From contig CM049317.1 in the NCBI GenBank assembly GCA_026874595.1, forward strand, positions 13,570,882 to 13,634,881: 64,000 nucleotides of DNA, read 5' to 3'. Below the pieces are notes generated by a model that was given only the letters and a program-made list of their open reading frames with translations, was not told the origin of the DNA and searched no databases. The position numbers were made by a program, and so were the translations under genes. This DNA is from Sipunculus nudus. Taxonomy: Eukaryota > Annelida > Sipuncula > Golfingiida > Sipunculidae. Shown piece by piece: positions 1-64,000 of this stretch (position 1 is the stretch's first letter; each line of letters begins with the position of its first letter).

Positions 1-569
1 TTTTTGTCTGAAAAAACAATCATCAAGGGATTAATAAAATCTATGGATTCACAATAACTTTAAGGCTCTTTTGCTTTGCTGATATTCTTCAAACATTAAC
101 TTTTACAAATTTAAGGCTCTGATAGGCTTTTGTCTTAAAAAATATAGATTAAAAGTAAGAGTCAAGAGAAGGTATGATTCTGGTGTTCCACACAGGATTC
201 CCACACTTTCAGCAGATTAATTTTCTAAGCCTTTTTCATGACTTTAATGAAAATTCATGACCTTTTTCACAAAAACTCTGCCAAGAAACTCTTATCACAC
301 ATGAAACAGGCAATTTAGATCATGGAAAAATCAAATTTGCATGTGACATGTTTCCAACCCTTCCAGCAGATAAAATTTCAAGACTTTTTTCAAGAATTCA
401 TAAGATTTTAAGGGTGTGAGAGCCCTGTCAAGGCCCTGTGACCCTAAATTCAATGCTTTCAGTTTCAAGTCTCCACAGGATTGAAAAGATGGCACTAGAA
501 TTCTCTAGTTGAGGGAGACTAGGACTCTGCCACTGACCCTCCTTAAGCAAAGGTGACAGGAAAAACAAC

Positions 570-1116
570 AGCACTGCAAGGAAGCATATTACACCCATTG
601 TGTATTTTGTGACCTCTGACCTCATTAAATATTCATGTGTTGATGAGAATTTCATTCTGGTGGAAACTCTACTGGTTAATATTAACGATGAGTTTCATGA
701 AAATTCATCAGATTTCTGCCAAGTCAATATGACACCAACCAAAGTCTGGAGGCCTCTGACCTCATGAAATATGCTGGGATTTTGCTGGATTTCAAACGTA
801 AGATAGATATTATAGTGGTTAATATACTTCTATTGAGTTTTATCAACATCTATCATATTCCTGGTAAGTTATTGCAGCAATACCACAAAGTAGCCTGGTG
901 ACCTCTGACCTCATTAAACATTCTTGGATTGTGCCTATTTTGGAACTCAAGCAAGAAAAACTAGTGGTAAGAAGTTATGATGAGTTTGGTGAAAATTCAT
1001 AAAATCCCTGTTAAGTTATTGCAGTGACAATTAAAAGTTAATGATTGGACACCAGACAGATGGCGAGACCACAGGTATCGCATAATACATCCTGTAATAG
1101 ACGGGCATATAAAAAC
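570..1116 (+). mobile_element. Family C tandem-core interspersed repeat
   Basis: Roughly 140-150-bp units starting gtgacctctgacctcattaa recur at about 610, 750 and 899. They are followed by a gacagatgg tract and the end cctgtaatagacgggcatat, which can fold as a short hairpin. Related copies occur at 4440-4700, 6295-6433, 23270-23496 and 41480-41966. It lies downstream of cyclophilin exon 7. Confidence 0.6.
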
Positions 1117-1330
1117 ACAGGGCCTTGGAATGACTAATAAAATTTCAAATTTAAATTTGTACAATATACAAGCCCCGTGCAAGTGGTACACTTGTCTATA
1201 TTTTACCCAAGCACCCATTCATGAGTTACTAAATATACAGATTTTAGACAAAGGATGGAATACCTACAGGTACAAGCTATACATTCTATCATATTTTGAA
1301 CATGGCAGTGAATACAAGTTACGACCATAC

Positions 1331-1476
1331 CTTTAGCTTTCATCTGTAGAACCAGCTCACCACAGTTCGTGATACGAACATCACTGTGAGGTTTACCATC
1401 GCTGTTTGTTTTCTGGCTTTCAACGACCTTGACTATTTCCTGCCCAAATATCACCTGACCAAACACTACGTGGATC
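1331..1476 (-). CDS. Cyclophilin exon 7 (end of the isomerase domain)
   Basis: Acceptor ttgcag|GATCC and donor AAAG|gtatgg. Encodes [20 protein letters not shown] then [20 protein letters not shown] and LVLQMKAK. It completes the fold and leaves in phase 1, so more coding exons must follow to the left. Confidence 0.92.
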
Positions 1477-4400
1477 CTGCAAGTTAGGAAGTGACCCATG
1501 GTCCATGATGCTCAGTACATTATCTTACCTGCATATCTCTTTAAGTATTATATGCATAACAAAAGATTTCAGGATATATTTTTAATTTCCAAATCCTGGA
1601 TGGGCCCTACTGTAGTAGAACTGCACATATCAGAAAGTAATAATTGACCCAGTAAATATTGGGCTGTGGCTGAAAAACTATCATTCATGGCTTCAAAAGC
1701 AAAGGTGTAAATATAAATTTTCAACAATAAATAGCATTGTATAAGCATATGAAATGAGAAACGCTGCCAACCGTTGTAAGAATGTGCTTTCAGGACAGTT
1801 TGATCTTAATGTGTGTGCATAAAGTTCTTCATTTCCAATTCAACAACAAAGTGTGGCCTCTGGCACACAGGCACTTGACACAATGTATTCACCTGGTGGG
1901 CAATACTGCAATATTGTTCCCCCCATCTAACCGAACTTCCTACTAATTAAACTCAGTTCCTTTACACTAACCATCCACCTCAATTAGGCTATAATCAACT
2001 TGAAATATGGCTTAAATAACTTTTCAATATTTCTCTTTGCTCCCTTAAATTCCTGCTCTTATTAAGTGTGAAGTTATAGGAAATACAAAAAACGGACTTG
2101 CACCAACAAACACTAACAAAGTGAAAATTTAATTGAACTTACCCATCTAAGTGAGGGGCAGGCTTGGTTAAACTGAAATATATGAACAATATTTTAAAGC
2201 AGCATCAGTGAACTTTAATCCCTTTAACCAAGGATCTGTTATATTAAAAGAATTTTTATTCTAATTCAAAATTCAGGTATATTTATAAATTTCCCCAACC
2301 CCTATTCTGTTTTTAGTATACCAAAGTACAAAACCCCAATATTTCCACTGCTCCTTCTTCCCATTAAAATTTACCACTAAAATTTACAAGGCACCACATC
2401 AGTCTGCATGACACTACCAGTACTTCCCAAGTCCCATCCCTCTTTTATATTGACTACCTAGACTTATGAGGCATTTCCCCACCCCATTCACATTTGAATA
2501 TACCTAATTTGTCCTTATGATATTTAATCCTTAACCCCCCCCCCCACCCCACCCTAACAGTTTAAAAGACATCACAGACATAGTCACATTTACTTAATTA
2601 ATTAACATTATAGTACTCCCCCCTCCCACCCACCAAAATTATATTTATGACATCAGTCTACATCACAGGACTCTATGATAATTAATTTGTCAGCATTCTT
2701 GAGCCTCCAGAGTAAAGATTTCCATTATAAAAGAGGTAAGTTTATTGAAGCCAAAGCCAAAATTTATTGAAGCAAACCCTTTTCAATGAAAATTTATACC
2801 GGCAATGTCCTTACATGAAGAACTGTGATCCATTAGTGTCCTTGCCACGGTTTGCCATGGACAACAAGAATTCCTTGTCATGTTTCCCTGAAAGGTCTTC
2901 ATCTGCAAGGGAAAATGTTTTTATCACATAAATATCTTACATCATTTTTGTTGAGGTAACCACCTCCATGCTGGCTTGATTTGGAACTATATACATCTGC
3001 AGAATTCCATTCTAGTTTCTGACTACATGACAGGGAAGTATAAAACACACATCATCTTATGTTATATCCTGGTGTTAGCCAGGCCTGGTGACTACTGCAC
3101 CTGCGAGTCCTGAGTACGTAACCATCCCCTTTGCTGGGTCATACTCCCAAAAAAGGGTGAAAGTAGACAATCGTGCACAGCCTTCCCATTGAGCCTCCAG
3201 AACATTCTCTCTTGGTGGGGCTGACTGTGAAAATCTCACTGCCTTAGCTGAGATCTGAACTCATGATCTCCCAGCTTTGAGTCCTGTGCTCCAAACCTGA
3301 GCCAGAGAAGCCACTTTCAGAGTTTGTGACAAGGTCAAACCACGTGATGATCCTGGCTTCAACCTGACCCTATGTTTAACACCTGCAGGTCCTAGGGGCG
3401 TAACACAAATGAACCCTTGAAAGGAGCACTCGTTTGCACAACTGTGGGGTACAGTCAGCCCATTAAGCCTGCAGAGTGCTCATCCTTGGGGAGGGCCAAC
3501 CAGGAATGTTGTGTTCTACCCCAGGTCAAGGTCACCATCTTCAAACTTAACCAAGATTTTGTTTATGTGCATCAGTACTGAAGAAATAAAATTCCTTTGT
3601 TGAATACTTCTTTAGATATATCGCTCACAAGGCCAAAATTTAGAAAGTCAATAAAAATTCCTAACAAATCAGAAATTGTAGGTGGTGCCCCCAAACTCAT
3701 GCAGCAGTTACAGATCATCAGGGCCATTAACCATAGCATGTTTTATACCAATCTACCCAGTGGTATCTGAGAAATAAGCTTCTTAGTTTCTTTTCTATAA
3801 TTAGCTCTGTAACACTGAAAAATAGTCAAGGTCGCCCATCTTCGAACTTGACCACAATTTTGTTTATATACACATGCACTGAAGAAATAAAAAACCCGCA
3901 GTTAATCCTTTTTTAAATATCTTGCTCACAAGGTAAAAGTACCAGATGCCAGATGGCTGGACAGACAGATGGCTTGGTTAATGACAATAGCCCATAAGCC
4001 TGAGGGCTAATACAGAACTACTGATTTATATGTATTATTTAATTTTTTTAAATATACAATTCTAATACTTTTGTTATGATATCACATGCTTTTAAATAAA
4101 AGGCACGTATCATTTTTCTAGTAATAATTTAAAAGGAGACAGTTAGTTGTTAATCATATTAAGATTTAAGATAAGTTGTTTTTATTTAAGATACTTACCT
4201 GGAAATGTACGTCCATAAATAGACTCTCCACCTGTGCCATTACCTGCAAGACATAAACAAATGAAAATTAAGTAGAACTGATAAACACTGGAATTTTCAT
4301 ATCAAAGTGATTTGTTAACAAAAGCTTAAGATCTAAGACTTATGAAAAATAGTATACATACTTAATGCAACATTTGTGATACTGCAACTCCAACTACAGT

Positions 4401-7400
4401 CTTAGCTATTTCAGGACCAGTGTTGGCTAATATGACCATCATGTCTTGTGACCTCTGACCTCATTAAATAGGCAAATTTTACAAAGAATCAACCTCAGGC
4501 AAGTTATTTTGCTTGTTAACATTAATAGCAAATTTCTTCAAAATCAATCAAATTACTGGTTATAACAGCAATACCAGTCTTGTCTGGTGACCTCTGACCT
4601 AATTTAATATGCACCAATTTTGTAGGAATCAAACCCTGGTGGGTCACTTCTTTTGTAAATACTTACAGCTCAAGTAAGTCAAGTTGATTGAAAATCTATT
4701 GAATCTCTGATAAGTTTTAAAAGCAACATCAGAATGGAGTCTCAAGAATGAACTCCTGAAATATGTGTTGATTTAGCAAAGAATCAAACAAATATAAGAC
4801 ACTTTATTGGAACATTCCTCACACAGTGGTTGCACTGCAGTTGTCCCAGAGCATAGAACTGTAATCAGACCAATGAGAGGGTGGCATCACATTGTGCATC
4901 CAGCTCCAATTTTAAACATGTTACACCTGCTCCTGTTGGTCTCATTCTTGACCCTGTGCTAGAACTGGACCAATGACAGCGGTGTCACATGTTAAAAATT
5001 TGAAGCTGAATACAACATGCCATACCACCATCTCATTGTTCTGTTCCTTTCCTGGTGGTGTAACCCAAAGAACCTTGCTATACAAAGCAGCGGTTAAACG
5101 AAGGAGTGTACTTGATTAGTTAATTGTATCCGCCAAAACAGAGTTTTGCGGATACTATGTTTTCAGCTGCACTCCGCCGCCGCGCAAGTGTCCGGAGAAC
5201 TCCTCCGTAACCGCTGGGCGGAATTTTACGAAACCCGGGATAATGTTCGGGTGACATGTGAACTGCTGCAATTTTGTTTTGACCTCTGACCTTTCCTCTG
5301 CTCTCTGCGTCCGTTTGTGCGTCTGTTTCCACACATACACCCACATATCTCGTGAACCGTTTGACGGATCAGGAAATTTTTTTTGCACAAATGTAGCCCT
5401 TGGAGAGCTTTATAACATACACAAAAAATGGTGGCGCCACCTGCAACCATGTTTGCACAGTGTCCATCTGTTCGTCTGCCTTGGGTTAAAATCACTCATA
5501 TCTCTGCAGTGACTTGACTAATTCACCTGAAATTCGGCATGCGTATACATCCTGGATAGCTTTTCTGATTTTATGACAGGTGGCGCCACCTACATTCACG
5601 TTTACGCTGCAGACATCCAAGCTCATATCTCGGGAACCGTTTGACCGATTGGGCCAAAATTTTGCATGTGTATAGATCTCACATAGCTCTTTATCATACG
5701 CAAAACTGGTGGCGCCACCTGCAGCCATTTTTGCACAGCTCCCGTCTGTTTGTCTGCCATGGGATAAAATCACTCATATCGCGGCAGTGGTTTGACATAT
5801 CTGCCTAAAATTTTGCAGGTTTATACATCCCTGACAGCTCTCTTGATTTTATGACAGGTGGCGCCACCTGCATTCTAGTTTATGCAGCAGACATCCAAGC
5901 TCATATCTTGGGAACCGTTTGACCGATTGGGCCAAAGTTTTGCATGTGTATAGTTCTCACATAGCTCTTTATCATACGCAAAATTGGTGGCGCCACCTTC
6001 AACCATTTTTGCACAGCGTCCATCTGTTTGTCTGCCATGGGCTAAAATTACTCATAAACATATAGTGGTTTGACTTATCTGCCTCAAATTTTGCATATGT
6101 ATACAACTTGGATGGCTTTCTGGATTTTGTGGTAGGTGGCGCAACCTACATACACCATTTGGCTGCAGACATCCATGCTAATATGCAACACTTCACTCTA
6201 TTTCCCCTTGCCACTCAATCCATGCCTCACTTCACCCGTTCCACTCTGATTTAGGCGGATACACATAGTCGCTTGTCGACTACCCATATTCTAGTTTCAT
6301 CATGAGTTTCATAAAAACTTATCAAACACCTCACAAATTATCATGACAACACTAAAGGTTAATGGGCAGTTAGATGGACAGAAGCATTGAGGGATGCTGC
6401 CTATACTGTAATACATGCAAACAGGCATATTAAAAAATAATTTTTTGTCAAACTGGTATCACACTGACCTTCAGTGAAGTCCCCTCCTTGTATCATGAAG
6501 TTCTTGATGATGCGGTGGAACGGGGATCCCTGATAGTGAAGTGGTTTACCAGAGATCTTACTCTCCCCAATCTCACCTGTAACCATATACACACGTACAT
6601 TTTTATTATATTACAGCAGTGTGTCAGTTATCCAAAAAACTCAGGGGATAAAGATTTTGTAGGTTTAACCATGACTCCCTTATACCAGATGTTATAAACA
6701 AGAGACCCATGGGTCACGGCGCTCAGCTGATCGTGATTGGACTATAAATGTTTCTCCACTGTGATACTAGGTCGAGTCGATAAAGCTCATGAATATCATG
6801 GACATGTTGGGCTATTATAAAGGAATGTAATGTAATATGTGAGTAAATGATAATGAAATAACCTGACTGATGGATTAATACAGTCAAATATAGTGGTTTA
6901 TTTTTTATTTATTTAGGAGGGGTTGAAAATTGTGATATATTTGAGCAAATATGAATGCAATGACAGCAGTAATAAGCAGTAGTAGAATGATGATAAGGCT
7001 AATCTAAAGTGTATGGTAGTCTGCAAGCTTTCAATTTGACAGATATGATGTTATGATTAACTATGCTGATGAAGTGATTTATGAATTTGTGACTGTATGA
7101 CACAATATCTCTTTAGTCTTGACAAGGTACATTATTGTGATGCCCACTATGTCTACATATTACACAATATTGACATAATTTCTGGCATGTACATAGGTAC
7201 CTATGGACGAATAGTTATACAAAATATTCAAGTATGAATATATCTGATTCATCTTGTTCTTGCTTACTGAGGCTGACTTTGGGATGGGGTTCGGAGAAGG
7301 GAAAAGTGAGGGCAGCACAAAGGTGGATGTAGAAATATTCTATTGTAATGTTTTTCATTTATATAAGAATATGAAAAGCTAAGAGGAAAGGGGCCCTCCT

Positions 7401-10280
7401 GCTTGGTTATAGTAAAGTTCTAAATATATGATTGCAAACTAATACTCTGACAAGACTGTCATGAAGAAAAACAGTAAAAGTTTTGAGATACTGTAATGCA
7501 TATGAAAATTTACAGATGGACAGGCAAGTGGACAGAATGGACTAATACCTTTATTTCACTTTCAAGGGAATAATGCATTTAAGTTTATATATAAGCCTAT
7601 TTTTTTTAAGCATATCCACTTTTTCCATTAAGAAGTTTTTATCTGAATCATTTTTTTATTTACAGGTTTTATCAATTTTTAATAAAACAAGGGACCTATG
7701 GGTCACTGTGCTCAGCTGACGTTAACCTTGAAGGTAAAAATCTAAAATAATATCAAATGGAGATAAAGTGTAAGAGGAAGAGGTAATAAAGGCCATGGTT
7801 GGTTTATATGATTGGTTTGTATTGATGAGCAAGAAATTGTTGCAAAAAATATTTTGTGACCTGACCATGTGTTTCCTAATGTTGAAACTAAAGCATGTGA
7901 GCAGTTTGTGAACAAATGATCTGTACTATTACCATGATCATTAGTTGGTTTTTCGATTTCAGTAATTTACACATTTGTTCAATGGAATCTATTTTTTTGT
8001 ATAATATATATTATTAAATATATATGTATTTTTTTTATGAAATGTATACATTTGAAATATAGCTAATTAACAACATAAAACAGGGCAAACACAGCCTGAT
8101 CTCAAATTCTGCTGAGGCAGGAAAATAATGAACAAATGTTTGTATTAAATCCTCATTTTTTTATCACATCAATTATTTTCTAATTTAAGTTTATATTTCT
8201 ATACATTTCCAATTTAACATATATATCTGAATATAAAAGTTGATTCATAATTCTCAATTGCATCATCATAAATCTCAATCTTGTCAGATAACACCACATC
8301 ATGCATACAAATGTTTATTTATTTTTTACCACAAAAATATATCTTTTAAATCTGCAAAACAATAAATATCTAAAAATACTTAATTTAGATTTCACAATTT
8401 TTAATTGTGTCTTTATTTATCCATAATGTGCTTCATATTTTATAATAATTGAAGCATACTGATGGGTTCAATAATATTTGTTAAAATCATTTAAAAGAAA
8501 ATTGATTTCTTTAAAAATGCTACATTACACAACATTGCATCTTCTGCATTACACCTTGAATTATTTTTTCAAGGAAAGTTTTTGCATATCGGAGTGAAAA
8601 CAGCATTACAATTAAGGAGATACAGTGAAAACAATAACAATTACTGCATAACACTTGGTGGGTTGGGTTTGTGGGGGGGGGGGGGGGGGGTGGTGATATG
8701 AAAATAACTGTACACCTGTCACAGCAGGGGATCTCCCCCAGTGACTGTAACAAATCAGAAACCCTGGCAAAGCTGACTTCCAGTGACCTGGAGTGGGACC
8801 CTGCATCTGTAATCAAAGCAAGTGACTACAGAAAAAAATCAATAACTAGCTTAATTTTCAAGCTTTTATTTTCAAATTTCAGATTTAGACAAACTAAATA
8901 TTTATGTTTACATGCTGTGATAATTAAATCAATGGTGCTGACAGGAAAAAACGTGCCATGGTCAAAGTTGGGCAAAATTTAAGGTGCTGATTTTTTTTTT
9001 ATGCTAATAACTTAAAAAATTTACAACAATTGAATCTTAATTAAACATAGATATATACTTGAGAAAATAGACTCTAGTTTCAAAATTTTTCATGTTAAGT
9101 GAGTTATTACTTTTCCTGATTTTTTACAAAGTCCATTATGTTTGGGCCCATAACTTAACATTAACATTATACTTTACAGACTTAATTTCTGGCATGTACA
9201 TAGGAACTATATAGAGGAATATTTATGGTAAATATGAAGAAAAACAGATGAGTGGTTTTGATATTAGGCAGTCCTGAAGTGTGAAAATAGGATTTTAATA
9301 AAAAATTGAGGTTTTTCCTTAATTTCTCAAAGGAATGAAGTCGCAAAGACCCAGTTTTCTGCTTGGTAGGAGATCTTGGGGACATCTAACATTATGCTGA
9401 ATTTTGGATTCCTAGGTCTTACGGTTTCAAAACGTGCCACATCTACGGACGGACGGACAGACGGACGGACAGACGACGGACAATGGACCACGACTATAGC
9501 TCAGATGACTTATAGTCAGCTGAGCTAAAAACCTGAAAATATAAGTTAAAATATTAGAATTGTTGCAAAAGTTGCAATCATTATATATACAGAGTAAAAA
9601 ACTGAAACTATAAGTTAAAATATTAGAATTGTTGCAAAAGTTGCAATCATCATATATCCAGAGTGTAGCTCATATTGGGTCATATTATGCATACACATAT
9701 ATTTTATTATTTTAAATCATAAATGTTTAAACTGTATTTAAAAGAAAATAATGCCACAACATGGCATCTACAAGAATATTCCTTGAATCACTATTAAAAA
9801 GTTTTGCACATTGGAGTTTTCAGTACATGCTTAATTTTATTCACCAAAATAAAATAAAAGATTCAGTAAATTTGATAAAATAAAACATCTTTTCAAATAA
9901 AGTATACACACTGTTGGTTGAATGAGGGACAAACAATATCATTGTGCTAATTACTATCCCAGTTTTAATTTATTACTGGAATTAATAGTCAATTTCACAC
10001 CTGGTGAAGTTTTCACTCCTCTGAAGTAAGGAATTACTTATCTGATGAACATCCACACTTTCATAGCAATACACCACTTTGTGGACACAATTAAATGTAC
10101 ACTTTAATCATTGTAACCCTGGTGGTACAATACAAAATCTAAAATATAGCATAGCCTGGAATAAGAATGAATCAAATACAGAAAATAATAACATTCATCT
10201 AGTTTATGCACCATCTGGGGGGGGGTGCAGAGCAGAGGGGAAGCCTGCTGGTAGTGGCCAAGCTGACCCAAGCCAAGCTG

Positions 10281-10320
<40 letters not shown>

Positions 10321-13300
10321 CATAATGCAAGTGAAGGCTGTACTACTAGGTGGGCTAGATGTAAACAACACTTGACATGGTGTATGAAAACATGAATAAA
10401 AGCTATTCTTTCCAATCAATTTCTTTGAAATTTCAGATTTTAAAAGATTAAATCCTTATGTATGTATATATGCTGTGAAAATTAAATCAACAGTGCCAAA
10501 GTTGGACAAAATTTAAGGTATTGATTTTTTATTTATGCTAATAACTTGAAAAATTTGCAAAAATTCAGATCTAATTTTGGGTAAACAATTGAATCTTGAT
10601 TAAATAAAGTTATATTCCTGAAAAAAAAAAGTCTCTAGGTTCAGCAATTCTCATGTTAGGTAAGTAAATATATTTCCTGATTTTTTAAAAAATTGCATTA
10701 TGTTTTGGCCCATAACTTCAAAATAATACCCAATACTGACCTAATTTTTGGTAAGTTCATAGAAAATGTATGAAAGAATGTGAATACTATATACGATCAA
10801 AAACAGATCAGTGGTTTTGATATTAAGCAGCCTTGATGTGTAACAATGGCTTTTTTATGGAAAATGGAGTTTTTTTCCTTAATATCTTGAAGGAACAAAG
10901 TCCTAATGACCCAATTTTCAGTATGGTAGGAGATTTTGGGGACATCTAAAATTATGCCAACAGCCTGGGGAGCATAGAGATGTGCACTGAATGACCTACA
11001 GTCATCGAAGTGGACTGCTTGACAATGTAAGGGAATACAACAAGAGCCTAAAAAAAAATTCAATAACTAGCCTAATGTTGCAGCTTTTATTTTCAAATTT
11101 CAGATTTGAACAGATTAAATCCTTATGTATACATGCTGTGAAAATTAAATCCACAGTACTTACAGGAAAAAAATGTGCCGTGGCCAAAGTTGGGCAAAAT
11201 TTAAGGTACCAATTTTATATTTTTGCCAATATTTAAAAAATTTAACAGATTTTGATCTAATTTTTGGTATACAATTAAATTGTGATTAATTAAAGTTGTA
11301 TTACTGGAAAAAAGTCCCTACCTTTAACACTTTTGGTCTTAAGTGACCAAATATCTTCCTGATTTTTTTACAAAGTCCATTATGTTTGGGCCCATAACTT
11401 TTTTAAATTATACAATACTGACTTAATATCTGGCATGTACATAGGAACTATATAGAGGAACAATATGGTAAATATGAAGAAAACCAGATGAGTGGTTTTG
11501 ATATAAGGCAGTCCTGAAGTGTGAAAATAGATTTCTAATAAAAAATTTAGGTTTTTCCTTAATATCTCGAAGGAACGAAGTCCTATTGACCCAATTTTCG
11601 GCATGGTAGGAGATTTTGGGGACATCTAACTGTATGCCGAATTTCAGATTCGTAGGTCCAACGGTGTCGAAACGTACCAGTCTTACGGACAGACATCCAG
11701 ACGGACGGACGGACAGACAGTCAGACGGATGGACGACGGACAATGGACCACGACTATAGCTCAGATGACTTATAGTCAGCTGAGCTAAAAACTGGCAGAC
11801 ATGAACTAATGATGTCAAACTTGACAAGAACGTTTCTGTTACATTATCCATCAATTTAATCAATGTAACTTGTAAAATACACAAAATGACCTCTGTATAT
11901 TTCCTGGGAGCTCTTTCAATTTTTGTTCATTTTTCAGATTTTTGATAAACAATCATATTTTCAGTTCTAAATTTCCTTTTTCAGATGAACAATTTTTCTG
12001 ATTAAGATGGTTCAGATAAAAAAATTAACGCTCTACCATAATAATTATATTATTCATATTACTGAGATAGAGTACCTCTTTAAGGTGTTAAACATAGTGT
12101 TTTCTACAGATATCTAAGAAAATAAGGCATGTACAATATAAACTGAGTCTAAATGCACTCTGTGTGTTTAACTTTCAAACTGGTTATTCAACTGGTTGTA
12201 CTTGAAATATTGAATATTTCAGAGTAAAATAAAGAAGCATAGCTGCAAATTTTCCCATAAAAACAAGATTTTAAAGTTGAGAAACCATGCAAATTTGTTT
12301 GATGAATTAGTTATGACTGGTAACAACAAATTTTATTCCATGGAAATGAATGGATTAGGTAAATTTTTATTTACTGCACTACATTAAACATGGTGTAATG
12401 GGATACAGTCAGTCTGGTACTAGAAGAAACGTTTTTATCAATTTTCAGCTAAGGTTATCAAATATAGAGATTTACATAAGAAAACCTGTAAAACTAATGT
12501 TATTAAGAAAACATGCTGCTGACAAAATGAAATAGCAGAGTGACAGTACATGTCCTAAGGGACTATAGCAAACAAGTGTTATTAATTAACCTTGTGCACA
12601 TGAAGAAAATAGAGTGCATGCTTTACCTAGAATTCATTTGCCTCAAAATACCACGACAGATTCATAATGATTTTATTGCTATATATTTAAAAAGGTAAAA
12701 AATAAAAATTGTTTAGTCTGCTGTTACAGTATTTAAAGAAAGCACCTTTTTGTTTTGGGCACTGATTTAAGCCATCAGTGAATTTTCCAAGTAGTTTTTC
12801 AATAAACTGTGCCAGTTCTTACAACACATGTTCTTAAAAAGACTTTTTTTATGTGTAAATAGTTAACATAAGTGTACATGCAAGGTTGTCTCACTTCAAC
12901 ATTCCCAATATAACACAACAGAAATATGATACTTAATCAACATTTTTTTCCTTCAGCTGTATATTTCATCATAGTTGCACCATACCACCTGTGAATAAAA
13001 TATCCTACCTGTGCACAAAGCTCTGAAGTTCTCACAAGTCTTTGGACATTTATCGGCAAACAGCTCAAAAACTATTCTTCCCGCTGTGAGAGAAAAACAA
13101 AACACAGGTGGATTCAGATTGCTGTGCAAGTTCTATCAAGTGTGACATGAATACTTATTTAAACCATTATTATTGATTGAGTAACTATAGTATGAAAGGC
13201 ATGATATGTTTAAGTACTAAAATTATCTTATTGTTTTCAAAGCAAATATAAAATGTAAAACTAAAGAGAGGAACACTCCTCATGCAGGAGGTATACACTG

Positions 13301-15686
13301 CAGGTATTTTAGATCTCCTTCGCTTTAACTGCTGCTTTGTATATCAATATTATCCCAGTTTCACCACCAGGGCCAGGCACAGAGCAAAGTATTGTAATCT
13401 GACCAATGAGGGTGTGGTATCACATTGTGCATATAACTCCAATCGCAAGTTTTAAACCTGCCACACCCTGCTCTTGATGGTCTGATTCTTGGCACTGTGC
13501 AAGCCGTGGTGTTGAGACCCCAACAAACAGAGCAGCATTTAAATTTTTAACCAAATGAAATCTTGAATGCCTGCAGTGTATAACCACAGCACAAAGAGAG
13601 ATTACAAATACAGATTCATAAATTACAGTCAAGGTCAAGAGATCCTGAAGAAAACTAGAAGAGGTCCTTTTTGAGGTCTACAAAAAAACAGAAATCAAAT
13701 CTGAGGGGAGAAAATATTGACTACCTCAAAGTTTGGGGTTCACAAAAATCCTAGTTTTTTTTTAAGAATTATCCTTAAAGATCAAGTTCACTGGTTTTTA
13801 ATTCATCTAAGAATTTTGTAGAAAACATTGACAGCATTCACAAAAAAAAATTATTTTGGTTGATTTGACGTTGAAGATAAAGGTCAAGGTCACTGGTTTT
13901 CAAACTTATCTGACAGATTTGAAGAACAAATTTAATTATCAAACTTCACAACATAATACTGAATGGTTCAAGCTAGTGTTCACAAAAAATTTCTATTTTG
14001 GCTGATTTTACCTTGAAGATGAAGGTCAAGGTCATCAGTTTTTAAACACCTCTGTGTTTTGATGGAGATAAGTCACACATCAAATTTCATAAAAATAGAA
14101 TTGACTGGTTCAAAAATTATAGCATTCACAGTATACCTTGGGTTATGTGACCTTGAGGTTTGAGTTTTGTAAATCATCAGAGATTTTGGTAGAAACAATT
14201 CAAATTTCATTGGCAGACAATCTGAAATAAGTACTAGAACACTACTTGTTATGGAACTAGAATACAGGTAGTCAACAAGCGACTATGTGTATCCGCCAAA
14301 ATAAGAGTGGAACGGGTGAAGAGAGGCATGGATTGAGGGGCAAGGGGAAATAGAGTAAGGTGTGTTGCATATTAGCATGGATGTCTGCAGCCGAAATGTG
14401 TATGTTGGTTGAGCATCCTACCACAAAATCCAGAAAGCTGTCCAAGTTGTATACATATGCAAAATTTAAGGCAGATAAGTCAAACCACTACATATATATG
14501 AGCGATTTTATCCCACAGCAGACAAACAGAAGGACTTGTGCAAAAATGGTGGCAGGTGGTGCCACCAATTTTGTGTATGATTAAGAGCTATGTGAGATCT
14601 AAACACATGCAAATTTCAAGGCGATATGTCCAACCAGTCCTGAGATAAAAGCCTGAATGTCTGCAGCATTAACATAAATGTAGGTGGTGCCACCTGCTAA
14701 AAAAATCAAGAAAGTTATCAAAGATGTATAAACATGCAAACTTTTGGAAGATTAGTCAAACCATTACTGACATATGAGTGATTTTAGCCTACGGCAGACA
14801 AACAGACAGACGTTGTGCAAAAATGGTTGCAGTTGGCCCCTCCAGTTTTGTGTATGATAAAGAGCTATGTGATATCTATACACATGCAAATTTTGGCCCA
14901 ATCAGTCATACTGTTCCTGAGATATGAGTTTGGATGTCTGCAGCGTAAACTAGAATGTAGGTGGCACCACCTGTAATAAAAATCAAGAAATCTATCCATG
15001 ATGTATAAACCTGCAAAATTTTAGGCAGATATGCCACCAGTTTTGCGTATGATAAAAAGCTATGTGAAATCTATACACATGGAAATTTTCAGGAAGATAC
15101 GTCAAACAAATCCGGAGATATAATCATCGATGTCTGCAGCATGAACTAGAGTGAAGGTGGCGCCACCTGTCATAAAATCAAGAAAGCTATCCAGGATATA
15201 TAAGCATGCCAAATTTCAGGTGAATTAGTCAAACCAGTGCAGACATATGAGTGATTTAACCCAAGGCAAAGGAACAGATGGACACTGTGCAAACATGGTT
15301 GCAGGTGGCGCCACCATTATTTGTGTATGTTACAAAGCTATCCAAGGGCTACATTTGTGCAAATTTTTTTTCCTGATCGGACAAACAGTTCCCAAGATGT
15401 GTGGGTTTATGTGTGGAAACAGACGCACAAATGGACGCTGGGCAGAGAGGAAAGGTCAGAGGTCAACGCCGATTGGTTAGGCAGCAGTTCACATGTGACC
15501 CGATAATTGGTGTAAGTTTTAGGAAAAATCAGTCCAGTAGTCTCAGAGGAGTTCTCTGGAAACGAACCAAATCTTCGTTTTGGCGGATAAAATTATCTGC
15601 AAACAGCCAGGTACAAATCTTCATATCTCACCTGGTTTTCCTCCGACCTCTAGGTCAAAGAAGCATCGTGGACGCACACCCTCCAT
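1331..15686 (-). CDS. Large nuclear-type cyclophilin (peptidyl-prolyl cis-trans isomerase, PPIG/NKTR-like), seven exons, 3' end beyond the window
   Basis: Join of 15632-15686, 13009-13083, 6469-6576, 4199-4243, 2815-2902, 2143-2172 and 1331-1476 on the minus strand. All introns are GT-AG and all phases match, giving 182 codons plus one base. The product is a full cyclophilin domain: [20 protein letters not shown] at the start, [15 protein letters not shown] (catalytic Arg about residue 65), [40 protein letters not shown] and a closing NCGEL. This enzyme class speeds prolyl isomerisation. The GKPLHYQGS insertion and the His at about 131, where cyclophilin A has the cyclosporin-contacting Trp, match the PPIG/NKTR/Cyp40 group. 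PPIG and NKTR carry a long Arg/Ser-rich tail that binds splicing machinery; here the last exon ends at a donor in phase 1, so a tail probably lies left of the window. I could not find it in 1-1330. The ATG at 15686 sits just before the conserved start. PPIG and NKTR cannot be separated from this part. Confidence 0.93.
2143..2172 (-). CDS. Cyclophilin exon 6 (30-bp micro-exon)
   Basis: Thirty bases between tttcag|TTTAACC and GATGG|gtaagt. Encodes the end of Ile then LTKPAPHLD and two bases of Gly. It is identified by phase and by filling the gap between NGSQFFI and HVVFGQ. It is short enough for automatic predictors to miss. Confidence 0.88.
2815..2902 (-). CDS. Cyclophilin exon 5
   Basis: Acceptor ttgcag|ATGAAG and donor TTCAT|gtaagg. 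Encodes [20 protein letters not shown] and then KDTNGSQFF, plus two bases of the next Ile. Reading through the donor meets a stop at once, so splicing is needed for the open frame. 88 bp, phase 1 in, phase 2 out. Confidence 0.92.
2938..3312 (-). mobile_element. tRNA-derived SINE, diverged copy
   Basis: Matches the 48-kb SINE from the tail (gaggtaaccacctccatgct) through acaggcctggtgactactgc-like sequence to the head (ttgagtcctgtgctcc, gagccagagaagcc). A second partial copy of the middle follows at about 3370-3540. It lies in a cyclophilin intron. Confidence 0.6.
4199..4243 (-). CDS. Cyclophilin exon 4
   Basis: A 45-bp exon between ttgcag|GTAATG and CCAG|gtaagt. Encodes [15 protein letters not shown], the conserved glycine-rich loop. 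Phase 1 in and out. Confidence 0.9.
4440..4720 (+). repeat. Family C fragment (two core units)
   Basis: Two units begin with tgacctctgacct at 4449 and 4588. No terminal hairpin is present, so the copy is truncated. Confidence 0.55.
4800..5115. repeat. Family D-related sequence, truncated
   Basis: Carries gtaatcagaccaatgagagg and cattgtgcatccagctcc, and ends tacaaagcagcggttaaacg, matching family D halves. It stops a few bases before the family B element at 5124. Confidence 0.5.
5124..6294 (+). mobile_element. Family B non-autonomous Helitron/Helentron-like element (HINE), copy 1
   Basis: The 5' end reads TTGTATCCGCCAAAAC after host A. The 3' side has an inverted copy of that motif (ggcggatacac), then a hairpin (GTCG/CGAC type, about 6254-6284) and the terminus CTAG followed by host T. 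The core carries GGTGGCGCCACC at 5430, 5579, 5708, 5857 and 5986, and a one-base variant at 6135. No coding capacity. It lies in the cyclophilin intron between exons 3 and 4, next to family C sequence on the right. Confidence 0.75.
6469..6576 (-). CDS. Cyclophilin exon 3 (catalytic Arg)
   Basis: Acceptor ttacag|GTGAG and donor GAAG|gtcagt. Encodes [18 protein letters not shown] followed by the active-site block [18 protein letters not shown]. Phase 1 in and out; 108 bp. Confidence 0.93.
6697..11791 (+). mobile_element. Family A pearl/HINE-like repeat block in cyclophilin intron 2
   Basis: Starts with the 5' signature acaagagacccatgggtcac at about 6698 and again at 7686. The 3' signature (ACGG-type tract, then actatagctcagatgactta and cagctgagctaaaa) ends at about 9530 and 11790. 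The 5' GCTCAGCTGA and 3' TCAGCTGAGC are inverted copies. Inside are degenerate units of several hundred bases carrying a phrase like ttatgtttgggcccataact near 9136, 10698 and 11389. 7685-9530 looks like one complete element. No credible gene. G-runs occur at about 8676 and at 10283-10317. Confidence 0.65.
10283..10317. repeat. 35-base G homopolymer
   Basis: Uninterrupted G-run inside the family A block; the related segment at 56587 has a shorter run. Other runs of 12 or more lie near 8676, 23626, 27755, 28937, 57969 and 62729, and C-runs near 2537, 18184, 23697 and 24414. The frames they create (poly-Gly, poly-Pro) are not genes. Confidence 0.9.
11800..13008. other. Cyclophilin intron 2, AT-rich, nothing recognised
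   Basis: No repeat family boundary, RNA gene or credible exon seen between the family A block and exon 2. Confidence 0.6.
13009..13083 (-). CDS. Cyclophilin exon 2
   Basis: Acceptor cacag|CGGG and donor ACAG|gtagga. Encodes the second and third strands and first helix, including [19 protein letters not shown]. Phase 1 in and phase 1 out; 75 bp. Confidence 0.9.
13295..13579. mobile_element. Family D fold-back MITE
   Basis: Bounded by inverted ACACTGCAGG / CCTGCAGTGT between tat and ata. The interior (tttaactgctgctttgtata, gtaatctgaccaatgag) recurs in the copies at 42290 and, less complete, at about 4800-5100 and 62330-62560. Non-coding. It lies in cyclophilin intron 1. Confidence 0.6.
14257..15595 (-). 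mobile_element. Family B Helitron-like element, copy 2
   Basis: Same structure in opposite orientation: CTAG terminus at 14257-14260, the GTAGTC...GACTAT hairpin, gtatccgccaaaat, a degenerate core with several ggtggygccacc sites, and the 5' end ttggcggataaaatt near 15595. It ends 36 bp from the exon 1 donor of the cyclophilin gene. It is more diverged than copies 1 and 3, so probably older. Confidence 0.72.
15632..15686 (-). CDS. Cyclophilin exon 1 (start codon)
   Basis: Encodes [18 protein letters not shown] plus one base of the next codon. The donor reads CAG|gtgaga. The right boundary given is the ATG; the 5' UTR extends further right but its end is not visible. A Helitron-like element ends only 36 bp inside the following intron. 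Confidence 0.9.
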
Positions 15687-15689
15687 GGC

Positions 15690-16650
15690 TTCTTATGCTG
15701 CAAAAGAAAAAAAAAAAGTAATATAATTTATATACAAATACATCATCCTTCTGCTAGAGGTCTTCTCTACTCAAAATAAACCTTTCCTGACAGGCACTGT
15801 GTGATGACCTGGACTAATTTCAAGGAAACATCTTCTATTTATATTGTGGTTGGCTTCATATTCGCAAGGCTGAAACTTCACGATTTCTAAATGTTTAAAT
15901 GTTTTGCGAGGGTTTCATTTTTTTGTGTGATTGCACCAGAATCTATGAAATCCAAGTACAATAATATTTACATTTACATTTATTATAAAATAAAAATAAA
16001 TCCCACAATACCTAACTCATTACTGTTATGGTCATTGTATTATAACCTGTCTCGTAATCAATGTTTTGATTAAGCGTCTGTATAAGAAGGTTGCGATACC
16101 ATCCACAGAATATGTTGTTGATTTACAAACCTTGTTTTCAGAGGTGTGATAATTAATTCTTTTGTGCAGAATCTGCAGATGCATCATATCCTCTTGTTAT
16201 CCTCGATAAAAGGGCAGCTTATTCCCGAGGGTTCATATTCACAATTATATCCCATTAGTGAATATCGCTAAAATAAAACCCTTGCAAACAAAAAGGCAAC
16301 CACAATATTTCATGTGTATGCTTAAAAGATACACTTTTTCTGTGAAGTCCTTACCAAAATAACATCCATGTTTATGTAATTTGCCTTGAAACTGTGAAAC
16401 AATTCTAATCCAACTTATCTGAATGGACCACATTCCCGTCTTCAATACACTGGTTACCTACACTGTTGGTGTATCCAGAAGCTGAGGTGCATTGTGGGGG
16501 TAAGATTGTGATTACCACAAACCCTAAACAGTAGAATCATACTCATTAGCCTGCGCCTGCACAGTGCGACAAACATATTTCTTAAGATGGCACAGACTAC
16601 TAAACCCGAGTGAAAGAACCACACAAAAAAGAACACAATATTATTAAGTC
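15690..16650. other. Region upstream of the cyclophilin start codon
   Basis: Should contain the 5' UTR and promoter. I see no clear TATA box or CpG-rich core. The sequence is AT-rich with a short ata/tat run near 15975. Confidence 0.4.
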
Positions 16651-16659
16651 TAAAGGATC

Positions 16660-16842
16660 CAAGGTTTTCTATCAGGGAAGTGGGTATTCCAGATATTATA
16701 ACATATAGTAAGTCTGTTAGACAAAATCTCTAAGGTTCTATCAAAGTTTCACCATACTGTCTTCCTGAGGTGCTAACTATGATCCAACACGAGATCTCCT
16801 GCTTCAAAGTCCAATGTCTTAACCACCATGCAATGTCAAAAC
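16660..16842 (-). mobile_element. Possible second tRNA-derived SINE type
   Basis: Minus-strand head GCATGGTGGTTAAGACATTG with a GTGTTGGATC B-box-like motif 30 bases on. The 3' limit is unclear. The adjacent right flank is the TA-MITE at 16861. Confidence 0.45.
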
Positions 16843-16860
16843 CCTTACAGTAATAAAATA

Positions 16861-17045
16861 CAGTGAAACCTGTGTAATAGCCTTTTACTACCAAAAGGAC
16901 AACCTGTGGGACTGGCCAAAAGTTGTCTTATTCACAAGTGGTCTTATGGTCTTATTAGAAAGGTCAGTTATAAGCAATGTGAATTCATTCCGTCCACTCA
17001 AGGGTGGTCATAATAGATAGGTGGTCTTTCAGACGGGTTCCACTC
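16861..17045. mobile_element. TA-flanked MITE (Tc1/mariner or pogo type), copy 1
   Basis: Starts TA|CAGTGAAACCTGTGTAAT and ends GGTTCCACTC|TA. Internal gtggtcttat phrases match the copy at 46520. 185 bp, non-coding. Confidence 0.6.
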
Positions 17046-17069
17046 TATATTATAAAAGAATGTAGGAAG

Positions 17070-17231
17070 TTTTGGACACAGACGTTCCGGACTAGGACAT
17101 TCAGAACTAGGACTTTTCGGACAGGCCTTTTTGCAAGGGAGGACATGTCCGAAATGTCCTCCCTTGCAAAAAGACCTGTCTGAAATGTCCGAGTCCGGAA
17201 TGTCCTAGTCCGGAACATCTGTGTCCGAAAC
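17070..17231. repeat. 162-bp near-perfect fold-back (inverted repeat, 7-nt loop)
   Basis: The left arm (gttttggacacagacgttcc ... ttgcaagggaggacat) pairs with the right arm (atgtcctcccttgcaaaaag ... ggaacatctgtgtccgaaac) around the loop gtccgaa at 17147-17153. Arms are about 77 bp with few mismatches. The short word ggac/gtcc recurs throughout. It starts 25 bp after the MITE that ends at 17045. Confidence 0.8.
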
Positions 17232-17239
17232 ATCTGTCT

Positions 17240-18960
17240 ACTATTATAAAATACAACTCCAATTCAAAACATGGCTTTAGATGGGCAGTATTTACAATTT
17301 CAGAAGACTGGAACATCACTGCACATTAAGTTTAAAGTAGGCTTAACTGTCAACTCAAAATTATTGTGTGACCAGGTATCAAGAAGCACAAACACAGATC
17401 TATCATTCTCAGAGACAAATGACAATTGGTCTTGTGATTTAGCATTGATATACTTTTGTTTTTCACTGAAATCTGTCTTAATAACTCTTATTTAGATTAG
17501 ATTTTCAAAAATAATTTTATCATATAAAAATGTAGTAAGTGTTTTAAATCTTTGAAACCATTTTGTAACTTTCCTACTTTCTTATGTCTCAATGGGCCCG
17601 ATTCACTGTGCTATCACACCTGGTAATCAGATTCCCATATATCTGCGAATCACAAGGCAGCAAGTCTGATCCAACCCAAGGCTGGGGCCAGGTACCTAGG
17701 TACAAGTACTTGTGAAATGGTCAGTTACACTCCCAATTTTTAAGTACCTATGTACAGGTCCAGGTACTTTAGAAAGTACCTACGTACAGACACATTTACA
17801 TTTCAAAGGCATAATTGCATAAATTTCATCTAGATTTGTGATAATAAGTCATAGTATAATGGCAGAATATATTATTAAAAAGTATTAAATGATCACTCCC
17901 TATGTCTTCCACCTTTAGTAAAAGTGAAGAATATACAAAGTTCTGCCAAGGATTCCAGGATATAATATGTATTTTTCAATTCTTCATTCACTCTTCACCA
18001 GTATTCTGTGTATATACTAGACAACTTTAAACATGGGCCATGAGAGCAACCCTGTTTATATCCTTTGCTGGTTGCCCTTTACTTGTGCTGATAATGTCCA
18101 ATGAACTTCCGGTTAAGAAGCTTTGAGGTGACCAGCTACAGGGTTCTGGCTAGGAAGAACCCTGAGCTAGCCAGCTTACTAGCCCCCCCCCCCCCCTTCA
18201 AAGGGATAAATGCCTGGTAATCAGCCCTACAGGGGCAGGTAATTTAGGTAGCTGCCTGTAAGCCAACAGACCTGATGCCACCAAGCCAAACAGGGAGCCA
18301 TGCAAGACTGACTTGAGGAAAGCCACAGCACCCACAGCCACAAAGGCAGGCAAAAGCAGCATGCATTCCCTCCATCAATCCTAGCAGCGGAGACCCAGCC
18401 ATGCCAATCAAGAGCAGAACTCGATCAATGAAATGACAGAACTTCGAGACGAATGCCATTTTATACTTGCAGTTTCTGTCATTTAGACAACATTAGCAAG
18501 TTTTTTCTTCATAAGCTGTTGGAACTGGAAAAAGTGGGTGTTATTAATAGAGATCTGTGCAGTGTACCAGTCAATCACTCGCAACAAGTTCAAAATGTAT
18601 TTGTTAAAATCATGGCGGGCTTACAAGGATCTTTAGGGGATTGAGGTAAGAATGTGGTAATATTGCCAGAAAGACTCATTTACAACACAAAAGGATATAT
18701 TTCGATGGGTATATTTGACACTTTTAGTGTTTTTTTTGTGACTTAAACCATTTCATTGCAAGGCCTAATTGTACAGGTCATTCCAACAACTGTGATTGTA
18801 TCACAGTTGTGGATTCAGCAACAAGTTATGCATGTACTAATACTTCCTGGAATTCTCATTACAGGTTCGCCACTAGATGGAGACACATGTGCAAATGACA
18901 TACATACAAACTAACATGACTATGTTAACATTAAGTGGAGTTTTTTGGTTGACTAAAACA
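17240..18960. other. No gene recognised
   Basis: Holds a ggtacctaggtac-rich patch at 17690-17800, a C-run at 18184 and a short perfect hairpin at about 18785-18811 (caactgtgat/atcacagttg). An exon-like block 18472-18645 (ttgcag before, gaggtaag after) ends in a stop and has no recognisable protein match. Confidence 0.4.
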
Positions 18961-18965
18961 GCAGC

Positions 18966-20567
18966 TTAGACATAGGGATATATTGGCTACAGTTGGTGTC
19001 GGCCACTGGTCTCAAACCGACCATGTCGGCCGCCAGCTCAAATGAGCCACAGACCGAGTGCTGACGCTTACTTGTCAACCATGGGCCGCGATTTTGAACG
19101 GAGAGCACCATTTCAACCACTGGGCCCCTCATCACTAAGTGCATAAGCCCCAGTAGTTTGGTGTTTATATTTTTCCCTTTATTTTACTGAGGGACATGCT
19201 CTGATTATTTTCGAGATGCATATAATTTCTCTGAGATTTCAGTGAGATACAATGATTTATTTTAGATGCTGTGATGGTTTTTAGGGCAGCAAATAACGTC
19301 AACGTACATGATTTACTATTATTTTTTTATTTTATTAACTGTGTATAATGGGTAATATGTGTTTCTGAAGTGTGCAGGTTTGTGTGAGGCGCATGGAGTA
19401 TTAAATATATGTGTAAGTTATATAAAGGAAGTGGCTAAACAGCTGGCAGGGTGCTGGCAATTTAGTCCACAGGCTAAACAGCCGGCAGGGGAAATTGACC
19501 TTGCTGGCAGTCTATCCCACAGGCTTAACTGCCGGCAAATTAATGTATGCTCTATTTCAGTGTTATAATCTGTACTTTCCATTGTTATTTCGACAGTGAG
19601 CTGACAATATAGTGCAAACTTACCAAATTAACTGTTTTGCTGGTCTATATGCAATAAGTATTTTGAGTACTAATGAGAAGGTATTAAAGGTGCACATTTG
19701 TGATATTTACAGGGTAGTTTCATATAAATATTCTGATAAAACATGTAATATTTACAGGATATTTTATAGATTTTGTGATAAAAATATGCCAGAAATGTGA
19801 ATGTGTGTCCAGAGACTGTTTATATGTTATACACTAGTGTGCTTATGAGCAAACAAATAATAAGTGTGTGAAAACAAACAACTCAGGATATGTCAAATAT
19901 ATGGTCAAAGGATAAGCTAATTACTTGATTAGAGATAGAATCAATAATCAAACAATCTTACACCACACCCAATTAAAGCCGTGGATCCTGGCTATTGTGT
20001 TGTGAGATAATGCAAGAAATATCCCAACCAAATGGCATTACTTACAAAAGACTATCAAAATATCTAATTTGGTAAGTCAGCACTATATTGTCAGCTTATT
20101 GTCAAAATAAATAATTTAATAATAATGGAGAGTAGGGAGTATCACACTGAAATAGAGCATACAATGTTACATTCATTTGCCAAAAGTTCAGCCAGTGGGC
20201 TAGCCTGCAGGCAAGGTCAATATTCCCTGCCGGCTGTAGAGCCTGTGGACTAAACTGCCCGCACCCTGACGGCTGTTTAGCCGCTTCCTTATATAAACAT
20301 AATATTAAAAAGTGATACCTGTGAAAATACCAAAAATATGTAGTTTTTACTGACAGGCTTATATGCATTAAGTGATGAGGGGCCCAGCGGCTGAAATGGT
20401 GCTCTCTAGTTCACATCGAGGCAGATATGGTTTACCAGACAGGGTCAGTGCCTGTCTGCGACTCATTTTTGCTGGCGGCCGAAATTGCCTGGCACTGACT
20501 GCTGGCAGCCGACATGGCCGGCTTACAGCCGGTGGCCAATATCAACGGCGGCCGATATGTCCCTTAA
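18966..20567. mobile_element. Large fold-back element, about 1.6 kb
   Basis: Left arm 18966-19628 and right arm 20066-20567 are inverted copies. Examples: actgggcccctcatcactaa (left) versus ttaagtgatgaggggcccag (right); gctgacaatatagtgc versus gcactatattgtcagc; and the cggccg-rich outer parts. The outer ends are near ttagacataggg and cgatatgtcccttaa. The 440-bp loop is AT-rich with no gene. The arms differ in length, so it is partly degraded. Confidence 0.7.
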
Positions 20568-20886
20568 CCCTGGTTTTGCTCTCTAACCTGTAGGACAGAT
20601 TCTATACTATAGTCGCTCCCCCCCCCAAAAAAAATATCAAAACATAAAAAAGGATATTTAAAAATAGCCCTCGATACTGGATATCACCGTATGTAATGCA
20701 GTTAAGTAATGCTGTTGAAACAAAAAATTATAACCCACCAACCAGCAAATGCAAGTTAGATTTATGTTCCAAAAACTGATCTTTGGATATATGTAAGCAC
20801 TAAGTGTGAAACATTTATTCATACTGAGCGATAATCGGAGGACTCGGCAAAAAGTGCCAAGGGACCTTTGACAGCTCATACTACTT

Positions 20887-21515
20887 ACTATAATCCGTTC
20901 CTGTACCCCTGTCCACCTGATTTTTCGCGATTATCTCTACATAAGACAAACTTTGCAAACAAAATTTGCACCATTGGCATAAAGAGGCAAAAGCGTAATT
21001 TTTGGTACCTTACCTGCTACGATATAAATATTATTTACTTTACGGCCTGGTTGACATGTCTCGAATATATCCGTGGTTCATGGCGTCCCTAATATGTGGC
21101 CATTGTTTGTCCTCCTTGGATATGGATAAAAAGTAATGTGACGTAACAGTGAAGCGCGTGCACGCGGAGAATACAAGTCTCACTGTAAACAGGGTAAGGC
21201 AGCTCTTGATTATTGGTTCCGTGAATGTTTGTGCCTCTTTAGTACGTCACGTCTATTATGACGTCATCACTATCCCCTGATATGCTCATTCAACAGATTA
21301 GTGGCAAGATGTCGCTAAAGAATAGACTAGTTTCTCATAAAATGGTTTTAAATTGTTTAAAGGAAAATTACACAAGGTAGGCTATTATTTCCATAACAGT
21401 TAATTACGCTTTTTCCTCTTTCTTCCCCAAGGTCAAACAGTTTTGGCGTTCTTTGATTCACAAATAAATAATCGCGAAAAAACAGGTGGACAGGGGTACT
21501 GGAACGGATTATAGT
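20887..21515. mobile_element. 629-bp element with ~48-bp terminal inverted repeats
   Basis: The left end begins ACTATAATCCGTTCC and the right end closes with GGAACGGATTATAGT. The arms match for about 48 bp with only a few differences, through a cgcgattat motif. The interior has no open frame. It includes a perfect CRE (TGACGTCA, 21259-21266) and tgacgtaac near 21138. No certain target duplication (catactactt versus catagccatt is only a weak match). Confidence 0.7.
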
Positions 21516-21519
21516 CATA

Positions 21520-22228
21520 GCCATTACGACAATATGGAAATCGAAGCAAGTTGTAGATCTATCACTGAAACCTTTCACTGCAAGAAAACGGCACATTACA
21601 TCAGGATATGTAATATTAAATCCTGTCTGTGACTGTTATTTTTAATACAAAACACAGGCTAACAGTAACATAATCAGTTCTGATCCAGTGATCTGGCTTG
21701 GCGTCAGTAACTCTCAAATGCCGCCTCGAGGGCCGGACATCAGTTGACGCGAGAGGGCGCTCACCGCAGTATATGTTCTAACATGAGTCAATTTCTGTTT
21801 AATTTGAGATTCAATCTATACTTTAAGCCAGGTATAAAGTTCTAGATATATATTTTGAACTCACTCGGTTGAAAGGAACCTCTCCTTGTCACCGCACGCC
21901 GCTAACAGGAAGTAGCCGAAACGGTAAAATAACTGACCCGTTCGGCATGTTCAAAGACTGCTGCTCCTTTTAATATGATCATTTATGTATTTATTTTAAA
22001 TAAAGATAAATCTATCATTTCGATTTTAGAATTATTTTCTTATTAATATGAATAAGCAGTTAAAAGGGGAAAGACGACATAGACAGTGAAGACGTTTTGT
22101 TATCAAGCCAATCAAAATGCCACGCCCCCATCTTTCAATCAATGATCTGGTAACGTGCACATAAACAGAGCTCTAAAGCAAAACCGGCATCAGTTGTCAT
22201 CCATTTGCATACTGGCACATGATGCCCG

Positions 22229-22285
<57 letters not shown>

Positions 22286-23265
22286 ATTCGTGTGTGTGTG
22301 TGTAATATTTAAACTTTGAACTTAGACTAATTCATTTAATATATAGCGCCTAATTTTATATGTATACATTTTCAGTGACGCTTAACTAAAATACTAAAAT
22401 AAATTATGACAGAACTGTCAGAAGAGTTCAAATTTAATAAAAACTAAAATAAATTGTTCTAAACCTGAGATTGCCTTGATCCATGCATTTAGCATGTTCG
22501 GGTGGTTACGTTCTTTAGAATGTGGTCATTAGCAAATCTATTCCATCGGGTAAAATTTCAGTGTGCCAACACAGGCCAAAAAGAAAACTGGACCTGAGCA
22601 ACTGCCCTGAAACAGTCCAAGTTGGAGGTCTCTAGGTGTTGAATAATGTTTTGCGAAATTTATTTTACACGTCCTTGGTCTGAAGTATCTGCATATCTAT
22701 ACCAAGTGCCGTTTCACAATCATCAAATCTTTTTTAAGACATCTATAGCAAGATTCCGTGATGAACGGTGTCAAACGCCGCTGATAAACCAATTGCTTGT
22801 AACATTTTTAAACAGTTCAACTATAGTCGCTGAGTGAGGCAGACATTCATTTTTGAGCTTGGACAATTTCACCGTTTTTATACGGACCACGCATATACGC
22901 TCTTTGGATCCGGAATGCAAATACGTATTTATAGAAAACTACCTTTACACAGCAGCAGCATGCCATAAGCTTGGCGCTGTGCATGATGCATTTTTTTTAA
23001 CCAACGGTTATTTCCAATTACCAATTGTAACCATAGTTCTTTTACCAGTTCGCCGAAGGATACGCCGATCTTGGCCAAATGAAGTGCATTTTAAGTCTTT
23101 AACTGAACCAATGATTTGAATACACCCCTGTTTATTAAATTTAATATAGGTGTATAACGTCTACCAAACAGGCCTGGTCCGAAGTGGTCACAGTGCCGGA
23201 GCCAGGATGGCTATCGCCTACCCTTAAATTTTCAGACAGATGGTATTAGGGTACGTTCCATGTGC
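21520..23265. other. No gene recognised
   Basis: AT-rich except for a CpG-containing patch near 21700-21950. Contains the microsatellites at 22236-22302. Short open frames at 22646-23119 show no domain. Confidence 0.5.
22236..22302. repeat. (TA)n and (TG)n microsatellites
   Basis: About 23 TA units to 22282, then tgtattcg and about six TG units. Confidence 0.9.
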
Positions 23266-23269
23266 GCGT

Positions 23270-23496
23270 ATTTGTGCGTATATGCGTGAACTGGCAGACT
23301 AAATGAGATTTTGCCTTTAATCGAACTCGGGTGAGATAATCTACTGTTAAGTAGTAATGGTGAGCTTCGTGAAAATCTATCAAAGCGTTGGTATAAGTTA
23401 TTGCGGCGACACTAAAAGTTAACGGACGGACGGACAGATGGATGGAAGGAGGGACTTTGGGTACACCATTATATGTCCCGTCCTAGACGGGCGTAA
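23270..23496 (+). mobile_element. Family C 3' portion joined to a family A 5' end
   Basis: Ends with gacggacggacagatggatg and cccgtcctagacgggcgtaa, a clean 6-bp-stem hairpin. It is followed at once by the family A start (acaagggactcatgcatggg) at about 23498. Confidence 0.6.
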
Positions 23497-23625
23497 AAAC
23501 AAGGGACTCATGCATGGGTCACGGCGCTCAGCTGATTGTGACAGTTATAACTGCATCACCATAGATTTTTTAAAGTTGCAATAAAAATACAATCCTCAGT
23601 GCTCAGGAACTAGGGCTCAATGACT

Positions 23626-24010
23626 GGGGGGGGGGGGGGGGGGGAGGGGAGGGGAGCATGGGTGTATGCAAGGGGGGGTCGTGAGGGTCGTACGAACCCC
23701 CCCCCCCCCCCCCCAAATTTTCAAAAGGTCCACATTTTCTCCACAGACATTTTTTTCAAGGGCCTTTTCACAATGAAATAAATGAAAAAAAGCATTGATC
23801 AGGTACCAGCAATGAATCCAAAGACCTTGCATATTGCATGACGTAAATCTATCCCAAGTCTAGCAATTCTGAAACTGGGCCATATCCACTTCAGGCTGGT
23901 GGCACTCATTGTGAAAACAGGGGCGTGTAAAGAGGGGACCGCAACAGCCCCCCCCCCCTAAAATCGGTTAAAAAAATGTTTAGGGGCACCCATTTTCTTA
24001 AATTGCCAGG
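23626..24010. repeat. G/C homopolymer-rich low-complexity segment
   Basis: A G19 run at 23626, a C18 run at 23697-23714, and a further C-run near 23950 followed by ctaaaatcggttaaaa. No gene seen. Confidence 0.6.
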
Positions 24011-24799
24011 GCGTGCCTAAACCTTTTGCTAAATAAGCTCATCCAGATGTATTTGTAAGGCGCAGGCCCTAGTTAAACCTGTTACAATTAAGTAATAGTA
24101 TAGGATGACATCCTCTAGTAGCTATGCTGGACAAACAAAAGCCTCATTGGAAGTTGCTGCTCACGCATAGGTCATGTCGTGTTATGCATGGGGCACGACA
24201 GTCCTGATGGTAAAACATTAGATACCGGCTCTGTGATTAGTTCAGGTAACGTCTGTGTGTGGTGATGAATTTCGCCGTGCATGGTTTATCTAACTTAAGT
24301 CACTTTCAGAACGTCAACATATCTACAGAAACTGAATAAAATATATCCTTTCTATACTCAAACATCACTGATTTTAAATTAAACTTAATAATCTGATCGA
24401 ATAAACACATTACCCCCCCCCCCCCCTTCCCCCGGATCCGGACCAGACCCATCGTCGATGATTCTCACCCCCAAAGTAGTTCTAACTCTATGCATAGGAA
24501 AAAAAGGAGAAACTGAGGCTTTGCATTTTGAACAACAACATTGGACCTGTGACCTATGTTAGCTTGCCTTTGCCTTCTTGATCCAACGTTTTAGCCACCT
24601 TTCATGCACAACTGTTGAACACAATACAGAACAGCATGAGAACAGCCTGGGCAAACTATATTGGTCACACGTGGCTTACCCAGTTTTTGCGCCTGTGTAC
24701 AGCCTGTATATATGTATTGATTGAGAAAATAGAATATAAAAAAATACAAAATGTTAGACTTATTTACACAATCTCAGAGGGGGTAAGTTTTTTACCTGG

Positions 24800-25440
24800 T
24801 TTAATATTCTGCGATCTTTGGGACGAAAATATGATTTCAGGGCCCTGAATGTCATATGAACAGAAACCGTATCCCTTAGGTTTAGAATTTTCAAACGCTA
24901 CACAGGGAATTTCTAGGCAAATCTGCTTGAAACATGAAATTAGGTCATGGTGATCTATATTCTGCGACCTACAGGCCGAAGACATGCATCATTTAGAACA
25001 CCCAGACAGGGCACCGATTGTACCCGTTGGGCCTAGAATCTTCTAATGTAATATTAACGGAGGTCGTTGGTAAATGTCCGTGGAAACATGAAATTAGGTC
25101 ACTGTGGAGCTATACGGGGAAACGATCACCTATATTCTGTGAGATAGGCAAAAGACATGATTTGAGCATTTCGGTACAAATGTTAGCAGTTGGACCTAGA
25201 AACTTCTATTTTAATTAAGATCCAGGGAGAGCCCCGTAAAATCTTCTTAGAAACCCTAAATAAGGTCACTATGACCCATACTCTGCGAGCATGCATATAA
25301 CACCCTATAAGCTTGATGTGTGCAAATCGTAGCAATCTACACAGAACTTGGCATCTAGGGAGTTCTTGGTTAAATCTTGGAAACCCTAAATAAGGTCACT
25401 GTATCATATTTCGAAGGCCTATGGGTAAAACGCCTGATTA
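24800..25440. repeat. Degenerate tandem repeat, units about 130-165 bp
   Basis: The phrase aaattaggtca / aaataaggtcac recurs near 24936, 25090, 25256 and 25386, each time followed by a ctatattctgcgag-like block. No terminal tract or hairpin found. It may be the core of another pearl-like element. Confidence 0.5.
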
Positions 25441-25444
25441 CATT

Positions 25445-27425
25445 AATATAATAATAATTAATACATGCATCGCCTGTTTGTCGAATTCAGCTGAGCGTGA
25501 TGGCCCATGGGGCAGTTGTTTATCATGGGTTTCGATACAATATGCGTGGAAATGTGCATGCTTATGAGGACAAACACAAAATTCGATTCCATTCAATGTA
25601 TGGTGCGCATGTAATCTACACAAAAGTAGTCTTTTTTCAATACCTTTAAGATTTCTTTTTAAGAAATCTAAGCAAGAAAACAAATTAGCAACATAGTCCT
25701 CATTTGCCACCAAAAAAACACTAGAAACTGGAGCGGCAAATCAGTTGAACATCAGTTGAATTTTTGGCGCACTTCCTGTTCGAGGAAAAGTCTATAGCCT
25801 AACCAGCTCAGTCCTTGCAAGTCTTTTCCCATGTCAATAGGCCTATTCATATTCAATCGAGCCCATGCAGCGTGATTATTGCAAAACATTGCATATAACT
25901 TATACGCAGTTATATACAAGTTGGTCATCGCTGATGTCGCCCCCGTTATGACATCGACTTGACACGGAGTAACACCAGCTTGGACACATCGGGGAATATC
26001 GGGGTGACATCTGGATATTTTTTAACATTTTCAAAATTGTCTAGTGTTGGGGTCACTCTAGAACATATCGGGGCTGCATCGGCTTGTCATCGGGAATACA
26101 TCGGAACAGCCTACTGGGACACATCGCGGTGAAATCGTCAATGTGTAAGCCAGTATAAAAGCGGGAAATCAGTGTTAATATGAGTTGGTAGGTTAACGAA
26201 AACATCAGAACTAAAGGTACCCAGAAACACCACCCAAAAGCAACCGCTCAAGGCAATATTTATGATAGAACAACCTGCAAACACTTAAACACAGAATAAA
26301 TTCTGAGTGAGCTGGACTTATCATCATTCACTATATAGAGCTATTAATCTCCATTTTCAACTGAAACGTTTAACTTTATGATTTTGCTAATGATTTTTAT
26401 CTGTTTAATGCTAAATTATCCTCAAATGAAATGTAAAAAAGATATTATCCTTCCAAAGAATAACATGAAAACACATTAATTTGTCATCAACAAAATCTGC
26501 GGGTAGTTGGCAAACCCATGTCCCTGCTAACTTATTTTACTAAAAGAAAATCAGTCCAATTAAATATTGTTGTGCATATACGATCGAAGTGATATGTAAG
26601 TTGAAACCAACGCGTATACTGATATTACATGTTTATAATGTTAATATTTGAGCTAAGAGCAACAAAAGATGTAATTATTTATTAATCTTTCGCCTTTCGA
26701 CCTCTAAACCTACGTGGGAGGCCGCATGGATAACATTTACAGAAAATGCCAATTGGGCTACATGAAACATTTTCATGAGAAAATAAGTAATATATAAGAC
26801 ATGTATCGATGTGTACTAATTAACAGGGTTTCCAGCAGCTTACTCTGACTAAATTCCCTGAATTTTCGCTGACTATTCCCTGACCTTTAGCTAGTTTTCA
26901 AGTATAAATCATCACAAAACTTTTTAATTTGGTTTCAAAACGTCATTTTACAGCCAAACCTTCAATGGAAAAGTGTATGGAACATCAGAATCATACATCA
27001 GATCCAGCATTCTTTATATTATACTGCTCATGAACAGAATCGGTCCATCCTTCAAACTTACCATATTTTTATCAGAGATGCCAAACTCTTTCAACATGAT
27101 AACAAAATTGGAACAGCCATTAAAAAAATTCTTAGACCTTTCCCTGACTTCCAAAAATATCAAATAATTCCCTGACTTATAATTTTTACCCAGACCGCTG
27201 GCAACCCTGGTTAACATTGAGCTTAAACTTATCCAAAGATAATGCAATTTTTTTTAACGCATTCACCTTGGCAGGGGCTTCCCACTTTCTGGTACTTCTC
27301 GCATTTACATGTGACTCCCCCCTCCCCACTTTGGCTAAAATTTTGCGCATGCCCTTGGAAAAGGTCCAAAATATTATGATCACGACCCACCCAGAAAAAA
27401 TCCTGGATACACCCCTGGGGAGGGG
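25445..27425. other. No gene recognised
   Basis: 25930-26140 has many short repeats of acatcgggg/catcgg type. The rest is AT-rich single-copy-looking sequence, with repeat-like text about ttccctgac near 26850-27180. Confidence 0.5.
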
Positions 27426-27429
27426 AGAG

Positions 27430-28637
27430 TTACAACACTTTTGGATATAAAAACATAATATGGAATTAAATTCAATGGTGCTTACAGGGACTGGTGGGAG
27501 TTACAGCACCTCTGCATATACGTAAAGGATAAAATTTTAATTTAAATGAAATTATTTTAAAATATTTAAAAACAAGACAGAGAGATGGAAAACTAAGCAA
27601 ATAACTTTAATTTCCATTCTACTGAGACAGAAAAATAATGAACAAATATTTGCATTAGATCCTATTTTTCATTTGTGAAGTCATTTTTTTTAAGTTTATA
27701 AAATTTACCAAATATTAACAGTATATTATACGGAAATTAAAGTTATTTGCTTTGGGGGGGGGGGGCGTGTTAGGGTAGGGCCCATGAGAATAAGTATATG
27801 TTTAATACAGCAGGGGTGTTCTGCCAGTGCTGCATCAATAATAAGGTTACCTAGGCAAGGCTGTATAGTGAGGGGTCTTGGATATACAAAATGCAATTAC
27901 ATTAGAGCATCTGAAAAACTTCAATAATTAGAATGATTTTTAAGCTTTTACTTTCAAATTTTAGAATTCAACAGATTAAATCCACATGTATCCCGGCTGT
28001 GAAAAATAAGTTAAATATACTTATGAGAAAAAAACATGCCATGGTCAAATTTGGGAAAAATTTAAGGCATCAATTTTATATTTTTTGCTTATATTTTAAA
28101 AAATTTAAAAGATTTTGATCTAATTTTGGGTATACAATTAAATTTTGATTAGTTAAAGTTATATAACTGAAAAAAGTCCCTAGCTTTAACAATTTTTGTG
28201 TGTCAAGTGACCAAATATTTATTATGATTTTTTTACAAAGTGCAGTATGTTTGGGCCCATAACTTTTTTAAATTATAAAATAAATACCTAATTTCTGGCA
28301 TGTATATGGAACTATATAGAGGAATATTTATGGTAAATATGAGGAAAAACAGGTGAGTGGTTTTGATATTAGGCAGTCCTGAAGTGTGAAAATAGGTTTT
28401 TAATTAAACATTGAGGTTTTTCTTTAATTTCGCAAAGGAACGAAGTCGCAAAGACCAAGTTTTCGGCTTGGTAGGAGATCTTGGGGATATCTAACATTAT
28501 GCCGAATTTTGGATTCCAAGGTCTTACGGTTTCAAAACGTGCCACATCTACATACAAACGGACGGACAGACGGACGGACGACAGACAATAGACCACGACT
28601 ATAGCTCAGATGAATTAGAGTCAGCTGAGCTAAAAAT
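27430..28637 (+). mobile_element. Family A repeat fragment
   Basis: Ends with the family A 3' signature (ccacgactatagctcagatg, then agtcagctgagctaaaaa) after a short ACGG tract. The interior carries the same unit as the blocks at 9-12 kb and 55-60 kb, including tttgggcccataactttttt near 28250. The left end is unclear; a G-run lies at about 27755. Confidence 0.55.
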
Positions 28638-28639
28638 CC

Positions 28640-28975
28640 AAAAATCATTAGTGTGACCAAAACCTAATCAACTCTGGAGGCCTCTACCTGCTACTCTGAT
28701 AAGAAGTAGATCCCATTAAAACGTTTTGAGAAATAAAGTCACTTATGAAATTAAAAAAAGATGTAAAAATAAATTCATAAAAAATCAAAAAATCAAAACC
28801 GAATCAGCTCTGGAGACTTAAGATGCACCTGCTACCACAGTTTGAAGTAGATCCGAGTAAAACCTTTCGAGATATCGCGTCGCATAAAATAGTTCACAGA
28901 CGGAGCTAATCACTATATTTCCCGCTCCGCTGAGACGGGGGGGGGGGGGGGGCGGGGGGGGGGGGGGGGGGTAAT
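28640..28975. repeat. Two-unit tandem repeat ending in a split G-run
   Basis: Units with aatcaactctggaggcctct and aatcagctctggagacttaa, each followed by agtagatccnnntaaaacnttt, lie before a G16-C-G18 run at 28937-28971. Confidence 0.5.
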
Positions 28976-29059
28976 CAACGTAATAATCCGTTTTGGCCAT
29001 GCAGCTTACATTTCGATAAGGACTCTTAGGTGAGGGCTCTATAACGTTATAACTAATAA

Positions 29060-30296
29060 AAACAAGTGACCCATGGGTCATGATGCTCAGCTAATTGGGA
29101 AGAGATTCGTAAAAGGAAATTTTATCATCTGAATGGTAGTATATACCCATTCAACTGAAGCATCAAACAGATTAACCAACAGGCCAAGATTGTGTCTGTA
29201 TTTATATATATAAAAAATATAGAAAAAATGCGTAAACTATAAAAAATACAGGTGGCTCCACCAGTCTGCAGAAACTAATAAAAACACATGGTCAATATCC
29301 ATGCAAAGAATCATGGTGATCTCTGCATTAGTTGTTTAGATAATTCAGCTTTTGTATCAAATTTTCCGTTATTCTGAGGGATACTTCAGAGTCCTATAGT
29401 TTGAAGGATATAGGTAACAGAGACCTAATTTCAGGTTTCCACAGACACTTTTCATGGGCCTCCTTGTATTACAAGAATGAAGAATCTAGGTCCAGTTGTT
29501 ACGATTTGTACCCTGTTGACAGATAACATCTTTAAAAGTCTAAAAAAATAGAGAAAAAATTCATTAAAATTTGAAAAAATACAAGTGGCGCCACTAGTCT
29601 GCAGGAACTGATGGAACACTTCTTGATCAATATGTATACCAAAAAATCATGAACATCAGTGTTGTAGTTATCGAGATACTGCAGTTTTTGTATCAAATTT
29701 TTCATTATTCTGGGGGGTATTTTGGAGCCATACAGCTTAAAGGATATGGGTAACAGAGGCCTAATTTCAGGTTTCCATGGAAACTTTTCATAGGTCTCCT
29801 ACTGTGTCAAGAATGAAGATTCTCGGTCCAGTCTTTACGATTTGTGCCCTGTTAACAGATGTTCATATTTTTAAAGGTCTCAAAAATAGAGAAAATAATT
29901 CGTAAAAAACTGAAAAATACAGGTGGCGCCACCAGTCTGCAAAAACTGATGAAACATCTCATGATCAATATGTATGCCAAAAATTATGCCCATCAGTGAT
30001 GTAGTTAATGAGACATTGAAGTTTTTGTATGAAATTTTTGACTATTCTGAGGGGGTACTTTTGGGCCCCATAGCTCGAAGGATATAGGTAACAGAGACCT
30101 CATTTCTGGTTTCCTAGGAGATTTTTCATGGGCCTCTCAGAATGTCAAGTTACAAGTTTCTAGGTCCAGCGGTTACGATTTGTGCCAGGTTAACGGACGG
30201 ACGGACGGACGGACGGACGGACAGACAGACAGACGGACGACGGACAAATGGTGGTCGCTATAGCTCAGATGACTCACAGTCAGCTGAGCTAAAAAA
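29060..30296 (+). mobile_element. Complete family A element with a different, GGTGGCGCCACC-bearing core
   Basis: Begins aaacaagtgacccatgggtc and ends cagctgagctaaaaaa after an (ACGG)n tract at 30194-30240. The core has three units of about 340 bp, each with a ggtggcgccacc-like site (29251 degenerate, 29584 degenerate, 29932 perfect) followed by agtctgcaraaactgatg. The termini match other family A copies but the interior does not. Confidence 0.7.
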
Positions 30297-30332
30297 CCAA
30301 GATCCCTCTGCCTTCAAAATTTCAAGACTATA

Positions 30333-30710
30333 TTGATAGTATATATAGGTATATTGCCAAACTATCTGCATGCGGGTGGCCGGGATGCTCGGGCCCTCAA
30401 CACGGAGTTTGCGTGGTCGCTGCTGCTCTTCTGGCTCGTCCTACTTCTCGTCTTGACCTCGGTGCTGGGCGTTCTGGAGCTAACCTGGGAGGCGTCTTGG
30501 ACCTCTGTGCACTTCGCTTGGTGTGGCATCTACAAATATCTTCACACACTTGGCTTCTCTTTATCGTCACAATATTTGGAGGCCAAATACCTGGAAAACA
30601 AATGTTTCTCAAATTTTGTGGTTGGTGAAGGAGCCGATGCGGGCCTTTTCATTGCTGGAATCTACGTGATCGGCTCGAGGCCCGACTCCACTTTTTCTCG
30701 TTCGTTCTAA
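30333..30710 (+). CDS. Doubtful open frame, 125 codons, with a hydrophobic segment
   Basis: From about 30385 the frame has GC-rich third positions and no stop for over 100 codons. It includes a leucine-rich stretch (SLLLFWLVLLLVLTSVLGVL) that would span a membrane. It begins right after a family A element, and the assigned ATG is in AT-rich repeat-flanking sequence, so a start is not supported. It could be an exon of an unseen gene, a GC-rich non-coding island or chance. I do not recognise the product. Confidence 0.2.
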   Translation: MIVYIGILPNYLHAGGRDARALNTEFAWSLLLFWLVLLLVLTSVLGVLELTWEASWTSVHFAWCGIYKYLHTLGFSLSSQYLEAKYLENKCFSNFVVGEGADAGLFIAGIYVIGSRPDSTFSRSF

Positions 30711-31212
30711 CATTATGATACAACAGTTCCTTCCATAGATATTGATAACCTTAACGGGCCCCTTGCCCGGATTAACAGATCAGGCCAACCATTTACAAAA
30801 AAAAACTTTGCATTACCACTTATACATGCACATAAAAAATTCACCTTCCACGCGTTTCCGCACCGTGTTTATATACGCCCACATGAGCGTATATACTGCC
30901 TGACGCTTATGCATTGCGCATAACACATACGTTATGGGTTCATCTATACTCTTTTCGTAGTTCACAAATTCACGTACTCAAGCGGATTTTGTCCAATATT
31001 TTGAGGTCCTGCATGGGCATTTAGAATATATCAAATTAAGATTCTAAACGTTATGGTAAATAAATTCTAAGTCTTCCAGCGACGATCAGGAATATGTCTT
31101 TTTATTCATTTGGTGCAATAATCCGCCAGGTTCACCTAGGGCGGTGTTCATAACCCAACAGCATATTGTATCAGTATGAACACCTGATGAAAATTCGGGG
31201 GATGGTGCGCAC

Positions 31213-31596
31213 TAGGGCTGAAAGGAGTACTCGAGTCCGGGTAATACTTACCGAGTACTCGAGTAAAAAATTTGGACTCGAGTACTCGTGTATGTACATG
31301 CATATCTGAATATTACTGCAAATGTACGGACAGTCTCTAGGCCTATTTATTCATTATCGTAGCCTGGCATATGGCTCTAAACGTATGCTAGTTAAATTAA
31401 GAAAGGTCTTGTAATGACATATATTTTGTTGGGATAAAGTTAACCGGTCACGAATTCAAATATACGCATATTTTGAATCGATAAAGATATGTCCGTTTTA
31501 TCTTACAGCGTTGCCATGGTAACGAGTACTCAAGTCCGAGTCGGGTAATGCCTATTGGGTACTCGAGTCCAAAAATTTGTACCCATTTCAGCCCTA
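31213..31596. mobile_element. hAT-type MITE with perfect 8-bp target site duplication
   Basis: The 384-bp element starts TAGGGCTGAAA and ends TTTCAGCCCTA, flanked on both sides by GTGCGCAC (31205-31212 and 31597-31604). Subterminal actcgagt motifs recur near both ends. The 8-bp duplication and TAGGGCTG termini are typical of hAT elements. No transposase. Confidence 0.85.
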
Positions 31597-32691
31597 GTGC
31601 GCACAAGACGTCCCCAAGCGGATCCTATATATACAGACTGCATTAAAGTTCAAATCTCCCATTGCATACAGAGATGGAAAAAATACTAACTGCTGAATAC
31701 AAATCTCTTGAACTTAAATATTATCAATACTCTTAATCTTAAATTATATCACTAAGTGTTCTTGTAGTGTACAAAACAAAACTGGGTCATGACTAGATTG
31801 GAAGAACAAGTCAATAGAATGCGAGATGTCCGGGTAGGGAAAAACTATTTTTGGATCGGTTCTCTCTCTCTGCTACACTCAAAAGTTTCAACTTCCGACC
31901 CCAGATGGCGCAAGCAACCGCAATCCTTCCACTCTCTCATTGAACAACGCGTAACGGAAAACGGCGTTTGACAATACATTGTTTTATTCACATTCTAAAT
32001 ACTCATAAATGCAAAATGATAAACAATAACTGTACTGAGTGATAACAAAAATAAAATATACAAAGTATATATAATGATTAAACAAATAACAAGGTCATCT
32101 GCCATACTAATGATCGTATAACCAATATCAGTAACATCTTATACACATCCATTTGATCACATTTATTATTCGACACGTCACAATAATTACTGTTGGGCCA
32201 TGGACCCTACATTGGATTCTAACTATCACAAAGTACAACAATTTGCAGGTAAATACAGAACTGGTTAACATTATCATGCTTTTAATATATATGTAATACA
32301 AGAGTTACTAGATATCTACTATTTACCTATAAAATGATTCAAATGTATTTATATTCACGATTTATAAATGAATATTTAAGAATCTGAGCCATTTCCTCTA
32401 TCTCTCATGCATATATGGACATAAAGCTCTTCAATGCACTAAACAACTCTTTAAAGCACTCGTAACAGCAATTGAAAGCACTTGAAGCGAGTTCCTGATA
32501 ATAACTAGTTTTCCTGGCTCGAAGCATAAGGCGTCCTTACGTTAAATCATGAGCTTTTATTTCGGTGCAGGTATTTGTGTTGTGATGATGTTTGCAGAGT
32601 TTGAGGGTAAGAGTCGTATGCCTGAATAATTATATCCCAATTTATGCAACACCGGCATTTAAATACCCATAATCGTACCACAAAAACACTG

Positions 32692-32850
32692 AACGTCATG
32701 TGACAAAGCCCCGCGGGTGTATGCAAATTACGTCACGTGACGGCAGATATGTTAATGATGTCATGCATCCATATGCCACCATTACCAAATTACGTCATGG
32801 ATATACTGTCACATGCCTTTCGTGATATCATGTGCCAAGTGACGTCGACA
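32692..32850. promoter_or_regulatory. Cluster of CRE-like, E-box and octamer motifs
   Basis: ATGCAAAT at 32721-32728 runs straight into tacgtcacgtgacgg (CRE-like half-sites around CACGTG). Further sites are tacgtcat near 32791 and tgacgtcg at 32840. The region is richer in CpG than its surroundings and not obviously repetitive. A promoter or enhancer is possible; no gene beside it is recognised. Confidence 0.35.
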
Positions 32851-33807
32851 AACGAAAGACTAGCCATTGCCCACTCATATCAAATAGGTCGGACACTTTG
32901 TGACCTTGTGAACAATATAACATCTAATAAAAGCTCTTAGATATTTTGCACACCTTTCTGTCATGCTCTCCAATGTTCAGGAAGTGAAATCTTCAATAAA
33001 GGATAATTTTCATAAATAATTATAATTTTCAATACCATTTCAACCAAATACAATGCATGTATCAATATTTTGTTTTTACTAAAATCGTACAACTGTTTTA
33101 CCTATCTTATTGATGGACTGACCTTTTAATCACTTAGAAGTACTTATATTAATAAATTTCTCACACATATATGATAAAATTGTTAACTCTGAATGATTGT
33201 TAGTATATGTACATGTGTTAAATCGTAAAATCAGTGATGAAATCTATGGTGCATGAAAAGTAGTCCATCAGTTTCATGGTAACATGAACAAATCAATTTT
33301 CTTGGGTCTGTGCAACTGGTCACATGATCAGTCTTATTGTCATGTGATCAATTCATGGTCACATGATACAAGTCTAAAATGTACGTGTATATTCAAATCA
33401 GTTGTTTAATAATAAGATTTCACCTGAAATGGGCATTGTAAATAGGAAGTGATGTGTATAATAGAAGGCGTCTCTACGCAAGAAAATCACTTCGGTACAT
33501 TCTCATGATACTGGGATCGGAATATGAACCTGACATAATCCCTTGTCCCTGCACTATATATAAATCACAATATTTCCTGCAGCATTTTAGTACAAGCATA
33601 TATAAAATGTAGAATATATATTCAAAGATAAAGAGAGAAATACTCCTACAGGAACTATTTGGCAATATTATAAAAGTGAAACCATAACCATTGAACTGAC
33701 ACACCAAACAATCGGCACATCTATATCCTTGTAAGATATAACAAAACCCTAGCCTTAGCTTACACACAAACGTCAGATGAAATGTACAAGAAAATTATAA
33801 TCCTAAT

Positions 33808-33925
33808 GAGGGGGTTTCCAAAAGCAAATTATCCCACAATGCAACAGTACCTTTTTCTCACATATGTGAGGGGGGTTCCCCAACAGGATCTCCCACAATG
33901 CAAAAGTGCCACTTTTTGGAAAGCA
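33808..33925 (+). repeat. Tandem duplication of a ~60-bp unit with CCCACAATGCAA
   Basis: The units gagggggtttcc...tcccacaatgcaacagt and gaggggggttcc...tcccacaatgcaaaagt are 60 bp apart, separated by the palindrome cacatatgtg. CCCACAATGCA resembles the core of a ZNF143-type site; that function is only a guess. Confidence 0.5.
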
Positions 33926-33930
33926 TACAC

Positions 33931-33972
<42 letters not shown>
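33931..33972. repeat. (TG)n(TA)n compound microsatellite
   Basis: Roughly nine TG followed by about twelve TA units. Confidence 0.9.
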
Positions 33973-33980
<8 letters not shown>

Positions 33981-36900
33981 TAAATATATATGATCTGAAA
34001 CTCAATAAACTATAGAAAATAGAAATTATTATGTCATGACAATTGTTTGTTTCTGTATTTTTAAAGAATACATAAATTGTATTCTCGTTAAAAATACCAA
34101 AATACATAATCTAAACAGGGAAATGAGTAGAGTTGTAAATTTTATAATACCTCTTAAATATGTTAGACGATCTGGATTTTAACCGCTGCTGCTATATTGT
34201 ACTAATCTTTAGTCTTGTGGAAAATACAAAAAACTTCTAAATTATGCTTAAGGTTCTCAAAAAAGCTTTTCTCATGAATGGTATTATATTCATTACTTCT
34301 GCAAATACCTTATCTGTATCCCCTTTTTACTATACTAACAGGACTCATATCACCTAAAGGCTCGCACAGCCAAAACAAATAACAATAGTAATATTAAGAT
34401 GAAAGGAACACACTAAAATATATGGTTTTATGTTCAGTCTACCCTAACAATAAAATAAGTGTGCATATGAAATGATTAATGTAAGTAAAGTTCAATATAA
34501 AGACTCCTCATTCCATGCAAAGCATGAAATATTATAGGTATATGATTATATAAAATTCTCTGTCACAACGTCTCCTGGCAGGATCAGTCTTGTATGTGTG
34601 CTGGTCTATGATCCGTCCTTTTAACATTTTATCCAACATTGCAGTTTTATATATCACAACCTTGTTTTTATCACTCTTAGCTGCAGATATCAAGAAAACT
34701 TTACCATACTGATGCTGTGAAAAACACTGATTCAGAAGTACATACATCCTCCACCATAGGACTGGCAACTTGTAAAACAGCACCCTCTGGTGAGGAAGAA
34801 GTAAATACTGTTTTTGGTCTCCCAGCACAAGCACAGTGGTAACCTCCATGCATGACACATACAAGTACTGATAGTCTCCTCACAGAGGTGAAATTATTAA
34901 CCCCAATGCATACCCCAAAAACACACAGATGCAGGGAACACGTCTTTGTAAATAACTAATTGTAACTTTAAAGCAAAACAGCAAATGCCATTGGCAAAAT
35001 ATGTGCTATAATGGTTTCAACATATCAAGAATTTCTATACCATTGAGAATGTGACCCTGGCAGGTCTGAAATGAAGGATTTCAGATCACATAATGAACCA
35101 TTTAAACCAAGTCATGTTCATTTATAAATGCAAGAAAGACTGGAGAAACAGAATTATCAGAATGTGAGGTAGGATTCATGAAAATTCAAATCCTTGATCC
35201 CTTAACTCTAGAAGTTAGTACCCAACAGAGAAATCACTTCATACAGCAGTAGGGACCTGCAATTTGAAAGAAAAACAAGAAAATTCTAAAATATATTTTA
35301 AAATACTTCTATGTTTTATATAACAATCTATCTGTACTAATTGAATTCAAAAGAAAACTAAGAGATTAAATTGATCTAAATATTAATCCTATCTACTCGG
35401 GTAAATAAACTTGTTGGTATTTGAAAAAATATTTGTCTATATATATATTTTAATGTACATGATAGTGCATTTTATATGGCTGCGAGGTGTGAAGCTAGAA
35501 TCTGGAAACTATCTTTTTTTAAGATTTGGGAAAAGGCAAATAAATGGCACTCGCACCATATGCGTAATGAGTGGGGTCACTGGAAAATAGAAATGATAGC
35601 ATGACACCTCCATACTTTTGTACACATGCTGGGATTGGGAAATGTACAAAGTAAATATGGAAAAGTGCTTGCAAGTCAAACAGGGATATCGGAAATGTGC
35701 GAAGATCTTGGATGATGCTGGAAATGTGCCAGTACAGGAATAAATGCCTGTTTGGCATGTTCAGTAAGTAAGTGAACTCAATGGTTGTTCATTTGGACTA
35801 CACTTGCCAATCATTGTCCTCTTCTTGTCCCATAAGAATACATTCCCGTTTTATCATCACTATGCTGTCCAACAGTAATATCTTCAAGATTTACCTTTCA
35901 ATGTAGAAAATTTCTCTCCTTTTGATCAATTACACCCCTTTCCGTTCTTTGGATGAAATAAAATGGTTTGCTTAAGCTGAACCCTGATGTGTTCTTTTTC
36001 CCCAATAAAATCCCTCTCTATAATCACAATTTTGTTCACTGCATTTATTTCCATGAGATTTAACCCTAACATACTACAAAATAATTTTTTCTTCCATTGT
36101 CCAAAAAGATTTATTCCTATTTTAAATAAGAATTTTCTTGTTCTCCATATGAATTTTACTCTAATATATTAATAATATAGAAGAAATAAATATATCCTTA
36201 CACTCAAAATTAATTCTGAGATTATTCTAAAATGTAAAATTTCACCCGTGTATTCTCCAAAAGAATCTACTGTTTGAACCCAAAATTGCAACCTCCAATT
36301 TACAAAATGAAAGCTTACATCCTACGTTCATATAAAATTGTTGTTCTGATCTTCTGGAAGACTGCCTAACTGTTTTTTTTCAAAAAGGGGTAACCTGGGT
36401 TTCATAGGGGGCTGATGGCATAAATAATGTTTTATGCTGTAGGCTGATGGTATTATTTTTGGACTGATTCCACACAAATTTCCAGAGCCATGTTACCCTT
36501 CCCAGTCTCTCCCTGCATCAAAATTAGTTTTATTGCTCTACTTAGAGACCATTCCCATTTTTAATGGGGGACGCAGGTCAAAGGAAAATGAAATGTCTTA
36601 AAATACCTTTTCACATAAAAAGGATGGTCACACACTGAAAACAGAGAAATTCTCTCAAAGTTCATGTAACCCTTTAGATGGACCATCTTTTGAAATGATA
36701 ACACACACATCTGCTAGAAAATAAAAACGTGGTCACTATAGAAAATCTGATAACACTGGCAGTCTTGTGTCAACTTTAGTTTTAACATGTCTTGAGGTAG
36801 CAATTCTCAATCTTCTCATCATTCCTTTAATACCTGAATGAATTACCCTACCATCCCCCAGATCCCTGAATGGACTGATCCATCAATAGAACAATCCATT

Positions 36901-39262
36901 TTGTGACCCAAATGGCCGAATGGCCACACTTAACTACCCCTCCCTTTGCTAAATGGACCATGCTTGGTAGGAAAATGGGTAATTCCAATGAGGTGTATAG
37001 GGGTGGAAGCAACAGTAACATTATACAATACCTTAACTACAGTATACAATTCTGATCATCGAGCCTACTCCCCAAAACATGTAGTTTGAAGTGTTTATCA
37101 GAACACATAGATCGCTGTCAGTAATATACACACAAGTCACAGACTCTATTTTAATTCCATACCTATGCACAATTGTTAATTAATAAATCCTAATTACACC
37201 AGACAAGATTAACTGCTAGCTACATTGATTAAACTTTCATATTTCACACTACTACACAGTGGTTTATATACAACATTGTTCACTAACATTATTCAGTGCA
37301 TCATCGATTATTACTCCATACTTTTTACATCTATCTGGAGTAATTTCCTAAAAGATAATAAAATACCTCATACAGGTATGTATAAATTATCATATGAATA
37401 ACAGGATTTAATGTATTCCTGTATCTATCTATATAAGTTTAACTAGAGTATTTATATTTATATATCGTTATATATGACACACTCCTGTACAATTTACTAT
37501 ATAAAATCAAAATAAAAATTGAGACATAACTAACAAATGTTAACCAAGGGAGGTGTGATCTCCGTATTTGTTAGCAGCCATAACAAAAGAAATTCTATGC
37601 TCCAATGTTTGTGCAACAAAATTTAACTTACTCCTAAAACATGCGTCCAGGACCATCTCTCCTTGATGACGGAGCAACTTCGTAATGCAAACAATAAAAT
37701 GTCAAAACATACCCTCCAAGCAATCCTCAACATCTTTATGTTGTGCCCTTTATACTTACAATGTCAGTCTCCACTAAATTTAAATATATATGTATGAAAG
37801 TATATCAAAATGCATCAAATATTTCAGCTCAGCTAGGAAGACATGAATAGTCAATTTGTTCCAACATTTGGCATAAGAATGCACAATTGATAAAATATTT
37901 TTTTTTCACAAATTTTGTTCATCACAAGTTTGTTATAACAGTCATGTTGATCTCATGGCTAAATATTTTACAGTTAAAAATTTGTTTGTTTGTAAGATCT
38001 TAATTTTGTTCATTTTGCATTCCTAAAATATAGATTTCTAATGGCAGATGAAAACATTAAAGGACACTGAAAATAATAAATTTCATCTGAGTATTGTAAT
38101 AAAACTTGATCACAAAGATAATAATTTTTGTTAAACCATTTCTCTGCACTCCATGAGTGGAACTATAAAATATTTCAAAGACTTTTTTCTAAACTTAATA
38201 ACAAGGACCATCACGTAACATTTCTAGCATGGATAACAGCCAAATACATTTCAAAGAAAGTTCACAAACAGAAACTTTTCCAGGTTTGTGTGAACCCTGT
38301 ACTTTCCTTCTTCACAAAATCACATCTGTGCCCTGCAACCGGTTAACTTCACTATCTATGTTACATTTGGTTCAGCAACCGGTCTTCCTACTATCAAGCC
38401 ACTCTGGCAACTGAATTCATAAATAATGAAAAAACCTGCACTGTTAATGAAATCCAATGAAACAAATGTTAACAAAGTTAACAATACTCTGTTCACACAG
38501 TCTGCACGTGGGCACATGCACCATTAACAGGATGGGTTTACAAGGCTTTATTTGACTGATCATATTTTCAATGCCTTTCTGGCAAATGCTAAATCTTTGA
38601 ACTTAAATAGCTACAGATGGGTTTCAGGAGCCATATAAACCAATTGTATGCGAGTCATTTGATTGGTTTAAGTGCATTAGTCATTATTCATGAAACAGAT
38701 GCCTTATCCGCTCAATGATGGTGTTGCAGCCAGAACCTTTCTGGTAGGAAAAACATCTACTGCACATACCTGGCAAGTCACTATAAACAGAAACAGACAA
38801 CACAATCCAAAATGTGCTGGTACAGATTAGGACACAACAAACTTAGCATGGAAAGTGGAAGTAATAGTTGACCTATTTGATCTATATACACAATACTGTT
38901 AAAGATTGGTAATAATTTGTGTCTTTAAACGGCAGTAAAAGATTTTATCCTGGGTGTGCGGATCTTATTGTTTGGCTTTCGAAAACAAGTTCTTTTATAA
39001 ACCTTAATAGGTACTGAAATAAATACCTGGTTGTCATGGCAACCCAAGGCTTGTCAAATATTTCAAATATGCAGATAAAAATTCATATCTTGTGCGATAA
39101 AATATAATGAGGATTATACTTTTGGCAAAATGAAAGTCAAATAAATAAATCTAAAATGTATATCAGATATATTAAGGAGCCGTTGTGACTAATATTTAGC
39201 ACCTATACTGTGTACTTAATGTACAGCTGGTATATCATTAAATTATTATACAGTGTAACATA

Positions 39263-39478
39263 CAGTATAACCTCATTTATCTGACACACTTCCACAGTGA
39301 CACACAAACATTTCAAACCTCAATACTCTGTCCACTTTGTTCCTATCTCAATCATTTATCATCATAATTTGTCCTCACTTTATCTTTCGAAAGCTGATAC
39401 CCTCAGTTATTCACCTTTCTTACCTTTGGCCAATAATTCCTATGGTTCTGGTGTTAACGAGATAATGAAGTTATACTG
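39263..39478. mobile_element. TA-type MITE with CAGTATAAC termini
   Basis: TA|CAGTATAACCTCATT at the left and AATGAAGTTATACTG at the right are inverted, with one difference in 15 bases. The right target base pair is aa rather than ta. It lies downstream of the zinc-finger gene. Confidence 0.55.
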
Positions 39479-40066
39479 AACACTACATCTTGTTAAGGAG
39501 GTCAAGATACTGAGTGAACAGACCTATAAGGTAAGTTCTATATGGAAACTGAAAATCAAACCAGACTACATTTTTACAGACCAAAACTAAAAAGTTGTTC
39601 AGTCTGATTGTATAGCCCTATTAACTGGTAAAATAACATAAAACATCACTGGTTACAGTTTATACTTCTGGCTCTTTTTGCTTTTTAATTTAACAAATAT
39701 TCATGAATTGCTGCTGTGGTAAATATTGTGAAAATAAATGATTTATGGGAAAATATAAAGCTTAATCATGGCTGTGTTTAATTAGCTGAGAGAATGGCAT
39801 TAGACCATTTAAATACATTAGAAGACAAAAGATCCAAATGATAAAACTCTGCTCTCTTCATTTTCAAATTACATAACAAGCTCTGGTAGACTGCTAATTT
39901 GCTTGCCCTCCTTGTAACAAAATATTAAATAAAATTCATACTTGGTACTGGCAAGACTCCACTGGTCCAACATAATTAATAATGTTTCGGAAAAATCTGT
40001 CTGAAACAGATCTGAGAGTAAACAGAACCCAGACAAGCTCAGCAAGACATTCCCTCAACCAACCAA

Positions 40067-50377
<10,311 letters not shown>

Positions 50378-51130
50378 CTGTGAAATAAGAAATACAATTT
50401 TGTAATGATTTGTTAAATATAAAATAAACTCACACTATCACAAATAACAAAATATAAAATGCACATGTGATTTAAATCACATATTAAACTCTGAAAAATC
50501 AATAAAAGTCAACCAATCATATTTCCAATATTAAAATATAACATGCCTATGTGTGATTCAAATCATATATTTAAGTCTGAAAAATAAATAAAAAGTCCAC
50601 CATTCATATTTCCAATTATAAAATATCACATGCATATATGTGATTTAAATCATATACTATAGTCTGAAAAATGAATACTGTAAAATTCAAGTTGATGAAG
50701 CTTGCACCACCCATCTGGCAAAACTGGTCAAGCCAGCTATCCAAGATCAATAATGAGTCATAACTGAGGAAAATCCATGCAGTAAGAGCTATAATATATG
50801 AGCTTTGGTATAAATTATCAATGTCAATAGAGCTGATTTTCAAAGCTGAGTCTGCGAAAAAATACTCATAGATATGCAGGATCACTTTTTTCAAATCTTT
50901 TGTTTACGCAAGGGTGAATGAGAAATATTTTATATACTTTTATAATTCCATTTGATCAAAATGTTTCAAGATTGAGAAATAATGTAATTCATGACTGTAG
51001 GTTACTTTGCACTAATTCTCAGGCTTCCAAGCAGATTTCATCATACTTGTCTGAGTGTTGGATTAATTTGAAGTATAAATTCAATATAATTAACTATTAT
51101 GTACATCATAATCAGAATTCCATCAATAGA

Positions 51131-51753
51131 AAACAAGGGACCCATGGGTCACGTCGCTCAGCTGAATTTTGGAAAATATTAGTAACTGCAAAATATTTTT
51201 TATTTCTTATGGTTTTTCCATGTATATTACAATTTAAAAAGCTAAGAGAAAATAGCCCAGCTTAAATGAAACTCTGTAAATTATAGAATAATGGACATGA
51301 GCTAAAGCATATGGACTGTGTAATAAATGAAACCTTTGGCCTGACACCATTTAGTGTTGCACCAAAGGAAACAAGGGACCTATGGGTCACGGCGCTCAGC
51401 TGTTATATAAGATAAAAAAATATGATTTTGAAATGAGGCACATGCTGGTTTTGTGTGGAAATAAATATAAGCTGTATTATGAGTTGTTAGTGTTAAGCTT
51501 ATGTATGATTTTGATAGTTTCTTTGGAGACAGGGAAGAGATTGATTTCATTTATTTTATTAACAAATGGAGTGCCACTGTCATACAGATTTTGACTTGGC
51601 CATATAACTGATAAGCAGCATATATAAGATAAAGAGTTTAACTATTTATTAAAATTTAAAAACAAATATTGTGCCAAATATAATTTTTATTAAAAATAAT
51701 AAGAGAATCATATGATTTTTTTCAATAAAATATAACTGAAATGATTATTAAAA
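51131..51753 (+). mobile_element. Family A fragments left of the Helitron-like insertion
   Basis: Two 5' signatures occur close together, acaagggacccatgggtcac near 51133 and acaagggacctatgggtcac near 51371. The second starts a unit repeated from 53612. Confidence 0.65.
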
Positions 51754-52932
51754 CTAGAATACGGGTAGTCGACAAGCGACTACATGTATCCGCCTAAATC
51801 AGAGTGGAACGGGTGAAGTGAGGCATGGATTGAGTGGCAAGGGGAAATAGAGTGAAGTGTTGCATATTAGCATGGATGTCTGCAGCCAAATTGTGTATGT
51901 AGGTTGGCCCCCCTACCACAAAATCCAGAAAGCCGTCCAAGTTGTATACATATGCAAAATTTAAGGCAGATAAGTCAAACCACTACATGTATATGAGTGA
52001 TTTTAGCCCGTGGCAGACAAACAGATGGACGCAGAGCAAAAATGGTTGCAGGTGGCGCCACCAGTTTTGCGTATGATAAAGAGCTATGTGAGAACTATAC
52101 ACATGCAAAACTTTGGCCCAATTGGTCAAACGGTTCCCAAGATATGAGCTTTGATGTCTGCTGCATAAACTAGAATGCAGGTGGCGCCACCTGTCATAAA
52201 ATCAAGAGAGCTGTCAGAGATGTATAAACCTGCAAAATTTTAGGCAGATATGTCAAACCACTGCCGAGATATGAGTGATTTTATCCCATGGCAGAAAAAC
52301 AGACGGGAGCAGTGCAAAAATGGCTGCAGTTGGCGTCACCAGTTTTGCGTATGATAAAGAGCTATGTGTGATCTATACACATGCAAAATTTTGGCCGAAT
52401 CAGTCAAATGGTTCCCAAGATATGAGCTTGGATGTCTGCAGCGTAAAAGTGAATGTAGGTGGCACCACCTGTCATAAAATCAGAAAAGCTATCCAGGATG
52501 TATACGCATGCCGAATTTCAGGTGAATTACTAGTCAAGTCACTGCAGAGATATGAGTGATTTAAACCCAAGGCAGAAGAACAGATGGACACTGTGCAAAC
52601 ATGGTTGCAGGTGGCGCCACCATTTTTTGTGTATGTTATAAAGCTCTCCAAGGGCTACATTTGTGCAAGAAAATTTTCCAGATCGGTCAAACTGTTCCCG
52701 AGATATGTGGGTTTATGTGTGGAAACAGACGCACAAACGGACGCAGAGTGCAGAGGAAAGGTCAGATGTCAAAACAAAATCGGGGCGCAGCAGTTCACAT
52801 GTGGCCCGAACATAATCCCGGGTTTCGTAAAATTCCGCCTAGCGGTTACAGAGTTCTCCGGACAGCTACGCCACGGCGGCGGCGGTGGGCTGAAAACATA
52901 GTATCCGCAAAACTCTGTTTTGGGGGATACAA
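51754..52932 (-). mobile_element. Family B Helitron-like element, copy 3, with paralogous empty site
   Basis: CTAG terminus at 51754-51757, a perfect 7-bp-stem hairpin (gtagtcg acaag cgactac) and the other end at gggggatacaa|t. Palindrome sites at 52051, 52180, 52329 (variant), 52458 (variant) and 52610. The flanking sequence is duplicated near 53985 without the insertion, which places the element exactly between A and T with no target duplication. Confidence 0.8.
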
Positions 52933-55900
52933 TAATATTATAGAATATATTCATGAATGCATTCATGAATACATTTTGAAAGTATTTGCACTGGTATTCA
53001 AATACTTTCATTTTTACCTGAATTCCCATTCTTATGCAAGAAATTTTATAATGGAGTACATATTCATATTCATATTCATATACATTTGCCAAGTATTCGC
53101 ACCATGTCTGGTATTTATTCAGTTTTAGCCAAACAATGATGTTGAGAAACCAGAATATAAACAAAGGACCCATGGGTCACGACAACCAGCTTAAGTTTGA
53201 AATTTTTGCAAATGCAAAATATAAAAAATATTCTATTGTAATGTTTTTTATTTATATAAGCATATGAGAAGCTAAGAGGAAAGGGCCCTCCTACTTGGTT
53301 ATAGTAAAGTTCTCAATATATGATTGCAAACTAATACTCTGACAAGACTGTCATGAAGAAAAACAGTAAAAGTTTTGAGATACTGTGATGCAAATGAAAA
53401 ATTTGCAGATGGACAGGCAAGTGGACAGAATGGACTTATACCTTCATTTCACTTTCAAGGGAATAATGCATTTAAGTTTATATATAACAACATGGCATCT
53501 ACAAAATTATTCCTTGAATCCCTATTAAAACGTTTTGCACATTGGAGTTTTCAGTACATGCTTAATTTTATTCACCGAAATAAAATAAAAGATTCAGTAC
53601 ATTTGATAAAATAACAAGGGACCTATGGGTCACGACGCTCAGCTGTTATATATGATTAAAAATATTATTTAGAAATGAGGCACATGCTGGTTTTGTGTGG
53701 TAATAAATATAAGCTGTATTATGAGTTGTTGTTGTTTAGCTTGTGTATGATTTTGATAGTACCTTTGGAGACAGGGAAGAGGATCGATTTCATTTATTTT
53801 ATTAACAAATGGAGTACTATTGTCACACAGATTTTGACTTGGCCATATAACTTATAAGCAGAATATATAATATAAGGGTTTAACTATTAAATAAAAAAGT
53901 TACAAATATTGTCCCAAATATAATTTTTATTAAAAATAATAAGAGAATCATGATTTTTTAAAATGAAATATAACTGAAATGATTATTAAAATGATATTAA
54001 AGAATATATTCATGAATGCATTCATGAATACATTTTGAAAGTATTTGCACTGGTATTCATATACTTTCATTTTTACCTGAATTCAAATTCTTTATGCAAG
54101 AAATTTTATAATGGAGTACATAATCATATTCGTATTTAAATACAATTACAAAGTATTCGCACCATGTCTGGTATTTATTCAGTTTTCACCAAACAATGAT
54201 GTTGAGAATCCAGAATATACAAAATTCACACATTTAAACAATGATCATAAGTACCTGGTTTTATGGCTTTTATTTATATTAAAAAATAACTGTAATAGAT
54301 TCTTTTTGGACTAATTTCACATCAATGTACACACTAGACACAGTAGGAATCTAGATTAATATTATCCACTGCATCTTTGTCTATCATTAATTTCCATCAT
54401 ATGATCCCTAATGATTAGTAATGAATGATATGATTTACTTCTTTATCATTAAAATTGAACTGAAAAATACCATAGGTGACTGCATGGTGTTATTTGGAAT
54501 ACCTGACATTCTATCCATCGATACAAGATTCTTATATCATCAGTAACTGCAAGTTAATTTCCTGTTATTATAAACTAACAAATTCCTTTTCTATTTTTCT
54601 TTAATTTTTTATTAAAAAACCAATAAAAATTTATTAATTTATTGTTTATTGTTATGAAGTTGGTTAAAACTACTAGATGAGTTGGGTTGGACACCTGGAT
54701 CAACTGTGGCTGGCCATAAGCTGCCTGGATTCCGGTGTATGCCTCGCCTCAAGCATGCATAATTTGCTGAAAGTTCAACACGGTCAACATACAGGTGACT
54801 CAAGAGGGGCTTGAGAGAGCCAAAGTCTGACAGGGTCTCATAAAACATTAATAAAAGCTACAATTTTTGGCCAATTATTTTTCAGCTTTCTAAATTTAAA
54901 AGCTGAAATCCTTATGTGTGCATGATATGAAAATTATATCAACAGTGCTCACAGGAAACAAACGTGCCATGGTCAAAGTTGGGCAAAATTTAAGTTTCTA
55001 ATTTTACATTTATACTAATAACTTATAAAATTTGATAAATTCATAACTAATTTTGGGTATTCAATTGAATCTTGATTAAATAATGTTACATTCCTGACAA
55101 AAAATCTCTAGCTTCAGCAATCTCCTTTTTAAGGGAGTAAATATATTTCTTGATTCTTTACAAAGTGCATTATGTTTGGGCCCTAATTTAAAACAAATAC
55201 GCAATACTGATATCATTCTGGCATGTGCATAGAGAATGAAAAATATGTATATTATTTATGAAGTCAGATCAGTGGTTTTGATATTAGGCAGTCTTGAAGT
55301 GTAACAATGGGTTTTTAATGGAAAAATGAAGTTTTTCAATAATATCTTGAAGGTATTAAGTCCTAGTGACCAAATTCTTGGCATGGTTGGGGATTTTGGA
55401 GACATCTAGCTGTATGCCGAATTTAAGGAACTAAGAGCTGAAGCTGGGGAGCTGAGCTCTTGCAAACTGCATAACACTAGCTTGATGAAAAAAATATGTT
55501 ACATGGTGCTTGAAAACCTGAATAAAATCTACAGTTTTTGATCAACTGGTTTCAAATTTTTGGTGTTAACAGTTGAAAAGGTAGCAAAAACATGCTGTGA
55601 AAATTAAATCCACAGTACTTATGGGAAAAAAACGTGCCATGGTCAAAGTTGGGCAAAATTTAAGGTACCAATTTTTTATTTTTATTAATATTTTAAAAAA
55701 TTTAAAAGATTTTGATCTAATTTTGGGTATACAATTTAATTTTGATTTATTAAAGTTATATTACTGGAAAAAAGGTCCATAGCTTTAACATGTTTTGTGT
55801 TAAGTGATCAAATATCTTTCCTGATTTTTTACAAAATGCATTATGTTTGGGTCCATAACTTTTTTAAATTATATAATACAGACATAATTTCTTGAATGTA

Positions 55901-58900
55901 CATAGGAACTATATAGAGGAATATTTATGGTAAATATGAGGAAAAACAGATGAGTGGTTTTGATATTAGGCAGTCCTGAAGTGTGAAAATAGGTTTTTAA
56001 TAAAAAATTGAGGTTTTTCCTTAATTTCTCAAAGGAACGAAGTCGAAAAGACCCAGTTTTCGGCTTGGTAGGAGATCTTGGGGACATCTAACATTATGCC
56101 GAATTTTGGATTCCTAGGTCCTACGGTTTCAAAACGTGCCACATCTACGGACGGACGGACGGACGGACGGACGGACGGACGGACGGACGGACAGACGGAC
56201 GGACGACGGACAATGGACCACGACTATAGCTCAGATGACTTATAGTCAGCTGAGCTAAAAACATCTTTTCAAATAAAGTATACACACTGTTGGTTGAATG
56301 AGGGACAAACAATATCATTATGCTAATTACAATCTCAGCTATAATTAATTACTGGAATTAATAGTCAATTTCACACCTGGTGAAGTTTTACTCTTCTGAT
56401 GTAAAGCATTACTTATCTGATGAACATCCACACTTCCATAGCAATACATCACTTTGTGGACACAATTAAATGTGCACTTTAATCATTGTAACCCTGGTAG
56501 TACAATACAAAATCTAAAATGTAGCATGTCCAAGAATAAAATAAAATACAGAAAATTATAACATTCATCTAGTTTATGCACCAGCTGGGGGGGGGGGGGG
56601 GGTGAGTGCAGGGAAGCCTGCTAGTAGTGGCCAAGCTGGGCCAAGGCAAGCTGCCTGGGGTGGGTTACATTATGCAAGTGAAGGCTGTACTACTAGGTGG
56701 GCCAGATGTAAACAACACTTGACATGGTGTATGAAAACTTGAATAAAAGCTACTCTTTTCAAACAATTTCTTTGAAATTTCAGATTTTTAAAAGATTAAA
56801 TCCTTATGTATATATGCTGTGAAAATAAAATCAACAGTACTTACAGGGAAAAAACGTGCCACTGCCAAATTTAAAATTTGGACAAAATTTAAGGTATTGA
56901 TTTTTTATTTATGCTAATAACTTGAACAATTTGCAAAATTCAGATCTCATTTTGGGTAAACAATTGAATCTTGATTAAATAAAGTTATATTCCTGAAAAA
57001 AGTCTCCAGCTTCAGCAATTCTCATGTTAAGTGAGCAAATATATTTCCTGATTTTTAAAAAATTGCATTATATTTGGGCCTATAACTTCAAAATGATACC
57101 CAATACTGACCTAATTTTTGGTATGTGCACAGAAAATGTATGGAAGAATATGAATACTAAATCTGATCAAAAACAGATCAGTTGTTTTGATATTAGGCAG
57201 CCTTGAAGTGTAACATTGGCTTTTTTTATGGAAAACAGAGGTTTTTCCTTAATATCTCGAAGGAACGAAGTTCTAATGACCCAATTTTTGGTATGGTAGG
57301 AGATTTTGGGGACATCTAATGGTATGCAGAATTTTGGATTCGTAGGTCCAACAGTTTTAAAACGTGCCCTGTTAACGGCCGGACGGCCGACGGACAAAGG
57401 ACCACAACTATAGCTCAGATGACTTATAGTCAGCTGAGCTAAAGATGGGCCTACAGTAAGTGTCATATAAAAATTCCATTTCATAAACAAATAATGTGTG
57501 AAGGTAATTAAGTTTTCAAAAGTTAAATATATGGCCATATGAGTTAAATGTTAATCCCACAAAGTTTGACCAATATTCCTAATTTTAAAAACTAGGTTTA
57601 ACAGTGTTATTTATACCTAGGCCCCGCCAACTTTAAGAGATATGAATGAAATGCTACCAAGTATTTATATCTTCTTAAATCTTGTCAGTTAGCACTTACA
57701 TTAGGTCCTAATATTTTACCATATTTGAATATTAGGATTAAATTCCTGAACATTTTTTTCTTTAATAAAAATCAAAATTGTCCAAGTCTCAACAAAAAGA
57801 ATTTTTAACATTAAAATTATAAGCTTTGTCTTGTATATTAGTCCTGTGTATCAAAGCGGTGGTTCAGGGAAGGGTCTCTGTTGTTACTGTTCATCGCTGA
57901 AAAAATGTGAAATTATAAGATTCATCTTGTTTAGAGTACAGGTCTGTCAACAGAATGTGGTGGTGTTGGGGGGGGGGGGGGGGGGGGGAGAGAAAGGCTC
58001 CCTGTGGTATTTATGCTGGCAGCCTGATCAAGCTCAACAAGAGAAATGGCTTGCCCAAGTGATGGGATTACATAACAGCCTGGGGAGTATAGAGAGTTAC
58101 ATGGAATGACCTACAGTGACCTCAGTGGACTGCTTGACAATGTAAGGGAATACAACAAGAGCCTCCAAACAATTCAATAACTAGCCTAATTTTGCAGCTT
58201 TTATTTTTCAAATTTCAGATTTTAACAGATTAAATCCTTGTGTACATACTGTGAAAATAACATCCACAGTACTTGCAGGAAAAAATCGTGCCGTGGCGAA
58301 AGTTGGGCAAAATTTAAGGCACTGATTTTATATTTATGCTAATAACTTAAAAATTGCAAATTTCAGATCTAATTTTCGGTATACAATTGAATCTTGATTA
58401 AATGATGTTATATTCCTGAAAAAAAGTCTCAGCCATTCTTATGTTAAGTGAGTAAATATATATCCTGATTTTTTACAAGGTGCATTATGTTTGGGCCTAT
58501 AACTTCAACAAATTATGCAATACTGACCTAAATTTTGGTATGTACATAGGAAATGTATGGAAGAATATGAATATTTACAATTACATCTAACATTATGCCA
58601 ATTTTTGGATTACCAGGTAAACAAAAGTAGGGTCATGATGCTAGAAAATACAAATACATTAATCTTCAAAAAAACTTCAATAGCTAGACTTTTTTAAGCT
58701 TATACTTTCAAATTCAAAATTCATCAGATTAAATCCATATGTAAACTGGCTGTGAAAATTAAATCAAATGTACTTAAAAGGAAAAAGTGCCATGGTCAAA
58801 TTTAGGCAAAATTTAAGGTACCAATTTTTTATTTTTGCTAATATTTAAAAAAATTTCACAGATTTTGATCTGATTTTGGGTATACAATTTAATTTTGATT

Positions 58901-60043
58901 AATTAAAGATATATTACTGGAAAAAAAGTCCATAGCTTTAAAATGTTTTGTGTTAAGTGATCAAATATCTTTCCTGATTTTTTACAAAATGCATTATGTT
59001 TGAGCCCATAACTTTTTAGAAATCATATAATACAGACCTAATTTCTGGTATGTACATAGGAACTATATAGAGGAATATTTATGGTAAATATGAGGAAAAA
59101 CAGATGAGTGGTTTCGTAGTTAGGCTGTCCTGAAATGTGAAAATAGGTTTTTAATAAAAAATTGAGGGTTTTCCTTAATTTCTCAAAGGAATGAAGTCCC
59201 AAAGACCCAGTTTTCGGCTTGGTAGGAGATCTTGGGGACATCTAACATTATGCCAACAACCTTGGGTGCATAGAGAGCTGCACTGAATGACCAACAGTGA
59301 CCACAGTGGACTGCTTGACAATGTAAGGGAATACAACAAGAGCCTCCAAAAAAATTCAATAACTAGCCTAATTTTGCAGCTTTTATTTTCAAATTTCAGA
59401 TTTTAACAGATTAAATCTTTATTTGTATATGCTGTGAAAATTAGATCAACAGTACTTACAGGAAAAAATGTGCCATGGTCAAAGTTGTGCAAAATTTAAG
59501 GTACCAATTTTTTATTTTTGTTAATATTTTAAAAAATTTAAAAGATTTTAATCTAATTTTGGGTATACAATTTAATTTTGATTATTTAAAGTTATATTAC
59601 TGGAAAAAAAGTCCATAGCTTTAACATGTTTTGTGTTAAGTGATCAAATATCTTTCCTGATTTTTTACAAAATGCATTATGTTTGGGCCCATAACTTTTT
59701 TAAATTATAAAATACAGACCTAATTTCTGGCATGTACATGGGAACTATATAGAGGAATATTTATTGTAAATATGAAGAAAAACAGATGAGTGGTTTTGAT
59801 ATTAGGCAGTCCTGAAGTGTGAAAATAGGTTTTTAATAAAAAATTGAGGTTTTTCCTTAATTTCTCAAAGGAACAAAGTCGCAAAGACCCAGTTTTCAGC
59901 TTGGTAGGAGATCTTGGGGACATCTAACATTATGCCAACAGGTCTTACGGTTTCAAAACGTGCCACATCTACAGACGGACGGACGACGGACAATGGACCA
60001 CAACTATAGCCTCAGATGACTTATAGTCAGCTGAGCTAAAAAT
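52933..60043 (+). mobile_element. Family A repeat block, partly tandemly duplicated
   Basis: Contains 5' signatures near 53162 and 53614, and 3' signatures ending near 56262, 57445 and 60043. The sequence 51371-51753 plus 52933-53160 recurs as 53612-54213. Segment 56260-56780 repeats 9880-10420, poly-G tract included. The internal phrase tttgggcccataactt and variants recur near 55160, 55845, 57075, 58490, 58998 and 59680. Short minus-strand frames here repeat the same peptide and are part of the repeat, not genes. Confidence 0.6.
56149..56210. repeat. (ACGG)n tetranucleotide tract of a family A element
   Basis: About 13 acgg/acag units directly before the terminal hairpin. Equivalent shorter tracts lie near 9449, 11695, 28558, 30194, 57375 and 59975, always at the same place in the element. 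Confidence 0.85.
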
Positions 60044-60049
60044 GAAATA

Positions 60050-60780
60050 TTAGGTCTAGACAAATGGAGGCTGGAGGTTCCAAGGTATCTTTATTTGACA
60101 GAAACCGCAATTTTTAAGGAGAGATCTCTGATATTGCAGATTTGACTATTAACTGAGAGACTTAGCAAATACTGAGCTTTGGGGATCCACTGGTCACAGG
60201 TGATTATTCAAACATGAATATGCAATGAGGGTCACGGAAAGTTCAATGTATAACTTTGCATATATCATGTTATTACAACCAAAACCTTGCAATCAATGAT
60301 TATGTATTCTTTGTGATTCATATATGATGATGTGTCTATTATTATTATTATTATAGTTATTATATGTGTATGTATATATGTAATAAAAGGTTTTACATTT
60401 CAACATTTATACAATATGTCAATAAAATATCAAGTGCATACATCTGTTTATTTAATAGTTGCTTAATTTCCTATTGATCTGATGGGTAGATGGACAGATC
60501 TATGGTTGCAGAATCGCCAAGGTTGAATTAAAACAGCAGTAAGGCATCTCACAGAGCTAATAATCTGTACATCCCTAATATAATGAATGGCACAAGACTG
60601 GACTAATTTATCAAATCAAATTAATGTTTAATCCTAAGTGCAAATATCTGACACAGCAGTAATGACTGAATAAATAAAATACACATGCCTACTAAACTGA
60701 ACATCATGGCTTATATATTAATATATATATATATTTTATATTAATCTTTCAAACACACAGAGAAATATATATATAAACAT
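60050..60780. other. AT-rich sequence, no feature
   Basis: Short (tta)n and (ta)n runs near 60338 and 60720. No exon or repeat boundary seen. Confidence 0.5.
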
Positions 60781-62330
60781 AGAAGACATATTTAATGCCG
60801 AGGCAAGACTCCTTTATTTTTTTGCAGGGAATACATTTCAGCCAAACCTACTGGAAAATCCTCCTGTAATTGGTTTCCATGACAGATTTAATTATGATTT
60901 TCTCACCCTGCTTAATACACATACTAATAATCTCTCCCCAGAATATCAGGATGCATCACAGTTCATACATGTAATGATTAGTAATGTGCCACTGTGAGTG
61001 GCCAAGCTAGCCTCCTTGCCGCCTTGTTCAATAATAGAGCAGGAAAGAAAAATACTGTTTAAAGCAATGAGACCGAGTGGAGGTTTAATGCGACGGCAGC
61101 ACGACAAAATGCATGCCAAGAGCGTCCTCAGCTAACGAGACGTGGGCTGTCTGGAGACCATATTGATCTGGTTGTCAGCATCATGCAGGACCTCCCGACG
61201 ATGCTCTGTAGCCCAGACGGCCAGCCTCCCCCGGCTGGCAGCCAGCGAAGGTGTAAGCCGAACGCGACATTAATGACACACTTGTACTGCGCTGCAACTT
61301 GAAAGCCAATGATGCTGATCAGACTAACAGCATCACTGATGATGCTCTCCCCCATCCGACCAGCCTCCATACCAACCAATCTTCCTCCCGCATCCCTTGA
61401 GCATCTCCCACTAGAGTCACTTCCATAGGAATCACAAATGCTGTATATAACACCAATGGGGGAGAAATTCAAATTTGTATTACACTGGCTCTCGATTTCA
61501 ACAGATCTCACTTGGCCAGTCTGATGCGAACAATTACAAATCTTTAAACAACAGACCATCCTCCACTGAATCAAATACAGCATGTCGCCCCACAATGGGA
61601 TTGTGGCAGGAATAATTATCACTGTAGGCACACCAAGGGACAAAAATTTCAAGTTTTGTTAGATTTAGCAGCAAGTATCACTGCCAGCCAGCTGTGACTA
61701 ATTATGTGCATTATAACAGAGCTCTTAACCCCAAACCAAAACCTTCCTCAATATCCATTATAACATTTCATTTCACTTCTGATATAATAAGAATTGTAAT
61801 CACTATATATTACACTGAGGGAGAGCAAAGCTAAATTTGCATTAGAAATCCTCCGCGCAGCCATAGATACTTGTGCCAGCTCCAAGTGAGTAATTAGATG
61901 CTTTATACTAGTTTAATATGGCTATTCTGTGCCACTTGGGGAGTCAACCTGAGCGGAACGTTTGAGTCTGATATAACTAAGCTTCCATGATGATTAAGCT
62001 AACTGCTGACTCCAGTCACATGTATCAGTGTGAAATATTCCACAAAGGTCTTGACTCAATAGAAAGTAATCTGCCATCGATCCATCAAAACCTTTTACAC
62101 AGTTCTGTCATTCTCTCGCTCTCTGCTTGTATTTTGTATCACTGAAAACAAATACTTCTCGGTAAGTGCAATTCTGGCAGAAAACCTCTAAAACTGCAGA
62201 CACCTACTGAATAAACAGCCACTTGTAGAAAGAACTGTTATAGCTGCCAGTATAACATACTAACTTGGTATGTGTGAACAAAATATAAAGATATACCATT
62301 ATTCTTAAATTAGTTCAATGGCATCCGGCT
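60780..62330. other. Complex unique non-coding stretch upstream of the zinc-finger gene
   Basis: More balanced base composition than the surroundings and no repeat families seen. It has several homeodomain-type (ttaattag-like, taattag near 61893) and SOX-type (aacaat, attgtt) words and E-boxes. A 174-codon minus frame at 61128-61652 has no recognisable domain and no start or splice support. A conserved regulatory region is possible but unproven. Confidence 0.3.
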
Positions 62331-62560
62331 TGCCGTTGCTCTTGTGTCCTTGGTTTTAACAGCTACTTAGTATAAAAGATTCTCTGGGTTCCATAACCAG
62401 GGCTGGCACAGAGCAAAGACTTGTAATCACACAAATGGGAGGGTGGTATCAGTGTGCATCCAGCTCTAAATTTAAAACATGAGACACCCCTTCTCATTGG
62501 TCTGATGTTTTGACCTGTGCCAGAACCAGTCACCCTATTCAATGCAATGAGCACCCTGTC
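62330..62560. repeat. Family D-related sequence, partial
   Basis: Shares agtataaaagattctctggg, gtgcatccagctc and tctcattggtctgatg with family D. The terminal CTGCAGTGT motif is not evident. Confidence 0.45.
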
Positions 62561-62884
62561 CACTCTCAAACATTGAATTTTATCAAATATTTTTTGCACC
62601 CCAAAAAAGCGCCCCCACCCCTGCAGTTCTAGGCTTAGATATGGCTTCTTTTGAGGTGAACATAAGTACTGCCAAAGTTTTCCTAGGTGACAATGACCTT
62701 TCCTCAAAGATATCCCTCAAAAATCCAAGGGGGGGGGGGGGGTGCTCATTATGGTGGGGGCACTCATTACGTTAAATATGGTAATCAGATTTGTGTCAGA
62801 TTAAGCAACATTTCGACTGCTTTATACCATGCTCTATGTGACACAGATGAGGCATCTGTGTTCGACTTTAAAGAAAAGTGAACA

Positions 62885-64000
62885 CCACTGAGATGAGAAC
62901 AGAACAGTGTTTATCAATTAAGCTTTATTCACCAAAACCTTAAATATCCAATTCCCATATAATTCCAATTCATTTCGTTTTATTTTTTTCAATTCAAAAG
63001 TTTCTAATTCACACAAGTCTCCCTTCAAATCCATTTCTAAATCAATTCAGAACTGACCCATGGTCTGGTCCTAAATCTCAACAACACATCTCCATAAAAC
63101 TGTGAATGTCTGCAACATCCCATTCACAGATTTAACTTAACAGGTAACTTCAACAATATTGAACCGCTGCTGTGCTATGGGTACGCTCATGTGGCAGCGG
63201 AAATCTTGCGCTTCTAAAGAAGCTACAGATTTTCACACTGCCTGCTTTGACCGTTTATGATGCACTTAAACACCAGGTGGTGCACATGGGCCTGTCTGAT
63301 GAAAAACTGCTGATGTGACGAGCAGCCAACCAAATGCAAGTCAACAAAAGCTCGACAGGCATCAGGCTTCGCCGAGAAACCACATGTGGGGCAATTCTCT
63401 CTGAGCCTGTGGCCTGTTCAAATGGTAGACAGGGCGATGAGCTGTCACTCAAAACAAAATGAACAACATTGGCTCCGTGTATTCCTCGCTTGGCTGGTAA
63501 ACCGTTTTGTCTTCAGGACAGGGTCTCATCTGATTGGACCAAAATACAGTGCTCCCCTCTGGTGTAGAGATTCAGGATACAAGGTCATAACAAACAGCGC
63601 TTATTATATAGGTAGTTGGCCTATGGGTTAAGTGCTGTGTAAAGAGCGTATGCTATAGGAAAAATATCTAATATTTGTACTGGACAACTGAGAGTGATCG
63701 AGAGTTCATTGATCTTGTATTATAAGAGTCTTATGACATTACTGTCATATATAAAAGAATATAAAAGGCCTTCAGATTCCCTACCTTTCCAATTTTAAGA
63801 AACATCTATCTTATATTTTTATGCACTCAACCAACTCTGCGCTAATTTTTCATGAATCAAAGGGTACATACATGAAGCGATTTAAAACACAAAAAGAAAA
63901 CGGTGAAACTGAACTTTTATGTTTTCTATCCATTTTCATATAAATTACAGAATATAAAGCAAGTCAAAGCAACAAACTACCAAAAAAGAAATTCTTCAAA
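62885..64000. other. No gene recognised
   Basis: 63130-63560 is more balanced in composition, with E-box words (caccaggtggtg, acatgtgg). Frames at 63255-63452 and 63386-63631 have no domain. A 5' exon of the zinc-finger gene could lie here or beyond. Confidence 0.4.

Follow-up and report, generated by a model that had tools for sequence, protein, structure and literature searches.

Non-autonomous Helentrons of the HINE/DINE-1 type (PMC4067079) are described as carrying a subterminal inverted repeat (subTIR) 2 nt from the 5′ end, a complementary inverted repeat, a 3′ subTIR and a 3′ palindrome, with a tandem core, a TT target, no long target duplication and no coding capacity. All of these features are present in the repeat family from Sipunculus nudus described here, family B; unlike HINE/DINE-1 as described there, family B ends in CTAG and has a longer target preference, TNATT. 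Compared by description only, Cg_HINE of the Pacific oyster (PMC7492417) also has two terminal modules flanking a tandem, satellite-like core, the combination of inverted repeat, subTIR and palindrome, and a T-rich target, and in that account its partner is likewise unresolved. Cg_HINE contains a microsatellite, whereas family B has only a short (CGG)4 run (52874-52885 of copy W3), and TRF reported no microsatellite in this copy.

Three further groups share parts of this plan. Oyster Helitron-like elements with TC/CTAG ends, of which 257 of 751 have subTIRs (PMC7992393), resemble family B in the 3′ CTAG and the subTIRs, some with a 5′ inverted repeat; in that study their 5′ end is TC and no autonomous elements were detected, whereas S. 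nudus has a 5′ TT and autonomous-type Helentrons. FoHeli1 and FoHeli2 of Fusarium oxysporum (PMC5148889) have hairpins at both ends and asymmetric inverted repeats, as in family B, and a target given as TNAT followed by T in a figure legend and by A in the text, to be compared with TNATT; unlike family B they end in ATTTT and encode a Rep/helicase, and the same source reports that no endonuclease was found in fungal elements of this kind. Hel-2 of Lepidoptera (PMC4344730) is non-autonomous and has a 3′ CTAG, a 3′ hairpin, a 5′ inverted repeat and subterminal inverted repeats, all as in family B, but differs in its 5′ TC, its 250-bp consensus and its occurrence in insects and their viruses. The 29-base family B end was absent from the viral contigs we scanned, a set from which records near the S. 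nudus genome may be excluded. Definitions of the Helitron and Helentron classes used below follow the descriptions in PMC4067079, PMC3627910, PMC7492417 and PMC5148889.

The window is the whole stretch of 64,000 nucleotides analyzed (assembly GCA_026874595.1, contig CM049317.1, positions 13,570,882 to 13,634,881), and it holds three copies of family B, W1 to W3 (Table 1). In a global alignment of 51431-53170 with 53673-54233, W3 appears as one gap of 1,179 bp with matching flanks on both sides, which confirms the insertion and the paralogous empty site proposed in the initial annotation. The empty site is paralogous since the host segment around W3 is itself a repeat (blocks D7, D11, D13, D14 and D18, at 89-98% identity). 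Since CTAG lies at the left of W3 on the + strand, the element orientation is that of the minus strand. The empty site contains four A's (TTATTAAAATGATATT), the left flank of W3 ends in AAAA and the right end of the element reads ...GATACAA, i.e., it ends in AA; there are thus three equivalent junction placements (A|TT, AT|T and ATT| in element orientation), and a 2-bp AA/TT duplication looks identical to them. The length of the insertion is certain, and its placement exactly between A and T, as first annotated, is not, because the junction slides over 2 bp. The accompanying claim of no target duplication holds beyond 2 bp, with a 2-bp TT duplication fitting equally well.

Table 1. Family B copies, terminal features of copy W3 and the paralogous empty site (window coordinates)
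Feature	Position	Strand	Remark
Family B copy W1	5124..6294	+	93.9% identical to W3
Family B copy W2	14257..15503	-	84% identity to W3 across the part that BLAST covered; altered 5′ end
Family B HINE copy W3 (very probable class), 1,179 bp	51754..52932	-	Empty-site alignment and genome-wide ends
3′ terminus CTAG, then host TT	51754..51757	-	TT in 97/100 copies among the matches listed
3′ hairpin, 7-bp perfect stem, 5-nt loop	51765..51783	-	11 nt from 3′ end
3′ subterminal inverted repeat GGCGGATAC	51786..51798	-	Just upstream of 3′ hairpin, 32 nt from 3′ end
Central tandem array, 278-bp period, 2.8 copies	51864..52635	.	
5′ hairpin	52901..52930	-	5′ subterminal inverted repeat (52918-52930) and complementary inverted repeat
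5′ terminal TT (AA on +)	52931..52932	-	Element-owned or target-derived, not separable
Paralogous empty site	53952..54020	.	Junction after 53989, 53990 or 53991; slides over 2 bp

Read on the minus strand, W3 consists of TT, the 5′ hairpin, the tandem array, the 3′ subterminal repeat and the 3′ hairpin (GTAGTCG-ACAAG-CGACTAC, with a perfect stem), then 11 bases whose last four are CTAG, and host TT, so that its ends are TT-GTATCC...CTAG. The 5′ end of the family is TT rather than TC (TTGTATCC), and the 5′ subterminal repeat, located 2 nt from the end in the genome copies, reads GTATCCGCCAAAA, with one change in W3 (GTATCCCCCAAAA). GGTGGC(G/A)CCACC palindromes occur in the central array at 52051, 52180, 52458 and 52610. 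Both ends fold better than most shuffled sequences, with z-scores of -3.91 for the 51-nt 5′ end and -2.80 for the 47-nt 3′ end, and with 1/200 and 2/200 shuffles, respectively, folding as well. Family B has no coding capacity, its longest stop-to-stop stretch being 122 aa.

This anatomy places family B, very probably, among the non-autonomous Helentrons (HINEs) of the Helitron2 group. HINEs are recognized by a 5′ subTIR that lies 0-4 nt inside the 5′ end and forms a 5′ hairpin with its complementary inverted repeat, by a 3′ subTIR upstream of the 3′ hairpin at about 20-60 nt from the 3′ end, and by insertion at TT, all of which are found here. Two features of the sequence speak against this class, i.e., the 3′ CTAG, which is the classical Helitron motif, and the ambiguity of the TT, which leaves open a formal TT duplication that is unexpected in Helentrons. 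Membership of the Helitron superfamily, as first annotated, is upheld by the CTAG end beside a perfect hairpin and by a duplication of at most 2 bp. The more specific view of that annotation, that this is a non-autonomous Helitron of the canonical (Helitron1) type with its insertion point between A and T, draws on the same CTAG beside the hairpin (a CTRR end with the hairpin 11 nt upstream, where canonical elements have about 10-12 nt), on the T after CTAG, on the A before the 5′ TT and on the empty site. We consider it very unlikely, since family B has TT in place of the canonical 5′ TC, since canonical Helitrons lack the 5′ hairpin and terminal inverted repeats present here, since the subterminal inverted repeats and the TNATT target are Helitron2/Helentron features, and since the four long Rep frames scanned in this genome carry Helentron-type endonuclease matches, one of them below the cut-off. 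Features of two described branches meet at the ends of family B, a new family within a known class.

Family B is very abundant in the genome. With up to three mismatches allowed, its 30-base left end was matched at 14,314 genome places and the reversed control at none, an abundance far beyond chance. Among 18 loci fetched by one end, the expected opposite end was present in 12 (two being the window copy itself), and it was not seen within roughly 3.1 kb in each of the other six (L001, L005, L009, L013, L014 and L018). Where both ends could be read, the genome copies therefore did not show the differing ends that the initial annotation named as refuting it. The 13 copies with both ends measure 906-1,777 bp, with a mean of 1,286 bp to which short fetched stretches contribute a bias toward short copies; if all 14,314 places were copies of this mean length, the family would by extrapolation occupy about 18 Mb, or 1.3% of the genome. 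At least 13 other copies match W3 without a single difference along the 107-bp 3′ end, which suggests a recent spread. In W1 and W2 the CTAG is likewise followed by TT in element orientation, in agreement with the annotation that the other window copies end in CTAG and then T.

These copies define the target. The left ends listed were required to match the end exactly, were chosen otherwise only for an A nine bases out and all lie on contig C1; in 97 of 100 among the matches listed AA precedes CTAG, which is host TT after CTAG in element orientation. Of 100 right ends among the matches listed, again all on C1, 23 have the flank AATGATTGT (one as ATTGATTGT); these were treated as a captured form and excluded. 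Of the remaining 77, 71 start with AAT and 69 read AATNA on the + strand. The target of family B is therefore TNATT in element orientation, with TAATT the commonest form. Genome-wide, only 16 places combine an exact end with T at -4 and any base except A at -1, and all of them keep A at -2; these look like later point mutations, and they do not tell a TT duplication apart from a TT that belongs to the element.

To find further empty sites we joined the flanks of the 13 copies and searched the genome once with the joined flanks. Two of these (L010 and L012) had matches running through the join, judged by lengths and identities (85-98%) and not by letters: among the matches listed, L010 had 51, of which 38 have equal query and genome lengths and 13 a small net difference, and L012 had four, three with equal lengths. 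The other 11 had none among the matches listed, which does not count against empty sites at those loci. If they are as they seem, the L010 and L012 targets held AA once, with AA on both sides in the filled copies. The target duplication is at most 2 bp, in W3 by alignment and in L010 and L012 by equal lengths, and these two bases are not assignable.

A cut-and-paste DNA transposon or MITE that has imperfect inverted ends and duplicates 2 bp (TT) on insertion would fit the W3 empty site and the two through-matched flanks equally well. We regard this origin as extremely unlikely for a family whose subterminal inverted repeats are asymmetric (2 nt from one end and 32 nt from the other) and which has hairpins at both ends. 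One copy, whose ends were paired by position and strand, has GA on the CTAG side (left end C1:1230890) and AA on the other (right end C1:1229191), which also argues against it, although a later mutation would give the same pattern.

In the three captured-form loci read (L032, L033 and L034, on C1), the family B 5′ end and tandem units are embedded in a larger repeat. This repeat starts with (A)ACAAGGCCTACAGGCCTAATGCGAACC or a similar sequence, which resembles another HINE 3′ end (...CTTGTT, on the other strand), and it goes on with related units of the GGTGGC type. This extension has 2,973 first-look candidates, of which 40 were scored. Four units in the window, at 51132, 51370, 53160 and 53613, begin AACAA(G/A)GGACC(C/T)ATGGGTCACG, a sequence that on the minus strand is similar to the 3′ end of the L028 and L031 Helentrons (CAGCTGAGCGCCGTGACCCATGGGTCCCTTGT in L031). 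The segment containing the empty site thus seems to be part of a second HINE family, arranged partly head-to-tail, that was invaded by family B. Just past the empty site, the window contains diverged direct repeats (54828-57443) with spacings of about 670-682 and 1,227-1,229 bp.

The same genome encodes proteins of the type such an element would depend on. A search with the PF14214 profile gave at least 143 Rep matches (best 150 of 195 candidates scored). Four Rep frames (L027-L030) of 2,235-2,426 aa contain DUF6570, Helitron_like_N, PIF1 and a C-terminal endonuclease match, the last falling short of a Pfam cut-off in L028 and exceeding one in the other three, together with OTU (L027 and L030) or Herpes_teg_N (L028 and L029) domains; on these predicted domains they are classed as Helentrons. 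An inverted-repeat scan of L027-L031 showed no 5′ inverted repeats in stretches that are perhaps too short. The distance from the Rep end to the stop, 3.66-3.69 kb in L027-L030, guided which downstream stretches were fetched. We analyzed 25 stretches downstream of Rep loci and 20 further loci (one a 6-kb stretch around a Rep fragment), and located 3′ ends by the break in homology between copies in seven of these 45. L053 and L055 end in a hairpin and CTAG, followed in both by TTT; L028, L051, L052 and L031 end in a CCCATGGG-type hairpin (with one change in L051) and CTTG, followed by T; and L048 ends in CTAG. One more candidate 3′ end, in L054, comes from the hairpin scan only. The located ends have the form CT(A/T)G with a T after it, which suggests CTWG in place of the CTRR rule in these families.

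The L053 5′ end, ATGCCCCCGC, lies in a hairpin, with the flanks of the two copies diverging just upstream of TATTTTT, and its 3′ subterminal repeat, GCGGGGGCAT, is followed by the hairpin and CTAG, the two ends lying 12.0 kb apart. L053 and L055 therefore have the terminal plan of family B with different sequences. The frame is broken in this copy of L053, which retains Helitron_like_N (E 4.4e-27) and PIF1 (E 5.7e-24) domains and a weak endonuclease match (E 0.0013, below cut-off). When the L027 protein was compared with L053 by tblastn, residues 1091-2225 of 2,235 aligned in one frame at 35% identity, across two stops, one of them within the endonuclease part. In addition, a 180-bp x 6.5 tandem array lies near the L053 5′ end (L081/L079), and tandem units of about 320 bp, inferred from shifted matches, lie downstream of the Rep frames in L037, L045, L046 and L049. 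Tandem arrays of autonomous-type Helentrons are a possible source of HINE cores.

L053 also bears on the reading of family B as a Helitron-Helentron intermediate, i.e., a proto-Helentron-like element with 5′ TT, 3′ CTAG and A|T insertion, mobilized by a Rep/helicase without endonuclease. Such an intermediate overlaps with a HINE in anatomy and differs in its partner. The 5′ TT and 3′ CTAG of family B agree with the ends of Phytophthora proto-Helentrons, as described for proto-Helentron-Pi (PMC4067079), and oyster elements mixing subTIRs and CTAG have been called possible intermediates (PMC7992393). L053, a Helentron of the same plan, has endonuclease similarity, weak and below the cut-off as it is, so CTAG and subTIRs need no endonuclease-free lineage, and we consider the intermediate improbable.

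The initial annotation anticipated a Rep/helicase source element sharing the 3′ hairpin, and none was found: the family B 3′ end was in 0 of the 45 Rep-linked stretches, in which an element end was located in only seven, plus the L054 candidate. The best score for the 41-nt family B 3′ end was 22/82 in sense and 26/82 in antisense, and blastn with the whole element (E up to 0.1) gave only matches of 17-20 bp, in L053. The L037, L045, L046 and L049 stretches run on in tandem repeats. This result speaks against the HINE assignment, although, with no element end located in most of the stretches, the search may have overlooked an autonomous partner that has the ends of family B.

Within the HINE assignment, family B most likely spreads by rolling-circle copying. 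A Rep protein supplied in trans would nick the 5′ end (TT-GTATCC), helicase-driven rolling-circle synthesis would copy or displace one strand, the 3′ subterminal repeat and hairpin would define CTAG as the end, and a TNATT target would receive the product with a duplication of at most 2 bp. For Helitron2, the 5′ and 3′ subterminal repeats have been proposed to pair with each other during termination (PMC3627910). Circular intermediates have been reported for a Fusarium Helitron (PMC5148889).

Helitrons as a class account for 240 Mb, or 16.83%, of the S. nudus genome (PMC10212961, Table 6). One abundant S. nudus Helitron family now has its ends, its target and its branch. The ambiguity of the junction also carries a caution, in that single empty sites are insufficient for calling an A|T insertion. 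Whether elements with subTIRs and CTAG are Helitron/Helentron intermediates was left open in PMC7992393, and the combination of endonuclease similarity with CTAG and subTIRs in L053 bears directly on that question, hinting that CTAG and subTIRs may occur on endonuclease-bearing Helentrons. Tentatively, and with more doubt than confidence, Helitron-type ends (CTAG then T, with A before the 5′ TT) joined to Helentron subTIRs and hairpins could represent a standing animal lineage of endonuclease-bearing Helentrons, and no transitional relic. If this were true, recognition of TNATT, common to the fungal FoHeli1 and FoHeli2, would be an ancestral trait of the Helitron2 group, and the division into A|T and T|T insertion sites would be an artefact of how the TT is assigned.
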